Source of the DNA: Mycolicibacterium tusciae JS617
GTDB taxonomy: Bacteria > Actinomycetota > Actinomycetes > Mycobacteriales > Mycobacteriaceae
DNA: 64,000 nt
Assembly (NCBI RefSeq): GCF_000243415.2
Contig: NZ_KI912270.1
Coordinates: 5,847,837 to 5,911,836, forward strand
Direction of reading: 5' to 3'
In this document: piece after piece, positions 1-64,000 of the stretch
Numbering within the stretch: position 1 is the first letter of the stretch
Layout of the letters: each line of letters begins with the position of its first letter
The notes under the pieces: model-generated
Database searches by the model: none
The model's input: only the letters and a program-made list of their open reading frames with translations
Told to the model about the DNA's origin: nothing
Position numbers and translations under genes: made by a program

Positions 1-546
1 CTCGTCGAGAACGGCGAGCGCAATGTGCGGTGGACGACGATCGTGGCGAACCACCGACCCAAGTATCTCGACAAGCTTGCCGCCGAACCGTCTATCCACA
101 TGGGGTTCTCCGATGCCGGCGCCCACCTTCGCAACATGGCGTTCTACAACTTCTCGCTGCGGTTGCTCAAGCGGGTGCGTGACGCCGAGCGTTCGGGCCG
201 ACCCTTCCTGTCGACGCAGCGCGCGGTGCACCGGCTCACCGCCGAGGTCGCCGGCTGGTTCGGGCTCGACGCGGGCACCCTGCGCGAAGGGGAGCGTGCC
301 GACTTCGTCGTCATCGACCCGCAGCGCCTCGACGAATCGGTCAACGAGTATCACGAGGCGACGGTCCCGTTCTACGGCGGGCTGAGCCGAATGGTCAACC
401 GCAACGATTCCACCGTCGTGGCGACCGCGGTCAACGGTAAAGTCGTGTTTCGCAACGGCGAATTCTGCGAGGGCTACGGCACTACGGTCAAGTCGGGTCA
501 CTTCCTGCGCGCAGGCAAGGCGCAGCCCGCGAAAGTTCTTGCCTGA
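1..546 (+). CDS. N-acyl-D-amino-acid deacylase family amidohydrolase, C-terminal part
   Basis: The frame is open from base 1, so the start lies outside the window and 181 residues remain. FSDAGAH (fragment residues 36-42) is the strand-8 metal/acid motif of amidohydrolases. The tail GERADFVVID followed by VNGKVVFRNGEF is the beta-sandwich that closes the composite domain in D-aminoacylase-like enzymes (COG3653). The family hydrolyses N-acyl-D-amino acids or related amides using zinc. The exact substrate cannot be read from this fragment. The stop is one base before the ATG of the TetR gene, so the two are probably co-transcribed and the regulator may control this enzyme (inference). Confidence 0.8.
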   Translation, partial: LVENGERNVRWTTIVANHRPKYLDKLAAEPSIHMGFSDAGAHLRNMAFYNFSLRLLKRVRDAERSGRPFLSTQRAVHRLTAEVAGWFGLDAGTLREGERADFVVIDPQRLDESVNEYHEATVPFYGGLSRMVNRNDSTVVATAVNGKVVFRNGEFCEGYGTTVKSGHFLRAGKAQPAKVLA

Positions 547-547
547 G

Positions 548-1150
548 ATGGCAAGAACGCAACAGCAGCGTCGTGAGGAAACCATCGCACGGCTACTCGA
601 CGCCAGCATCGACACCATCGTCGAGGTTGGGTATGCGCGGGCGTCGGCGGCGGTGATCGCCAGGCGTGCAAAGGTTTCCGACGGCGCGCTGTTCCGCCAC
701 TTCCCGACGATGGGCGACTTCATGGCGGCCACCGCCCAGGAAGTGATGCGGCGGCAACTCGGCTTGTTCTCGAAACGGGTCACCGAGATTCCGGCCGAAA
801 GGCCCGCTCTGGAGGCAGCGCTGACGGTTCTGCGTGACGTCACTGGCAACGCCACCAACACAGTGATGTACGAGTTGCTGGTCGCTGCGCGCACCGACGA
901 AAAGCTGCGGGCCACACTGAAAGACGTACTCACCGAGTACGCCGCGAACATCTATGAGACGGCCAGGTCGCTCCCCGGCGCCGACCAGTTCGATGACGAG
1001 ACCTTCGCCGCGCTGACGGCGATCCTCACCAACACCTTCGACGGTGCGGCGATCGTGCGTGCGGTGTTGCCGCAGCCGGAACTCGAGGACAAGCGGATCG
1101 AATTGCTGACGGCGCTGCTCAGCCGTGTGTCACCGGGACGCCAGGCCTAG
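548..1150 (+). CDS. TetR/AcrR family transcriptional regulator
   Basis: Encodes 200 residues, usual TetR size. The N-terminal helix-turn-helix lies at about residues 33-53, including VSDGALFRHF, the TetR recognition-helix pattern with the F-x-H-F signature. The C-terminal ligand domain is not recognisable. ATG 548 was chosen over an in-frame TTG at 539 because it directly follows the upstream stop and starts the typical charged lead-in MARTQQQRRE. The 3' end overlaps the convergent membrane-protein gene by 32 bp, so the two transcripts would be antisense at their ends. It could regulate the upstream amidohydrolase or the opposing operon; the sequence does not decide. Confidence 0.85.
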   Translation: MARTQQQRREETIARLLDASIDTIVEVGYARASAAVIARRAKVSDGALFRHFPTMGDFMAATAQEVMRRQLGLFSKRVTEIPAERPALEAALTVLRDVTGNATNTVMYELLVAARTDEKLRATLKDVLTEYAANIYETARSLPGADQFDDETFAALTAILTNTFDGAAIVRAVLPQPELEDKRIELLTALLSRVSPGRQA

Positions 1151-2375
1151 CCAGCGCGACGAGATGTACGGCAATGCCGACGAGCGGCCCACACAGCAGG
1201 GCGACCACGGTGCGGGTCTCGAGGTCCAGCGGCAACAGTAGTAGCGCCGTCGATGCGACCGTCGCCGAGACCCATCCGAGCGAATAGGCCCGGTGCAGCG
1301 CTGCCGCCACCGTCGCCGCACCGGTCAACGTCAACAACGCGATCGCGATCGCGGCCGCGGTCAGCCACGCCAGAAGTGCGCCGTCGGCGCGGTACTCGGC
1401 GCCGAACGCGCTGCGCAGCAGCCACGGGCCGAATATCCCCGCGGCCAGCACACCCAGCAGGCCAAGCGATGCCACCAGGGCGGTCGGTGCGACGAGCGCC
1501 CGCCATCGGTGTGCGCGCTGGTCGACGAAATGCGCAATCAGGTTGCCCTGCATGGCCGTCAGTGGCACCAGCAGCGGTGCGCGCGTCAGCGTCACCGCCA
1601 GGATCACCACCCCGCCGGTCGCGCCCAAATCCCCCGACGTCGCCTTGAGCAATACCGGGAAGCCCATCACCAGGACAGCACTGGCGGCCGCCGCGGTGAT
1701 TGAATGCGACGTGCCGCGCAGAAACGTCAGCGTACTGCCGGGGGTCAGTAGCCTGGCCGCAGCCCGCGTCGCAGGGGAGACGATCAACATGATCATCCAG
1801 GCCACGGACCCCGCCACCGTGGCCCACAGGTATCCGGCCAGCCCCCAACCGACCAGGAACGTTGCCACGGCGACCGTAAGCCGTATGCCGGCGTCGGTCA
1901 CCATCAACAACCCGTACTGGCTCCACCGGTCCACCCCGGCGAGCATTCCCAGCAGCGTCGCATGCAGGCAGAAGCCAGCCAGCCCGACACACAGCAGCGC
2001 CACGCTTAGCCATCGTGATTCGGCGAACACATACCCCGACCACAGCGGGGCGGTTGCAGCGATCGCGGTCGCGGCCACGATGCCGACCATCCCCGCTACC
2101 CCCATAGGCTGCGTGCGCGGCCCGGCGACGACCTCGGTGTAGCGTGCCGAACGTACCTCCCGCGTCGCCTCCTGCAGTAGGCCGGATGTCGCACCCGCTA
2201 CCAGGCCGAACGCGCCCCAGAACACCCCGAAAACCGAGAAGCCTGCCGGTTCCAGATCGCGTGCGGCCAAATAGAGCATGGCGTATACGCACAGCGCGGT
2301 CAGCACAGTCGCGGTGCCGATGCGGGTCACGCTGGCGCGGGTGGTTGGGCCGGTTTCAGGCCCGACTTCCGTCAC
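1119..2375 (-). CDS. multispanning flippase-like membrane protein (MOP/polysaccharide-exporter-like)
   Basis: 418 residues made almost wholly of hydrophobic helices (I estimate about twelve) separated by short Arg-rich loops, a pattern like MATE/MOP lipid or polysaccharide flippases. No catalytic motif is visible. The GTG start at 2375 overlaps the TGA of the M1 peptidase gene (GTGA), so it was chosen over the longer open frame that reaches into that gene. It is the third gene of a coupled operon: synthetase, peptidase, membrane protein. A role in moving the synthetase product across the membrane is inference from position only. The 3' end runs 32 bp into the convergent TetR gene. Confidence 0.7.
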   Translation of the reverse strand: MTEVGPETGPTTRASVTRIGTATVLTALCVYAMLYLAARDLEPAGFSVFGVFWGAFGLVAGATSGLLQEATREVRSARYTEVVAGPRTQPMGVAGMVGIVAATAIAATAPLWSGYVFAESRWLSVALLCVGLAGFCLHATLLGMLAGVDRWSQYGLLMVTDAGIRLTVAVATFLVGWGLAGYLWATVAGSVAWMIMLIVSPATRAAARLLTPGSTLTFLRGTSHSITAAAASAVLVMGFPVLLKATSGDLGATGGVVILAVTLTRAPLLVPLTAMQGNLIAHFVDQRAHRWRALVAPTALVASLGLLGVLAAGIFGPWLLRSAFGAEYRADGALLAWLTAAAIAIALLTLTGAATVAAALHRAYSLGWVSATVASTALLLLPLDLETRTVVALLCGPLVGIAVHLVALARPGVPVTHG

Positions 2376-3709
2376 GGGGAGACATCCGCAGCGGGCAGCT
2401 CCGTCGAGTAGAGCCACGCCGCCCACAGCGGCCTCAGGGACTCGTTCGTATAGTTCGACGCGAGCCCGGTGAAGTCGTCGGTGACCGCGGTGCTGTGCCG
2501 GTGCCGTGCCGTCCAATCACGAAGCAGCGCAAAGAAATTGTCATCACCGATGCGCCGCCGCAGGACGTGCAGCGTGAGCGCGCCCCGCTTGTACACTCGG
2601 TCGTCGAACATGTCGCGGGGTCCAGGATCTGCCAGCAACAGGTCCTGCGGCGAATTCGCCAGCCGCTGGTAGTAGTGGCGCGCCCACTCGTCGGCGGTTC
2701 GACCGCCGGAGTGCTCAGACCACAGCCACTCCGCGTAGCAGGCGAAGCCCTCATGCAGCCAGATATGCCGCCAACGCTGGGCGGTAACCGAATTGCCGAA
2801 CCACTGGTGGGCCAATTCGTGTGCGATCAGACGCTCGGAACTGCCGTGTCCATCGCAATGATTGGCGCCGAAAATCGAGATACCTTGTGCCTCAAGCGGT
2901 ATCTCCAGATCGTCGTCGGTGACCACGACGGTGTACCCGCTCGCCAGCGGGTACGGTCCGAACAGTTTGACGAACAACTTCATCATCTGAGGTTGGTCGG
3001 CGAAGTCCTTGTCGAAGTTGTGCCGCAGTCGATGCGGCAGCACCGCGTGCATATGAACGCCGTTCTTGGCCATTCGGTGCCGGTGGTAAACCCCGATCTG
3101 CAACGTCACCAGATATGTCGACGTCGGCTCTGCCTGCTCGTAGGTCCAGGTGGTCATTCCGGCTCGCGCCCGCTTCGACACCAGTTCACCGTTGGCCAGT
3201 GCGTAGTAGGAACTTTCGGTGCTGATCCGGATGGCGAAGCTCGCCTTGGCGCTGGGGTGGTCGTCGCAGGGAAACCAGGAGGCGGCGCCGTTCGGTTGAC
3301 CGGCCACCAAAGCACCCTCGGTCAACTCTTCGAAACCGACGTCACCCCAATGAGAGTGGATCGGCCGCGGAGATCCGCCGTAGCGCACGACGATCGACAT
3401 CGCCGCTCCGGCGGGCACGGCGTCCGCCAGGCCGATGTGCAGCTTGTGATGAGACGACTTGAACTGCGCGGGCCGGCTTCCGTTCACCGTCACCTTGGTC
3501 ACGTTGAGTGCATGGGACAGATCAAGGGAGAAGCTGCGCAGAGCGGCAAGTGCGACGGCGGTGATGGTCGCCGACCCGGACAGCCGATTGATCGCCACCT
3601 TGTATTCCAGGTCCAGTTCGTAGCGCGATACCCGGTAGCCGAAGTTGCCGTTGGCCGGGATGTACGGATCGATGACGGGCGGGGTCCCCTTCTTCCTACT
3701 TCGCGTCAC
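2372..3709 (-). CDS. M1-family zinc metallopeptidase
   Basis: 445 residues with the M1 zinc site HELAH (297-301) and the third ligand Glu320 in WLHEGFACYAE. The N-terminal beta-sandwich typical of M1 enzymes precedes it. The region aligned with the exopeptidase motif GAMEN reads LEAQGIS (272-278), so that motif is altered, as in many short actinobacterial M1 proteins. There is no signal peptide, which suggests a cytoplasmic enzyme. The ATG overlaps the synthetase stop by 4 bp, indicating translational coupling. From memory, the poly-epsilon-lysine-degrading enzymes of Streptomyces are also M1-type zinc aminopeptidases, so a role in trimming or degrading the synthetase product is plausible but inferred. 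Confidence 0.88.
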   Translation of the reverse strand: MTRSRKKGTPPVIDPYIPANGNFGYRVSRYELDLEYKVAINRLSGSATITAVALAALRSFSLDLSHALNVTKVTVNGSRPAQFKSSHHKLHIGLADAVPAGAAMSIVVRYGGSPRPIHSHWGDVGFEELTEGALVAGQPNGAASWFPCDDHPSAKASFAIRISTESSYYALANGELVSKRARAGMTTWTYEQAEPTSTYLVTLQIGVYHRHRMAKNGVHMHAVLPHRLRHNFDKDFADQPQMMKLFVKLFGPYPLASGYTVVVTDDDLEIPLEAQGISIFGANHCDGHGSSERLIAHELAHQWFGNSVTAQRWRHIWLHEGFACYAEWLWSEHSGGRTADEWARHYYQRLANSPQDLLLADPGPRDMFDDRVYKRGALTLHVLRRRIGDDNFFALLRDWTARHRHSTAVTDDFTGLASNYTNESLRPLWAAWLYSTELPAADVSP

Positions 3710-6700
3710 GCGGCGGCGTCTTCTGGCTTCTTTGGCGCCGGATCAGGTGTGTCGCCGCTGCGCTTCTTGCGGAACAGATTCCACGGCGCGATCGGATTGC
3801 CGAGCCAGCGGGTCGAGGGCGGTACCTGGTCGCCGCGCATCACCAGTGAGGCCGGGCCGACTGTCGCACCCGCGCCGATCCGTGCGGCGGGCAACGCGAC
3901 GCAGTGCGGTCCCAGAGTCGAACCTTCTTCCAGCACAACGGTGTCCATCCGCATGATCCGGTCGTGGAACAGGTGCGTCTGGACCACGCAGCCGCGGTTG
4001 ACGGTCGACCCTTTCCCGAGGGTGACCAGGTCGGCCTCGGGCAACCAGTACGTCTCGCACCACACGCCGCGCCCGATCGACGCGCCGAGTGCCCGCAGCC
4101 ACAGGTTCATCACCGGGGTACCGGTCGCGGCGCGCGCGAACCACGGCGCTGCAACGGTCTCGACAAAGGTGTCCGAGACTTCGTTTCGCCAAACAAACGG
4201 AGACCACAGCGGATGCTCGATGGCCCGGATACGACCCACCACAACCCATTTCGCTATCACCGCGATGCCACCCGCGATCGCGCCGGCCGTCAGCAGCACG
4301 ACACCGCCGGCCAGCGCCGAGGCCAACCAGCCGAAGCTGACGGCCAGCCCCTGCAGCGCCAGCAGCACGGCGACACCGATCGCGAATGTCACGATCAACG
4401 GGATGATCCGGCACGTTTCGACCATGGCGCGCAGGATCTTCAGCCGCAGGGAGGGATGAAACGTGCGCAGCGTGTCGGCCGCTGTCGGTTTGCGCCGCAG
4501 TCGAACCGGCGGGCTGCCGAGCCACGACGATCCCGCCTTCGCCTTGTGCGGTGCGGCGGACAGCACCGCGACCAGTCCGTCGTCGGGTACCTTCCGGCCC
4601 GGCTGGGTGATGCCTGAGTTGCCGAGGAATGCGCGCTTGCCGATGGTCGCCTTCGCGACGTGGATCCAGCCGCCACCGAGTTCATAGGACGCCACCATGG
4701 TGTCGTCGGCCAGGAACGCGCCGTCCTCGACCACCGTGAACTTCGGTGTCAGCAGTGCCGTCGAAATCTCGGTGCCGCGACCCACTTTCGCGCCGAGAAC
4801 GCGTAGCCACCACGGGGTCAGCAGGCTGGCGTAGAGGGGGAACAGGTAGTTGCGCGCCGCATCCATGAGTCGCTCGGTGGCCCAGATCTGCCAGCCGACG
4901 CGACTGCGCACCGGGTGATACCCCTCGCTCAGCCAAAGCGAAAGCACGCGCACCCCGATCACCGTCAGCACCGCGTATGTCAGCACGGCGGCCACTGTCG
5001 CCACCGGGACCCACAGTGCGGCGGGTGCGATTGCCGCCGTTACCGTGCCTGCGCCGCGGACACCCCACCCGATTACGGCGAGGCCGACACCGAGTGCCAG
5101 CAGCGGCACCGCGCCAAGGAGTACCGACGTCACTCCGTAGACAACGACCCACAGCGGTGCCCGTCGGGGCCGGTGGCCCGGCCATGGGTGGCGGGCCTTA
5201 CCGGACTTCACCGCGGGCGAGCCTTTCCAGTACTGGCCGTTTTTGACCTTGCCGGCCACCCCTGAACCCGGGGCGACGTCGGCGTTCTTGCCGACGACCG
5301 CGCCGGGCAGCAGCGTCGTGCGCGCGCCGATGGTGGCGTCGTTGCCGATGGTGATCCGGCCGACGTGGAAGCGGTCGCCGTCGATCCAATGACCAGTCAG
5401 GTCGACCTCGGGTTCGACCGAACTCCGGTGACCGAGTTTCATCATGCCGGTCACCGGCGGGGCCGAGTGCAGGTCGACTCCCTTGCCGACCTTGTTGCCG
5501 AGCGCGCGGGCGTAGTACACCAGCCATGGTGCTCCGGCGAGGTTCTCCGCACCGCTGGCCTCTGCGAGGCGTTCGGCGAACCACACCCGCAGATGCGCAG
5601 GTCCGCCGCGGCGGTAGGTGCCGGGCTCCAATCCCGACAGCAGCATCCGCGCGAACAGCACCGCGATGGCCATCCGGCCCACCGGCGTGACGAACAGCAG
5701 GAATCCCGCGATGATCCACCACCAGCCCATGGGCGCCGCCCACGGCACCAGATTCAATTCGGCGGCGACGTTGTTGGCCAGGGCCAGCCAGACCACCCAC
5801 TGCAGCGCGGTCAGCATGGACAGGGGCAGTGTCAGGGCGACCTGGACGGCTTGGGACAGCCACGGCGTCGGTGTGACGACACGCGTCTTCACCCGCGGCG
5901 GGGGTTTCAGTTCGTCGAGGTAGCCGGCCAGCGAGCCCAGCCGGGGATGGTCGTAGAGGTCGGCGACGGTCACCTGCGGATAGCGCTGACGTAGCGCGGC
6001 GACCAGCTGAGCTGCCGACAGCGATCCGCCGCCGAGCGCGAAGAAGTCGGCTTCGGGACCCTCGATCGGGGCGGCCAGGACATCGCGCCACAGGCCCGCC
6101 AGCCAGCCCATCGTGCCCACCAGATCGGGCGCATCGACGCCCTCCGGTTCGCCGGGGGGCGGCCATGGCAGCGCGTCCCGGTCGACCTTGCCCGAGGTCC
6201 GGGTCGGCAGTTCGCCCACGAGAACCAGACGCGGCACCAGTGCGGCGGGCAGCGCCTCAGCCAGCGTCGCGCGTGCCGCGGCCAGATCGAATGACGGATC
6301 GGTGCTCGCTATATAGCCGACCAGCAGCGGGGTGCCACTGGCCGTGCGCCGCACCGCGGCCGCGCCACCACTGACTCCTGGCAGATTGACGAGCGCCGAA
6401 TCAACCTCGCCCAGCTCGATCCGCCGGCCGCCGACCTTGACCTGGTCGTCGGCGCGACCGTGGAAGTAGAGGCCGTCGTTCTCGAGGCGGACCAGGTCGC
6501 CGCTGCGGTAGACGCGATCCCAACCCAAAGAAGGCATTGCGGCGAACTTCTCGGCGTCCTTGTCCGGATCCAGATAGCGGCCAAGGCCGACGCCGCCGAT
6601 GACGAGTTCACCGACCTCGCCCAACGCCACCGGCACGCCCGAGCGGTCGAGAACCGCCAGGTCCCAGCCCGGCAGTGGCAGCCCGATGCTCACCGGAGCA

Positions 6701-7635
6701 GCACCGCGAAGCCGCGCCGCGCACGCCACGACCGTCGCCTCGGTGGGTCCGTAGGTGTTCCACACCTCGCGCCCCTCCACCGCGAGCCGCTCGGCGAGCT
6801 CCGGCGGGCAGGCCTCACCGCCGAAGATCAGCAGCCGCACCGCCTCGAGTGCCTCGGCGGGCCACAACGCCGCGAGCGTCGGCACCGTCGAGACGACAGT
6901 GATGTCGCGGGACACCAGCCACGGACCCAGGTCCATGCCGCTGCGTACCAACGACCGTGGCGCAGGCACCAGGCACGCCCCGTGCCGCCAGGCCAGCCAC
7001 ATCTCCTCGCACGACGCATCGAACGCCACCGACAACCCGGCGAGCACCCGGTCGCCTGGCCCGATTGGGTTGTCCTGCAGAAACATTCGTGCTTCCGCAT
7101 CGACGAACGCGGCGGCGCTTCGGTGCGTGACCGCAACGCCCTTGGGCGTGCCGGTGGAGCCCGAGGTGAAGATGATCCATGCGTCGTCACGCCCGAGTGG
7201 AGCGGCTGCCCGCCACCCGCGCGAGGATCCCTGCGCGCGGATCAGCCCCGCCTCGGTGATGATCGCGACCACGCGAGCCTCGCTGAACACCAGGTCGGCC
7301 CGTTCCACGGGGTCGTCGGCGTCCACGGGAACGTAGGCCGCGCCGCTGGCCAGGGTTGCGAGGATCGCCACGTACAGCGCGTAGCTGCCCGATGGCATCC
7401 GGATTCCGATGCGGTCGCCGCGCCCGATGCCCCGGGCGGCCAGCCATTCGACACTGTCCTCGATGTCGGAGACCAGCTCGGCGTAGGTGAGCTGGACCTC
7501 GCCGTCGTCGATGGCAGGCGAATCCGGATGACGTCCCGCGGTGTCGTAGAAGATGTCGATGAGCGTGCGGGGTTCGGGCGCATGCCCTGAGCGCAGATAC
7601 TGCGCCGGTATCTGGTGCCCAACTTCCCCAGTCAC
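3706..7635 (-). CDS. Pls/PosA-type non-ribosomal peptide synthetase (A-T-membrane/LbH modules)
   Basis: 1309 residues. The adenylation domain spans about 25-490: A3 FTSGSTGTPKG near 156-166, A4 FDASCEEMW with the amino-acid-binding Asp206, A5 NTYGPTE, A7 YRSGD, A8 GRADDQVKVGGRRIELGEVD and A10 Lys483. A thiolation domain follows with GGGS, Ser538 being the phosphopantetheine site. The remaining 720 residues form three modules, each a membrane-helix pair followed by hexapeptide/left-handed-beta-helix repeats (about 700-810, 940-1040, 1190-1290). There is no condensation or thioesterase domain. This is the layout of poly-epsilon-lysine synthetase (Pls) and PosA. The start is GTG 7635; a TAGCTT box 7 bp upstream and no Shine-Dalgarno sequence would fit a leaderless mRNA (inference). 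Confidence 0.9.
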   Translation of the reverse strand: MTGEVGHQIPAQYLRSGHAPEPRTLIDIFYDTAGRHPDSPAIDDGEVQLTYAELVSDIEDSVEWLAARGIGRGDRIGIRMPSGSYALYVAILATLASGAAYVPVDADDPVERADLVFSEARVVAIITEAGLIRAQGSSRGWRAAAPLGRDDAWIIFTSGSTGTPKGVAVTHRSAAAFVDAEARMFLQDNPIGPGDRVLAGLSVAFDASCEEMWLAWRHGACLVPAPRSLVRSGMDLGPWLVSRDITVVSTVPTLAALWPAEALEAVRLLIFGGEACPPELAERLAVEGREVWNTYGPTEATVVACAARLRGAAPVSIGLPLPGWDLAVLDRSGVPVALGEVGELVIGGVGLGRYLDPDKDAEKFAAMPSLGWDRVYRSGDLVRLENDGLYFHGRADDQVKVGGRRIELGEVDSALVNLPGVSGGAAAVRRTASGTPLLVGYIASTDPSFDLAAARATLAEALPAALVPRLVLVGELPTRTSGKVDRDALPWPPPGEPEGVDAPDLVGTMGWLAGLWRDVLAAPIEGPEADFFALGGGSLSAAQLVAALRQRYPQVTVADLYDHPRLGSLAGYLDELKPPPRVKTRVVTPTPWLSQAVQVALTLPLSMLTALQWVVWLALANNVAAELNLVPWAAPMGWWWIIAGFLLFVTPVGRMAIAVLFARMLLSGLEPGTYRRGGPAHLRVWFAERLAEASGAENLAGAPWLVYYARALGNKVGKGVDLHSAPPVTGMMKLGHRSSVEPEVDLTGHWIDGDRFHVGRITIGNDATIGARTTLLPGAVVGKNADVAPGSGVAGKVKNGQYWKGSPAVKSGKARHPWPGHRPRRAPLWVVVYGVTSVLLGAVPLLALGVGLAVIGWGVRGAGTVTAAIAPAALWVPVATVAAVLTYAVLTVIGVRVLSLWLSEGYHPVRSRVGWQIWATERLMDAARNYLFPLYASLLTPWWLRVLGAKVGRGTEISTALLTPKFTVVEDGAFLADDTMVASYELGGGWIHVAKATIGKRAFLGNSGITQPGRKVPDDGLVAVLSAAPHKAKAGSSWLGSPPVRLRRKPTAADTLRTFHPSLRLKILRAMVETCRIIPLIVTFAIGVAVLLALQGLAVSFGWLASALAGGVVLLTAGAIAGGIAVIAKWVVVGRIRAIEHPLWSPFVWRNEVSDTFVETVAAPWFARAATGTPVMNLWLRALGASIGRGVWCETYWLPEADLVTLGKGSTVNRGCVVQTHLFHDRIMRMDTVVLEEGSTLGPHCVALPAARIGAGATVGPASLVMRGDQVPPSTRWLGNPIAPWNLFRKKRSGDTPDPAPKKPEDAAA

Positions 7636-7770
7636 GGCTACAAAGCTACTAAGGGTCCATCGCTGCGCGTACCCGCCGCACGCGATGCGTGATCACAATT
7701 GCGCGAACGGCCAACCCACGTTTGATTTCCTCGATTTCGGTCAATCGCGGTTACCTGGCAGAATCATGAG

Positions 7771-7872
7771 CGGAGGGGAGTATTCCTTCGCCGCAGCGTC
7801 GTCATCACGTCGACCTCAATCGGACGACCGGTGCTGTGGACCGCGTGCTCGTGGCGGTGGAAGAGACCTCCG
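7771..7872 (+). promoter_or_regulatory. yybP-ykoY manganese riboswitch aptamer upstream of terC
   Basis: The leader carries the family hallmarks: GGGGAGTA after the 5' P1 strand, the internal GTCGTCATCACGTC segment and GAGACCTCCG at the 3' side. P1 is formed by CGGAGG (7771-7776) with CCTCCG (7867-7872). yybP-ykoY RNAs bind Mn2+ and commonly precede terC/mntP-type metal exporters, matching the gene 49 bp downstream. Assigned by eye against the remembered family consensus. Confidence 0.87.
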
Positions 7873-7920
7873 GCGTTTTTGGGGCTGCATTCGCGGCTCG
7901 CCGCGACGACCGGAGGTTTT
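7864..7920 (+). promoter_or_regulatory. expression platform: terC Shine-Dalgarno complementary to the riboswitch P1 strand
   Basis: ACCTCCGG (7866-7873), which holds the 3' P1 strand, is perfectly complementary to CCGGAGGT (7910-7917), the terC ribosome-binding site 4 nt before its GTG. P1 pairing and SD sequestration are therefore mutually exclusive. Mn-bound RNA should free the SD and metal-free RNA should mask it, i.e. translational ON control (inferred from complementarity). Confidence 0.7.
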
Positions 7921-8967
7921 GTGAACGTTTCCCAGCTCGAGTGGATCATCACGGTGGGCGTGACAATCGCCGTGCTGCTGTTCGACGTCGTGGTGATCGG
8001 GCGACGACCGCACGAACCGTCCAAGCGTGAAACCGGGACGTACCTGACGATCTACATCGGACTCGCGGTGGCGTTCGGGTTGTGGGTGTGGTTCTTCCAC
8101 GGCGGCCAGTTCGGGCTGGAGTTCTTCGCCGGCTGGCTCACCGAGTACAGCCTGTCCGTGGACAACCTGTTCATCTTCCTGATCATCATGGCCAGCTTCA
8201 ACGTGCCGAAGAAGTATCAGCAGCAGGCGCTGCTGGTGGGCATCATTCTCGCGTTGATATTCCGCGCCATCTTCATCGCGCTCGGCGCGGTGGCGATCAA
8301 CCAGTTCTCCTGGATCTTCTACGCCTTCGGCGCGTTCCTGGTCTACACCGCCATCAACCTCGTCCGCGACACCGACCACGACGACGACGCCGACAACTTC
8401 GTGGTGCGATTCGCACGCAACCACCTGAGTCTCACTGACAAGTGGGAGGGCGGCCTCAAGCTGTGGGTGAAGGAGAACGGCAAGCGGCTGATGACGCCGA
8501 TGTTCCTCGTGATCGTCGCGCTCGGCACCACCGATCTGCTCTTCGCGCTGGACTCGATCCCCGCGATCTACGGCCTGACCCGGGAGCCGTACCTGGTGTT
8601 CACGGCGAACGTGTTCGCATTGATGGGACTGCGTCAGCTCTACTTCCTGCTCGGCGACCTGTTGAGGCGACTGGTTTACCTGTCGCAGGGGCTGGCCCTC
8701 ATTCTGGCGTTCATCGGCGTGAAGCTGATCTTGCACGCGCTGCACGAAAACGAGCTGCCGTTCATCAACGGCGGCGAGCATGTGCCGGTGCCGGAGATCC
8801 CGACGCTGGCCAGCCTCGGCGTGATCGTCGTGACGCTGCTCATCACCACTGCAGCCAGCCTGTACAAGACGCGCGTGCACGACGTGAAGAACGAGAAGAA
8901 CGGCGAGAACGGCGAGAACGGTAAGGATTCGGCGCCGGATCCCGAGCAGTCCTTGGATTCGCGCTGA
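7921..8967 (+). CDS. terC: TerC family membrane protein, probable Mn2+ exporter
   Basis: 348 residues, about nine transmembrane helices. The TerC acidic membrane motifs are present: SVDNLFIF (79-86) and ALDSIPAIYG (209-218). A cytoplasmic loop DTDHDDDADN (150-159) is very acidic and could bind metal. The C-terminus is a hydrophilic Asn/Gly/Glu-rich tail. GTG 7921 was chosen because a strong CGGAGG lies 4 nt upstream and the longer reading frame runs through the riboswitch. TerC proteins protect cells or load secreted enzymes by exporting manganese. Control by the Mn riboswitch upstream supports that function here. Confidence 0.92.
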   Translation: MNVSQLEWIITVGVTIAVLLFDVVVIGRRPHEPSKRETGTYLTIYIGLAVAFGLWVWFFHGGQFGLEFFAGWLTEYSLSVDNLFIFLIIMASFNVPKKYQQQALLVGIILALIFRAIFIALGAVAINQFSWIFYAFGAFLVYTAINLVRDTDHDDDADNFVVRFARNHLSLTDKWEGGLKLWVKENGKRLMTPMFLVIVALGTTDLLFALDSIPAIYGLTREPYLVFTANVFALMGLRQLYFLLGDLLRRLVYLSQGLALILAFIGVKLILHALHENELPFINGGEHVPVPEIPTLASLGVIVVTLLITTAASLYKTRVHDVKNEKNGENGENGKDSAPDPEQSLDSR

Positions 8968-9012
8968 TCGTAAGGGTCGACGGCGACCGCTGAAGGGCCT
9001 ACCGTTGCCGCC

Positions 9013-9408
9013 GTGCGGCTATTCGTGGCAGACGACGCAGGTGGGCACTGGAGCGAGTTGACCGACGGTGCCGATCCGGCCGTGCGGGTGGTCGCGGTCG
9101 ATCTCGCACAGGCGCGACGGATCCGAGCCCGAATGCGGAGCGATTCCGAGCATGTCGCCGTCATCCTGGACGTGACTGTGGCGGTGGCGGCCGACTTCCG
9201 TTCGGCGCGAAGGGAACTCGAATCGATCGACGGCGTGCGCTACGCGGGGACGGTCGACGGACTCGCCGGGTTGATCGCCGATATCGAAGCCGCGGGCGTG
9301 GCCGACGGTGTCACGCTGGTCGCGGCGTCACCACGGCAGGATCTGGCCGCCGTGGGTCTTGACGTGCTCCACTGGCTGGCGCTCCGGGATCAGGCCAAAG
9401 CCTCGTAG
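9013..9408 (+). CDS. hypothetical protein
   Basis: 131 residues from GTG 9013; soluble, no signal peptide or membrane helix. Content is Ala/Asp/Val/Arg-rich with alternating beta and helix patterns, compatible with a small alpha/beta fold, but I recognise no family. Third-position GC is high and in keeping with real mycobacterial genes. The 3' end overlaps the convergent serine hydrolase gene by 19 bp. It lies 45 bp after terC and could be in the same transcript. Function unknown. Confidence 0.6.
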   Translation: MRLFVADDAGGHWSELTDGADPAVRVVAVDLAQARRIRARMRSDSEHVAVILDVTVAVAADFRSARRELESIDGVRYAGTVDGLAGLIADIEAAGVADGVTLVAASPRQDLAAVGLDVLHWLALRDQAKAS

Positions 9409-10541
9409 AAGAGGCGAGCGTAGCGGTTGGTGCGATCCGTGCCGACGGTGCCGGGCCCCATCCTGTTCATCACGTAGGCGAAAGTGGCCCGATGTTCGGG
9501 GTTCATTACGATCGCCGAACCTCCCCAACCGCCCCACCAGCAGATCTTGCCCTCCGGAACGGCGGGAACGCTTGCCGGAGTGGGCAATCCGAAGCCGATA
9601 CCAAACCTCAGCGGGGTGAAGAGCACCTGATCGACGCCGTTGGATTGCTCCTGGAAGATCAGGTCAATGGTTGCTGGGCTGAGCACCTGAACGCCGTTCG
9701 CCTTTCCGCCCAACGAGATTGGCGACAGTGCACGAGCCAGTGCCCGGGCATTGCCGTGCCCGTTCGCGCCACCGATATCCGCACGCCGCCACGCGGTGGT
9801 CTCGGCGATCGATGCGAAGTCCGGGGCGGCCCGAAACGCCGCGAACGTTCTCAACATCGGGTGATCGGCGGGCAACGCGTCGTACGGCAGGTCGAGAGGC
9901 GGCGGCGGAATCAGCTCGGCGATGCGGTGCTCGTCCTCCGCGCGGGCGCCGATCTGGACGTCGGCGCCCAGGGGAGCGGCGATCTCGTCGTGAACGAACG
10001 CCTTGAGCGTTTTGCCAGTGATCCTGCGGATGACCTCGCCGATCAGATGGCCGTAGTTGATCGCGTGGTATCCCGACGCTGTGCCGGGCTCCCACCACGG
10101 CGCCTGGCGTGCGAGTTGGCTCGTCGCCTTCTCCCAGTCGTAGACATCGTCGACGGTGAACGGCATATCCCATCCCGACACCCCCGACGTATGGGCCAGG
10201 AGGTGGCGCACCTCGATGTCCCCCTTGCCGTTCTCGGCGAATTCCGGCCAGTACTCGGCGACGGGAGCGAAGGGATCGAGTAGGCCGCGATCGACGAGCA
10301 TCAACGCCGAGAGCGCGGTGAGCGTCTTTGTGCATGACCAGAAGTTGACGATGGTGTTCTCGGACCACGGGACTGTCTTGGCGCGGTCCGCGTGCCCGCC
10401 CCATATGTCGACCACATACTCTCCGTCGATGTCGACGGCGATCGATGCGCCGAGTTCCTCACCGCTGGTTATCTCGTCGGCGAGCGCCTCGGCCACCTTG
10501 TCGAACCGCGGATCGCAGTGTCCCTGCAGTACGTCATGCAT
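9390..10541 (-). CDS. serine hydrolase, beta-lactamase/esterase (class C-like) family
   Basis: 383 residues. The SxxK nucleophile motif is SCTK in NFWSCTKTLTAL (about residue 68). The second motif is in the YHAINYGHLIGEV segment, where Tyr acts as general base in EstB/LipL-type esterases. The third motif is replaced by a Gly/Trp-rich WWGGWGGSA stretch rather than KTG. No signal peptide. These enzymes are penicillin-binding-protein-fold esterases or peptidases acting on small esters or lactams; the substrate is not predictable. ATG 10541 was chosen because family homology begins at MHDVLQGHCDPRF and the upstream 43 codons look non-coding. Confidence 0.85.
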   Translation of the reverse strand: MHDVLQGHCDPRFDKVAEALADEITSGEELGASIAVDIDGEYVVDIWGGHADRAKTVPWSENTIVNFWSCTKTLTALSALMLVDRGLLDPFAPVAEYWPEFAENGKGDIEVRHLLAHTSGVSGWDMPFTVDDVYDWEKATSQLARQAPWWEPGTASGYHAINYGHLIGEVIRRITGKTLKAFVHDEIAAPLGADVQIGARAEDEHRIAELIPPPPLDLPYDALPADHPMLRTFAAFRAAPDFASIAETTAWRRADIGGANGHGNARALARALSPISLGGKANGVQVLSPATIDLIFQEQSNGVDQVLFTPLRFGIGFGLPTPASVPAVPEGKICWWGGWGGSAIVMNPEHRATFAYVMNRMGPGTVGTDRTNRYARLFYEALA

Positions 10542-10656
10542 CGGACCATCATGCGGCGTAGGACGTTGCTTTGTTCCAGCAATCGCGAAGTGGCCCCAGC
10601 ACCGGAGAGGTATCTTCTGCCTATCCGAGAGTCCATACGCAGGGAGGAAGCAGTCT

Positions 10657-10890
10657 ATGCACAGACTCACGATGGCGGTCGCCGCGGCCGCAATGGCGGC
10701 AGGAACGATCCTGACCGCACCGACAGCCGCAGCGGGAGTTGTTCCGGATACGACCTACACGCAGCCTTCGGTGCCGACCGGACCGAAAACCCAGCCACTG
10801 GACTGCCAGGGCACCACGGGCAACATGGGCTGCGGTCCGGGCTGGTTCTGGCGCGACGGATGGCGCGGATGGGCGTGCTACCCATGCTGA
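10657..10890 (+). CDS. small secreted cysteine-containing protein
   Basis: 77 residues with a clear Sec signal peptide (MHRLTMAVAAAAMAAGTIL, cleavage after about TAAAG). The mature part of about 50 residues has four Cys (in LDCQG, MGCGP and WACYPC) and a Gly/Trp-rich end WFWRDGWRGW. Four cysteines in so short a secreted chain suggest two disulfides. A strong GGGAGGAAG ribosome-binding site lies 7-15 bp upstream of the ATG. The next secreted-protein gene starts before this one stops (ATG at 10884, stop at 10888-10890), so the pair is translationally coupled. Function unknown. Confidence 0.75.
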   Translation: MHRLTMAVAAAAMAAGTILTAPTAAAGVVPDTTYTQPSVPTGPKTQPLDCQGTTGNMGCGPGWFWRDGWRGWACYPC

Positions 10891-11423
10891 CGCCGAACAC
10901 GTGCGCAAAAGCGACGGGAGTGTTCGCCGCCTTGGCACTTGCGGCGACGATCGGCGGCTTGGCTTCTGCCGCAGCACAATCCAACGACTACAGCCTGCTA
11001 CCCGTCGATCCGAACCTCGTCACGGATTCGCAGGCGTTCAGCGCGGCCCCGTTCGCCATCGATCCGAACGGGCAGCGTGGCGTGCGGGCCGAGTACACCC
11101 ACCGCGAAGGTGCCACCCGGTCGATCACCACCACCATCCTGATCCTGCCCAGCGCGCAGGAGGCGACGGGATCACTTGCCGCCGCCGCGGCCGAGGTGGG
11201 CAATCCGCAGTCGGCGCCCGCACCGGTGGGCACCGGCGGAACGATGGTCACGGGAACCTCGCCTGACGGAACGGAATCGGTGACCGTCCTGTCTTTCACC
11301 GAGGGCAACGTGGCGACGACGATCGAGTTCGAAGGTCCGGCAAACGATCCCGTGCCGCCGGACTTCGCGACCGAGCTCGGGCAGAAGCAGGTCACCGCTA
11401 TCAGGGACTGGCAGGGCGTCTAG
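10884..11423 (+). CDS. secreted protein of unknown function
   Basis: 179 residues from ATG 10884, beginning MLTPNTCAKATGVFAALAL, a signal peptide with probable cleavage after ASAAA. There is no lipobox cysteine at the cleavage site, so it is probably soluble. The mature domain alternates beta strands (VRAEYTHREGATRSITTTIL, VTVLSFTEGNVATTIEF) and resembles small mycobacterial secreted beta-proteins, but I cannot name a family. An in-frame ATG at 10869 is possible but would add a poor signal-peptide start. The overlap with the upstream small secreted gene suggests a common operon and export route. Confidence 0.7.
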   Translation: MLTPNTCAKATGVFAALALAATIGGLASAAAQSNDYSLLPVDPNLVTDSQAFSAAPFAIDPNGQRGVRAEYTHREGATRSITTTILILPSAQEATGSLAAAAAEVGNPQSAPAPVGTGGTMVTGTSPDGTESVTVLSFTEGNVATTIEFEGPANDPVPPDFATELGQKQVTAIRDWQGV

Positions 11424-11469
11424 CTCGCGTTCCAAGCGTGAGTGGCGACTCGGCGGATTAGCTAGGGCC

Positions 11470-11985
11470 TCACCAGTTGTCGTAGCCGCCCTCGGGGCCG
11501 AGCATGCGCTCCAGGCGGGTGCGGTTGATACGAGCCAGTTCGTTGCGCACCACCTTGCGCTCGGTCTCGGCGTCGTTGTGCAGCCGGTCCGACATCGTCG
11601 CGAGCACGTCCTGTGCGGTGTATCCGTTGACGAACATGACGAAGCCGAAGCCGAAGTGCGCCAGATAGCGTTCCGACGCCTGTCCCAGACCGACCATCAC
11701 CTCTGGCTGATCGCACCAGATGGCACACTGCTCGGCCGCTGACTTCTCGCTGCCGGGCCGGCGTCCGATGTCGGGATAGGCCTGCAGGATCGTGTCGACC
11801 GATTCCTCCGACAGCCCGAACAGCAGCGCATCAGCAGCCCGGAAGAGGTCGTCGTGGCTGGCGAACGCCCGGCCGCGACACAGATCGGCGGCCAGCGGCA
11901 CGCTGTAGCAGCATTCGTAGATCGCGTGCACCGCGCGTCGCATCGGCATTGCGTTGAACGCCTCGAGGCCGATCCCCTGATGCAT
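11470..11985 (-). CDS. uraD: 2-oxo-4-hydroxy-4-carboxy-5-ureidoimidazoline (OHCU) decarboxylase
   Basis: 171 residues. The family signature YPDIGRRPGSEKSAAEQ (HPxIG...S..EQ in relatives) sits in the middle, and the C-terminal half carries FGFVMFVNGYTAQDVLATM and NELARINRTRLERM, characteristic of UraD. The enzyme decarboxylates OHCU to S-allantoin after urate oxidase and HIU hydrolase. Neither partner gene is in the window, so the gene is isolated here. An in-frame GTG at 11991 is an alternative start. Confidence 0.85.
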   Translation of the reverse strand: MHQGIGLEAFNAMPMRRAVHAIYECCYSVPLAADLCRGRAFASHDDLFRAADALLFGLSEESVDTILQAYPDIGRRPGSEKSAAEQCAIWCDQPEVMVGLGQASERYLAHFGFGFVMFVNGYTAQDVLATMSDRLHNDAETERKVVRNELARINRTRLERMLGPEGGYDNW

Positions 11986-12050
11986 CAACACAGCGTCATC
12001 ATCGAAGGCGCAGAGTACGCCCGCGTTACCGCGTGTTACGGCGGTGAAAA

Positions 12051-12092
12051 CTCAGTGGTGCCTCAGTGGTGCCTCAGTGATTCCCTCAGTGG
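12051..12092. repeat. 11-bp tandem repeat across the ppa stop codon
   Basis: CTCAGTGGTGC is present twice in full, followed by two degenerate partial copies (CTCAGTG and CTCAGTGG). On the ppa strand this gives four CACTGAG units, the first of which contains the ppa stop TGA. Probably local slippage duplication downstream of a stop. Confidence 0.8.
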
Positions 12093-12574
12093 CCGGTGGC
12101 CTTGAACCGCTCGACGGAGGCTTGCAGTTCCGCCTCGGCCTTTTCGCGCCCCACCCAGTCCGCGGCCTTGACGTACTTGCCCGGCTCGAGGTCCTTGTAG
12201 TGCACGAAGAAGTGCTTGATCGCCTCGAGTTCGAAGGAGGGAACGTCTTCGAGATCCTGGATGTGGTCCCAGCGCACGTCGCCCGCAGGCACGCACAGCA
12301 GTTTGTCGTCGCCGCCGGCTTCGTCGGTCATCTGGAACATCGCGACCGGCCGGGCCTCGACGATGCAACCGGGGAACACCGATTCGGGCAGCAGGATCAG
12401 CGCGTCCAGCGGATCGCCGTCCTCGCCGAGCGTGTTCTCGAAGAAGCCGTAATCGGCCGGATACGCCATCGACGTGTACAAGTAGCGGTCGAGCTTGACC
12501 CGCCCGGAGTCGTGGTCCACCTCGTACTTGTTGCGCGAACCCTTCGGGATCTCGATGACTACGTCGAATTCCAC
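12086..12574 (-). CDS. ppa: inorganic pyrophosphatase
   Basis: 162 residues, the standard length of mycobacterial family I pyrophosphatase. Active-site features: [11 protein letters not shown] (8-18), [11 protein letters not shown], and the acidic metal cluster [10 protein letters not shown] with D-x-x-D spacing. It hydrolyses pyrophosphate to drive biosynthesis and acts in the cytoplasm. The start is GTG 12574. It is divergent from the DUF6159-type membrane protein gene 88 bp away. In M. tuberculosis ppa adjoins dacB; here one membrane-protein gene lies between them. Confidence 0.97.
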
Positions 12575-12662
12575 GCCGGCGCCTTCCTGCCCTGTGCTGC
12601 GGTATTGCGGACGGCATCACCCTAATCTGCCTACGATCCTGGCCACCTACTCGGGAGGCACG

Positions 12663-13517
12663 ATGGGCAGAATCTCAAGCGGCTGGGCTCTTACGAAGCA
12701 GAGCTGGGCGGTGTTGAAGAACGATCGGTCGTTGGTGATCTTCCCGATCTTGTCGGCCGTGTTCGCCATGATCGCGCTTGTCGTGATCTGGGTGCCGACG
12801 GTGATCACCGCGGGTCTCCTCCAGAACGGGACCGTTGACGAGAACAACCCGATCATCGGCGTCGGCGCGGTCGTGACCATCTACGTGTCGACCTTCATAG
12901 CCATCTTCTTCAACGTGGCGCTGGCCGCATGCGCGGTGCGCTCGTTGCGCGGCGAGGACACGAAAGTCGGCGAGGGTATCTCGGCCGCCATGCGCCGAAT
13001 CGGGCCGATCTTGGGCTGGACCTTTGTCGCGGGCACTGTCGGGCTGATCCTGCAGATCCTCGAGAACCGGTTTCCGATCGCTGGCCGGATCGCGGTGTGG
13101 ATCGCCGGTGCCGCCTGGGCGATCGCCACGTTCTTCGTGATCCCGGTGATCGCACTGGAGGGCACCGGACCGTTGCGCTCACTGAAGAGATCGGTCCAGG
13201 TCGTCAAGGCCAAATGGGGTGAGGGCGCGACGGGGCAGGTCGCGATCTCTGCGGTGACGGGCATGATCGTCTTCGGGATCGTCTTGGTCGGGGGCGGAGC
13301 CGGGTACGCGCTTTTCGCGGTCAACCTGGCCCCGGTTGCCATCGCTGTCGGCGCTGTCGCGGTAGCCGCGGTGATCGTCGTCGCCATCATCTCCAGCGCG
13401 CTGAACTCGATCTTCCGCGTGGCCGTCTACCAGTACGCGGCCACCGGTCAGGCGCCTGCGGTGTTCGACAGCCAACTGGTTCAGACGGCGTTCGGCGCCA
13501 GCTCTCGGCGGGCGTAG
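12663..13517 (+). CDS. DUF6159-type integral membrane protein
   Basis: 284 residues with six to seven predicted transmembrane helices (about 25-45, 65-90, 115-135, 145-170, 200-225, 235-260). The opening MGRISSGWALTKQSWAVLKNDRSL and the conserved cytoplasmic segment SLKRSVQVVKAKWGE match membrane proteins annotated as DUF6159. No catalytic residues are visible. ATG 12663 follows a GGGAGG (12653-12658) ribosome-binding site. It lies between ppa and dacB, with a 63-bp gap to dacB. Function unknown. Confidence 0.8.
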   Translation: MGRISSGWALTKQSWAVLKNDRSLVIFPILSAVFAMIALVVIWVPTVITAGLLQNGTVDENNPIIGVGAVVTIYVSTFIAIFFNVALAACAVRSLRGEDTKVGEGISAAMRRIGPILGWTFVAGTVGLILQILENRFPIAGRIAVWIAGAAWAIATFFVIPVIALEGTGPLRSLKRSVQVVKAKWGEGATGQVAISAVTGMIVFGIVLVGGGAGYALFAVNLAPVAIAVGAVAVAAVIVVAIISSALNSIFRVAVYQYAATGQAPAVFDSQLVQTAFGASSRRA

Positions 13518-13580
13518 ACGACGGCACCCGATACCCTGCTTACAGCGGCGATACGTCAGTCGTTCGAGAGCAGGAGAGCT

Positions 13581-14960
13581 ATGCGGCCCACGACGTGGGG
13601 GCGGTCCACCCATGCGTTGATCGCGGTTGCGGTGCTGGCGTTGGTCGCCGCCGTCGTCGCGGCGTCGGCGCTGCTGACCGGCGGAGGTGCCCCCGATGCG
13701 GCGGCGGTCAAGCCCGCACCGGCGGCAGCGTCGGCGAGCCCGGGCATCGTGCCCGTCGACGAATCCGCCCCCAAGCCCACCCCCGACCGACTGGCGCTGG
13801 TGCTCGCGCCCGCGCTCGCCGACCCCAACCTCGGCAAGTTCACCGGCCGCATCACCGATGCCATCACCGGGGCCGAACTGTGGGCCCGAGGTGCCGATGT
13901 GCCGATGCAACCGGCGTCGACCAACAAGACGCTCACGGCCGCGGCGGCGCTGCTGGCCCTCGAACGTGACGACCGGCTCACCACCCGGGTCTTCCGCATC
14001 AACAAGCCCGGAGTGGTGGTGCTGAAGGGCGGCGGAGATCAAACGCTGTCGGCGGCCGCGCCCAACGAGCAGACCTGGTACCGCGATGCTGCGCGGATCA
14101 GCGATCTGGCCGAGCAGGTCGAGGCCGCGGGTATCAATGCCACCGAAGTGCAGGTCGACGTGAGCACCTATAGCGGCCCCACGATGGCACCGGGCTGGGA
14201 TCCGGCCGATATCGACGGCGGCGACATCGCGCCGATGGAGTCGGTGATGCTCGACGGCGGCCGCACGCAACCGGTCAGCGTCGACTCCTGGCGTTCCAAG
14301 ACCCCCGCGCTGGACGCCGGCCGCGCCTTGGCCGTTGCGCTGGGCGTGCATCCCGCAAAGGTGACGGTGGCGCCGGGGGCGGCGCGCGGTGGCCAGGAGA
14401 TCGCGTCAGTGCAGTCACCGCCGCTCATCGACCGGCTGCGCGACATGATGAACGCGTCCGACAACGTGATGGCCGAGTCGATCGGTCGCGAGGTCGCTGC
14501 CGAAGTCGGTCTCCCGCAAAGCTTCGCCGGTGCGGTCCAGGCGGTGCTCGGCGAACTGAACGCCGCCAAGATCGACACCACCAACGCCAGGCTGTTCGAC
14601 TCCAGCGGGCTGTCCGTCGACGACCGGCTCACCGCGGAGACCCTCGACGAAGTCGTCAACACCGCCGCGGGCAGCGCCCAACCCAAGCTGCGATCGCTGG
14701 TCGAGATGCTGCCGATCGCGGGCGGCAGCGGGACCCTGTCCAACCGCTACCTCGACACCGACGCCGGCCGTTCCGCCGCCGGTTTCCTGCGGGCCAAGAC
14801 GGGGTCGCTGACCGGTACGAACTCACTGGCGGGCATCATCACCGACGCCAGCGGGCGGGTGCTCACGTTCGCCTTCATCTCCAACGACGCCGGGCCGACG
14901 GGCCGCATCGCGCTCGACACCCTGGCCGCCGCGCTGCGGTCGTGTGGATGCAGCACATGA
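13581..14960 (+). CDS. dacB: D-alanyl-D-alanine carboxypeptidase/endopeptidase (PBP4 type)
   Basis: 459 residues. An N-terminal signal anchor (about 11-33) is followed by an Ala/Pro linker. The three penicillin-binding motifs are STNK (113-116), SDN (293-295) and KTG (406-408), the S13-family arrangement. It trims the terminal D-Ala of peptidoglycan stem peptides and/or cleaves cross-links outside the membrane. ATG 13581 follows CAGGAGAG. Its stop overlaps the DUF2342 peptidase start by 4 bp (ATGA), beginning a dacB-DUF2342-tilS-hpt operon as in M. tuberculosis. Confidence 0.95.
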   Translation: MRPTTWGRSTHALIAVAVLALVAAVVAASALLTGGGAPDAAAVKPAPAAASASPGIVPVDESAPKPTPDRLALVLAPALADPNLGKFTGRITDAITGAELWARGADVPMQPASTNKTLTAAAALLALERDDRLTTRVFRINKPGVVVLKGGGDQTLSAAAPNEQTWYRDAARISDLAEQVEAAGINATEVQVDVSTYSGPTMAPGWDPADIDGGDIAPMESVMLDGGRTQPVSVDSWRSKTPALDAGRALAVALGVHPAKVTVAPGAARGGQEIASVQSPPLIDRLRDMMNASDNVMAESIGREVAAEVGLPQSFAGAVQAVLGELNAAKIDTTNARLFDSSGLSVDDRLTAETLDEVVNTAAGSAQPKLRSLVEMLPIAGGSGTLSNRYLDTDAGRSAAGFLRAKTGSLTGTNSLAGIITDASGRVLTFAFISNDAGPTGRIALDTLAAALRSCGCST

Positions 14961-16033
14961 GCACCTCGCCGCAGTCATCGACTGACAAGCCATCGCCCAG
15001 CGTGGGACGCGCCGTCGACTGGAACTTCGCCGCCCAGGTCGGGGAGAAGCTGGTGCGCCCAGGCCCGGACGCCTCCGACTACACCCGCCGTCAGGTCATC
15101 GACCAATTGGCCGAGTCGTCCCGCAACGCCGAGGTACCGGTGCGTGAAGTCACCGGCCTCAATGAGGGCGGCGCGATTCCCGAAGCCCGCATCCTGGACC
15201 GTCCGCAGTGGATTCACGCCGCGACGCAGTCGATGCGCGTAATGACCGGCGGCACAGAGAAACCGAACAGTTTCATCAGCGGACGCATTACCGGCGCGCA
15301 GACCGGCGCCGTGCTGGCGTTCGTGTCGCAGGGCATCCTCGGCCAGTACGACCCGTTCGGTCGCGACGGTGGCGAACTACTTCTGGTCTACCCCAACGTG
15401 ATCGGCGTGGAGCGCCAATTACGGGTCGACCCAGGCGACTTCCGGCTGTGGGTGTGCCTGCACGAGGTCACCCACCGAGTCCAGTTTCGCGCCAACCCAT
15501 GGCTTGCCGACCACATGTCGCAGTCGTTGGCGGTGCTCACCCAGGACGCCGGCGACGACGTCACCCAGGTGGTGGGCCGGCTCGCGGAGTTTGCGCGCAG
15601 CCGTCGCGATTACGTCGTTGACGCTGAGTCGGAACCGAATTCGTCGGGGATGATCGGCCTGATGCGCGCGGTTCAGGCGGAGCCGCAGCGGCGCGCACTG
15701 GACCAACTGCTGGTGCTGGGCACGCTGCTGGAGGGTCATGCGGACCACGTGATGGATGCCGTCGGGCCCAAGGTGGTGCCGTCGGTGGCGACGATCCGCA
15801 GGCGCTTCGACGAACGGCGCCAACGTAAGCAGCCGCCGTTGCAGCGGGTCGTGCGGGCGCTACTCGGATTCGACGCCAAGCTCAGCCAGTACACCCGCGG
15901 TAAGGCATTCGTCGACCACGTGGTGTCCCGGGTCGGGATGACGCGGTTCAATACCGTTTGGTCGAGCGCGGAAACCTTGCCGCTGCCAACGGAAATCGAC
16001 AAGCCACAGCGGTGGATCGACAGAGTGCTGTAG
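14957..16033 (+). CDS. zinc-dependent metallopeptidase, DUF2342 family
   Basis: 358 residues. The zinc-peptidase motif HEVTH (169-173) lies in LHEVTHRVQF, the hallmark of this actinobacterial family, which is found next to dacB and tilS. No signal peptide. A peptidase role is inferred from the HExxH motif; the substrate is unknown. Earlier database names linked it to coenzyme F420 biosynthesis only by co-occurrence. The start at ATG 14957 overlaps the dacB stop; the 3' end overlaps the probable tilS start by 22 bp. Confidence 0.88.
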   Translation: MSTSPQSSTDKPSPSVGRAVDWNFAAQVGEKLVRPGPDASDYTRRQVIDQLAESSRNAEVPVREVTGLNEGGAIPEARILDRPQWIHAATQSMRVMTGGTEKPNSFISGRITGAQTGAVLAFVSQGILGQYDPFGRDGGELLLVYPNVIGVERQLRVDPGDFRLWVCLHEVTHRVQFRANPWLADHMSQSLAVLTQDAGDDVTQVVGRLAEFARSRRDYVVDAESEPNSSGMIGLMRAVQAEPQRRALDQLLVLGTLLEGHADHVMDAVGPKVVPSVATIRRRFDERRQRKQPPLQRVVRALLGFDAKLSQYTRGKAFVDHVVSRVGMTRFNTVWSSAETLPLPTEIDKPQRWIDRVL

Positions 16034-16974
16034 CCGCGCTGCAGGCGGCGGTGACGGTGTTCTCCCGTGAGCACGCGATCGCAGGCGCGCGGTGGTGTGT
16101 GGCACTGTCCGGGGGTGCCGATTCGCTGGCGCTGACGGCGGCCGCGGCAAAGGTGATGCCGACCACGGCGCTGATTGTCGATCATCGGTTGCAGGCCGAA
16201 TCGGGCGCGGTCGCGGCAACCGCACGCGAACAGGCGCTGTCACTGGGATGTGTTGAGGCTCAAGTCATTTGCGTCGATGTCGGCACCGCTGGTGGGCCCG
16301 AGGCTGCCGCGCGCACCGCGCGCTACCGGGCATTGGACACCGCGCGCGGCGATGCGCCGGTGCTGCTCGCGCACACGCTCGATGATCAGGCCGAGACGGT
16401 GCTGCTCGGACTTGGCCGCGGTTCGGGTGCGCGCTCGATCGCCGGAATGCGCCCACTCGACCCACCTTGGGGCCGACCGCTGCTCGGGATTCGACGGGAG
16501 GTGACGCAGGCGGCCTGTGCCGAGCTGAACCTGACCCCGTGGCAGGACCCGCACAACGTCGATCGCCGGTACACCCGGGCGCGGTTGCGCGCCGAGGTGC
16601 TCCCGCTGCTGGAAGAGGTGCTCGGCGGTGGTGTCGCCGAGGCGCTGGCCCGCACCGCCGCCGCACTGCGTGAGGACACCGAGGTGCTCGACGGGTTGGC
16701 CGACCGTGAGCTCGCTGAGGTGTCGATCGCAGGCGGCCTGGACACCGCCCGGCTGGTCGACCTGCCGGACGCCGTTCGGCGCAGGGTGATTCGGGGCTGG
16801 CTGCTGGCAGGAGGTGCCAGTTCTCTGACCGACAAGCAGATTCGCGGCGTCGACACCCTGGTCACGGGGTGGCGCGGGCAGGGCGGTGTCGCGGTGGGAT
16901 CACCGCTGCGCAGCAGGCGGCTGATCGCGGGCCGACGTGACGGGATGCTGACCCTGCACACCGAGCCCGTCTGA
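16012..16974 (+). CDS. tilS: tRNA(Ile) lysidine synthase
   Basis: 320 residues. The PP-loop motif is SGGADS (33-38). [23 protein letters not shown] and [16 protein letters not shown] are TilS signatures. It uses ATP and lysine to convert C34 of tRNA-Ile(CAU) into lysidine, so the tRNA reads AUA. GTG 16012 was chosen because M. tuberculosis TilS begins with the near-identical MDRQSAVA; the longer open frame upstream lies inside the preceding gene. Essential in most bacteria. Confidence 0.95.
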
Positions 16975-16987
16975 AGCATGGCACTCT

Positions 16988-17581
16988 GTGCACGTGGCCG
17001 TGGAAACCACCGAGATGTACCCGGGGGACATCAAGTCGGTGCTGATCTCGTCGGACGAAATTCAGGCGAAGGTCGCCGAGCTCGGTGCGCAGCTCGGCGC
17101 GGAGTATCGCGACGCCCTCGCCGAGAACAGCCAGGATCTTCTGCTCATCACGGTGCTCAAAGGTGCGGTGTTCTTCGTCACCGACCTCGCCAGGGCGATT
17201 CCGCTGCCGACCCAGCTGGAGTTCATGGCCGTCAGTTCGTACGGATCGTCGACGTCGTCGTCGGGCGTGGTACGCATCCTCAAGGACCTCGACCGCGACA
17301 TCAATGACCGCGACGTGTTGATCGTCGAGGACATCGTCGACTCCGGGCTCACGCTGTCCTGGCTGCTGCGCAACCTCGCGACCCGGCATCCGCGTTCGCT
17401 GAAGGTGTGCACGTTGATGCGCAAACCCGACGCCGCGGTACGCGCCGATGTCGACATCGCCTACGTCGGCTTCGACATCCCCAACGAGTTCGTCGTCGGC
17501 TACGGCCTCGACTATGCCGAGCGCTATCGCGACCTGCCCTACATCGGCACGCTGGACCCCAAGGTGTACGAGGAGCACTAA
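16988..17581 (+). CDS. hpt: hypoxanthine-guanine phosphoribosyltransferase
   Basis: 197 residues. The PRPP-binding loop [14 protein letters not shown] spans 109-122, with [11 protein letters not shown] as the flexible loop and [18 protein letters not shown] as the purine-binding segment. It salvages hypoxanthine and guanine to IMP and GMP. GTG 16988 gives MHV..., matching the M. tuberculosis N-terminus. It lies 13 bp after tilS in the same direction. Confidence 0.96.
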
Positions 17582-17614
17582 GTCGGAGGCTTTCAAACAG
17601 CTGCAGCTCGGCGC

Positions 17615-19873
17615 ATGATCGAGGGCGTGACCGAAACAGCGCTTCGGATCTGTCCGTTCTGCGAGGCCACCTGCGGCCTGACCCTGACCATCGACGACGG
17701 CCGACTCACCGGCGCGCGCGGCGACCGCGACGACGTGTTCAGCCACGGTTTCATCTGCCCGAAAGGGGCGAGCTTCGCCGAGCTCGACAACGACCCCGAC
17801 CGGCTGGTGCGGCCACTCCTGCGACGGGACGGCGTGCTGACCGAGGCCACGTGGGATGAGGCGTTCGCCGCCGTCGCCGACGGTCTTGGTGCGGTCGTGC
17901 GCGAGCACGGCGGAACCTCGGTTGGGGTGTATCTCGGCAACCCCAACGCGCACACGGTCGCGGGTGCGCTGTATCCGCCGGTGATCATCCGTGCGCTCGG
18001 CACCCGTCAGGTGTTCAGTGCGAGCACGCTGGACCAGATGCCCAAGCACGTCGCGCTCGGTCTGATGTTCGGCAGCCCGGTCGCTTTCACCGTGCCCGAT
18101 CTCGACCGCACGGACTACCTCGTCGTCATCGGCGCCAATCCCCTTGTGTCCAACGGCAGTCTGGCCACCGCCGCCGATTTTCCGGGCAAGCTGCGGGCGC
18201 TGCGTAAGCGTGGCGGCAAGCTCGTCGTCATCGACCCCGCCCGCACCCGTACCGCCGAACTCGCCGACCGGCACATCGCCCCCCGCCCCGGCACCGACGC
18301 CGCGCTGATGCTCGCCGTCGTCCACGTGCTGTTCGAGGAGGGTCTGGTCGACCTTGGGACCTCGGTTGCCACCCGCCCGTCCCGCCCCCTGGCCGACCAT
18401 GTCAACGGCGTCGACGACGTCCGCGCCGTCGCAGCGGATTTCGGGCCGGACACCGTCGCCGGGTACTGCGGGGTCGGAGCGGACGACATCCGGGTGCTCG
18501 CCCGTGAGCTCGCCGTCGCCCCGACGGCCGCCGTCTACGGCCGGATAGGCACGTCCACGGTCGAATTCGGAACGCTGGGCAGTTGGCTCGTCGACGTCAT
18601 CAACGTCCTGACGGGCAATCTCGACCGCCGGGGCGGGGCGATGTTCCCGCTCGGTCCCACCGCGCCCGCGCCTCGCCCGCCGAAGGCCGGTCGCGGTTTT
18701 TCGGTCGGGCGCTGGCACAGCCGCGTCTCCGGTTATCCCGAAGCGCTGTCCGAATTCCCGGCGGCCGCGCTCGCCGAGGAGATCGACACCCCCGGCGACG
18801 GACAGATCAAGGCGATGATCACGATCGCCGGAAACCCGGTGCTGTCCGCTCCCGACGGCGACCGCCTCGACCGTGCGCTCGACGGCGTCGGGTTCATGGT
18901 GAGCGTCGACCCCTACCTCAACGAGACGACGCGTCACGCGGACGTCATCCTGCCGCCACCGCCGCCCTCCCAAAGCGCCCACTTCGATTTCGCGCTCAAC
19001 AACCTCGCGGTGCGCAACAACGCCCGGTATTCGCCGCCGGTGTTGCCGACCGACGGCCGACCCGACGAGGCGGAGATCCTGTCGCGGATCGCGCTCGTTC
19101 TGTTCGGTGCCGGCGCCGACGCCGATCCCGCCGCCGTCGACGAACAGGTCATCGCGGCGACATTGGCGAAGGAGACCGCCGATCCGACCTCGCCGGTCGC
19201 CGGGCGTCCCGTCGCCGATCTGACCGCGATGCTGCCACCCGGGCCGGGATACGAGCGCCGCCTCGACATGATGCTCCGGCTGGGTGCCTACGGCGATGCG
19301 TTCGGTGCCAAGCCGGATGGTCTCACGCTGCAGCGACTCAAAGACGCCCCGCACGGAGTCGACCTGGGTCCGTTGCAGCCGCGCCTGACCGAGGTGCTTC
19401 GGACGCCAACGGAGAGAATCGAACTCGCTCCGCCGCCGCTCATCGAGGAGGCGGCGCGGCTTCGGGAGGCACTCGGGAAGCGGGCCGATCGTTTCGTGCT
19501 GATCGGACGACGGCATCTGCGTTCCAACAACAGCTGGATGCACAACGTGCCCGCACTCGCAGGCGGCAGCAATCGGTGCACGTTGCGGATCCATCCCGAC
19601 GACGCCGCCGAGCTCGGCCTGACCGACACCGCGGTCGTGAAGGGCCCGGGCGGAGAAGTGCTGGCTGCTGTCGAGATCACCGACGGCATGCGGCGCGGGG
19701 TGGTGTCCCTGCCACACGGATGGGGTCATGACCGCGGTGGCACAGGCCTACAGGTCGCGTCGCGCAATCCCGGGGTGAGCGTCAATCAGCTCAACGCAGG
19801 CAATCTGCTCGACCCGCTGTCGGGCACCGCGGTGCTGAACGGGATCCCGGTGGACATCGCTCCTGCGGGTTAG
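17615..19873 (+). CDS. molybdopterin-dependent oxidoreductase with N-terminal [4Fe-4S] site
   Basis: 752 residues. The N-terminal cluster motif is CPFCEATC...CPKG (C-x2-C-x3-C-x26-C), as in formate dehydrogenase and nitrate reductase catalytic subunits. The molybdopterin-binding domains follow (VIGANPLVSNG, VVIDPARTRTAELAD, MITIAGNPVLSAPD), then the C-terminal dinucleotide-binding barrel with HGWGHDRGGTGLQVASRNPG. No Tat signal, so probably cytoplasmic. The protein residue ligating Mo is not obvious and no partner subunit lies nearby, so the substrate is unknown. Start ATG 17615; GTG 17627 is an alternative. I do not recall this gene at the corresponding place in M. tuberculosis, so it looks like an insertion between hpt and lpqG. 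Confidence 0.88.
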   Translation: MIEGVTETALRICPFCEATCGLTLTIDDGRLTGARGDRDDVFSHGFICPKGASFAELDNDPDRLVRPLLRRDGVLTEATWDEAFAAVADGLGAVVREHGGTSVGVYLGNPNAHTVAGALYPPVIIRALGTRQVFSASTLDQMPKHVALGLMFGSPVAFTVPDLDRTDYLVVIGANPLVSNGSLATAADFPGKLRALRKRGGKLVVIDPARTRTAELADRHIAPRPGTDAALMLAVVHVLFEEGLVDLGTSVATRPSRPLADHVNGVDDVRAVAADFGPDTVAGYCGVGADDIRVLARELAVAPTAAVYGRIGTSTVEFGTLGSWLVDVINVLTGNLDRRGGAMFPLGPTAPAPRPPKAGRGFSVGRWHSRVSGYPEALSEFPAAALAEEIDTPGDGQIKAMITIAGNPVLSAPDGDRLDRALDGVGFMVSVDPYLNETTRHADVILPPPPPSQSAHFDFALNNLAVRNNARYSPPVLPTDGRPDEAEILSRIALVLFGAGADADPAAVDEQVIAATLAKETADPTSPVAGRPVADLTAMLPPGPGYERRLDMMLRLGAYGDAFGAKPDGLTLQRLKDAPHGVDLGPLQPRLTEVLRTPTERIELAPPPLIEEAARLREALGKRADRFVLIGRRHLRSNNSWMHNVPALAGGSNRCTLRIHPDDAAELGLTDTAVVKGPGGEVLAAVEITDGMRRGVVSLPHGWGHDRGGTGLQVASRNPGVSVNQLNAGNLLDPLSGTAVLNGIPVDIAPAG

Positions 19874-19919
19874 GCAAGCTCCCGCGGGTTAGGCAAGCTC
19901 CTGCGGGTTAGTCGAGCTC
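19861..19919. repeat. 19-bp tandem repeat at the convergent oxidoreductase/lpqG stops
   Basis: Three near-identical 19-bp units of the form GCGGGTTAGGCAAGCTCCY start at 19865, 19884 and 19903. The first supplies TAG to the plus-strand oxidoreductase. The TTA of the third supplies TAA to minus-strand lpqG. Confidence 0.85.
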
Positions 19920-20660
19920 CCAGATCACCGTCACGCTGAACCCGACGGTCTGCTGGCCGGGTTCGACCGGTACTGGCGCGGCCATGGCCATCTCCGCGCC
20001 GCGCTGCATCGGGACGGGCGGCTGGGTTCCGGCGATCTCGGAAATCGAAATCACGTTGCCGAGGGTGAGGCCGGACAGCTGCGCGTACTGCTCGGCGCGG
20101 TCCTTGGCGTCATTGAAAGCTCGAGCACGCGCGTCCTTCACGAGTTGTGAATCGTCGTCGATCGAATAGCTCACGTTGTTGATCCGGGTCGCATTGCCGC
20201 CGGTGCTGACGATGAGGGCCAGCGCCTGCGACGCGGCGTCGAGCTGGCGGATCTTCACGTCGATCGAATTGCTCGCGCGGTAGCCGACGATGGCCGTGCT
20301 GTCGGTCGTCGGCGCGAACTGCGGCTGCAGGCTCACCTGGCTGGTGCTGATGTCGTTTCGATCGACGCCTGCCTCCACCAGCGCGTTGATCACCCCGAGC
20401 TGACGGTCGCTGACCTGGTTCATCGCGCCGGTGACGTCGGGGGCGGTGAACTCGATCGACGCGTTGACGTTCAACGTGTCCGGAGTGCCTTTGACTTCGC
20501 CGGAGCCCACGACGGTGACCTGCCGGACGTCGGTGTTCGTGGTCGGGGCGGCCGCCGTCGGACCCGACGTCGCATCGCAACCCGACAGTGTGGCGACCAG
20601 TCCCGCGGCGGCGAGGACGAGCAGTCGGGTGGTCAACTTCGCTCGCGCGGCGATCGGCAT
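19908..20660 (-). CDS. lpqG: lipoprotein LpqG, SIMPL (DUF541) domain
   Basis: 250 residues. A signal peptide with lipobox LSGC (cleavage before Cys) indicates a lipid-anchored envelope protein. The SIMPL domain fills the rest, with the opening VTVVGSGEVKGTPDTLNVNAS and the later RARAFNDAKDRAEQYAQLSGL typical of the family. SIMPL proteins form oligomeric periplasmic rings of uncertain function. ATG 20660 is the start of the Arg-containing signal sequence. It is the orthologue of M. tuberculosis Rv3623 by position and domain. The adjacent ephA gene ends 31 bp upstream. Confidence 0.9.
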   Translation of the reverse strand: MPIAARAKLTTRLLVLAAAGLVATLSGCDATSGPTAAAPTTNTDVRQVTVVGSGEVKGTPDTLNVNASIEFTAPDVTGAMNQVSDRQLGVINALVEAGVDRNDISTSQVSLQPQFAPTTDSTAIVGYRASNSIDVKIRQLDAASQALALIVSTGGNATRINNVSYSIDDDSQLVKDARARAFNDAKDRAEQYAQLSGLTLGNVISISEIAGTQPPVPMQRGAEMAMAAPVPVEPGQQTVGFSVTVIWELD

Positions 20661-20691
20661 GAGAGGCACCATACCGTCAGGCTCGGTGCAC

Positions 20692-21588
20692 CTATGGCTG
20701 CTGCACTTCGCGCAGAAAGGCCACCAGGATTCGGTTGACCTCGTCGGGCCGCTCCTGCTGTATCCAATGCCCCGCACCGTCGATCCACCGCTCGGTGTAC
20801 GGCCCCGCGACGACCTCACGCGCGCGGGCGGGATTCATTGTGGGGCCGACAGGGTCGGCCGTGCCCCCTACGAACAGCGCGGGCGCAGTGGTCTGTGCGC
20901 CGGCGAGCTGCGGCGTCGATTCCCAGTTGCGGTCGTAGTTGCGGTACCAGTTGAGCGCGCCGGTGAACCCGGTTCTGCTGAACTCGGCCACGTAGTGGTC
21001 GAACTCGTCGCCGTTGATCCAGTCGGGCAACGGCGCGTCGCCTGCGATCAGCCCGGCGAACATTCCGCGCATCGTGATCGCCACGTCGGCCTCCATCTCG
21101 GCGTCGGCGAGTCCGGGTTCCTGGAAGCGCAGCATGTAGAAGTCGTCCCCGAACTTCTCCCGCCAGCGTTCGGTCGGGCGGGAACGCGCACGGGGAATGG
21201 GTGGAACGCTGAGCCCGGCGACCGCCCGGACCCGGTCGGGATGCAGCAGCGCGGTGTGCCACACGACCATGGCGCCCCAGTCGTGGCCGATGAAGACCGC
21301 CTGCCGGGCGCCGGCCTCATCGAGCAGGGCGACGAGATCGCCGGTCAGCGCGTGGATGTCGTACTCCTCGACGGCGTCGGGGCGGCTGGAGCCGCCGTAC
21401 CCACGCTGATCGGGGGCGACGACGTGGTAGCCCGCGTCGGCGAGAACCGGGATCTGGTGCCGCCACGAATAAGCCAGTTCAGGGAATCCGTGGGCCAGCA
21501 CCACCAGAGGCGCACCGCGTTCTCCGGCTTCCATGATCCGAAGCGCCACCCCGTTTATCTCGACTATCCGTTCGGTCGAGCTGTGCAC
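20692..21588 (-). CDS. ephA: epoxide hydrolase EphA (alpha/beta hydrolase)
   Basis: 298 residues. Oxyanion/HG motif LAHGFPELAYSWRHQ, nucleophile elbow GHDWGA (nucleophilic Asp) and catalytic His in GAGHWIQQERP. The LAPDQRG-type segment (VVAPDQRGYGGSSRP) is typical of epoxide hydrolases. It opens epoxides to diols through an aspartyl ester. GTG 21588 gives MHSSTERIVEING, close to M. tuberculosis EphA; GTG 21606 would add six residues. It is divergent from ftsH over about 100 bp. Confidence 0.92.
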   Translation of the reverse strand: MHSSTERIVEINGVALRIMEAGERGAPLVVLAHGFPELAYSWRHQIPVLADAGYHVVAPDQRGYGGSSRPDAVEEYDIHALTGDLVALLDEAGARQAVFIGHDWGAMVVWHTALLHPDRVRAVAGLSVPPIPRARSRPTERWREKFGDDFYMLRFQEPGLADAEMEADVAITMRGMFAGLIAGDAPLPDWINGDEFDHYVAEFSRTGFTGALNWYRNYDRNWESTPQLAGAQTTAPALFVGGTADPVGPTMNPARAREVVAGPYTERWIDGAGHWIQQERPDEVNRILVAFLREVQQP

Positions 21589-21688
21589 GACGCCAGCCAA
21601 GCACACCGGCGGGAACCTTAGTTCGTTGGTCTAGCGGTAGCCTTGAGGTTTCTGACTGCGCATAGAGGAAGTCGACGACGGACATTCG

Positions 21689-24028
21689 ATGAACCGGAAA
21701 AATGTTATCCGCACGCTCACCGTGGTTGCGGTGGTGTTGTTGCTGGGTTGGTCCTTCTACTACTTCAGTGACGACACGCGCGGTTTCAAGCCCGTCGATA
21801 CCTCTGTCGCGATGTCCCAGATCAGCAGCGACAACGTCAAGAGCGCCCAGATCGACGACCGTGAGCAGCAGCTTCGGCTCGAGCTGAAGAAACCCAACAG
21901 CGACACCCAGGACAGCGACAAGATCATCACCAAGTACCCCACGGGGTACGGAGTGCAGCTGTTCGACGCGTTGAGCGCCAAGAACGCCAAGATCAACACC
22001 GTCGTGAACCAGGGCAGCATGTTGGGCTCGCTACTCATCTACCTGCTCCCGCTACTGCTGCTCGTCGGCTTGTTCGTGATGTTCTCCCGCATGCAGAGTG
22101 GCGGCCGGATGGGCTTCGGCTTCGGCAAGTCCAAGGCCAAGCAGCTGTCCAAGGACATGCCCAAGACCACGTTCGCCGATGTGGCCGGTGTCGACGAGGC
22201 TGTCGAGGAGCTCTACGAGATCAAGGACTTCCTGCAGAACCCGACGCGGTATCAGGCGCTCGGCGCCAAGATCCCCAAGGGCGTGCTGCTCTACGGTCCG
22301 CCGGGCACCGGTAAGACGCTGCTGGCCCGCGCGGTCGCGGGTGAGGCCGGGGTTCCGTTCTTCACGATTTCAGGTTCGGACTTTGTCGAGATGTTCGTCG
22401 GCGTCGGCGCCTCCCGTGTGCGCGACCTGTTCGAGCAGGCCAAGCAGAACAGCCCATGCATCATCTTCGTTGACGAGATCGACGCCGTCGGACGGCAGCG
22501 CGGCGCAGGACTCGGCGGTGGCCACGACGAACGCGAGCAGACACTGAACCAGCTGCTCGTGGAGATGGACGGCTTCGGCGAGCGTGCGGGCGTCATCCTG
22601 ATCGCCGCGACCAACCGGCCGGACATCCTTGACCCTGCGCTGTTACGGCCCGGCCGCTTCGACCGTCAGATCCCGGTCTCCAATCCCGACCTGGCAGGTC
22701 GTAGGGCCGTGCTCAAGGTGCATTCGCAGGGCAAGCCGATCGCGGACGACGCCGACCTCGACGGGCTGGCCAAGCGGACGGTCGGCATGTCCGGCGCCGA
22801 TCTGGCCAACGTGATCAACGAAGCCGCGTTGCTTACCGCCCGCGAGAACGGCACCGTCATCACCGGCCCTGCGCTGGAGGAGGCCGTCGACCGCGTCGTC
22901 GGCGGGCCGCGGCGCAAGGGCCGCATCATCAGCGAGCACGAGAAGAAGATCACCGCCTACCACGAGGGCGGCCACACGCTGGCGGCATGGGCGATGCCCG
23001 ACATCGACCCGATCTACAAGGTGACGATCCTGGCCCGTGGGCGCACCGGCGGACACGCGATGTCGGTCCCCGAGGACGACAAGGGCCTCATGACCCGCTC
23101 GGAGATGATCGCGCGACTGGTGTTCGCGATGGGCGGCCGGGCCGCGGAGGAACTGGTGTTCCGCGAGCCGACCACCGGCGCGGTCTCCGACATCGAGCAG
23201 GCCACCAAGATCGCCCGCGCAATGGTCACCGAGTACGGCATGAGCAGCAAGCTGGGTGCGGTGCGGTACGGAACCGAGCACGGCGACCCGTTCCTGGGGC
23301 GCACCATGGGCACCCAGGCGGACTACAGCCACGAGGTTGCGCAGATCATCGACGACGAGGTCCGCAAGCTGATCGAGGCCGCGCACACCGAGGCCTGGGA
23401 GATACTCACCGAATATCGCGATGTGCTCGACATTCTGGCAGGCGAGCTGCTGGAGAAGGAGACGTTGCACCGCGCCGAGCTGAAGGCGATCTTCGAGGAT
23501 GTAAAGAAGCGTCCGCGCCTGACCATGTTCGACGACTTCGGTGGCCGCATCCCCTCGGACAAGCCGCCGATCAAGACGCCGGGCGAGCTGGCGATCGAAC
23601 GTGGAGAGCCCTGGCCCAAGCCGGTGCCCGAACCCGCGTTCAAGACCGCCATCGCGGCGGCCAGTAGGGCCGCGGAGGCCACCAAGGTCGCCGACGCCGG
23701 TAAGAACGGCGCAAATGGCAACGGTGCCAACGGAACCGCAGCGCCAACCCAACCGGACTACGGTGCTCCCGCGGGCTGGCACGCTCCCGGGTGGCCCCCG
23801 CAGCCGAACCAGCAGCAGCCGAACCAGCAGCATCCCCAGCCGCAGGGTTATTGGTATCCGCCACCAAATCCGCCCGGCTGGCACAACCCAAATGTCGCAG
23901 GCGGGGCTCCGCAGCCCTATCCCCCGTATCAGCCCTACCCGCAGCCCGGCCACCCACCTCAGGGGGGCCAACCGAACCCGAACGATGAACCGGGTCAGGA
24001 GAACGGTCGGCATAACCCGCACGGCTGA
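21689..24028 (+). CDS. ftsH: ATP-dependent zinc metalloprotease FtsH
   Basis: 779 residues. Transmembrane helices at about 7-26 and 113-133 flank an extracytoplasmic domain. AAA ATPase: Walker A GPPGTGKT (203-210), Walker B IIFVDEID (258-265), second region of homology [20 protein letters not shown]. Zinc site HEGGH (425-429). It degrades membrane proteins and unstable cytoplasmic regulators as a hexamer. The last 110 residues are a Pro/Gln/Asn-rich low-complexity tail common in mycobacterial FtsH. It heads the ftsH-folE-folP-folB-folK cluster. Confidence 0.98.
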
Positions 24029-24056
24029 CAGGCTTGCAGGGTCATAGGAGGCTTCA

Positions 24057-24665
24057 ATGACGCAGTCGCAGAACAACTCTGTCAAATTCGAACCCGGAGT
24101 GTTCGACCAACCGCGCGCGGAGGCGGCGGTGCGCGAGTTGCTGATCGCGGTGGGCGAAGACCCTGACCGGCATGGCCTGGAGGAAACCCCGGCCCGGGTC
24201 GCGCGCGCCTACAAGGAGTTGTTCGCGGGCCTGTACACCGACCCGGACACGGTGCTGAACACCACCTTCGACGAACAGCACGACGAATTGGTGATCGTCA
24301 AACAGATACCGATGTACTCCACGTGCGAACACCACCTGGTGTCGTTCCACGGGGTGGCGCATGTCGGCTACATCCCCGGTGAGGACGGGCGGGTCACCGG
24401 GCTGTCGAAAATCGCGCGGCTGGTGGATCTTTACGCCAAGCGGCCGCAGGTGCAGGAACGGCTGACCGCGCAGATCGCCGACGCGCTGATGCGCAAGCTG
24501 AATCCGCGCGGGGCCATCGTGGTGGTCGAGGCCGAACACCTCTGCATGGCGATGCGGGGCGTCCGCAAGCCCGGCGCCGTCACCACGACGTCGGCGGTGC
24601 GGGGACAATTCAAGACCGACAGCGTGTCCAGGTCCGAAGCTCTGGATCTCATCCTGCGGAAGTGA
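24057..24665 (+). CDS. folE: GTP cyclohydrolase I
   Basis: 202 residues. Zinc/active-site motifs [20 protein letters not shown] and HLCMAMRGV are complete. It converts GTP to 7,8-dihydroneopterin triphosphate, the first step of folate synthesis. AGGAGG at 24046-24051 precedes ATG 24057. The stop overlaps the folP start (GTGA), coupling the two enzymes. Confidence 0.97.
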
Positions 24666-25480
24666 ATCCACCACGGTTGCAGGTCATGGGGGTTGTGAAC
24701 GTCACCGCCGACTCCTTCTCCGACGGCGGACTCTTTCTCGACCGTGACCGCGCCGTCGCCCACGGGCTGGCGTTGGCCGCCGAAGGTGCCGCGATCGTCG
24801 ATGTCGGAGGCGAGTCCACGCGACCGGGTGCCACGCGTATCGATCCGGAGGTCGAAACATCGCGGGTGGTACCGGTCATCAAAGAGCTTGCCGAACAGGG
24901 TATTACGGTCAGTATCGACACCATGCACGCGGCGGTGGCGCAGGCTGCACTGGAGAACGGCGCCCGGATAGTCAACGACGTGTCCGGCGGTCGGGCCGAT
25001 CCGGACATGGCTCCGCTGCTCGCCGACGCCAAAGTTCCGTGGGTGCTGATGCACTGGCGTTCCGTCGGCACGGCCCGACCCCATGACGCGCCCGCCTACG
25101 GTGACGTGGTCGCCGAGGTTCGCGACGAACTCATGGCCAGTGTCGACGCCGCGGTGGCGGCCGGCGTGGATCCGGTGAATGTGATCATCGATCCCGGACT
25201 GGGTTTCGCCAAGACCGCAGAACACAACTGGGCGATCCTGCGGGCGCTGCCGGAGTTCGTCGGTACGGGAGTGCCGGTGTTGGTCGGTGCATCTCGTAAG
25301 CGCTTCCTTGGCACGCTGTTGGCGCGTCAGGATGGCGAACCGCGTCCGCCTGACGGCAGGGAGACCGCGACCGCGGTGATCTCCGCGCTCGCCGGACTGC
25401 ACGGCGCGTGGGGTGTCCGGGTGCACGACGTGCGGGCGTCGGTGGACGCCATCAAGGTGCTCGAGGCTTGGAATGGTTGA
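24662..25480 (+). CDS. folP: dihydropteroate synthase
   Basis: 272 residues. Pterin/PPi-binding motifs [34 protein letters not shown] and the C-terminal GASRKRFLG are intact. It condenses p-aminobenzoate with dihydropterin pyrophosphate and is the sulfonamide target. GTG 24662 overlaps the folE TGA. It ends a few residues after AIKVLEAW, shorter than the M. tuberculosis FolP1 tail as I remember it. Confidence 0.96.
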
Positions 25481-25482
25481 GC

Positions 25483-25863
25483 GTGGCTGATCGAATCGAA
25501 TTGCGCGGGTTGACCGTTCGGGGACACCACGGAGTGTTCGACCATGAGCGCCGCGACGGCCAGGATTTCGTCATCGACATCATTGTCTGGGTCGACCTCG
25601 CTGCTGCGGCGGCAAGTGACGACCTGGCCGACACCCTGGATTACGGCAGGCTGGCTCAACGGGCCGCCGACGTCGTAGCGGGTCCACCGCGCAATCTCAT
25701 CGAGACGGTGGCAGGGGAGATCGCCGACGACATCATGGCCGACGCGCGGGTACACGCTGTCGAGGTGGCGGTGCACAAACCTGCCGCGCCGATCCCACTG
25801 ACCTTCGCCGACGTGGCTGTGGTGGCACGCCGATCGCGTCGCAGCGGACGGGGCAACTCATGA
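25483..25863 (+). CDS. folB: dihydroneopterin aldolase
   Basis: 126 residues from GTG 25483, two bases after the folP stop. Signature segments [19 protein letters not shown] and TLDYGRLAQ, plus [17 protein letters not shown] with the conserved Lys, define FolB. It cleaves dihydroneopterin to hydroxymethyl-dihydropterin and glycolaldehyde. A 97-bp spacer separates it from folK. Confidence 0.95.
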
Positions 25864-25960
25864 CGCCCCGAAGGCGATCGCGAGTGAGGATCGCAGCGAG
25901 GCACGAGCGAGGACCGAAGGGCCCACGCCCGGAGGGCAGGGGACGAGCGGGAGTCGGGGC
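25864..25960. other. purine-rich repetitive spacer between folB and folK
   Basis: 97 bp with no reading frame of note. It is built of iterated GCGAG/GAGCGAGG words (GCGAGTGAGG, GCAGCGAGG, ACGAGCGAGG) and ends in a GGGAG-rich stretch that could serve as the folK ribosome-binding region. All other fol genes in the cluster overlap or lie within 30 bp, so this looks inserted. Confidence 0.6.
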
Positions 25961-26473
25961 ATGACTCAAGTGGTGCTGTCGATCGGTTCGAACCTCGGCG
26001 ACAGGCTGGCGCGATTGCAGTCGGTCGTCGACGGCCTCGGAGTTGCGGTCCGCGCCGTCTCGCCGGTGTACGAGACCGATCCATGGGGCGGCGTCGAACA
26101 GGGTGCGTTTCTCAACGCGGTGGTGCTCGCCGACGATCCCGCGCTCGACGCCCGCGGGTGGCTGCGCCGCGCGCAAGAACTGGAACAGGCCGCCGAGCGC
26201 CTGCGCGACGAGCGGTGGGGACCCCGCACGCTGGACATCGACCTCGTCATGTGCAGCTCGGGTGGGCGTGAGATCAGGTCCGACGACGAGGAACTGACAT
26301 TGCCGCATCCGCTGGCGCATGAGCGCGCGTTCGTGCTCGTGCCGTGGCTCGCCGTCGAACCCGCCGCCACGCTGTCCGTTGCAGGCGAGCGGCGGTCCGT
26401 CGAGAAACTGCTCGCCGAACTCGACCCCGCCGATCGCGACGGGGTGCGGCTTACCGACGCGGCGCTGAGCTGA
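25961..26473 (+). CDS. folK: 2-amino-4-hydroxy-6-hydroxymethyldihydropteridine pyrophosphokinase
   Basis: 170 residues. SIGSNLGDR at the N-terminus, VYETDPWGG, and the HPPK signature ERWGPRTLDIDLVM followed by LPHPLAHERAFVLVPW. It transfers pyrophosphate from ATP to the pterin to form the FolP substrate. Its TGA shares one base with the next ATG (TGATG). Confidence 0.96.
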   Translation: MTQVVLSIGSNLGDRLARLQSVVDGLGVAVRAVSPVYETDPWGGVEQGAFLNAVVLADDPALDARGWLRRAQELEQAAERLRDERWGPRTLDIDLVMCSSGGREIRSDDEELTLPHPLAHERAFVLVPWLAVEPAATLSVAGERRSVEKLLAELDPADRDGVRLTDAALS

Positions 26474-26949
26474 TGGGTCCCACCCGCAAGCGCGATCTCA
26501 CCACCGCGACCGTGGCTGCCGCCGTGGCGGCGTACCTACTCGTACTGACGCTGTATCGGTTCTTTCCGCCGATCACCCTGCTGTCCGGAGTCTCGTTGCT
26601 GGTGGTCGCGATTGCCGAGGCGGGCTGGGGTTTCTATGTGAGGGGCAAGATAAACGACGGGCACATCGGTGACGGTCCCGGCTGGCTGCATCCGCTCGCG
26701 GTGGCCAGGTCTGTGTCGATCGCCAAGGCCTCGGCGTGGGTGGGCGCAGTGGTGTTCGGCTGGTGGCTTGGCGTGCTCGCCTACCTGTTGCCGCGGCGCT
26801 CGACTTTGCGAGTTGCAGGCGAGGATACGGCCGGCGCGGTCGTGGCTGCCGCATGTGCCTTCGCACTGGTGGCCGCCGCTCTGTGGCTACAGCATTGCTG
26901 CAAGTCGCCACCGGAGCCGCCCGACAACCCTGACGGCGCAACGGAGTAG
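26473..26949 (+). CDS. DUF3180 membrane protein
   Basis: 158 residues with four predicted transmembrane helices (about 10-28, 33-55, 83-103, 115-138). Position after folK and sequence pattern match the Rv3605c-type DUF3180 proteins conserved at mycobacterial fol clusters. No catalytic motif; function unknown. The start overlaps the folK stop by one base, implying coupling. Confidence 0.85.
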   Translation: MGPTRKRDLTTATVAAAVAAYLLVLTLYRFFPPITLLSGVSLLVVAIAEAGWGFYVRGKINDGHIGDGPGWLHPLAVARSVSIAKASAWVGAVVFGWWLGVLAYLLPRRSTLRVAGEDTAGAVVAAACAFALVAAALWLQHCCKSPPEPPDNPDGATE

Positions 26950-27025
26950 CAGGTTTCAACGCGCGCGCGCCGAATCGCCGAAGCGGTCGACACGCTAGGT
27001 GACCTGTGGCGGGTATTGTCGCCCC

Positions 27026-28393
27026 ATGGCTGAACCGACCCGCAGCGCGCGCCAGCGGCGCAGCGTGCGTCGGCCCGGTTGGGTGCTGTTGACGGTGTTG
27101 CTAGTGCTTGCCATCGGCTCCAGTTCGGCCCTTGTGTTCACCGATCGGGTGGAGTTGCTGAAACTCGCCGTCATCCTGGCGCTGTGGGCCGCGGTGGTGG
27201 CGGCGTTCGTATCGGTCATCTACCGCAGGCAGAGCGATATGGACCAGGCCAAGGTCCGCGACCTCAAGCTCGTCTACGACCTTCAGCTGGATCGCGAGAT
27301 CTCTGCGCGCCGGGAGTACGAGCTGTCGGTGGAGTCGCAGCTGCGCCGCGAGCTGGTGTCAGAACTGCGTGCCCAGACGGCCGACGAAGTGGCCGGCCTG
27401 CGGGCGGAACTGGCCGCGCTGCGCGCCAACCTGGAGATCTTGTTCGACGCCGACCTGTCACACCGGCCGGCGTTGGAAAACGATCGGACCGGTGCGGGGT
27501 CTTACGAGAACTGGTCGCCCAGCCCCGAGACCGCCGGTCGGGTCACCGCCAGCCGCATCGATACCGAAGATCGCGACGACAACGATTACCGCACCGATGA
27601 AAGCCCGATCATCGACGTGCCGGAGGAACCGCATCCGCCTGAGTTCGAATGGGTGCCGCCCGCCAGTCCGGGCGGCTCGCACCGCAGGGCTGCGGAGGCG
27701 CAACGGGAGTCCCGGCGGTATGCGGTCGATGAGCCGCCGTCGTGGGCACCGCCCCCACCTACACCACCGCCCCCACCGACACCACCGTCGGCGACGCCAC
27801 CACCGGTCCCTCCGCCCACCGACAACGAGCGCACCACCCAATTCTCTTGGCCGCCAGGACAAGAGCCACCCAAATCGCCTGAGCCCACGAGACCGCCTGA
27901 GCCGCAGGAGCCCCCGCCCGACCCTGACTGGCAGCCGGCCCCTGCCGAAGGGGCGTGGATTCCCGCGGGGGCGCCCGGCAGCAACTGGGCGGCGCCGGAT
28001 GTCACACCGCAGACGCCCCCGGCCGACGAGCCGTCTGATGAGAACGGTTCCGCAGGCGATTACGTGGGCAGACGACGCGCGCAGGCACCGGATGCTCCTC
28101 ATTCGCAGCCGGCGATGTCGACACCGCCGCCCGAGCTGCCTCGGCGAGGCCGGCATTCGGCGCCCGCCGAGACTGCCGACCCCGGCAGGCCCCCCGCGCC
28201 GCCCACCTTGGCCACCGAATCGGCTCAGCCACCGCTTCATGAGGAGCCGGAGCCTCCCGAGCAATCGGCCGTGTCGCGACGACACCGCAGCTCCGACGAT
28301 GCCCAAACCGGTGGACAGTCGGTGGCCGACCTGCTGGCGAGGCTTCAGGCCGCCCCGTCCGGCGGCGGCCGTCGCCGTCGCCGCGACGAGTGA
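27026..28393 (+). CDS. DUF6779-type membrane protein with Pro-rich tail
   Basis: 455 residues. Two N-terminal transmembrane helices (about 20-40 and 46-66) are followed by a charged probable coiled coil (about 70-145, DLQLDREISARREYELSVES) and a long disordered Pro-rich region, including a run of Pro/Thr around residues 250-275. It corresponds to Rv3604c by position and layout. Such proteins are thought to have an envelope or scaffold role, which is not established here. ATG 27026 was chosen over an upstream in-frame start at 26999. Confidence 0.82.
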   Translation: MAEPTRSARQRRSVRRPGWVLLTVLLVLAIGSSSALVFTDRVELLKLAVILALWAAVVAAFVSVIYRRQSDMDQAKVRDLKLVYDLQLDREISARREYELSVESQLRRELVSELRAQTADEVAGLRAELAALRANLEILFDADLSHRPALENDRTGAGSYENWSPSPETAGRVTASRIDTEDRDDNDYRTDESPIIDVPEEPHPPEFEWVPPASPGGSHRRAAEAQRESRRYAVDEPPSWAPPPPTPPPPPTPPSATPPPVPPPTDNERTTQFSWPPGQEPPKSPEPTRPPEPQEPPPDPDWQPAPAEGAWIPAGAPGSNWAAPDVTPQTPPADEPSDENGSAGDYVGRRRAQAPDAPHSQPAMSTPPPELPRRGRHSAPAETADPGRPPAPPTLATESAQPPLHEEPEPPEQSAVSRRHRSSDDAQTGGQSVADLLARLQAAPSGGGRRRRRDE

Positions 28394-28474
28394 GTTACGC
28401 TTCGTTGACCGTCCGGTACCCGCATTGCAGGACCGGAACGAAAGTAACTATCACTATTCAGCGAGGTCGATCTC

Positions 28475-29404
28475 GTGGTTTCGATGGGGACCCCCTCTGA
28501 CGGATTCCGCCCGGCGCGGCTCACGATCGGCGTCGTTTCCGCTGGTCGGGTGGGTTCTGCGCTCGGTGTCGCCTTGGAACGCGCCGAGCATGTAGTCGTA
28601 GCGTGCAGTGCCATATCACACGCGTCGCGTGAGCGTGCGCAGCGGCGACTGCCCGATACCGCGGTGTTGCCGGTGGACGAGGTTGCCGCCCGCGCCGAAC
28701 TGCTTTTGCTGGCGGTGCCCGACGCAGCACTGCCGGGGCTGATCGCCGGACTGGCGGCCACCGGGGCGGTACGGCCGGGCACGATCGTCGCGCACACATC
28801 GGGGGCCAACGGCATCGGTGTGCTGGCGCCGTTGACCGAACAGGATTGCATTCCGCTGGCGATCCACCCGGCGATGACGTTCACCGGGGGTGATGAGGAC
28901 ATCGCCCGCCTGCCAGAGGCGTGCTTCGGGGTGACGGCGGCCGACGAAGTCGGATACGCGATCGCACAGTCGCTGGTGTTGGAGATCGGCGGCGAACCGT
29001 TCCGCATCCGTGAAGACGCGCGAACCCTCTATCACGCGGCGCTGGCGCACGCGAGCAACCACCTCGTCACCGTGGTACTCGACGCGGTCGAGGCACTGCG
29101 TTCAGCGCTGTGGGGTCAGGAGTTGCTGGGGCAGGAGATCATCGGCAACGCACCCGGCGGCATTGCCGAGAGGGTCGTCGGTCCGCTGGCACGTGCATCG
29201 CTGGAAAATGCATTGGTGCGCGGCCAGGGAGCGCTGACAGGGCCGGTCGCCCGCGGTGACGCCGACGCGGTCGCGGGTCATCTGGAGGCGCTGATGGAAT
29301 TGAATCCTAAACTTGCACAAGCATATCGAGCCAATTCCTTGCGCACGGCCCAGCGTGCACACGCCCCCCGTGAGGTGTTCGCAGTGCTTGGAACCGACAG
29401 ATGA
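28475..29404 (+). CDS. Rossmann-like/DUF2520 oxidoreductase-type protein next to panC
   Basis: 309 residues. N-terminal nucleotide-binding fold with [14 protein letters not shown] (a GxGxxG variant) and [14 protein letters not shown]-terminal DUF2520 helical domain with [16 protein letters not shown]. The fold is like ketopantoate or pyrroline-5-carboxylate reductases, and its place before panC (stop overlapping the panC ATG) suggests the missing ketopantoate reductase step, but that is inference. GAGG 8 nt before GTG 28475 supports this start; ATG 28484 is an alternative. Confidence 0.85.
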
Positions 29405-30336
29405 TCACCGCACCGAAGCCCCAGTTCCACGCCGGCGACCTGAACGTCTACTCCGTACCGCGGGACGTCTCGGATGTCACCAGGGCACTTCGAGCCACCG
29501 GTCGCAGGGTGATGCTGGTGCCGACCATGGGCGCTCTGCACGAGGGACATCGCACGCTGATCCGTTCGGCCAAGCGAGTCCAGGGCGCGGTCGTGGTGGT
29601 GTCGATCTTTGTGAACCCGTTGCAGTTCGGTGCGAATGAGGACCTCGACGCATACCCGCGCACCCTCGACGACGATCTGGCCGCCCTGCGCGAGGAACGT
29701 GTCGAGATCGCGTTCACCCCGACGGCAGCCGACATGTACCCCGACGGTATGCGCACCTCCGTCCATCCGGGCCCGCTCGGATCTGAACTCGAAGGTGCCT
29801 CGCGGCCAACGCATTTCGCCGGCGTACTGACGGTCGTGCTCAAACTGCTGAACATCGTCGGCCCGGATCGGGCGTTCTTCGGCGAGAAGGATTACCAGCA
29901 GCTGACGCTGATCCGCCAGATGGTCGCCGACCTCGACGTCGGTACGCAGGTCGTCGGTGTCCCGATAGTGCGCGAACCGGACGGCCTGGCGATGTCGTCG
30001 CGCAACCGCTACCTCAACGAGGTCGACCGCGAGCAGGCCGGCGCACTGTCGGCGGCGCTGCTCGCCGGGATGTACGGGGCCGGAGAGGGTTCGGCGGCGG
30101 CACTGGATGCGGCGCGCGCTGTGCTCGACGAGGTGCCGGCCATCGACCTGGATTATCTGGAGGTGCGCGATCCGATGCTGGGGCCGGCGCCATCGGTGGG
30201 CATGGCCCGCATGCTGGTCGCCGGTCGACTCGGACAAACCCGACTTTTGGACAATATCGCCATCGACATCGGATTGCCATCTGGTGGCGGTCCCCACGTC
30301 GAGTATGACGAACACGAACTGCCCTGGAGGAATTGA
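29401..30336 (+). CDS. panC: pantothenate synthetase
   Basis: 311 residues. Signatures [15 protein letters not shown] (HxGH motif), [18 protein letters not shown] and [15 protein letters not shown] are complete. It joins pantoate and beta-alanine using ATP. The start overlaps the preceding stop by 4 bp and the stop shares a base with panD (TGATG), so panC and panD are coupled. Confidence 0.97.
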
Positions 30337-30743
30337 TGTTACGGACAATGCTGAAATCCAAGATTCACCGTGCCACGGTGACCCAGGCCGATCTGCACTA
30401 TGTCGGCTCGGTGACGATCGACGCAGACCTGATGGACGCGGCCGACCTCCTCGAGGGGGAGCAGGTCACGATCGTGGACGTCGACAACGGCGCGCGGTTG
30501 GTGACCTATGCGATCACCGGCGAACGCGGCAGCGGTGTGATCGGGATCAACGGGGCAGCAGCACATCTGGTGCACCCGGGTGACCTGGTGATCCTGATCG
30601 CGTATGCCTCGGTGGAGGATGCTGAGGCGCGTAGCCATCAGCCGCGAGTCGTGTTCGTCGACGACGACAACAAGCAGATCGATCTCGGTCACGACCCCGC
30701 CTATGTGCCGGCTGATGCAGCCGAGCTGATGTCACCGCGGTAA
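30336..30743 (+). CDS. panD: aspartate 1-decarboxylase proenzyme
   Basis: 135 residues. [16 protein letters not shown] and [19 protein letters not shown] show the self-cleavage site Gly24-Ser25 that yields the pyruvoyl cofactor. It makes beta-alanine for PanC. The second codon is the rare TTA. It is followed 4 bp later by coaX. Confidence 0.97.
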
Positions 30744-30747
30744 TCCT

Positions 30748-31563
30748 GTGCTGCTCGCTATCGACGTTCGCAACACCCACACCGTCGTCGGACTGGTGTC
30801 GGGCTCCGGCGACCACGCAAAAGTGGTGCACCATTGGCGGATTCGCACCGAATCCGAGGCCACCGCAGACGAGTTGGCGCTGACGATCGACGGGCTCATA
30901 GGAGACGACGCCGAGCAGCTGACGGGTGCCGCCGGGCTGTCAACGGTGCCGTCGGTGCTTCACGAGGTGCGACTGATGCTCGAGCAGTACTGGCCGTCGG
31001 TGCCCCATGTGCTGATCGAACCGGGCGTGCGCACGGGCATACCGCTGCTGGTCGACAATCCCAAGGAGGTCGGCGCCGACCGTATCGTCAACTGCCTGGC
31101 CGCCTTCCATAAGTACGGCACCGCTGCGATCGTGGTCGACTTCGGCTCCTCGATCTGCGTCGACGTCGTCTCGGCCAAGGGTGAATTCCTCGGCGGTGCA
31201 ATCGCCCCCGGTGTGCAGGTGTCCTCCGACGCGGCGGCCGAACGCTCTGCGGCGCTACGCCGCGTCGAGCTGACCCGGCCGCGGTCAGTCGTCGGTAAGA
31301 ACACGGTGGAATGCATGCAATCCGGCGCGGTGTTCGGATTCGCGGGCCTGGTGGACGGATTGGTGAGCCGGATCCGCGCGGATGTCGACGGATTCGGTGG
31401 CGATGACACCACAGTGGTTGCCACCGGCCATGGAGCGCCGCTTGTGCTGCCGGATCTGCGCACCGTGGACCACTACGACCAGCACCTGACCCTCGACGGT
31501 CTGCAGCTGGTCTTCGAACGCAACCGCGACAGCCAACGAGGCCGGCTCAAGCAGGCCCGCTAA
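30748..31563 (+). CDS. coaX: type III pantothenate kinase
   Basis: 271 residues from GTG 30748. ASKHA-fold motifs: [15 protein letters not shown] (phosphate 1), [26 protein letters not shown] (phosphate 2) and [12 protein letters not shown] (adenosine). It phosphorylates pantothenate, completing a panC-panD-coaX block from aspartate to 4'-phosphopantothenate. It converges with the alanine-racemase-like gene, 7 bp between stops. Confidence 0.95.
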
Positions 31564-31570
31564 CTGCCGC

Positions 31571-32806
31571 CTAGAAGAACGTCCGGATCAGTTCGACGAC
31601 GCGGCCGCCCTCGTCGAGCACCGGGATCATCGGCCACTTGTCGAAGACCGTGCACGGATGGCTGATTCCGAATTCCAGCCATTCGCCGACGTGGACCCCG
31701 TCGTCGCCGAGTCGTAGATATGCGTGCTGATCGTTGAGCTTGACGACCCGAGCGGCCGCCAACCCATAGGGGATCGGCATGTTCTGGTCGAAGGAGACGT
31801 CGCGGCGGCCCATCGTCAGCACCGCGAGGTCCGGTTCGGGCCGCGACACGACCTGCGACCACACCCGCAAGGCTGAATGCAGTCCGTCGCGCAGCGGCGA
31901 CGTGCGGCCGTAGAGGCCGTCGTCATGGGTCAGATAGCACCCGCTGCGCAGGATCGTGCGCGCGGACACACCGGCGGGCCATCCGGTGAGCCCTTCGGCG
32001 ACCGTATCGAAATACGTACTGCCGCCGGCCGTCACGACGATGCGGTCGGTTTCGAAGATCGGCGCCAGCCGCAGCACTGCGGCGCGGACGTCGGCCAGAT
32101 AAGAACGGACAATGGCCACGGCATCGGGGGTGACGTCATGTCCGAGCGCCGCTTCGTAGCCGGCAACGCCGATCAGTCGCAGCCGCGGGGAGGCGACGAC
32201 CGCGCGGGCCACCTCATCGACGGTGGCCGCCTCGCGACAACCCGTGCGACCGCCCGCCATGCCGACCTCGACGCACACGTCTACCGGCCGGACCGCGCCT
32301 GCATCGGTCAACGTCGATGCCATCAGCTCGACGCCGCGCACCGAGTCGACCCAGCACACCAGGGTGAAGTCCGGATGCGCGTCGAGTTCGGCGGCCAGCC
32401 AGCGCAATGCTGCCGGGTCGACCAGCTCATTGGCCAGTACGACATCGCGGACGCCGAACGCCCGGAAGATTCGGACCTGGCTGATGGTCGCGGCGCTGAC
32501 AGCGCACGCACCGGCGTCGAACTGGCGAGCCAACAGCTGAGGCGACATGTGCGTCTTGCCGTGCGGCGCCAGCTCGACGCCGCGCTCGTCGCACCATCGC
32601 GCCATCGTGGCGAGGTTTGCAGCGAGCGCGTCCTCGAGTAGCACGCACACCGGACCGACGGCGCCATCAGCGAGCAGGTGGGGTGACTCGGCGCACACAT
32701 CGGTAGGCGTGCGACCCCACCACGACGCAGGTAAACCCTTGAACCGCCAGTCCAGCGGTTCCTGCGCCAGCGCGGCCACCGCCGCTGCGTTGATCGGGGC
32801 CGCCAT
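31571..32806 (-). CDS. PLP-dependent D-amino-acid deaminase/alanine-racemase-like protein
   Basis: 411 residues. The N-terminal alanine-racemase-type TIM barrel carries the PLP lysine in LAPHGKTHMSPQL, and a C-terminal D-serine-dehydratase-like domain carries HPCTVFDKW with the His and Cys that bind zinc in eukaryotic D-serine dehydratase (DSD1 family). It probably eliminates or deaminates a D-amino acid or D-threo-hydroxy acid; the substrate is unproven. ATG 32806 was chosen because the longer frame runs through the lysS minisatellite. It is divergent from lysS, 23 bp between starts. Confidence 0.85.
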   Translation of the reverse strand: MAAPINAAAVAALAQEPLDWRFKGLPASWWGRTPTDVCAESPHLLADGAVGPVCVLLEDALAANLATMARWCDERGVELAPHGKTHMSPQLLARQFDAGACAVSAATISQVRIFRAFGVRDVVLANELVDPAALRWLAAELDAHPDFTLVCWVDSVRGVELMASTLTDAGAVRPVDVCVEVGMAGGRTGCREAATVDEVARAVVASPRLRLIGVAGYEAALGHDVTPDAVAIVRSYLADVRAAVLRLAPIFETDRIVVTAGGSTYFDTVAEGLTGWPAGVSARTILRSGCYLTHDDGLYGRTSPLRDGLHSALRVWSQVVSRPEPDLAVLTMGRRDVSFDQNMPIPYGLAAARVVKLNDQHAYLRLGDDGVHVGEWLEFGISHPCTVFDKWPMIPVLDEGGRVVELIRTFF

Positions 32807-32829
32807 GAGTTCATTTAAGCTGGCACGTC

Positions 32830-34458
32830 GTGAGGACACCTGACCCGCCGGACACCGGAGCGGCCCCGGCCGCGACATCGGACACCGGAGCGGCCCCGGC
32901 CGCGACATCGGACACCGGAGCGGCCCCGGCCGCGACATCGGACACCGGAGCGGCCCCGGCCGCGACATCAGACACCGACATCCCCGAGCAGTACCGGATC
33001 CGCCAGGGTAAGCGGGAACGTCTGCTTGCCGAGGGGCGCGAGCCGTACCCGGTTGAGGTCGCCCGCACGCATACGCTGGCCGAAATTCGCCAGACCTACC
33101 CTGACCTCGAGGCGAACGCCGAGACCGGGCTCATCGTCGGTGTCGCGGGCCGCGTCATGTTCGCCCGCAATTCCGGCAAGCTGTGCTTCGCCACATTGCA
33201 GGAGGGTGACGGCACGCACCTGCAGGTGATGATCAGCCTGGATCGGGTCGGTCAGGACTCGCTGGAATCGTGGAAATCCGACGTCGACCTCGGCGACATA
33301 GTTTTCGTTCACGGTGAGGTGATCAGTTCGCGGCGCGGAGAACTATCTGTTCTAGCGGATTCCTGGCAAATAGTTTCCAAGGCATTACGCCCGCTTCCCG
33401 TCGCCCATAAAGAGATGAGCGAAGAGTCCCGGGTCCGGCAGCGCTATGTCGACCTGATCGTGCGTCCGGAGGCTCGGACCATCGCCCGACAGCGCGTCGC
33501 CGTAGTCCGCGCCGTGCGCTCGGCGCTCGAACGGCGCGGCTTTCTCGAGGTCGAGACACCGATTCTGCAGACATTGGCCGGTGGCGCGGCGGCCCGACCG
33601 TTCGTCACCCACTCCAATGCGCTGGACGCCGATCTCTACCTTCGAATCGCCCCGGAACTTTTCCTAAAGCGTTGCCTGGTGGGCGGATTCGAGCGCGTCT
33701 TCGAGTTGAATCGCGTGTTCCGAAACGAAGGCGCGGATTGGACGCATTCACCAGAATTCGCGATGCTCGAGACATATCAGGCCTACGGAACGTATGACGA
33801 TTCCGCCGTTGTCACCCGCGAGATAATTCAGGAGGTCGCCGACGAGGCGATCGGCACCAGGCAGGTGCCATTGCCAGATGGCAGTGTCTATGATCTCGAT
33901 GGTGAATGGCAGACCATACAAATGTATTCGTCGTTGTCTGTAGCGCTCGGAGAAGAGATCACCCCGGATACGACGGCCGATTATTTATGGGCGATCGCTG
34001 ACCGACTGGGTGTGGAGATTCCACGCGATCGCGGTTACGGGCACGGGAAATTGATCGAGGAGCTTTGGGAGCACACCGTTGGAAACACGCTGTGGGCACC
34101 CACCTTCGTCAGAGATTTTCCTGTCGAGACAACGCCGTTGACCCGCGCGCATCGCAGCATCGAGGGTGTCACCGAGAAATGGGACCTCTACGTGCGGCGC
34201 GTCGAGCTCGCGACCGGCTACTCCGAACTGATCGACCCCGTTATCCAGCGCGAAAGGTTCGAGGCGCAAGCGCGAGCAGCGGCCGCTGGTGACGACGAGG
34301 CAATGGTTTTGGACGAGGATTTCCTGGCCGCCCTGGAGTATGCGATGCCGCCGTCGACAGGCACCGGAATGGGTATCGATAGATTGTTGATGGCTTTGAC
34401 GGGACTGTCGATTCGAGAGACCGTTTTGTTCCCGATAGTGCGACGGCACGGGAACTGA
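32830..34458 (+). CDS. lysS: lysyl-tRNA synthetase, class II
   Basis: 542 residues. OB-fold anticodon domain (about 95-200), then class II motifs: motif 1 [11 protein letters not shown], motif 2 [20 protein letters not shown], motif 3 [13 protein letters not shown]. It charges tRNA-Lys in the cytoplasm. From [10 protein letters not shown] onward it closely follows M. tuberculosis LysS1, but residues 8-47 are four [10 protein letters not shown] repeats replacing a short unique leader. The GTG at 32830 and the repeats therefore form an added, probably disordered N-terminus. Codon use in the central part (33.6-34.1 kb) is AT-richer than in neighbours, with two TTA codons. Confidence 0.96.
32851..32970 (+). 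repeat. 30-bp minisatellite, 4 copies, in lysS
   Basis: Four head-to-tail 30-bp units start at 32851, 32881, 32911 and 32941. They are identical except for one G-to-A change at the end of the last. Each encodes [10 protein letters not shown] in the lysS frame, and a partial fifth unit (GACACCGA) follows. The length keeps the frame, so copy number can vary without breaking lysS. Confidence 0.98.
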
Positions 34459-34590
34459 TCTACCGGATTTCCGATCTTTCCCGATCTTTTCCCCATCTTG
34501 TTGAATGGTGTGTCTTAATATGGCACATTAGTGCGGGGATCGAAACTTATCTAAGAATCAACGTGCTTCCGAGAAGGGCTGTGTGGACTA
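34459..34590 (+). promoter_or_regulatory. AT-rich lsr2 promoter/leader region
   Basis: 132 bp, clearly AT-richer than the surroundings. It holds repeated CCGATCTTT words (about 34469-34488), a TAATAT box (34516-34521) that could be a -10 element, and TTGAAT at 34501. Lsr2 binds AT-rich DNA and is reported to repress itself, so this stretch is a likely binding region (inference). Confidence 0.45.
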
Positions 34591-34932
34591 ATGGCGAAGA
34601 AAGTGACCGTCACGCTGGTCGATGATTTCGACGGCGAAGGCGGAGCCGATGAGACAGTCGAATTCGGGCTCGACGGGGTCAGCTACGAGATTGACCTTTC
34701 TTCGAAGAATGCCGCCAAGCTGCGCAACGACCTGAAGCAATGGGTCGAGGCCGGACGCCGGGTCGGCGGTCGTCGCCGCGGACGCTCGACAGGATCGGGT
34801 CGAGGCCGGGCGGCCATCGATCGCGAACAGAGCGCCGCGATCCGCGATTGGGCCCGCCGCAACGGACACAGCGTGTCCACCCGCGGTCGGATTCCGGCAG
34901 ACGTCATCGACGCGTTCCACGCGGCCACGTAA
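34591..34932 (+). CDS. lsr2: Lsr2 nucleoid-associated DNA-bridging protein
   Basis: 113 residues, family-standard length. The N-terminal beta-rich dimerisation domain ([21 protein letters not shown]) is joined by a basic linker ([15 protein letters not shown]) to the C-terminal DNA-binding domain containing the AT-hook-like RGR of [10 protein letters not shown]. It coats AT-rich DNA and silences acquired genes. It lies between lysS and clpC1 as in M. tuberculosis. Confidence 0.98.
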
Positions 34933-34963
34933 GCGGCTGGTAAGCGGCTGGTAAGCGGCTACG
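34929..34963. repeat. 11-bp tandem repeat across the lsr2 stop codon
   Basis: GTAAGCGGCTG occurs in three consecutive units (34929, 34940, 34951; the last ends GCGGCTA). The first unit contains the lsr2 stop TAA. Confidence 0.85.
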
Positions 34964-34982
34964 TAACAGGCCTGCGCTACGC

Positions 34983-34999
34983 GTTCGCTGGCCGCGAAC
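34983..34999. promoter_or_regulatory. ClgR-type operator upstream of clpC1
   Basis: A perfect inverted repeat GTTCGC-N5-GCGAAC, matching the remembered operator of ClgR, the actinobacterial activator of clp genes. It lies about 220 bp before the clpC1 ATG. Confidence 0.6.
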
Positions 35000-35221
35000 T
35001 CCCTCGAAAGCGATCCTCGGAAACAATCGGATCGCTCGGGCGTTGATACGCAATAGCACCCGGGTACACCCACCGCGGGGTGTGTTGATACCGCTGTCCG
35101 CTTAGAGCAGACCGGGAGGCGGGGCACCCGGGGCCGCCGCCCATTAGAGTGGACGGCAGGTGCGGTGCACTTATTCAAGTGCAAAGCGCCGAGTCTATTG
35201 ATGGAGAGCAGGTAACCACCG

Positions 35222-37777
<2,556 letters not shown>

Positions 37778-37791
37778 AGGAACGACGCAAG

Positions 37792-37825
37792 GACCCCGAA
37801 ACCATCACGGTTTCGGGGTCTTTGT
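37792..37825 (+). terminator. intrinsic terminator after clpC1
   Basis: A perfect 12-bp stem (37792-37803 with 37809-37820), loop ATCAC, followed by TTTGT. It lies 14 bp after the clpC1 stop and separates it from the B12-riboswitch operon. Confidence 0.85.
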
Positions 37826-37859
37826 ATGTCCGCTCGTCCGAACGCTGGACCCTTTGCTT

Positions 37860-37955
37860 AGGATGCTGATGTAATCGACGGGCGTAGGAATCTGGTGAGA
37901 GTCCAGAACGGTCGCGCCACTGTGAAGTCAGACCCGACGTCCGTCGTCAACACCT
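37860..37955 (+). promoter_or_regulatory. cobalamin (B12) riboswitch leader of cbtB-cbtA
   Basis: Core elements in order: GTAGGAAT, the hairpin CTGGTGAGAGTCCAG (37892-37906), CGGTCGCGCCACTGTGA (37909-37925) and the B12-box-like AGTCAGACCC (37926-37935). CGACGG (37876-37881) can pair with CCGTCG (37941-37946) to close the core. The genes that follow are cobalt-transport components, the classic target. A GGGA/TCCC hairpin and a GGGAAGGA Shine-Dalgarno precede the cbtB ATG, suggesting translational control. Confidence 0.78.
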
Positions 37956-37991
37956 GAAGCTGGGACGCGAAATCCCGGGAAGGACCTGACA

Positions 37992-38216
37992 ATGACATCT
38001 CCTGAGGCCCCAGGGGCCACCCTCTCGGGGGCGACGCCGATCGATTTCTCCGCCGCCAAGGCGGCTGTCTGGCTGACGCTCACGGCCTTCTTCGCGCTGT
38101 TGGTCATCTACTTCATCGGGATGGACCAGGGCGCCACGTCGGTGTTCGGGAGCAACACCATGGTCCACGAGTTCGTTCACGACGCCCGGCATCTGCTGGG
38201 CTTCCCCTGCCACTGA
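37992..38216 (+). CDS. cbtB: CbtB-type cobalt transporter small subunit
   Basis: 74 residues: one transmembrane helix (about 24-43) and a C-terminal metal-binding tail with His59, His63, His67, Cys73 and His74, the CbtB pattern. CbtB and CbtA form a predicted cobalt transporter linked to B12 synthesis. The gene directly follows the cobalamin riboswitch, so it should be switched off when B12 is plentiful. Confidence 0.9.
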   Translation: MTSPEAPGATLSGATPIDFSAAKAAVWLTLTAFFALLVIYFIGMDQGATSVFGSNTMVHEFVHDARHLLGFPCH

Positions 38217-38220
38217 TTGC

Positions 38221-39024
38221 ATGGAAAAGCAGATCATTTGGCGTGGCCTGCTGGCCGGCGCCGCCGCGGGAGTGCTCTCATTCATCTTCTCCCGGATTTT
38301 CATCGAGCCCGTGATCGATCGGGCCATCGGATACGAGGACGGAATCGGCGCCGCGCACGAGGCCCTTTCGGGTGCGGCCGGGGGACATGACCATGGCGGC
38401 GGGGGCGGATTCGAAGGGTTCACTCGTTCTGTCCAGATGAACATCGGCATGGGCCTTGGCGTGCTGCTCTTCAGCATCGCCACGGGCGCCTTGTTCGCCG
38501 TCGTGTTCGCGGTCGCATACGGCCGCATCGGCAACATCTCAGCGCGACTGACGTCGCTTTACGTGGCCGGCGGCATGCTGGTCAGCCTCTTCATCGTGCC
38601 CGCGTTGAAGTACCCGCCGAGTCCGCCGGCTCTCAGCCTCGACGAGACGATCCGTCAGCGCACCCTGCTGTACCTGTTGATGGTGGCGCTGTCCGCGGCG
38701 CTGTTCGTTGCGGCGGTCTATCTGGGCCGACGGCTGGCCCAGAAGCTCGGCGCCTGGAATGCGACGCTGGCGGCGGCGTGCGCGTACGTGGCGGCGTCCG
38801 CCATCTTGATGCTGGTGCTGCCGACCATCCACGAGACACCCGGACCGCTGCTCGATGACGCGGGCAACATCGTCTACGAAGGCTTCCCTGCCGACCTTCT
38901 CTACGAATTCCGGTTGTTCTCCTTGGGCAATCAGCTGGTCATCTACGCGACACTCGGGTTGGTCTTCGGCGCGATGGCCGCGAAGCTGCTGGGCGAGAAG
39001 CGGCGGGACACCGTTTCGTTGTGA
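38221..39024 (+). CDS. cbtA: CbtA-type cobalt transporter
   Basis: 267 residues with five to six transmembrane helices. The N-terminal motif GLLAGAAAGVLSFIFSR is typical of CbtA, and a His/Gly loop GGHDHGGGGG (about 53-62) may bind metal. It starts 4 bp after cbtB and lies in the same riboswitch-controlled operon. Confidence 0.9.
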   Translation: MEKQIIWRGLLAGAAAGVLSFIFSRIFIEPVIDRAIGYEDGIGAAHEALSGAAGGHDHGGGGGFEGFTRSVQMNIGMGLGVLLFSIATGALFAVVFAVAYGRIGNISARLTSLYVAGGMLVSLFIVPALKYPPSPPALSLDETIRQRTLLYLLMVALSAALFVAAVYLGRRLAQKLGAWNATLAAACAYVAASAILMLVLPTIHETPGPLLDDAGNIVYEGFPADLLYEFRLFSLGNQLVIYATLGLVFGAMAAKLLGEKRRDTVSL

Positions 39025-39031
39025 GGACCTA

Positions 39032-39583
39032 GTGAGTGAGGTTGTCCGGCTGACCCTCGTATCGCATGCAATGACCGATGCGATGGCAGCCGGACGGTTT
39101 CCCACCGACGAGCCACTGAACTCGGTCGGCCATCGTCAGGTCGACGCCTCGATAGAACTCGGCGTAACCGAGCGGGCCTACTGCGGACCCGAGAAGCGGA
39201 CGAGGCAGACCGCGGAATTGCTTGGCCTGCATGCGGAAATCGATACCCGGCTGGCGGATCTGGACTGCGGCCGCTGGCGCGGCGATGTCCTCGGCAGGGT
39301 GGAATCGGCCGACCTGGCGATCTGGCTGACGGACCCGACGCGCGCACCGCACGGCGGAGAGTCCGTCGTCGATCTGATCGAGCGGGTGCGCGGATGGATG
39401 GACTCGCTGACCGCCGACCGGGCCCGATTGGTGGCCGTAGCCCACCCGGCCGTGATCCGCGCCGCCATCCTGATCGCCCTTGACGCACCACCGAAGTCGT
39501 TCTGGCGCATCGACATTGCGCCGGTGAGCCGGACCATCATGCACTTCCGCGGACACGCCTGGACACTGCGGTCGAACCGCTAA
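39032..39583 (+). CDS. histidine-phosphatase-fold protein of the cobalt/B12 operon
   Basis: 183 residues from GTG 39032, 7 bp after cbtA. Phosphoglycerate-mutase-like layout: catalytic-His segment TLVSHAMTDA, a middle segment CGPEKRTRQTAELLG and the second His in VAVAHPAVIRAA. The usual RHG is SHA here, so the Arg before the nucleophile is lost. Location in a B12-controlled operon suggests a CobC-like (alpha-ribazole phosphate) phosphatase, but the altered motif leaves activity uncertain. Confidence 0.82.
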   Translation: MSEVVRLTLVSHAMTDAMAAGRFPTDEPLNSVGHRQVDASIELGVTERAYCGPEKRTRQTAELLGLHAEIDTRLADLDCGRWRGDVLGRVESADLAIWLTDPTRAPHGGESVVDLIERVRGWMDSLTADRARLVAVAHPAVIRAAILIALDAPPKSFWRIDIAPVSRTIMHFRGHAWTLRSNR

Positions 39584-39602
39584 TCAGGCACTGCGGTCGA
39601 AC
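39564..39602. repeat. 25-bp period duplication across the histidine-phosphatase stop
   Basis: CACTGCGGTCGAAC occurs at 39564 and again at 39589, with the TAA stop (39581-39583) between them. Confidence 0.8.
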
Positions 39603-39623
39603 AACTAGCGACCTCGGCTAGGG

Positions 39624-39681
39624 GCAAGATTGCGCACGGGGCTGTGATTGAGCCCGCCCACAACCCTGTGCGCAATCTCGC
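39624..39681. repeat. imperfect inverted repeat between convergent genes
   Basis: 18-bp arms (39624-39641 and 39664-39681) share AGATTGCGCAC/GTGCGCAATCT perfectly, with few mismatches outside. The loop itself holds GGGCT/AGCCC, a smaller hairpin. It lies between the convergent histidine-phosphatase and lpqF genes and could act as a bidirectional terminator, though no T-run follows. It could equally be a dispersed palindromic repeat. Confidence 0.65.
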
Positions 39682-39697
39682 GCATAGGAACCGACAG

Positions 39698-41062
39698 CTA
39701 TGCCATCGGAACCAAGTCGAAGGTCTGGCGCGCGATCGCCAGCAGCCAGCCCGCAGCAGTCTGACTGCGGAACTGTGGCCAGTTCATCTGGAAGCTGACC
39801 ACCCAGGGTTGGCCCGTGCGGTCGACCGCGTACCAACTGAAAGTCAGGTCTCCTGGCAGGTTTCCGCCCTTGGCGCCGATGTAGGGCCACTTCGACTCGT
39901 CCAGCGAAATGCCGGGAACGGCCGAAAGTATTTGCCGCACCGGGGCGGCCTCGCCGAATGCGGTTGCCTGTAGTGCGGCATGGACGCGGCAGATGTCTGC
40001 GGCGCTGCCGTACCACTCGGCGCCGAATTCCGATGCCGGCGTGCCGGTACGGACTGGATCTGGTTGGAAAGGGCGGGAATTCGTCTGCTCCAGAAGCTGC
40101 GCGCGACCCTGTGGAGAAGCCTGCTTCCACTGCTCGCGAAGATCCGGCTGGCCCCAGCCGATAGAGAACAGCTCGTGCATGGTCGGGAACGGCGTCATGC
40201 TCGCCGGGTCATGATGGCCCGCGGAGACCAGGGCACGCTCGACGGCGCCGGGCCCCAGCCGCGCGATAAGCAGGTCGGTCGCCATGTTGTCGCTCGCCGA
40301 AATCATCTCCTGCGCCGCCTTGCGCACCGACACTTGCGCGCCGGGAGGCAGCTCCTCGAGGCTGGCGGATCCGACCGCCTTCGCATCTTCGGTGACGGTG
40401 AGCTCGTCGGTCCATTCCAAGGTGCCGGCATGGACGGCTTCGGCAACCGCAAGCAGCACATAGAGTTTGAAGATCGACGCCAGCGGCAGCGAGAGGTCGG
40501 TGTTCGCGCCCGCGACCGTCGAACACTTGCCGTTGTTGACTTTCGAGACTTGGTACGAGTACCGCGCACCGGTCTTTGACAGTTCGGCTTCGACGTCCGC
40601 CCAATTCTTGATCGCCGGCTGTTTCAGTGACACCTCGAAGCGGTCGACGAGACCATCGGCATTGGTTCGAAGCGCAATGTCTTGTGCGACACCGTAAGAC
40701 GTCAGCACATGCAGCGTCGCCTGACCCGCTCCGATGTCGATTCCCGCCACGGTGATCGGGCGATCCAACCACAGGTTGCCCATTGCGGATGTGACCCCGT
40801 CAACCTGTTGAGGGGCAGCCAGCGTGCGCACTCCGACGGTCCCGATGGGCCACTCGGAGTTGAGCATGTCGATGGTCTGCTTCGCTCGCAGGCCCGGCGG
40901 GGTGTTGACCTCGATGGGCACGCCGTAAATCGCGTCCGCCGCCGGGACGGGCGTTGCGCTGTTGGTGCAGCCACTTGCCAGCGCGACGATCACCGCGACG
41001 GCAAGCGGCAGGCGCGCCGCGCGGCGCGCGCTAAGCCTTTTCGCCCGCAACGTCCAGGACAA
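39698..41062 (-). CDS. lpqF: lipoprotein LpqF, serine beta-lactamase-like
   Basis: 454 residues. A signal peptide with lipobox ASGC indicates lipid anchoring outside the membrane. The beta-lactamase/transpeptidase-like domain has SIFK (SxxK), SDN (in ISASDNMA) and a KGG in GAKGGN. It corresponds to Rv3593. Whether it hydrolyses lactams or acts on wall peptides is not evident. The start is uncertain: the frame opens with TTG 41062 and another TTG at 41050, both inside the mhuD 3' end (32-bp overlap), consistent with coupling. Confidence 0.88.
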   Translation of the reverse strand: MSWTLRAKRLSARRAARLPLAVAVIVALASGCTNSATPVPAADAIYGVPIEVNTPPGLRAKQTIDMLNSEWPIGTVGVRTLAAPQQVDGVTSAMGNLWLDRPITVAGIDIGAGQATLHVLTSYGVAQDIALRTNADGLVDRFEVSLKQPAIKNWADVEAELSKTGARYSYQVSKVNNGKCSTVAGANTDLSLPLASIFKLYVLLAVAEAVHAGTLEWTDELTVTEDAKAVGSASLEELPPGAQVSVRKAAQEMISASDNMATDLLIARLGPGAVERALVSAGHHDPASMTPFPTMHELFSIGWGQPDLREQWKQASPQGRAQLLEQTNSRPFQPDPVRTGTPASEFGAEWYGSAADICRVHAALQATAFGEAAPVRQILSAVPGISLDESKWPYIGAKGGNLPGDLTFSWYAVDRTGQPWVVSFQMNWPQFRSQTAAGWLLAIARQTFDLVPMA

Positions 41063-41354
41063 CCTCGAACTCCAGCAGCGACGCGCCGGTGGCCACGGGG
41101 TTCGTGGCCTGTCCCTTGTGTGCCTCGATGGCCGGGCCCGTCGCCCACGCCTGGAAAGCCTCTTCGGACTCCCACTGCGTCACGACGAAGTAGCGATTCT
41201 CGCCCTTGATCGGGCGCAGCAGTTGAAAGCCCAGGAAACCGGGCTGGTTGTCAACGGCGTGCGCGCGGTGCGCGAACCGCTTCTCCAGCTCCGGACCGGC
41301 GTCGGGCGGTACCTCGATTGCGTTGATCTTCACCACAGTGTTCGGGGAGGACAT
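41031..41354 (-). CDS. mhuD: haem-degrading monooxygenase MhuD
   Basis: 107 residues, ferredoxin-like dimeric fold. Haem-site residues align with M. tuberculosis MhuD: Asn11 (KINAIEV), Trp70 (FQAWATG) and His79 (EAHKG). It degrades haem to mycobilin and releases iron without CO. It is upstream of, and overlapping, lpqF. It is divergent from the alpha/beta hydrolase gene over 53 bp. Confidence 0.96.
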   Translation of the reverse strand: MSSPNTVVKINAIEVPPDAGPELEKRFAHRAHAVDNQPGFLGFQLLRPIKGENRYFVVTQWESEEAFQAWATGPAIEAHKGQATNPVATGASLLEFEVVLDVAGEKA

Positions 41355-41407
41355 GCGGTTCAGGCTACCGAACCGGCCGTTGGCAATGTGGAAGGCATTA
41401 TTGCGCC

Positions 41408-42172
41408 ATGCGATACCTGACCGCCCACGGCGGCGTGGGCGATCCGCTGATCCTCGTCCATGGCCTGATGGGACGGGGCAGCACGTGGGGAAGGCAACTG
41501 CCGTGGCTCACCCGGTTGGGTCGGGTGTACACCTACGACGCGCCGTGGCACCGCGGGCGCGACGTCGAGGACTCGTACCCGATAAGCACCGAGCGGTTCG
41601 TCGCCGACCTAGGCGAGGCCGTCGAGCCGCTGGGATCCCCTGCCGTCATGGTCGGTCACTCGATGGGTGCGCTGCACTCGTGGTGTCTGGCGGCGAGCCG
41701 GCCCGACCTGGTCAGTGCGCTCGTCGTCGAGGACATGGCACCGGATTTCCGCGGTCGCACCACCGGTCCGTGGGAGCCGTGGGTGCACGCGCTTCCAGTC
41801 GAATTCGCCACGGCCCAAAGCATTTACGACCAGTTCGGACCCGTCGCAGGACAATACTTCCTCGAGGCGTTCGACCGGACCGCTACCGGCTGGCGGCTGC
41901 ACGGCCACCCGAGTACCTGGATCGAGATCGCCGCCGAGTGGGGCACCCGCGATTACTGGCATCAGTGGTCACTGGTGCGCTCGCCCTCGCTGCTGCTGGA
42001 GGCCGGCAACTCGGTCACACCCCCGGGACAGATGAGCAAGATGGCAGAGACTGGCTATCGGGCTACGTACTTGCACGTGCCCGGCGCCGGTCACCTGATC
42101 CACGACGATGCGCCACAGACCTATCAGCAGGCGGTCGAGTCGTTCTTAACGGCCCTCGCTCACAGAACCTGA
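41408..42172 (+). CDS. alpha/beta hydrolase
   Basis: 254 residues. Oxyanion segment LVHGLMGRGSTWG, nucleophile elbow GHSMGA (Ser), acid in the second half and catalytic His in PGAGHLIHDDAP. It corresponds to Rv3591c by position. Substrate unknown; the fold includes esterases, thioesterases and lactonases. The 3' end overlaps the convergent small membrane-protein gene by 27 bp. Confidence 0.9.
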   Translation: MRYLTAHGGVGDPLILVHGLMGRGSTWGRQLPWLTRLGRVYTYDAPWHRGRDVEDSYPISTERFVADLGEAVEPLGSPAVMVGHSMGALHSWCLAASRPDLVSALVVEDMAPDFRGRTTGPWEPWVHALPVEFATAQSIYDQFGPVAGQYFLEAFDRTATGWRLHGHPSTWIEIAAEWGTRDYWHQWSLVRSPSLLLEAGNSVTPPGQMSKMAETGYRATYLHVPGAGHLIHDDAPQTYQQAVESFLTALAHRT

Positions 42173-42400
42173 GCCCGGCCAGAACGGCTGCTTCTCGAAG
42201 CGCGTCCGGACCGCGTCGACGTCGTGATCGATGCGGAAGGCGTCGCGGTCATTCTCGAAGAACCGGCCCGACATGGGACCGGCCATCCGGAACTGGTCAA
42301 GGCGCAGTCGAAATGTACCGGTGCGATGGGCGGCCCAGCTGAGGGCCACTGCCACCGCGACGGGGGCGATCAGAATCAGAAAGGTGAGTGCAGTGGTCAT
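42146..42400 (-). CDS. small single-pass membrane protein
   Basis: 84 residues. An N-terminal hydrophobic helix (about 4-24) is followed by a charged tail (RLRLDQFRMAGPMSGRFFEND...) facing the cytoplasm or periplasm. I recognise no family. ATG 42400 is close to the start of the divergent GlxA-type regulator, and the AT-rich region between them probably holds both promoters. Confidence 0.6.
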   Translation of the reverse strand: MTTALTFLILIAPVAVAVALSWAAHRTGTFRLRLDQFRMAGPMSGRFFENDRDAFRIDHDVDAVRTRFEKQPFWPGSGSVSEGR

Positions 42401-42471
42401 GGCAGAAATACTTCGCTAAATAATATCCCGCCAACAGTGGCAGAAAGGACACCTTAGGATAAAATGCTGCC
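42400..42471. promoter_or_regulatory. AT-rich divergent control region with direct repeats
   Basis: TGGCAGAAA occurs at 42400-42408 and again at 42438-42446, a 38-bp spacing. Between them is AT-rich DNA (CTAAATAATAT). TAGGATAAAAT just before the regulator ATG could be its -10. The repeats are candidate operators for the adjacent GlxA-type protein (inference). Confidence 0.35.
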
Positions 42472-43452
42472 ATGGCGTTAAAGAGTGTATCCGTGCTGGT
42501 ACTGGACGGTCTAGCGGTTTTCGAGTTCGGGGTAATTTGCGAGGTCTTCGGCATCGACCGCTCTGCAGACGGCGTGCCGACCTTCGATTTCAAGGTCTGC
42601 GGACCAGAGGCGGGCAAGCCGCTGCGGATCTCCGTCGGCGCGACGATCACCCCCGATCACGGACTCGACGGGCTGGTGGGCGCGGATCTGGTCGCCGTCC
42701 CTGCGGTCGACGGATCCGAATATCCGCCCGAGGCCCTGGCTGCGGTGAAAGCCGCGGCCGACTCCGGTTCGACGATCCTCACGGTGTGCACGGGGGCGTT
42801 CATTGCGGGCGCCGCGGGCCTGCTCGACGGCAGGCCGTGTACCACCCACTGGGCGCACGCCGAGAAACTCGCCCGGCAGTATCCGACCGCGAAGATCGAC
42901 CGCAACGTGCTCTTCGTCGACGACGGGAATCTGATCACCAGCGCAGGCACGGCAGCGGGCATCGACGCGTGCCTGCACCTCGTCCGTCGTGAACTCGGCA
43001 GCGAGGTCACCAACAAGATCGCGCGCCGGATGGTGGTGCCACCGCAGCGAGACGGAGGCCAACGGCAGTACATCGACCAACCGATACCAGTGCGGTCCTC
43101 GGAACGCTTTGCCCCACAACTGGATTGGATTCTGGCCAACCTCGACCAGCAGCACACGGTCGCCGCTCTTGCTGCCCGCGCGCATATGTCGGCCCGGACG
43201 TTCGCGCGGCGGTTTGTCGAGGAGACCGGCCGCACACCCATGCAGTGGGTCACCGATCAGCGCGTGCTCTATGCCCGCACTCTGCTGGAGGAGACCGACC
43301 TCGACGTCGACCGCATAGCTGAGCGCTCCGGCTTCGGCACCGCCACACTCCTGCGCCACCATTTTCGCCGGATCATCGGGGTGACGCCATCGGACTACCG
43401 ACGCCGGTTCTGCTGCAACGACTCGAGCGACGAGACCGCCGCGTCGGCCTAA
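42472..43452 (+). CDS. GlxA-family (DJ-1/PfpI + AraC) transcriptional regulator
   Basis: 326 residues. The N-terminal DJ-1/PfpI-like domain (about 5-190) contains [19 protein letters not shown], with Cys at the nucleophile-elbow position. The C-terminal AraC-type double helix-turn-helix (about 220-318) includes [14 protein letters not shown] and [20 protein letters not shown]. The family senses small molecules, often in amine or nitrogen metabolism, but the ligand is unknown. The 3' end overlaps the convergent cyclase gene by 4 bp. Confidence 0.92.
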
Positions 43453-44807
43453 ACCCCTTCGCGCACCAGTGCGTACACCCGCCAGCGGCCCGGCACACCC
43501 TTGAGATCGTGCTCGCCGCGGTCGTCGAAGGTTTGCCGTGACCCCGTGACGATCTCGCGCACCGTCGAGGACACCAGCACCTCGCTCGCGCCCGCCAACC
43601 CCGACACCCGCGCCCCGATGTGCACCGCCATGCCTGCGATGTCGTCGCCGCGCACCTCGACCTCTCCGGCGTGGATGCCCACCCGTACTTCGATGCCGAG
43701 CAGTCGGACCGCGTCGACGATCGCGGATGCGCACTGGATGGCCGCGCTGGGGCTGGGGAACATCGCGACGAAGCCGTCGCCGACCGTATTGACCTCGATT
43801 CCCCGGAACCGCTCGAGCTCGCGCCGGACGAGGGTGTCGTGATTGTCCAGCAGGGCATGCCATCGGCCGTCGCCGAGGGCGGCCGCGCGCCGAGTCGACC
43901 CGACGATGTCGGTGAACACGACTGTGGTCAGAACGCGTTCTGATTCCGCGCCGCCGCGGGTGCCCGTGATGAACTCTTCGATCTCGTCGACGATCGGCGA
44001 GCTGTCACCCACCCAATAGAGCGCGTCCGCCCCCGGCAATTCGACGTAGCGGGCATCTTCGATGTGCTCGGCCAGATATCGGCCGTGGCCGACCGCGACG
44101 AACGCCGTATCCCTGCGATGCATCACCAGCGTCGGTGCGGTGATGTGCGCCAGCTTGTCCCGCACGTCGCTCTCCGCCAGCGCCTGGCTCGATCTGCGGG
44201 CCATGCTCGGCGAGGCCCCGCGATTTCCCGCAGCGTCCCACCAGGTACGGAACGCGACGTCGTCCGCGACTGACGGTGCGATGAGAGCCAGTACGTCGAA
44301 TCCCTGCTCTACCGCGTCGGGTTCTACTGCGACCGTGGTGAACGGACTCGCCACATTCGCGCGTGATCCCACCTCGTAGTCCGGCGCCCAAAGGGCCCTC
44401 GCGGCGCCGTTGACTATCACCAGCTTGGACACCCGGTGCGGCCGGTCCGCGGCCAGGAAAATCGCGCTCATCGCGGTAAACCCCGATGCGAACACCGTCG
44501 CCTGCTCGGAGCCCACGGCGTCCATCACCGCGACGACGTCTTCGGCCCAGCAGGCCGGCGTGATCTTGTCGGCCCCGATCCGCGACGACATCCCCATGCC
44601 GCGGTGATCGAACCTGATCAGCCTGCAGAATGACGACAGCCGACGATGAAAGCGGTACATCGAGGGCTCGGCGTCGATGGAGTCGATCGGGATGAAGGGC
44701 CCCGGCATGACGACGACGTCGAGGGGACCATCGCCGAGCACCTGATAAGCGATGTCCAAGTCGCCACGCGATGCGTACCGAGTCCGCGGCGCCCCCGAAC
44801 CCGTCAC
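43449..44807 (-). CDS. alpha/beta-hydrolase-fold protein fused to class III adenylate/guanylate cyclase
   Basis: 452 residues from GTG 44807. Residues about 10-270 are an alpha/beta-hydrolase-like domain ([37 protein letters not shown]), in which the nucleophile elbow reads ASGFTA, so Ser is offset or lost. Residues about 280-450 are a class III cyclase domain with metal Asp in [13 protein letters not shown] and [11 protein letters not shown], and GIHAGEVE. It probably makes cAMP under control of a small ligand. Four consecutive GTGs at 44825, 44819, 44813 and 44807 (a GTGGCT repeat) are all possible starts. Confidence 0.85.
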
Positions 44808-44833
44808 AGCCACAGCCACAGCCACCAGGCTAA

Positions 44834-45712
44834 CTAGTCGCCTTCGCCGGCAAGGGCGAAACGCCCGTCTGCGGTCTGCTCGACCAGACCGTCGACCAGC
44901 AGTGAGTCCAGCGCGCGATCCCGTTGGGCGGTGTCGGTCAGCCACGCCACGTCGAGCTGCGCCCGTTGCACCGGAGAATCGTTGCCGCGCAACACGTCCA
45001 GCAATCGGCCGCGCACCTGGCGATCCGTTCCCGCGTACCGCTGAACCTGTCGGACCGGTGCCGAGGCTTCCGGATACCCGTTCGACCGCCACGCGCAGAC
45101 GTCCAACGGGCACAGCCCGCACCGTGGTGAGCGCGAGGTGCACACCGTCGCTCCGAGTTCCATCAGGGCGACCGAAAACGTTGGCGCGTCGGCACTATCG
45201 GGCAACAAGGCGTCGACGTCATCGAGGTCGCGAACCGATGCCGGGGAGGCTGGAGCATGGCTGCGACCGTGCACCACCCTGGCCACCACCCGGCGGACGT
45301 TCGTGTCTACCACGGGCACCCGCTGGCGGTAGGCGAAGCAGGCGACCGCCCGGGCGGTGTAGGTGCCGACGCCGGGAAGCGTCAACAACGTTTCGACATC
45401 GGCGGGAACCACGTCGTTGTGCTCTGCGGCGATCACCGTCGCGCACTCGTGCAGGCGCTTGGCGCGGCGCGGATAGCCGAGCTTTCCCCACGCGCGCAGC
45501 ACGTCAGCGGCGCCTGCGCCGGCGGTCGCCGACGGGGTCGGCCAACGCGCGATCCATGCCAGCCAGATCGGCTCGACGCGGGCGACAGGTGTCTGCTGAA
45601 GCATGAACTCGCTGACCAGGATCTGCCACGGCGTGACCCCAGATCGCCGCCACGGCAGGTCGCGCTGCTCGGTGCGATACCAATTGAGCAGCTGAGGCAC
45701 AATGTCGGTCAT
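44834..45712 (-). CDS. mutY: A/G-specific adenine glycosylase
   Basis: 292 residues. Catalytic Glu35 in [10 protein letters not shown], helix-hairpin-helix [15 protein letters not shown], catalytic Asp in VVDTNVRRV and the [4Fe-4S] ligands in [16 protein letters not shown]. It removes adenine paired with 8-oxoguanine. ATG 45712 shares the tetranucleotide CATG with the divergent canB start. In M. tuberculosis the same two genes are neighbours. Confidence 0.95.
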
Positions 45713-46331
45713 GCCCAGCACCAGCCCAGTGACCGCGTGGAAAGCACTCAAAGAGGGTAACGAGCGGTTCGTCGCGGGTAAGCCTGAGCATCCCAGCCAG
45801 GGCGTCGCGCACCGCGCGAGCCTGGCCGGGGCGCAGCAGCCGACCGCAGTGGTGTTCGGATGCGGGGATAGCCGGGTGGCCGCCGAACTCATCTTCGACC
45901 AGGGTCTTGGTGACATGTTCGTCGTCCGCACCGCGGGCCATGTCATCGACTCTGCGGTGCTGGGCTCTATCGAGTACGCGGTGACGGTGCTCAACGTCCC
46001 GCTGATTGCGGTGCTGGGCCACGACAGCTGTGGCGCGGTGAAGGCGACCTTGTCGGCCCTCGATGACGGCATAGTGCCCGGTGGCTACGTGCGTGACATC
46101 GTCGAACGGGTGATGCCGTCGATCCTGTTGGGCCGCCGCGACGGCTTGACCAGGGTTGACGAGTTCGAGGCGCGCCACGTCACGGAGACCGGTACGCAGC
46201 TGGTGGCTCGCTCGACGGCCGTCGCCGAACGGGTCAGGGCGGGCACGCTGGCGATCGTCGGCCTGACCTATCACCTGGCCGACGGCCGGGTGGTTTTGCG
46301 GGACCATGTGGGCGACATCGGCGAAAGCTGA
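45711..46331 (+). CDS. canB: beta-carbonic anhydrase
   Basis: 206 residues. Zinc ligands Cys51, His104 and Cys107 with the Asp53-Arg55 dyad (FGCGDSR, GHDSCGAV). It interconverts CO2 and bicarbonate. ATG 45711 matches the M. tuberculosis start MPNTNPV; an in-frame ATG at 45702 has a GAGG 4 nt upstream and is an alternative. Either start lies head-to-head with mutY, so the promoter of each gene must lie inside the other. Confidence 0.95.
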   Translation: MPSTSPVTAWKALKEGNERFVAGKPEHPSQGVAHRASLAGAQQPTAVVFGCGDSRVAAELIFDQGLGDMFVVRTAGHVIDSAVLGSIEYAVTVLNVPLIAVLGHDSCGAVKATLSALDDGIVPGGYVRDIVERVMPSILLGRRDGLTRVDEFEARHVTETGTQLVARSTAVAERVRAGTLAIVGLTYHLADGRVVLRDHVGDIGES

Positions 46332-46343
46332 CCCCCTGCCCTT

Positions 46344-46365
46344 ACTCTTCGCGCAAGCGTTCATC
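46344..46365. repeat. short dispersed repeat, copy A
   Basis: The complementary strand reads CGATGAACGCTTGCGCGAAGAG. The core CGCTTGCGCGAAGAG recurs at 51113-51127 (plus strand) in another intergenic gap. Confidence 0.6.
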
Positions 46366-46424
46366 GTGCGACACGCCGAGCGACGTCGGACGATCAAGCA
46401 TGACCTGGGCTTACCGTGTGAATT

Positions 46425-47201
46425 GTGCTGGATCTAGAACCGCAGGGCCCGCTACCCACTCAGATTTACTGGCGTCGCAGAGCGCTGGCGATGGGCGTTG
46501 CTGTGTTCGTGATCGCCATCATCGCCGCCCTCGCCGTCGTGATCGTGAAGACCACGGCAGGTACCGAGAACACCAGCGCTGAACAGCCCGCCCCGCCCGC
46601 CGCCGCTCCGACTCCGCTGCCAGGTGAGAACCCCGAGGTCAAGACACCGGTGATGCCGCCGGCACAGAACGCGCCGCCGCCCACCCCGACGCCAACCGCC
46701 GCCGTTGCACCACCACCGGTTCTCAACGAGGGCGACGATTGCCCGGATTCGACGCTGGCCGTCAAAGGCATCACCAATCAGCCGCAGTACGTCGTCGGCG
46801 ATCAGCCGAAGTTCACCATGGTGGTGACCAATATCGGACTGGTGGCGTGCAAGCGCGATGTGGGCGCCGCGGTCCTGGCCGCCTATGTCTACACGCTGGA
46901 AAACGGTCGGCTGTGGTCGAACCTGGACTGCGCACCGTCGAACGAAACACTGGTCAAGACCTTCCAGCCCGGCGAGCAGGTGACGACGGAAGTGACCTGG
47001 ACCGGCATGGGTTCGGCGCCGAACTGCCCGTTGCCGCGGCAACCGATCGGGCCCGGGATGTACAACCTGGTGGTCCAGCTCGGCAACCTGCGCTCCGCGA
47101 CGGTTCCGTTCATGCTCGCCCAGCCTGCGCCGGCACCTCCGCCCGCCGACGGCGCACCTCCGCCCGCCGACGGCGCACCACCGCCAGCCGCGGTGGGCTA
47201 A
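46425..47201 (+). CDS. membrane-anchored Pro-rich secreted-domain protein (Rv3587c-like)
   Basis: 258 residues from GTG 46425. One N-terminal transmembrane helix (about 22-43), a Pro/Ala/Thr-rich linker (50-100), then a beta-sandwich domain (about 105-235) with four Cys (DDCPDS, VACKR, LDCAPS, PNCPL), probably two disulfides. The tail holds two APPPADG repeats. The extracytoplasmic domain suggests an envelope role; function unknown. It converges with disA, overlapping by 4 bp. Confidence 0.85.
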
Positions 47202-48316
47202 GCCAACCGGTCGGCGATCGTCGATTCGGCCAACTGCGACAGTCCTTCTCGGATGTGGCGCGCCCACATCGATCCGATGCCCTCGACGTTCTGCAGATCG
47301 GTCGCGCTCGCGGCCAACAGCCCCTGAAGCGAACCGAACGATCGCACCAGCAGATCGACATGGGCGAACTGCAACCTCGGAATGCCCGCCATGGCGCGAT
47401 AACCGCGTGAGCTCATCGCGGAATCCTGCGCCTCGGCAGTCGACGGGTAGCCGAAAACCCTTGCCAGAGCGGTGAAATCAAGCAGCTCGTTGTCGGAGAG
47501 GTGGTCCAGCTCGTCCAGTGTGGCGCTCACCTGGGCGGCGGTCGGCGGGTCCGGGTTGGCGTGATAGTCACGCACGATCAGCTCACGGGCGATCTCGTTG
47601 TCGCCGACCAACTCCTCGAGCTGCAGCCGGACCTGTCGCCCGTCGGTCCCGAGCTCTACTACGTCGGAATCGATTTCGAGGCTGATCCGCCGGACCATCT
47701 CCAGCCGCTGAACCAGCGTCATCACGTCGCGCAGCGTGACGAAGTCCTCGATCTCAGCCGTCGACAGTTGCCTGCTGACCTCGTCGAGACGCGCCTTGTA
47801 GCGCTCAAGCGTGTCGATGGTCTGGTTGGCGCGCGAGAGGATGGTCGCCGAGTCGGGGATCACGTGGCGCTCGCCGGCCACGTAGACGGTCACGATGCTC
47901 ATCGAATGGCTCACCGAGATCACCGGGTAGCCGGTCTGGATGGCCGTGCGTTCCGCCGACCGGTGTCGGGTGCCCGATTCTTCGGTGGGGATCGACGGAT
48001 CGGGGACCAACTGCACATTGGCTCGCAGGATGCGACTGCCGTCGGTGGACAGCACCACGGCGCCGTCCATCTTGGACAGCTCGCGCAAGCGCGTCGGCGC
48101 GTAGCGGACATCGAGAGAGAAGCCGCCGTCGCAGATCGCCTCGACGCTGTCGTCGTAGCCGATGAGGATCAGGGCGCCGGTGCGACCGCGCAGGATGCGC
48201 TCCAGCCCGTCGCGCAGCGCCGTCCCGGGTGCCAGTCGCGAGATTGTCTCGCGCAGAGTCGGGCGTGCCAGCTGCACGACAGTGCGGCTCGACCTCCCAC
48301 CCGCCTTCACGGCCAT
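47198..48316 (-). CDS. disA: diadenylate cyclase / DNA integrity scanning protein DisA
   Basis: 372 residues. DAC domain with DGA (84-86) and RHR (117-119, [10 protein letters not shown]), a helical linker, and a C-terminal helix-hairpin-helix DNA-binding domain ([17 protein letters not shown]). It makes c-di-AMP from two ATP and senses branched DNA. ATG 48316 follows AGGAGG. radA ends 10 bp upstream, so radA-disA is one operon, and RadA is known to modulate DisA. Confidence 0.97.
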
Positions 48317-48326
48317 CGTTGTCCTC

Positions 48327-49721
48327 CTAGGATTGGCCGTTATTCTGCGCGATCTCGCGCAGCACCCGCAACGCCGCGCCGATGTCGTCGGCAGGGATCG
48401 TGCGTAGCCCGGCAGGCACGGTCGTCACGCCGGGGGGCACCACGGCCAAGGTGAAGCCCAGCCGCGCGGCCTCGGCCAGACGTCGGTCCATGCCGGTGAC
48501 GCGTCGCAGATCGCCGGCCAGGCCGACCTCACCGATCGCGACGGCCGCGGCAGGCATCGGCAGGTCCATGCATGACGACGCGATCGCCAACGCCACCGCA
48601 AGGTCCGCGGACGGATCGGTCAATCGCATGCCCCCGACAGTGGAGAGGTAGATGTCGTTGGTGCCCACCGGTAGCTTCGCCCGCTTCTCCAGCACCGCGG
48701 TGATCATCGCCGCGCGCGACGAGTCGATACCGCTGACCGCCCGTCGCGGTGACCCGCTGGCCGGTGAGCCGAGCAGCGCTTGCACCTCACCGATCAACGG
48801 ACGCTTACCGTCGAGCGTAACCGTGACGGCCGTCCCCGACACCGGCTTGGGCCGCTGGTCGCGAAACAGCCCCGACGGGTCGGACACACACTCGATTCCG
48901 TTGTCGTGTAACAGAAAACAACCGACCTCGTCAGCGGCGCCGAATCGGTTCTTGACGCCGCGGACCATGCGAAGCGATGACTGACGGTCGCCCTCGAAAT
49001 GCAGGACGACGTCGACGAGATGCTCGAGTGAGCGTGGCCCCGCGATCGCGCCGTCCTTGGTGACGTGGCCGACCAGGATCATCGCCACGCCAGAGGTTGC
49101 GGCGGCCAGCCGGGCGTACTGGGTCAATGCCGTGGTCACCGCGCGCACCTGGGTGACGCCGCCGGTGACTCCTTCGGCCTCCGTCGTGGACATGGTTTGC
49201 ACCGAGTCGATGACAACGAGGGTGGGCTGCACCTCGTCGATATGGCCCAGCACGATCTGCAGGTCCGATTCGGCGGCCAGGTAGAGCTCGTCGTGTGTGC
49301 AACCGGTGCGCTCTGCCCTCATCCGGATCTGGCCGGCTGATTCCTCGCCCGAGAGATACAGCGAGCGCTTGCCGGCCTCTGCCCAGCGGTGCGCGACCTC
49401 CAGCAGCAGCGTCGACTTCCCGACCCCCGGATCACCCGCCAGCAGCATCACCGAGCCGGGGACCACCCCGCCTCCGAGGACCCGGTCGAGTTCGGTGATT
49501 CCGGTGTGGATGTGCCGGGTGTGGCCGGGATCGATCGAGCTGATCGGCACCGCCGACGAGGTTGGGGCCACCGCACGCCGCATCGATGAGCCGTTGACGG
49601 CGGAGAGGACCGCCATTTCGTCGACGGTGCCCCAGGTGCCGCAGTCCGCACAGCGGCCGACCCATTTCGCGGTGACGTGGTGGCATTCAGAGCAGCGATA
49701 CTGCGAACGCGCTTTGGCCAC
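48327..49721 (-). CDS. radA: DNA repair protein RadA
   Basis: 464 residues. Zinc finger Cys10, Cys13, Cys24 and Cys27, RecA-like core with Walker A GDPGVGKS (96-103), the RadA-specific KNRFG motif and a C-terminal Lon-like domain ([16 protein letters not shown] region). It acts in branch migration of recombination intermediates. Start GTG 49721. Confidence 0.96.
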
Positions 49722-49799
49722 GACAAGACGGTAGCCCCAGGGGCCGACAGAAACCCGAGAAAACCCCGTGGTGAGGTGCCGTGTCGCGCAGTGCCGCGG

Positions 49800-50363
49800 T
49801 CAGTGACCGCCTTCGCCGCCGCCGGAGTGGCCCGCGCTGCCGGCCTCTTCGCGCCGGGGGCTTTCACCAGCGGAGACCGGCACCGCGAAGGTGCCCGCGC
49901 CGGCCTGCTCGAACGTGAACGTGAAGTTGTACGTCAAGCCGTTGGTGATCGGCTTCGACAGTTGAACCGTGGCCTCCGCGGCCTCGGTCGTCTCGACACT
50001 TTCCAACGCAGTGATTTGCCCGTCGGGGGCGCCGACGACGAGCGTGGCTGTCGCAGGCAGCGCGGTGTCTCCGGTCAGCGACACCGCACCGATGTCGGAG
50101 GTGATCGATACCAGCTTGTCGTTGACGTCCGGAGAGTCGTTGGAGGCGACGAAGACCAGTTCGACGTCGCTGCCCGGCTGGGCGTAATCCGTCGTCAGGT
50201 CGACCCGCAGGTGAGCGTTGCGCACCGAGATGTTCCCGATGTTCGCGCTGGTGCCGTTCACCGCGGCTTCTTGCGTGGCTGTCTGGGATATCTGCCCGGA
50301 CCCGCAGCCGCTCAGCACGACGGCGGCTGCCAGTCCACAGGCGGCCAGTTTGAAGCGGTCCAC
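49800..50363 (-). CDS. lpqE: lipoprotein LpqE
   Basis: 187 residues. Signal peptide with lipobox LSGC, a beta-sandwich domain (about 40-165, [13 protein letters not shown]...) and a His/Gly/Glu tail SGGGEGGH that may bind metal. The domain looks like copper-chaperone or invasin-type immunoglobulin folds, but function is unknown. GTG 50363 follows GCAGGAGG. It is divergent from carD over 239 bp. Confidence 0.88.
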
Positions 50364-50533
50364 ACGTGCCTCCTGCTCGACGGACTCATGTATTCGACTA
50401 TGGACTGTAGTAGGTGCGCGTAGCAGGCGGTAGCTGAGGGCCGACGGACGGTCGGCAGTTTTCCGAAGCAGGCAGCGTGTTGCACGTATTCATCACCCTG
50501 TCAACCCCTAGTCTCGACCCGCAGTGCCCCTGA

Positions 50534-51091
<558 letters not shown>

Positions 51092-51104
51092 AGGCCCGTG
51101 AGGG

Positions 51105-51129
51105 CGATGAGCCGCTTGCGCGAAGAGCA
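51105..51129. repeat. short dispersed repeat, copy B (carD-ispF gap)
   Basis: CGATGAGCCGCTTGCGCGAAGAGCA fills most of the 38-bp gap where ispD would be. It matches the complement of the copy near 46344-46365 over its core. Confidence 0.6.
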
Positions 51130-51606
51130 GTGACTCTGCCCAGAGTCGGGCTCGGTACCGACGTACACCCGATCGAGGCCGGTAGGCCGTGTTGGGTGTT
51201 GTGCCTGCTGTTCGCTGACGCTGACGGCTGCGCCGGTCATTCCGACGGTGACGTAGCCGCTCATGCGCTGTGCGATGCCCTGCTTTCGGCCGCCGGGCTC
51301 GGCGATCTCGGCGACGTCTTCGGCACCGGACGTCCCGAGTGGCGCGACGCCAGCGGCGAGGACATGCTGCGCCACGTGCGTAGCCTGCTGGCCGCGGAGG
51401 GCTACCGCGTCGGCAACGCCGTCGTACAGGTCATCGGTAATCAGCCGAAGGTGGGTCCCCGCCGGGCCGAGGCGCAGAAGTTGCTGTCCGAGCTCCTCGA
51501 TGCCCCGGTATCGGTGTCGGCGACCACGACCGACGGCCTGGGTCTGACCGGACGTGGTGAAGGTTTGGCGGCGATCGCGACGGCACTGGTCATTTCCGCT
51601 GAATAG
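51130..51606 (+). CDS. ispF: 2-C-methyl-D-erythritol 2,4-cyclodiphosphate synthase
   Basis: 158 residues from GTG 51130. Metal ligands DVH (11-13) and His in [15 protein letters not shown]/diphosphate-site elements VGPRRAEAQ and [18 protein letters not shown]. It converts CDP-ME-2-phosphate to MEcPP in the MEP isoprenoid pathway. The N-terminal part after [12 protein letters not shown] is canonical, while [13 protein letters not shown] is slightly unusual. ispD is absent upstream. Confidence 0.94.
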
Positions 51607-51652
51607 TCCCGGTAAGCTGGCCCGTCGTGAGCGGAGCGAACGGTTGGCCAGG

Positions 51653-53053
51653 ATGACCGACCTGCGGCTATACGACACGATGGCGGGCGCCGTCCGCGAC
51701 TTCGTGCCGGTGCGCCCCGGCCACGTATCGATTTATCTCTGCGGCGCCACAGTGCAGGGGCTGCCCCACATCGGGCACGTCCGCAGCGGGGTCGCATTCG
51801 ACGTCCTGCGGCGCTGGCTGATGGCCAAGGGTTTGGACGTCGCGTTCATCCGCAACGTCACCGACATCGACGACAAGATCCTCAACAAGGCCGCCGATGC
51901 AGGCAGACCCTGGTGGGAATGGGCGGCCACCTACGAGCGCGCGTTCTCGGCCGCCTACGACGCCCTGGGCGTGCTTCCGCCATCGGCTGAGCCTCGCGCC
52001 ACCGGGCACATCACCCAGATCATCGAGCTGATCGATCGACTCATCGAGCGTGGCCATGCCTATGCCGGTGGCGGCGACGTCTACTTCAATGTGCTCAGCC
52101 TGTCGGACTACGGAAAGCTCTCGGGCCACCGGATCGACGATGTGCACCAGGGCGAAGGCGTCGCCACCGGTAAGCGCGACGAGCGCGACTTCACACTGTG
52201 GAAGGGCGCGAAGCCCGGTGAGCCGTCCTGGCCGACGCCGTGGGGACGCGGCCGCCCGGGCTGGCACACCGAATGCGTCGCCATGTGCGAGGCCTACCTC
52301 GGTGCCGAGTTCGACATCCACGCCGGCGGCATGGATCTCGTCTTCCCGCACCATGAGAACGAGATCGCGCAGGCCGAGGCCGCGGGCGATCCATTCGCCC
52401 GGTTCTGGCTGCACAACGGCTGGGTGACCATGGGCGGCGAAAAGATGAGCAAGTCGCTTGGCAATGTGCTGGCCATACCGGCTGTGCTGCAACGGGTTCG
52501 GGCTGCAGAACTGCGCTACTACCTCGGCAGCGCACACTACCGGTCGATGCTGGAATTCAGCGAGACTGCTCTGCAGGACGCTGCGAAGGCCTACACGGGG
52601 ATCGAGGACTTCTTGCACCGGGTGCGCAACCGGGTCGGCGCGGTGGTGCCGGGCGAGTGGACACCGAAGTTCGCGGCCGCACTCGACGACGACCTCGCGG
52701 TGCCGATCGCGCTCGCCGAAGTCCACGCCGCACGCGCAGAGGGAAACCGGGCACTGGACGCCGGAGACCACGAAACCGCACTGGCGCAGGCGATGTCGAT
52801 CCGAACCATGATGGGGATCCTCGGCGCCGATCCGCTCGACGAGCGCTGGGAATCCAAGGACGAGACGTCGGCCGCACTGGCCGCCGTCGACGTACTCGTG
52901 CAGGCCGAGGTGGCGCGTCGCGCGGATGCGCGGACACGACGTGACTGGGCGGAGGCCGACGCGATCCGCGACCGCCTCAAGGACGCCGGGATCGAAGTCA
53001 CCGATACCGGTGACGGACCGCAATGGACACTGCTGGACGGTTACACCAAATAA
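51653..53053 (+). CDS. cysS: cysteinyl-tRNA synthetase
   Basis: 466 residues. HIGH-type motif in [11 protein letters not shown], zinc site with YLCGATVQG and [19 protein letters not shown], and KMSKS in [11 protein letters not shown]. It charges tRNA-Cys. ATG 51653 is the family start (MTDLRLYDT). A purine-rich spacer with GAGCGGAGCGAACGG lies upstream. Its TAA shares a base with the rlmB ATG (TAATG). Confidence 0.96.
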
Positions 53054-53994
53054 TGGCCGGAAACTCCAAACGCCGAGGCGCGATACGCAAAGCGGGCACC
53101 AAGAAGGGGCCGACCGTCGGATCGGGCGGGGTGCGCCGTCGCGGCCTCGAGGGCAAGGGGGCCACGCCGGCCGCCAAGGACCGGTCTCACCATCCCGCGG
53201 CGAAACGCGCCGCCAAGGCGGCCAGGCAGCAGCGCAGTCGTCAACGCAAGACAGATGATGTCGAATTGGTGCTCGGGCGCAACCCCGTCGTGGAGTGCCT
53301 GCGTGCGGGCGTCCCCGCCGCCGCCCTCTACGTCGCGCTCGGCGCGGACTCCGATGAACGCCTAACCGAATCCGTCACTCGCGCAGCAGATACCGGGATC
53401 CCGATCCTCGAGGTGCCCAAGCCCGACCTCGACCGGATGAGCACGAACGGGTTGCATCAGGGCATCGCGTTGCAGGTGCCGCCGTATGACTATGCGCATC
53501 CCGACGACATGCTGAAGTCGGCGACCACCGACGTGTCACCGGCAATGCTGGTAGCCCTCGACAACATCACCGACCCGCGCAACCTCGGCGCCATTGTGCG
53601 GTCGGTGTCCGCATTCGGTGGCCACGGCGTGTTGATTCCCCAGCGGCGCTCGGCGTCGGTGACAGCGGTCGCGTGGCGTACCAGTGCGGGCGCGGCAGCG
53701 CGGCTCCCGGTTGCCAGGGCAACGAATCTCAATCGCACGCTGAAGGATTGGGGCAACGCGGGCCTGCAGGTGGTCGGTCTGGACGCCCGTGGCGACATCA
53801 CCATCGACGAACTGGATGGGGAGGGTCCGATACTCGTTGTCGTCGGTTCGGAGGGCAAGGGGCTGTCGCGGCTGGTCCGGGAGAACTGCGATGCCATCGT
53901 GTCGATCCCGATGGCCGGCCCGACCGAATCGCTGAACGCCTCGGTGGCCGCGGGCGTGGTACTCGCCGAAATCGCCCGCCAGCGCCGGAGTTAA
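53053..53994 (+). CDS. rlmB: 23S rRNA 2'-O-ribose methyltransferase (SpoU/TrmH family, RlmB type)
   Basis: 313 residues. A very basic N-terminal extension (1-70, Lys/Arg/Gly-rich) may bind RNA. The substrate-binding domain follows ([17 protein letters not shown]), then the SPOUT knot with [28 protein letters not shown] and [15 protein letters not shown], the SAM-binding signatures. It probably methylates G2251 of 23S rRNA. It is the Rv3579c equivalent, coupled to cysS. Confidence 0.93.
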
Positions 53995-54018
53995 CGCGCG
54001 AGCGCCGGTTTGAGCGCG
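53988..54018. repeat. degenerate 20-bp duplication across the rlmB stop
   Basis: CGCCGGAGTTAACGCGCGAG is followed by CGCCGGTTTGAGCGCGG, a diverged second copy. The first copy holds the rlmB TAA. Confidence 0.5.
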
Positions 54019-54027
54019 GTACCCGGC

Positions 54028-55269
54028 CTACACACCGAACAACTCGATGCCGAGCCACAGCCCCGTGACGGACGCGAGCAGAGTCAACGGCACCGTGCAC
54101 AGCCCGATGCGGGTGAACTCGACGAACCCGGCGGGCATCTCCCTGCGAACGACGCCACGCCACAGCAGGTTGGCCAGTGATCCGACGTAGGTCAGATTCG
54201 GCCCGATATTGACCCCGACCAGGACGGCGAGCACGGCGGCCGGGCCTGACGCCGCGACCAGTGGAAGCATCACCAGGACTGCGGGCAGGTTGTTGACGAG
54301 GTTGGACAACACGGCGGCGATCGCGGCGATCCCGAGAAGCGCGGACAGGGTGCTCCCGGTGGGCAGCATGTCGCGCATCGCGGAGTCGAGGCCGTGCAGC
54401 ATCACCGCATCGACGACGACGCCGAGGCACAGCACGAATGCCAGGAACGGTGCGTCCACCGCGGTCGCGATGCGAGTGACGGTGGTGTCGCGGCGCGCGA
54501 GCGCCCGCACGCCCAGGACAGTCGCACCGGCCAGGGCCGCCCAGGCAGGGGAATGCCCGAAAAACGAGGTCACCGCGAAGCCGGCGAGGGTGAGCCCGAG
54601 CACGACCAGAACGAAGACCGGTACATCCACCCGGTCGGAGTCGTCGACCTGCTTGGGTCCGATCGACAGGTCGCTCTTGAAAATCCAACGCAAGAGCAGG
54701 AATTCGACGGCGATCGCCGCTAGCCAGGGCAGAGTCATGACCGCGGCGAAATGCAGGAACGACAGGCCCGCGGCCGTGAACGCCAACAGGTTGGTCAGGT
54801 TCGAAACCGGCAGCAGCAGCGACGCGCTGTTGGCCAGGTGAGCGGTGGCATACGCGTGTGGTCTGGCCGGCACCGCCGACGTCCGTGCCGTCGCGAGCAC
54901 GACGGGTGTCAGCAGCACGACCGTCGCATCGAGACTCAGGATTGCCGTGGTCGTCGACGCGACGACGAACACCATGGACAGCAGGTGTTTGGGGTTGCCC
55001 GCGCTGAACCGCGCCATCGCGGCCCCGGCCGCACGAAACAGTCCCTCGTCGTCGCACAGCCGCGCCAACACCAGGATGGCGGCGAGAAAGCCCACGACCG
55101 GCAGCAGCCGGTTCACCTCGGCGATGGCCTCGGGTGCAGTGATGACGCCTGTCGCGATGAGCGTTGCCGCGGCCGGGATTGCGACGATGGCCTCGGGCCA
55201 CCCGTGCGGTCGCATGATGGCGAACAGCAGTACAACGGCGAGTGCGACGAGCGCCAGGCTCAATTCCAC
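54028..55269 (-). CDS. ArsB/NhaD-type permease (ion-transporter superfamily)
   Basis: 413 residues with about eleven transmembrane helices. ArsB-like motifs: SLDATVVLLTPVV and LANSASLLLPVSNLTNLL in the first half, NLVNNLPAVLVMLP and GVNIGPNLTYVGSLANLLW in the second, an inverted-repeat organisation. It is the positional equivalent of M. tuberculosis arsB2 (Rv3578). No arsR or arsC is nearby, so arsenite specificity is not supported; another anion is possible. Start GTG 55269 overlaps the MBL gene end by 10 bp. Confidence 0.9.
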   Translation of the reverse strand: MELSLALVALAVVLLFAIMRPHGWPEAIVAIPAAATLIATGVITAPEAIAEVNRLLPVVGFLAAILVLARLCDDEGLFRAAGAAMARFSAGNPKHLLSMVFVVASTTTAILSLDATVVLLTPVVLATARTSAVPARPHAYATAHLANSASLLLPVSNLTNLLAFTAAGLSFLHFAAVMTLPWLAAIAVEFLLLRWIFKSDLSIGPKQVDDSDRVDVPVFVLVVLGLTLAGFAVTSFFGHSPAWAALAGATVLGVRALARRDTTVTRIATAVDAPFLAFVLCLGVVVDAVMLHGLDSAMRDMLPTGSTLSALLGIAAIAAVLSNLVNNLPAVLVMLPLVAASGPAAVLAVLVGVNIGPNLTYVGSLANLLWRGVVRREMPAGFVEFTRIGLCTVPLTLLASVTGLWLGIELFGV

Positions 55270-56180
55270 GGGTCTGCGCGCTGCCAGAGCGTTGGCAGAT
55301 GCAGCGCGACGTCGTCCGCCCGCGCCAGCCGGGACAGCACCCGCATGGTCACGTCCAGATCGTCACCCGCGTACGGCAATGCGCGCAGCGGCTTGTGCAG
55401 GGGGCGGAAGAAGTCGTCCCAGTGCGTCAGCACGGCGCGGCGCGCTCCGACGGCGCGCACCGCTTCCGCCCAATAGTCGATCAGATATTGCTCCGGCTGG
55501 ACGCCGAGTTGGCCGACCCCGAGGTACACGACGTCTGCGCGTTGACCGGCTAGCGCACCGGGAACGAAGCCTGCGCTGCCGACAATCAGCAGACGCTGGT
55601 CGGACGGCCGGTGGTGCACCAGCGTCGACCAGGCTTCACCGCACTTGTAGGCCGACGCCCGCACGGGTGGCGCGAGCGGTGCGGTGATGACGCCGGGAAA
55701 GCGATCGGGTGGGCAGTGCTCGGACTCGATCAGCGTGACGTCGTATGCCCCAAGGGTTATCGACTCGCCGGGTGTGACCACGACGAGGCGGTCGTCGGGC
55801 AGCCCGTGCCCGCGGCCCACCTGACGCGCCGACGTTCCACCGACAACTGTCGCGCCGGTGCGCTCGGCGACGACGGCGGTGTCCATCGCGTGGTCGAAGT
55901 GGGTGTGTACCGGAATCACCGCCTCTAGGCGCCGCACCCCGATGCGCGCCAGGGATCCGTCGATGCGGGGCGCCGACGGCGACAACGTCCGCAGCCCGAC
56001 CTCGGCAAGGCTCGGCCGGGAGAAGAAGCCGTCGGTCATCACGGCCGATTCGCCGTCGTCGATCAGCAGCGTGGTGACGCCCGCCCAAGTGACGGTCAAC
56101 GGCGCGCCGTCGCGCGCGGCAGGCGCGTCGAAGTAGCCGGCGTAGTCGGCCAGGTTCGGCCTGCCGAGCTTCAAGCGCAT
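55260..56180 (-). CDS. metallo-beta-lactamase-fold hydrolase
   Basis: 306 residues. The zinc-binding motif HTHFDH lies in PVHTHFDHAMDTAVV, and further ligands are in ESEHCPP and VLTHWDDFF. It resembles UlaG/NAPE-PLD-like cytoplasmic hydrolases. Rv3577 equivalent. Substrate unknown. Coupled to the downstream permease by a 10-bp overlap. Confidence 0.9.
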   Translation of the reverse strand: MRLKLGRPNLADYAGYFDAPAARDGAPLTVTWAGVTTLLIDDGESAVMTDGFFSRPSLAEVGLRTLSPSAPRIDGSLARIGVRRLEAVIPVHTHFDHAMDTAVVAERTGATVVGGTSARQVGRGHGLPDDRLVVVTPGESITLGAYDVTLIESEHCPPDRFPGVITAPLAPPVRASAYKCGEAWSTLVHHRPSDQRLLIVGSAGFVPGALAGQRADVVYLGVGQLGVQPEQYLIDYWAEAVRAVGARRAVLTHWDDFFRPLHKPLRALPYAGDDLDVTMRVLSRLARADDVALHLPTLWQRADPWN

Positions 56181-56197
56181 AGCGCCAGCCTATGGGG

Positions 56198-56596
56198 TCA
56201 GAACACCGGCCTTGGCACCAGCACGACGCGCCATCGGTCAGGATCCTCGAAGGTCAGCACACCTACCCCGGCCCAATACGGATTCTCGGCGTCGACGGGT
56301 TGGTGCCCGGCCAGCGCCAGCCTTTCGACGACCTCGTACATCTGCGCATCACCGCGGAAATAGAGGACGAGCAGATTCTCGCGCGACGGCGCCGGGCAGG
56401 GACTGCCGTCGACGTGTGAGGTGAACTCGAGGTGGCAGTCGACGTCCGGTAACCCGATCATCACGCCGTCGTATCCGGCGTGGTTGGAGAACCGGTAGAT
56501 CACCGGCAAGCCCAAGGCGTCGGTGTAGAACCGCTCGACTTCGGCAAGTCGATCGGTAGGCCTGGCGATCCGCACCTGCGCCACTGCGGTGTTCAT
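56198..56596 (-). CDS. VOC-family (glyoxalase/bleomycin-resistance fold) protein
   Basis: 132 residues with two beta-alpha-beta-beta-beta modules: ARPTDRLAEVERFYTDALGLPVIYRF and NPYWAGVGVLTFEDPDRWRVVL. A metal site is possible (His/Glu in CHLEFTSH). The fold covers dioxygenases, isomerases and antibiotic-binding proteins; no specific function can be given. Confidence 0.88.
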   Translation of the reverse strand: MNTAVAQVRIARPTDRLAEVERFYTDALGLPVIYRFSNHAGYDGVMIGLPDVDCHLEFTSHVDGSPCPAPSRENLLVLYFRGDAQMYEVVERLALAGHQPVDAENPYWAGVGVLTFEDPDRWRVVLVPRPVF

Positions 56597-56667
56597 GTCC
56601 GGAAGTCTGCAACCTCAATGGAGCTTTAGGTCAATGGCGATTGCTGCCCTAGCGGTATGGTTCGCGT

Positions 56668-57711
56668 GTGCGCGTGACGAACATCCCCGTTATCGCGCTG
56701 ACTGGTTATCTCGGCGCCGGTAAGACCAGCCTGCTGAACCATGTCCTGCGGACCCCGAGAGCGCGAGTCGGCGTGATCATCAACGACTTTGGCGCGCTCA
56801 ACGTAGATGCCGGACTGGTCACCGGCCAGATCGACGAACCCAGCTCGATCACTGGTGGCTGTGTCTGCTGCCTGCCGGACAACGGCGGACTCGACGAGGC
56901 GCTGACCAAGCTCGCCGATCCACGGCTTGACCTCGACGCCATCATCGTCGAGACCAGCGGCCTGGCCGACCCAGTCGCCGTGGCGCGGCTGATCCGCTTC
57001 AGCGGCGTGGCCGGCGTGCGGGCGGGGGGCATTGTCGATGTCATCGACGCCACCACCCACTTCGATGTGGTGGACTGCAATTCAAGTCCGCCGGCACGGT
57101 ATGCCGCGGCATCGTTGATAGTCGTCAACAAGCTGGATCAACTACCCGCGACCGACCGGCTACCGACGCTCGAGCGAATCGAGCAGCGTGTCCGCGAACG
57201 CAATCCTGTCGCGCCAGTCGTTGGCACGGTCGGCGCGCGAATCGATCCCGCGCTGCTGTATGACCTGCCGGGGGCGGCGGACGAGCCGGGCCAGCTCTCG
57301 CTTCGGGAACTGCTCTTCGACTCCGCGGCCGACGATGCGCCGCATGCTCACACCCATGACAACCATGCCAACGCCGTCGCCGTCACAGTCACCAGCTCTG
57401 GGTGCATCGACCCGGGGAAACTTGTTGACCTGCTGGAGAATCCACCGCCCGGGGTATATCGAGTCAAGGGCACGATCGCCGTGCGATATCGCTCCGCAGT
57501 GCGGACCTACGTTGCGAATCTGGTTGGTACGGCTATTCACATCGCTACCGCTCCGGCAACGGCGACGGCGAACAGTCTCGTTGCCATCGGGATGAATCTC
57601 GACACCGAGCGCGTGCGCGACTGTCTTCACACCGTGCTTGGTCCAAATGACGGGAACGCCCCGGCCGACGCACTTCGCCGCCTACAGCGCTATCGCCGTC
57701 TCAGCCTTTGA
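56668..57711 (+). CDS. CobW/COG0523 GTPase metallochaperone
   Basis: 347 residues. Walker A GYLGAGKT (13-20), the metal-binding GCVCC (64-68), Walker B IIVETSGLADP, and NKLD for guanine. A His-rich loop HAHTHDNHAN (about 226-235) separates the GTPase and CobW-C domains. COG0523 proteins deliver Zn or Co to client enzymes. No obvious Zur-type palindrome lies in the 71-bp upstream gap. The nearby bluB makes a cobalt/B12 link possible, while the zinc ABC system suggests zinc. Confidence 0.9.
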   Translation: MRVTNIPVIALTGYLGAGKTSLLNHVLRTPRARVGVIINDFGALNVDAGLVTGQIDEPSSITGGCVCCLPDNGGLDEALTKLADPRLDLDAIIVETSGLADPVAVARLIRFSGVAGVRAGGIVDVIDATTHFDVVDCNSSPPARYAAASLIVVNKLDQLPATDRLPTLERIEQRVRERNPVAPVVGTVGARIDPALLYDLPGAADEPGQLSLRELLFDSAADDAPHAHTHDNHANAVAVTVTSSGCIDPGKLVDLLENPPPGVYRVKGTIAVRYRSAVRTYVANLVGTAIHIATAPATATANSLVAIGMNLDTERVRDCLHTVLGPNDGNAPADALRRLQRYRRLSL

Positions 57712-57717
57712 GAGCGT

Positions 57718-58473
57718 TTAGACGAAGGGTGAGATCTCGACTCCGTCGGCTCTCAACCGCTCACGAACCGCGTTGGCGATCTGCACAGCGCCCGGTGAAT
57801 CCCCGTGCACGCAAACTGATTCGACAGCGATCGGAATCATCGATCCGTCGGCTGCGGCCACCCGGCCCGCGGTGACCATCGACGACACTCGGTGCGCGAT
57901 CTCCTCGACGTCATGCAGCACAGCGTTAGGCAGTCGTCGCGATACCAGCTGTCCATCGGAGCGATACGCGCGGTCGGCGAACGCCTCGGACACGGTACGC
58001 AGACCGAGGTCGCCGGCGTCGGCGAAGAACACCGAACCGGACAGGCCCAGCACGGGAAGGGCCGGGTCGACGGCGTGTACCGCCTCGGCGACCGCCCGTG
58101 CCTGATCGTGATTGGTGACGATCGTGTTGTACAGTGCGCCATGGGGTTTGACGTAGCTGACCGTCGACCCGCAGACCTGCGCGATCGCCTGCAGTGCGCC
58201 GATTTGGTAGATCACGTCGGCCTTGAGGTCTTCTGGGTCGGCATCGATGAAGCGTCTGCCGAATCCGGCAAGGTCGCGGTAGCTGACCTGCGCGCCGATC
58301 CGCACACCGCGTTCGGCGGCCGCCCGGCACGTCCGCAGCAACAGCTTCGGGTCCCCCGCGTGGAAGCCGCAGGCGACGTTGGCGCTGGTGACGACGTCGA
58401 GCATGGCGTCGTCGTCACCGAGCTTCCACACTCCGAAGCTCTCGCCCAGATCGGCGTTGAGATCGACTGTCAC
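57718..58473 (-). CDS. pxpA: 5-oxoprolinase subunit PxpA (LamB/YcsF family)
   Basis: 251 residues. Opening VDLNADLGESFG, then ANVACGFHAGDP, IGAQVSYRDLAGFGRR, VKPHGALYN and ESVCVHGDSPGAV are LamB/YcsF signatures. With PxpB and PxpC it hydrolyses 5-oxoproline to glutamate; those two subunits are not in the window. GTG 58473 overlaps the bluB stop (GTGA). The longer open frame to 59781 crosses other genes and was rejected. Confidence 0.93.
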   Translation of the reverse strand: MTVDLNADLGESFGVWKLGDDDAMLDVVTSANVACGFHAGDPKLLLRTCRAAAERGVRIGAQVSYRDLAGFGRRFIDADPEDLKADVIYQIGALQAIAQVCGSTVSYVKPHGALYNTIVTNHDQARAVAEAVHAVDPALPVLGLSGSVFFADAGDLGLRTVSEAFADRAYRSDGQLVSRRLPNAVLHDVEEIAHRVSSMVTAGRVAAADGSMIPIAVESVCVHGDSPGAVQIANAVRERLRADGVEISPFV

Positions 58474-59144
58474 GTCGACCAGCCTACGATCGGCGCGGGC
58501 GTGACCCAGCTGTTCTCGGATACGAATTCGCCGAGCGGCCGCGCGTGCGCCCAGTCGTCGATCTCGAGTTGCGGGTGGTCGGGGAACTCCGGCACCGGCC
58601 CGAGGCACAACACGGCGACGGCCTCGGCGTCGTCGGGCAGACCGAGCAACTCGCCAAGCCGGTGCGGATCGAAGATCGACACCCATCCCATACCGAGACC
58701 TTCGGCACGAGCGGCCAGCCACAGGTTCTGGATGGCGCACGACACCGACGCGAGGTCCATGTGCGGCATCGTGCGTCTGCCGAAAACGTGGGCACCCCTG
58801 CCGTCGCGCAGTGCGACAACGAACAGCTCGGCGCAGTCCAGAATGCCCTCGACCTTGAGGGCCAGGAACTCGTCTTTGCGCGGACCCAGCGCCTCCGCTG
58901 TGCGCTGTCGCTCCTCGTCGACGATGGCTGCAATCTGACCGCGCAGGGCGCCTTCGGTGATCCGGATGAACCGCCACGGCTGCATCAGCCCGACGCTGGG
59001 CGCGGCATGTGCCGCCTGCAGCAACCGTGTCAGCACCTCCTCGGATACCGACGCGTCGGGGACGAAGCGACGCATATCGCGGCGTTCGGCGATCACCCGG
59101 TAAATCGCGCCTCGCTCCGCAGGGCTGAACGCGTGATCGGTCAC
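58470..59144 (-). CDS. bluB: 5,6-dimethylbenzimidazole synthase-type nitroreductase (BluB)
   Basis: 224 residues. BluB signatures: RRDMRRFVPDASV, APSVGLMQPWRFI, MDLASVSCAIQNLWLAARAEGLGMGWVSIF. BluB cleaves reduced FMN with O2 to form the lower ligand of B12. This fits B12 synthesis implied by the cobalamin riboswitch at 37.9 kb. Coupled to pxpA by a 4-bp overlap. Confidence 0.9.
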   Translation of the reverse strand: MTDHAFSPAERGAIYRVIAERRDMRRFVPDASVSEEVLTRLLQAAHAAPSVGLMQPWRFIRITEGALRGQIAAIVDEERQRTAEALGPRKDEFLALKVEGILDCAELFVVALRDGRGAHVFGRRTMPHMDLASVSCAIQNLWLAARAEGLGMGWVSIFDPHRLGELLGLPDDAEAVAVLCLGPVPEFPDHPQLEIDDWAHARPLGEFVSENSWVTPAPIVGWST

Positions 59145-59202
59145 CCGGTAAGCCTAGGAGCCGCGCGGCCGGCGACATCCAACCAGGTGGCACGATCGAA
59201 GG

Positions 59203-60009
59203 GTGACTCGTGAGCAGGTGCTGATCAGCGCGACGGAACTGGAACAGCTTCTCAACGACGGGGGCCCCGTCACCATCCTCGACGTGCGCTGGCAGCTCGC
59301 GGAGCCCGACGGCCGCGCCGCTTACGAACAAGCACACCTTCCGGGTGCGGTGTACGTCTCGTTGGACGATGAGCTCAGCGACCACGCCGTCACCGGACGC
59401 GGCCGCCATCCGCTGCCGTCCGGTCGTGACCTCGAGGCGGCGGCCAGGCGATGGGGTGTGCGCCATGGTGTGCCGGTCGTCGTTTAAGACGACTGGAACC
59501 GGGCCGGGTCGGCACGCGCCTGGTGGGTGCTGACCGCGGCGGGCATCGACGGCGTGCGGATCCTCGACGGCGGACTGCCCGCATGGGGAGGCCCGCTCGA
59601 AGACGGTTCGGTGACGCCGCAACGCGGCGACATCACGGTGAAGCACCACGACCTCTATGCCGGCGCGCTCCCGACGCTCACCGCCGAGCAGGCGAGTGCT
59701 GCCGAGGTAACTCTGCTGGACGCGCGGGCGCCCGAACGTTTCCGCGGCGATGTCGAGCCCATCGATCCGGTCGCGGGCCACATTCCCGGTGCCCGCAATG
59801 TGCCGAGCACCAGCCTGCTGGACGAGGGCGGGCGCTTCGTTCCCGAGGTGCCGGAGTTCAGCGGCGCCGTCGGCGCCTACTGCGGGTCCGGTGTCACCGC
59901 CTCCGTCGTGGTCGCCGCACTCGCCGCTGCCGGAGTCGATGCGGCGTTGTATCCGGGTTCGTGGTCCGAATGGTCCTCGGAATCAACGCGTCCCGTTGAA
60001 CGCGGGTGA
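59203..60009 (+). pseudogene. sseB: thiosulfate/mercaptopyruvate-type sulfurtransferase interrupted by an in-frame stop
   Basis: One frame codes a complete two-domain rhodanese of about 268 residues from GTG 59203 to TGA 60009, but codon 95 is TAA (59485-59487). The flanking sequence reads PVVV-stop-DDWNRAGSARAWW, and M. tuberculosis SseB has Tyr there as I recall (VVVYDDWNRAG), so TAC/TAT to TAA is a single change. The C-terminal rhodanese domain keeps the active-site loop YCGSGVTA. Either an inactive gene, a split gene with reinitiation (for example GTG 59527), or a sequencing error. The 3' end overlaps the convergent permease gene by 27 bp. Confidence 0.85.
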
Positions 60010-60858
60010 CTTTCCGCGGCGGCCGATCAGCCAGCACAGCAGGAATATCGCAAACGAGATCGTCGTGACGAACACCGACACCGGCACGCCGGGCGCCAGC
60101 GACAGCAGGATTCCTCCGACCGCCGACACCTCGGCGAAGATCACCGACGCCGCGATGGCCGCAGCAGGCGAGATGAACACCCGTGCCGCGGCCGCCGCAG
60201 GGGTGATCAACAAAGACATCACCAGCAGTGCCCCGACGATCTGTACGCCTTGTGCCGCGACCACCCCGACGAGCGCCGCGAACACAATGCCCAGCGCCCG
60301 AACCGGAACTCCGCGTCCCGCAGCCACGTCGGGATCGACGGTGGCGAACAGCAGGGGACGATAGGACACCGCCAGGACCGCAATGACGATCACCGAAACC
60401 ACAGCCAACAACGCCAGTCCCGAGTAGCCGACGCCGACGATCTGCCCGGTCAGCAACGCGAAGCTGGTTCCGGTGCGGCCCGGGTACAGATGGATGAACA
60501 GCACCGCCATACCGAGCCCGAACGCCAGCACCACACCGATCGCCGAATCACGTTCGCGGGCGCGCTGACCAAGGATGCCGAACAACACCGCCGCCAGCGC
60601 GCAGCCCACGAGTGCACCGATGCCGACATTGAATCCGGCGAGCAGCGCGAAAGCCGCTCCAGTCAAGGACAATTCGCTGGATCCGTGTACCGCGAACGAC
60701 ATCTGACGCATCACGATGAAGGGCCCGATCAACCCGGACACCAACGCCAGCAGCGCGGCTGCGAGCAGCGCCTGCTGGACAAAGTCGCGGCGCAGCAGGT
60801 CCAAAGTGATGTCGAACGAGAACAGGTGGGCAAGTAATTCGGTGAGCCGCTCAGTCAT
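59983..60858 (-). CDS. znuB: zinc ABC transporter permease
   Basis: 291 residues with eight to nine transmembrane helices and the ABC-3 family core (GPFIVMRQMSFAVHGSSELSL, VQIVGALLVMSLLITPAAAA). It pairs with the ATPase gene, whose stop it overlaps by 8 bp. ABC-3 permeases import Zn or Mn; zinc is preferred here because of the Zur-like operator upstream of the binding-protein gene. ATG 60858 chosen as MTERLTELL. Confidence 0.88.
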   Translation of the reverse strand: MTERLTELLAHLFSFDITLDLLRRDFVQQALLAAALLALVSGLIGPFIVMRQMSFAVHGSSELSLTGAAFALLAGFNVGIGALVGCALAAVLFGILGQRARERDSAIGVVLAFGLGMAVLFIHLYPGRTGTSFALLTGQIVGVGYSGLALLAVVSVIVIAVLAVSYRPLLFATVDPDVAAGRGVPVRALGIVFAALVGVVAAQGVQIVGALLVMSLLITPAAAAARVFISPAAAIAASVIFAEVSAVGGILLSLAPGVPVSVFVTTISFAIFLLCWLIGRRGKSPAFNGTR

Positions 60859-61660
60859 CGTCGTGTCCGCTCGCATGCGCCGAGTGGTCATCTTCGCCGA
60901 CCACGACATAGCGGTGGCCGACCTTCACCACCTGGATGTCGGCGCGATACAACTCGGACAGGGTAGCCGAGGTCATCACCTCTTCGACCGTGCCGACCCG
61001 GAAGCGACCGTCGACCAGGTACAGCACCCGATCCACATACGGCAGAACGGGATTGACCTCGTGGGTGACGAAAAGCACGGCGGTGTTCGCGTCGCGGCGG
61101 CGTGCGTCGATCAGGGTGGACACCAGCCGTGCGTTGGCCGGGTCGAGGTTGAGTAACGGCTCGTCGCACAACAACAGCACCGGATCTGTGGTCAGCGCCT
61201 GAGCGATGCGCATCCGCTGGAGTTCGCCGCCTGACATCACACCGACGGGCACGTTCGCCAGTGCCTGGCCCTTGACCTGGTCCAGCGCCCGCGCCACGGC
61301 GGCGCGCTTGGCCGCCCGCTCGCGAAGTGTCGTCAGTCCCCAGCGGTGACCGTCGAAGCCAAGGCCGACGAGGTCGCGTCCGCGTAACGACAGCCCGCTG
61401 TCGATCGCCCGGTGCTGGGGGACGTAACCGATTCGCCGACTGCCCTTTTCGACCGGCTGCCCGCAGACCGTCACCGTGCCTGCGGTGCGGGGTAGCTGGC
61501 CGAGTAGCACCTTGAGCAGGGAGGTCTTGCCGGTGCCGTTGGGTCCGAGCACGGCGATGAATTCGCCGGCGTGTACCGAGAGGTCGAGTTTGTCCCACAG
61601 CACGCGCTCGCCGAACGCCAGCCGGGCGCCGGTCAGTTCGGCGACGACGTCAGCGGGCAC
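60851..61660 (-). CDS. znuC: zinc ABC transporter ATP-binding protein
   Basis: 269 residues. Walker A GPNGTGKT (about 39-46), signature MSGGELQRM, Walker B VLLLCDEP, H-loop VTHE. The C-terminus is acidic and His-rich (EDDHSAHASGHDDD), a possible metal sensor. It lies between the binding protein (8-bp gap) and the permease (8-bp overlap). Start GTG 61660. Confidence 0.9.
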   Translation of the reverse strand: MPADVVAELTGARLAFGERVLWDKLDLSVHAGEFIAVLGPNGTGKTSLLKVLLGQLPRTAGTVTVCGQPVEKGSRRIGYVPQHRAIDSGLSLRGRDLVGLGFDGHRWGLTTLRERAAKRAAVARALDQVKGQALANVPVGVMSGGELQRMRIAQALTTDPVLLLCDEPLLNLDPANARLVSTLIDARRRDANTAVLFVTHEVNPVLPYVDRVLYLVDGRFRVGTVEEVMTSATLSELYRADIQVVKVGHRYVVVGEDDHSAHASGHDDD

Positions 61661-61668
61661 AGGATTGA

Positions 61669-62577
61669 TTATCTGTTGGTCTGCGGAGCCTTATCCAACT
61701 GGCTCGCCAACTGCTCAGCGGTCTGGCGCTGCCACGTCAGATAATCGGTGCCGTCCGGAAGGCTCTCCGTCACGGTCACCACAGGTATGGAAGCGCGGTC
61801 GGCGGCGTCGGAGAGCTGTTTGGTGACCGCGGTTTCGGTTTGCGGGTTGTACAGCAGCGCGGACACCTGCCGGGTGTTGATCAAGTCGAGCATCGCGGCC
61901 AGGTCGGCAGGCGACGGGTCGGTGTCCTCCTCGATCGCGTTCGAGAAGCCCTCCGGAGTCTTGTCGGCGATACCCGCGTTGACCAGCAGGTAGTGCGCGA
62001 CGGGCTCGGTCGCCACGACAGAGGCGCCGGGGTGTTGGAGGCCGATCGAACGCTCCAGAGTCAGGATCTCGTCGGCCTTGGCTCCGAAGGCCGCGGCGTT
62101 GGCACGGTAGGTGTCGGCCCGGGCTGAGTCGATCGCCGAGAGTCGGTCGGCGACCTGTGCGGCCACGGCCTTGGCGGTCGCCGGGTCGTAGAAGACGTGT
62201 TCGTTGGCGGGCTCTTGGGCATTGGGCCGCAACGCGTAGGCGTCCACGGTCGGCACGTTGGGGTGGTCTTCGAGCACATGGGAGACCCAGTGGTCGTAGT
62301 CGCCGCCGTTGAAGACGACCAGCGAAGCGTCGGTGATCGCGGCGGTATCGGCGGGGCTGGCCTCGAACGAGTGTGGGTCGGCGGCGGGCCCGCTCATGAT
62401 CGACGTCACGGCCGCGTGATCACCGGCGACGGCGCCGGCGACGCTGCCCCAGACATCGGTCGAGGCGACGACGCTGGTGGCGTCGTGATCCGATTGCGAC
62501 GATTTTTGCTGGGTGCAGCCTGCGGCGCCGATCACTACGACTGCTACCGCCGTCACCGCCGCAAAACTGGCACGCAT
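61669..62577 (-). CDS. znuA: zinc ABC transporter substrate-binding lipoprotein
   Basis: 302 residues. Signal peptide with lipobox GAAGC (lipid-anchored). Cluster A-I features: STDVWGSVAGAVAGDHAAV, metal His in ADPHSFEASP and NEHVFYDP, and VATEPVAHYLL. First gene of znuA-znuC-znuB. ATG 62577 lies 31 bp downstream of a Zur-like palindrome, so repression by zinc is expected. Confidence 0.9.
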   Translation of the reverse strand: MRASFAAVTAVAVVVIGAAGCTQQKSSQSDHDATSVVASTDVWGSVAGAVAGDHAAVTSIMSGPAADPHSFEASPADTAAITDASLVVFNGGDYDHWVSHVLEDHPNVPTVDAYALRPNAQEPANEHVFYDPATAKAVAAQVADRLSAIDSARADTYRANAAAFGAKADEILTLERSIGLQHPGASVVATEPVAHYLLVNAGIADKTPEGFSNAIEEDTDPSPADLAAMLDLINTRQVSALLYNPQTETAVTKQLSDAADRASIPVVTVTESLPDGTDYLTWQRQTAEQLASQLDKAPQTNR

Positions 62578-62608
62578 GCGCAACTCCCATGGGAACTCGA
62601 GATAGTAA

Positions 62609-62623
62609 TGAAAACCGTTTCCA
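62609..62623. promoter_or_regulatory. Zur-like operator upstream of znuA
   Basis: TGAAAACCGTTTCCA is a 15-bp inverted repeat (TGAAAA-CCG-TTTTCA with one mismatch), close to the remembered mycobacterial Zur box TGAAAATCATTTTCA. It lies in the AT-rich gap between znuA and the LacI-type gene. Confidence 0.55.
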
Positions 62624-62679
62624 ATAACTCTAGCCCACAGCATCCCGGGGATGGCAAATCAATCCGCTAACGTCACACC

Positions 62680-63777
62680 ATGCCCAGGAGTCCAGCGCCC
62701 CGGCGCCGGGCGACGCTGGCCTCGTTGGCCGCTGAACTGAAGGTTTCGCGGACCACCATCTCCAACGCCTACAACCGACCCGATCAACTGTCGGCCGATC
62801 TGCGCGATCGGGTGCTGGCTACCGCTAAGCAACTGGGTTACCCGGGACCGGATCCGGTCGCCCGCTCGCTGCGCACCCGCAAGGCCGGGGCGGTCGGACT
62901 CATGATCACCGAACCGCTCAACTATTCGTTCAGCGATCCCGCCGCCCTGGACTTCGTCGCAGGCCTCGCGGAGTCCTGCGAGGAGGCGGGTCAGGGCCTG
63001 CTACTGGTGGCGATCGGCCCGAACCGGAGCCTCGACGACGGTTCGTCGGCCGTGCTCGCGGCGGGGGTGGACGGGTTCGTGGTGTACTCCGCCTCCGACG
63101 ACGATCCCTACCTGTCGGTGGTGCTGCAACGGCATCTCCCGATCGTCGTCGTGGACCAGCCCAAGGATGTGCCAGGGACCTCGCGCGTCTGCATCGACGA
63201 TCGCGAAGGTATGCGTCTTCTTGCGGAACACGTTGTGGGCCTTGGTCACCGGGAGATCGGCCTGCTGACGATGCGGCTGGGTCGCGATTGGCCGCATGGG
63301 GCGAAGCCGGCGCTGGCCGATCCGGAGCGGGTCAAGACCCCGCACTTCCACGTGCAGCGCGAGCGCATTCATGGCGTATACGACGCGATGACCGCCGCCG
63401 GTCTGGACCCGGACTCGCTGACAGTGGTCGAGAGCTATGAACACCTACCGACGTCGGGGGGCGCGGCCGCCGAGGTGGCCCTCGGCGCCAACCCGCGCAT
63501 CACCGCGCTGATGTGCACGGCCGACGTGTTGGCGTTGTCGGCGATGGATCATCTGCGGGCACAAGGGATTTACGTTCCTGGCCAGATGACGGTGACGGGC
63601 TTCGACGGCGTGCCCGAGGCGTTGCGACGCGGCTTGACCACCGTTGTCCAGCCGAGCATGGAGAAAGGTAGGCGCGCAGGCCGATTGCTGCACAACCCGC
63701 CGCGGTCGGGCCTACCGGTGATCGATGTGCTGGACACCGAGGTGGTGCGCGGCCGCACCTCGGGCCCGCCGGCCTAG
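62680..63777 (+). CDS. LacI-family transcriptional regulator
   Basis: 365 residues. N-terminal HTH (about 12-32: TLASLAAELKVSRTTISNAY) and hinge, then a periplasmic-binding-protein-like effector domain (VGLMITEPLNYSF, VDGFVVYSASDDD, VTGFDGVPEALRRGLTTVVQP). Rv3575c equivalent. Ligand unknown. Divergent from znuA, 102 bp between starts; the shared gap holds the Zur-like box, but LacI control of zinc uptake would be unusual. Confidence 0.93.
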   Translation: MPRSPAPRRRATLASLAAELKVSRTTISNAYNRPDQLSADLRDRVLATAKQLGYPGPDPVARSLRTRKAGAVGLMITEPLNYSFSDPAALDFVAGLAESCEEAGQGLLLVAIGPNRSLDDGSSAVLAAGVDGFVVYSASDDDPYLSVVLQRHLPIVVVDQPKDVPGTSRVCIDDREGMRLLAEHVVGLGHREIGLLTMRLGRDWPHGAKPALADPERVKTPHFHVQRERIHGVYDAMTAAGLDPDSLTVVESYEHLPTSGGAAAEVALGANPRITALMCTADVLALSAMDHLRAQGIYVPGQMTVTGFDGVPEALRRGLTTVVQPSMEKGRRAGRLLHNPPRSGLPVIDVLDTEVVRGRTSGPPA

Positions 63778-63781
63778 AGCC

Positions 63782-64000
63782 CTACACCGCGGTGATCGGC
63801 GGGGTCGCGCGCCATGCGTCCAGTGAGGGAGCCAGCCCGTCGCGCAGCATCGGCAGTTCGGGCGCCATCGCCAGTACCGCGACCATCGCCAGTCGGCCCG
63901 CTGCTGCGGTCACCCGCAGCACCCGGTCGTCGACGGTGCGGAGACCGAGAGCGGCGGCGGCGGCATCGTAGGCCGCGACACCTTCGGGTCCCACCATCGC
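63782..64000 (-). CDS. C-terminal part of an unidentified protein
   Basis: An open frame of 73 codons reaching the window edge; ATG at 63997 is possible, but the frame continues beyond base 64000, so the true start may lie outside. The readable end is Ala/Leu-rich and helical (GLRTVDDRVLRVTAAAGRLA). Not recognised. Convergent with the LacI-type gene, 4 bp between stops. Confidence 0.5.
   Translation of the reverse strand, partial: AMVGPEGVAAYDAAAAALGLRTVDDRVLRVTAAAGRLAMVAVLAMAPELPMLRDGLAPSLDAWRATPPITAV

Follow-up and report, generated by a model that had tools for sequence, protein, structure and literature searches.

A mycobacterial gene pair resembling known epsilon-poly-L-lysine synthetase-peptidase systems, followed by a widespread MOP-type transporter gene

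Three overlapping genes in the window

The window, the 64,000-nucleotide stretch of Mycolicibacterium tusciae JS617 DNA analyzed here, contains three minus-strand open reading frames, at 3706-7635, 2372-3709 and 1119-2375. The initial annotation described three genes joined by two 4-bp overlaps, and both overlaps are real and lie at the coordinates given below. The first had been read as ATGA, while the sequence there is GTGA, a misreading without consequence; the GTGA of the second is borne out by the sequence. The three genes are presumably co-transcribed. An Rfam search of the window at gathering thresholds gave no matches. The features are as follows.

3706..7635, minus strand: pls, epsilon-poly-L-lysine synthetase homologue, 1309 aa, A-T-membrane polymerisation domain (TIGR02353; Pfam AMP-binding, PP-binding, Hexapep)
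6151..7602, minus strand: adenylation (A) domain, residues 12-495, pocket DAESIGTVV (7wew match)
5917..6105, minus strand: thiolation (T) domain, residues 511-573, GGGS with Ser538 (PF00550, 8.9e-14; motif)
3790..5847, minus strand: C-terminal domain, residues 597-1282, three modules of paired TM helices and beta-helix-like segments (TIGR02353, AF2, hydropathy)
3706..3709, minus strand: pls-M1 junction, 4-bp stop/start overlap, GTGA
2372..3709, minus strand: M1-family metallopeptidase, 445 aa, PldII-like by position and coupling (PF01433, 6.6e-27; PF17900, 7.9e-15)
2807..2821, minus strand: HELAH motif, residues 297-301, third ligand E320 (HEXXH-X18-E)
2372..2375, minus strand: M1-MOP junction, 4-bp stop/start overlap, GTGA
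1119..2375, minus strand: MOP-superfamily flippase-like protein, 418 aa, presumed Rv3630 orthologue (AF2, Foldseek; gene content)

By sequence, the first gene is an epsilon-poly-L-lysine synthetase (Pls) homologue. The initial annotation gave it the architecture of a poly-epsilon-lysine synthetase, and this is supported by a TIGR02353 score of 740.1 bits (cut-off 423.1; match spanning residues 597-1282) and by the A domain, which is 64.6% identical over 486 aligned positions to the solved Pls A domain 7wew. Pfam detected only AMP-binding, PP-binding and Hexapep, with neither a condensation nor a thioesterase domain. In an AlphaFold2 (AF2) model spanning residues 580-1309 (pTM 0.79; mean pLDDT 73, with some weak stretches), three modules are seen, each with paired long helices followed by short-strand turns. 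Pfam, TIGR02353 and AF2 agree with the annotated order of A and T domains followed by three membrane/beta-helix modules. The six-TM/three-beta-helix layout of Pls fits the model, given its confidence; by hydropathy, the C-terminal domain has seven windows, one more than this layout calls for, and the A domain has one. The best Foldseek matches of the C-terminal model were serine acetyltransferases (E 7.7e-04), with low TM-scores.

The peptidase gene is linked to pls

The second gene encodes an M1 peptidase whose best matches among solved structures are 6a8z/6iff. We take the Streptomyces poly-lysine degrading enzymes, PldII among them, to be M1 zinc peptidases. In streptomycete-like loci, the gene beside pls also encodes an M1 protein, and the pls-linked M1 proteins of loci L126-L128 are 51-52% identical to that of the window. 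Among the matches listed for the M1 of L126 are M1 proteins with Streptomyces names at 93% identity, and none of the 120 matches listed in that search is named PldII. The passages seen on PldII do not describe it as an M1 enzyme, and it is position and coupling that make gene 2 PldII-like. PldII is reported to be on the outer side of the membrane (PMC9223678); a hydropathy scan of the window M1 found no hydrophobic segment.

Of the 80 loci retained from a Pls search, 79 have M1 next after pls on the same strand, and the sole miss (L016) stops at a contig edge. This linkage is more than chance. Within the genus (148 genomes), M1 was present in 106/106 genomes with pls and in 1/42 without it, the exception (G267) being a genome that is 63% complete. 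The family counts, compared by eye, were 137/137 and 1/14. At the level of the class, M1 lies within about 1 kb of pls in 26 of 30 pls genomes (25 judged by eye and one, G303, from a separate analysis). Three pls genomes of the class (G309, G338 and G368) had no M1 at 1e-80; G309 (L135) has the same pocket residues as the window. An M1 relative of 35-43% identity was found by eye in 20 of the 118 pls-less class genomes. A lack of conserved linkage, named at the outset as evidence against the grouping, was thus not what we found for genes 1 and 2.

The two genes are not always adjacent. Judged by eye, M1 is away from pls in all nine pls-bearing genomes of one genus of the family (g3), on a different contig in four genomes of another (g9), and separated from it by 1.0-9.5 kb in no fewer than 14 further family genomes. 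At the other extreme, pls and M1 are fused in one 1748-aa frame in G037 (L084). A second apparent fusion, in G007 (L085), was rejected because its coordinates show separate frames: pls overlaps the first 30 bp or so of M1 but is read in a different frame, and only G037 is counted. The best tree built from 101 MOP proteins requires a minimum of nine changes in the presence of pls, of which supported branches force five. M1 changes the same way as pls in an average of 4.5 of five independent pairs, although five pairs are too few for significance and the co-loss of neighbors can be a single deletion. As for the proposal of a dedicated trimming enzyme, the partner peptidase is conserved alongside pls as in published pairs, and epsilon-poly-L-lysine (epsilon-PL) is its likely substrate by inference.

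Comparison with known systems

A translationally coupled pair of pls and pldII, the gene of the type II degrading enzyme, has been described in S. albulus (PMC9223678). The window resembles it in synthetase architecture and in the adjacent coupled peptidase gene (PMC9223678), and its pocket residues are those of the solved synthase A domain 7wew. The window differs in being mycobacterial, in having a MOP gene next in the run and in the missing hydrophobic segment of its M1. A pls-peptidase operon has also been described in Corynebacterium (PMC8117764). That of C. variabile has Pls and a peptidase like the window but, unlike the window, its description in the Results text makes no mention of a MOP gene (PMC8117764). 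The Pls of Nocardia (nfa3790 and relatives) is a poly-lysine synthetase by prediction (PMC4035055); the Nocardia loci examined here have M1 as in the window, but no MOP match.

Production of epsilon-PL by the C. variabile pls was proven on expression in S. coelicolor, only from an S. albulus promoter, and native C. variabile made no detectable epsilon-PL in the culture tested (PMC8117764). The latter result favors a possible, though rather unlikely, explanation that the mycobacterial cassette is silent under most conditions or that its polymer forms part of the envelope and is not secreted as an antimicrobial. The presence of pls in 106 of 148 surveyed genus genomes points the same way, as this would be wider than expected of a sporadic antibiotic cluster.

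Among the matches listed from the open-licence PMC literature, there was no report of mycobacterial poly-lysine. The passages seen of two papers mention epsilon-PL only for Streptomyces and Kitasatospora (PMC12113857, PMC10049677), NAPAA clusters are reported in other genera (PMC9964534), and the passages seen of a further source mention Pls/PosA-type domains apart from mycobacterial clusters and do not mention poly-lysine in mycobacteria (PMC13291983). The window locus looks like a widespread mycobacterial member of an already known type of pls-peptidase system.

The third gene does not follow pls

Neither Pfam, searched with the full-length protein, nor NCBIfam, searched with a 409-aa piece (1147-2375), matched gene 3. 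Its AF2 model (mean pLDDT 88.6) has a MATE/WzxE/MurJ fold, with Foldseek matches to MATE (E 6.6e-07) and WzxE (TM to target up to 0.70), and by this predicted fold the protein would belong to the MOP superfamily. M. tuberculosis has Rv3630 with Rv3631 (PpgS) and Rv3632, and the window MOP is presumably the Rv3630 orthologue. In relatives, the MOP gene is followed by GT2 (PF00535) and DUF2304 (PF10066) genes with an epimerase nearby, which resembles the M. tuberculosis locus. The window's genome differs in having no ppgS (best match 26%); ppgS is missing at 1e-40 in 40 of the 148 genus genomes, this one included. In one published list, Rv3632, not Rv3630, is the putative flippase, and Rv3630, matched to MATE structures, is a putative drug antiporter (PMC8562490).

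MOP occurs in 144 of the 148 genus genomes. By gene set, 68 genomes hold pls, MOP and ppgS, 38 MOP and ppgS, 37 pls and MOP, and one MOP alone; four are without MOP. The initial annotation saw in gene 3 a membrane protein for dedicated export, so that the three genes would form one make-trim-export operon with MOP exporting poly-lysine or a lipid-linked form of it. We consider this improbable. The 4-bp M1-MOP overlap in the window is in its favor, as are the M1-MOP gap of less than 200 bp in 83 of the 106 genus genomes holding both and the adjacency of M1 and MOP in several other genera, including g3 genomes with pls elsewhere (L094, L095). However, MOP is kept by 39 of the 42 pls-less genomes of the genus and, by eye, by 9 of 14 in the family, while 97 of the 137 pls-bearing family genomes gave no MOP match at 1e-20 (by eye). 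Moreover, MOP lies less than 200 bp from ppgS in 95 of the 106 genus genomes holding both, and in 22 of the 23 genomes where M1 and MOP are apart. Since MOP fails to track pls and sits near ppgS, the role of dedicated exporter is unsupported and was set aside. The co-occurrence survey suggested with the initial annotation divides the locus: pls and M1 are linked and co-present, and MOP is linked to them but does not follow pls in its distribution. Gene 3 is probably outside the poly-lysine unit and has another job. Read from its neighbors, the cargo of the ppgS-locus transporter may be a polyprenyl-phosphate sugar.

Substrate pocket and polymer

The nine A-domain pocket residues, DAESIGTVV, are identical in the window and 7wew. 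With a fixed motif pattern, the pocket was legible in 95 of 124 loci, and all 95, the window's own (L001) included, have these residues. The pocket discriminates, because two synthetases (L133 and L134, about 32% identical) read DFEY(I/L)GTVT. Since the window's residues equal those of the 7wew Pls, the polymer is most likely epsilon-poly-L-lysine, and this homology lends support to the annotated prediction of a cationic homopoly(amino acid).

PosA, the delta-poly-L-ornithine synthetase of Acinetobacter baumannii, is a three-part synthetase like that of the window, and a published model of its C-terminal domain has three beta-helices (PMC10522769). Its Met218 is Ala in S. albulus Pls, and the terminal domains are 20% identical (PMC10522769). 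The window has Ala at this position (the second pocket residue and the sole Ala of the nine), not Met, where the correspondence is the paper's placement of the S. albulus Ala and PosA is placed by description (PMC10522769). Polymerisation of another basic amino acid (ornithine, diaminobutyrate or beta-lysine) instead of L-lysine is very unlikely: the pocket residues come from alignment, and the products of relatives include poly-ornithine, poly-diaminobutyrate and poly-diaminopropionate (PMC10522769, PMC8117764), but all nine residues match 7wew, and epsilon-PL is the product of the C. variabile Pls, which shares 51% identity with the Streptomyces enzyme (PMC8117764).

Proposed function and significance

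The reading that we prefer, and hold to be likely, is that of an epsilon-poly-L-lysine unit made up of genes 1 and 2, with gene 3 as a widespread MOP-type transporter of the Rv3630 type, placed there by old gene order. The A domain would activate L-lysine with ATP and load it onto Ser538 in the T domain. Lysines would then be linked by the three-module membrane domain, the epsilon-amine of each to the carboxyl of its neighbor, and chains of mixed length may exit through or alongside this domain. Coupled to pls through the overlap, the M1 peptidase would trim or destroy the polymer for self-protection or recycling. The MOP gene after M1 would be a remnant of gene order, not a poly-lysine exporter; in many relatives it is found with ppgS and DUF2304. 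The direct basis is gene content, domains, pocket identity, linkage, co-occurrence and predicted folds, from which we infer the product, each chemical step, the substrates of the peptidase and the transporter, and co-transcription.

At least one of pls and ppgS is present in 143 of the 144 MOP-bearing genus genomes, and across the genus pls and ppgS show a negative association (Fisher p 0.0004). Mutual exclusion was not upheld on the MOP-protein tree, where 2.1 of five independent pairs were opposite, which is not significant. Because of this, exclusion is kept only within a highly speculative scheme, to which we give very little credence, in which poly-lysine (pls) and lipid-carried galactosamine (ppgS) are two routes to a cationic envelope from one ancestral locus with a shared MOP flippase. 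Under such a scheme, poly-lysine would therefore be an envelope component of most non-tuberculous mycobacteria and not a secreted antibiotic.

The distribution of MOP suggests a placement for the Rv3630-type transporter that can be tested, and cautions against taking a neighboring flippase for a poly-lysine exporter. Should the epsilon-poly-L-lysine unit function as predicted, an antimicrobial lysine polymer could be made by about 7 in 10 of the species whose genomes were surveyed in the genus (106/148). If true, this could matter for how these bacteria compete in soil and water, for the charge of their envelope and for how well they tolerate cationic peptides.

Gene order and junctions

The initial annotation described three minus-strand genes joined by two 4-bp overlaps, and the coordinates of the open reading frames (ORFs) bore this out. 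The window holds the following features:

7635-3706, minus strand: gene 1 (pls), ORF for the Pls synthetase
3709-2372, minus strand: gene 2 (M1), ORF for the M1 peptidase
2375-1119, minus strand: gene 3 (MOP), ORF for the MOP-superfamily flippase-like protein
539-1150: TetR gene, convergent with gene 3 and overlapping its end by 32 bp (1119-1150)
Upstream of gene 1: TerC gene, divergent from gene 1

The 4-bp overlap at the first junction stood; the ATGA first read there did not, the sequence being GTGA at both junctions. The overlaps suggest tight coupling of the three genes. In themselves they are nothing unusual, because 4-bp stop/start overlaps are frequent among actinobacteria. A perfect 8-bp inverted repeat, ACCTCCGG (7866-7873) and CCGGAGGT (7910-7917), lies directly before a candidate start codon for TerC (7921). 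An Rfam scan of the whole window gave no matches, this repeat (7866-7917) included.

Synthetase and predicted monomer

Gene 1 scored 740 bits against the NCBIfam Pls/PosA family TIGR02353 (cut-off 423), and its only Pfam domains were AMP-binding, PP-binding and hexapeptide. The nearest solved structure by sequence was 7wew, labelled epsilon-poly-L-lysine synthase (E 1.3e-188; 64.6% identity over 486 aligned positions), which we take to be the S. albulus enzyme. Pocket residues of the adenylation (A) domain were read at positions anchored on a GrsA stretch, using a fixed motif pattern over 124 loci, some without pls; the pattern may miss odd sequences. The nine residues read DAESIGTVV in the window; 7wew and all 95 readable loci, the window's own among them, agreed. 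As a control, two synthetases of about 32% identity, read with a looser pattern, gave DFEYIGTVT and DFEYLGTVT. Since the window A domain equals 7wew at all nine pocket residues, lysine is the predicted monomer. PosA, the delta-poly-L-ornithine synthetase of Acinetobacter baumannii, has Met218 at the position of an alanine in S. albulus Pls (PMC10522769, in part).

In the predicted model of the C-terminal part of gene 1 (mean pLDDT 73, with some weak stretches), paired helices and turns of short strands recur in three modules, in agreement with the modelling of PosA in the available part of PMC10522769. Hydropathy gave seven windows there, not six. Foldseek matched the model weakly to hexapeptide acetyltransferases (E 7.7e-04, TM to target about 0.3). 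The two divergent control synthetases (L133 and L134, from G420 and G303) have an M1 gene of 37-38% identity about 1 kb downstream. Second, lower-scoring TIGR02353 copies were seen in some family genomes.

Linkage of pls and M1

Gene 2 has both Pfam parts of peptidase M1 and the motif HELAH-X18-E, and its closest solved chains, 6a8z and 6iff, are putative zinc metalloproteases. In S. albulus, the epsilon-poly-L-lysine (epsilon-PL)-degrading enzyme gene pldII is described as translationally coupled to the adjoining pls, and PldII as the chief epsilon-PL degrader, sited outside the membrane (PMC9223678, in part), whereas a hydropathy scan found no membrane segment in the gene 2 product. The available part of that paper does not state that PldII is an M1 enzyme. 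The gene adjoining pls in three streptomycete-like loci (L126-L128) was M1, and the L126 protein shares 93% identity with M1 proteins attributed to Streptomyces.

Survey samples were species genomes or the best-scoring matches of longer lists. The E-value cut-off for pls was 1e-50 in genus, family and class. For M1 it was 1e-50 in the genus and the family and 1e-80 in the class, for MOP 1e-50 in the genus and 1e-20 in the family, and for ppgS (the Rv3631-type, PpgS, gene) 1e-40. The Pls locus search covered the best 80 of at least 591 loci, biased to near relatives and including some close strains or metagenome bins. M1 lay downstream of pls on the same strand in 79 of these 80, the exception being cut off by the end of its contig. 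Projected gaps were below 300 bp in 74 loci and 586-2106 bp in five. In one locus (L084, G037; 5078-10324) pls and M1 form one 1748-aa frame, an apparent gene fusion. A locus labelled as a Bifidobacterium breve MAG (L031) has a mycobacterium-like pls-M1-MOP arrangement with pls at 80% identity, and is probably a mislabelled bin.

Among 148 genus genomes, pls was found in 106 and M1 in 107: both in 106, neither in 41, and M1 without pls in one (63% complete). Family genomes were compared by eye. There, pls was present in 137 of 151, M1 in all 137 of these and in one (G026) of the 14 lacking pls. The two genes are not always adjacent: M1 lay away from pls in 9/9 pls-bearing genomes of g3, a genus with small genomes; four g9 genomes have it on a different contig, and at least 14 further genomes have it at a distance of 1.0-9.5 kb. 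In the class, pls occurred in 30 of 148 genomes, with M1 within about 1 kb in 26 (by eye; G303 from its fetched locus). Three pls-bearing class genomes (G309, G338, G368) gave no M1 match at 1e-80; the G309 synthetase (L135) has the DAESIGTVV pocket, and the 8.7 kb fetched is without M1. M1 relatives of 35-43% identity were seen by eye in 20 of the 118 class genomes without pls; co-occurrence with pls is therefore confined to the closer M1 group that is linked to it.

A tree was built from 101 MOP proteins (100 genus genomes chosen to cover label classes, plus the window), with 35 of 98 inner branches supported and several long branches flagged. On it, pls required at least nine changes, five of them forced by supported branches. 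M1 went in the same direction as pls in an average of 4.5 of five independent pairs, too few for significance.

Distribution and possible role of gene 3

The conserved linkage that the initial annotation set as a check held for genes 1 and 2 (79/80 loci; M1 present in 106/106 genus genomes with pls); gene 3 adjoins M1 (within 200 bp) in 83 of the 106 genus genomes holding both but is also present without pls. MOP was found in 144 of 148 genus genomes. It accompanied pls and ppgS in 68, pls without ppgS in 37 (the window among them) and ppgS without pls in 38, and stood alone in one; pls with ppgS but no MOP occurred once, ppgS alone once, and none of the three in two genomes, both below 90% complete. 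In the MOP-alone genome (L125), an open MOP frame adjoins an epimerase, and the 11-kb stretch has no ppgS, DUF2304, M1 or pls match. Of the 106 genomes with both MOP and ppgS, 95 have the two within 200 bp of each other, seven more within 2.8 kb and four on other contigs. In 22 of the 23 genomes with M1 and MOP apart, MOP was within 200 bp of ppgS. Family genomes, by eye, had MOP in 49 of 151 (40/137 with pls, 9/14 without). M1 and MOP are still adjacent in two g3 loci (L094, L095) with pls elsewhere, which counts against treating gene 3 as cleanly separate from the pair. One genome (G206, C1:2504724-2508254) has extra MOP matches (66% identity; 71% over a part) on the same contig as its ppgS-linked copy and far from it, an apparent paralogue.

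Gene 3 had no Pfam match, and a 409-aa piece had no NCBIfam match. By Foldseek, its predicted model (mean pLDDT 88.6, pTM 0.87) resembles MurJ, MATE transporters (E 6.6e-07 for one of them) and WzxE (TM to target as high as 0.70). Neighbours of MOP in the examined loci were a GT2 gene (PF00535), a DUF2304 gene (PF10066) and, nearby, an epimerase. With these neighbours, and with Rv3630 presumably lying beside Rv3631/Rv3632 in M. tuberculosis, gene 3 may be of the Rv3630 type. The window's genome lacks ppgS (best match 26% identity). The ppgS and DUF2304 genes present at the equivalent site in L004 are missing beside the window's TetR and MOP ends.

Synthesis of polyprenyl-phospho-GalNAc for arabinogalactan galactosamine involves Rv3631 (PpgS) and Rv3632 in M. 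tuberculosis, and the nearby Rv3634c is a UDP-GalNAc 4-epimerase (PMC3485146, PMC5389812, both in part). The available part of PMC8562490 matches Rv3630 to MATE structures and lists it as a putative drug antiporter; Rv3632, not Rv3630, is its putative flippase.

Known and new

Streptomyces and Corynebacterium are already known to carry the make-and-degrade pair. The synthetase has been predicted in Nocardia (PMC4035055, 2014, in part), and NCBIfam names the family. C. variabile Pls expressed in S. coelicolor gave epsilon-PL of 26-35 residues, and the native strain gave none (PMC8117764, in part). No report of mycobacterial poly-lysine was found in the open-licence literature. What is new is the measured spread of the pls-M1 pair across mycobacteria and the setting apart of gene 3 from that pair.
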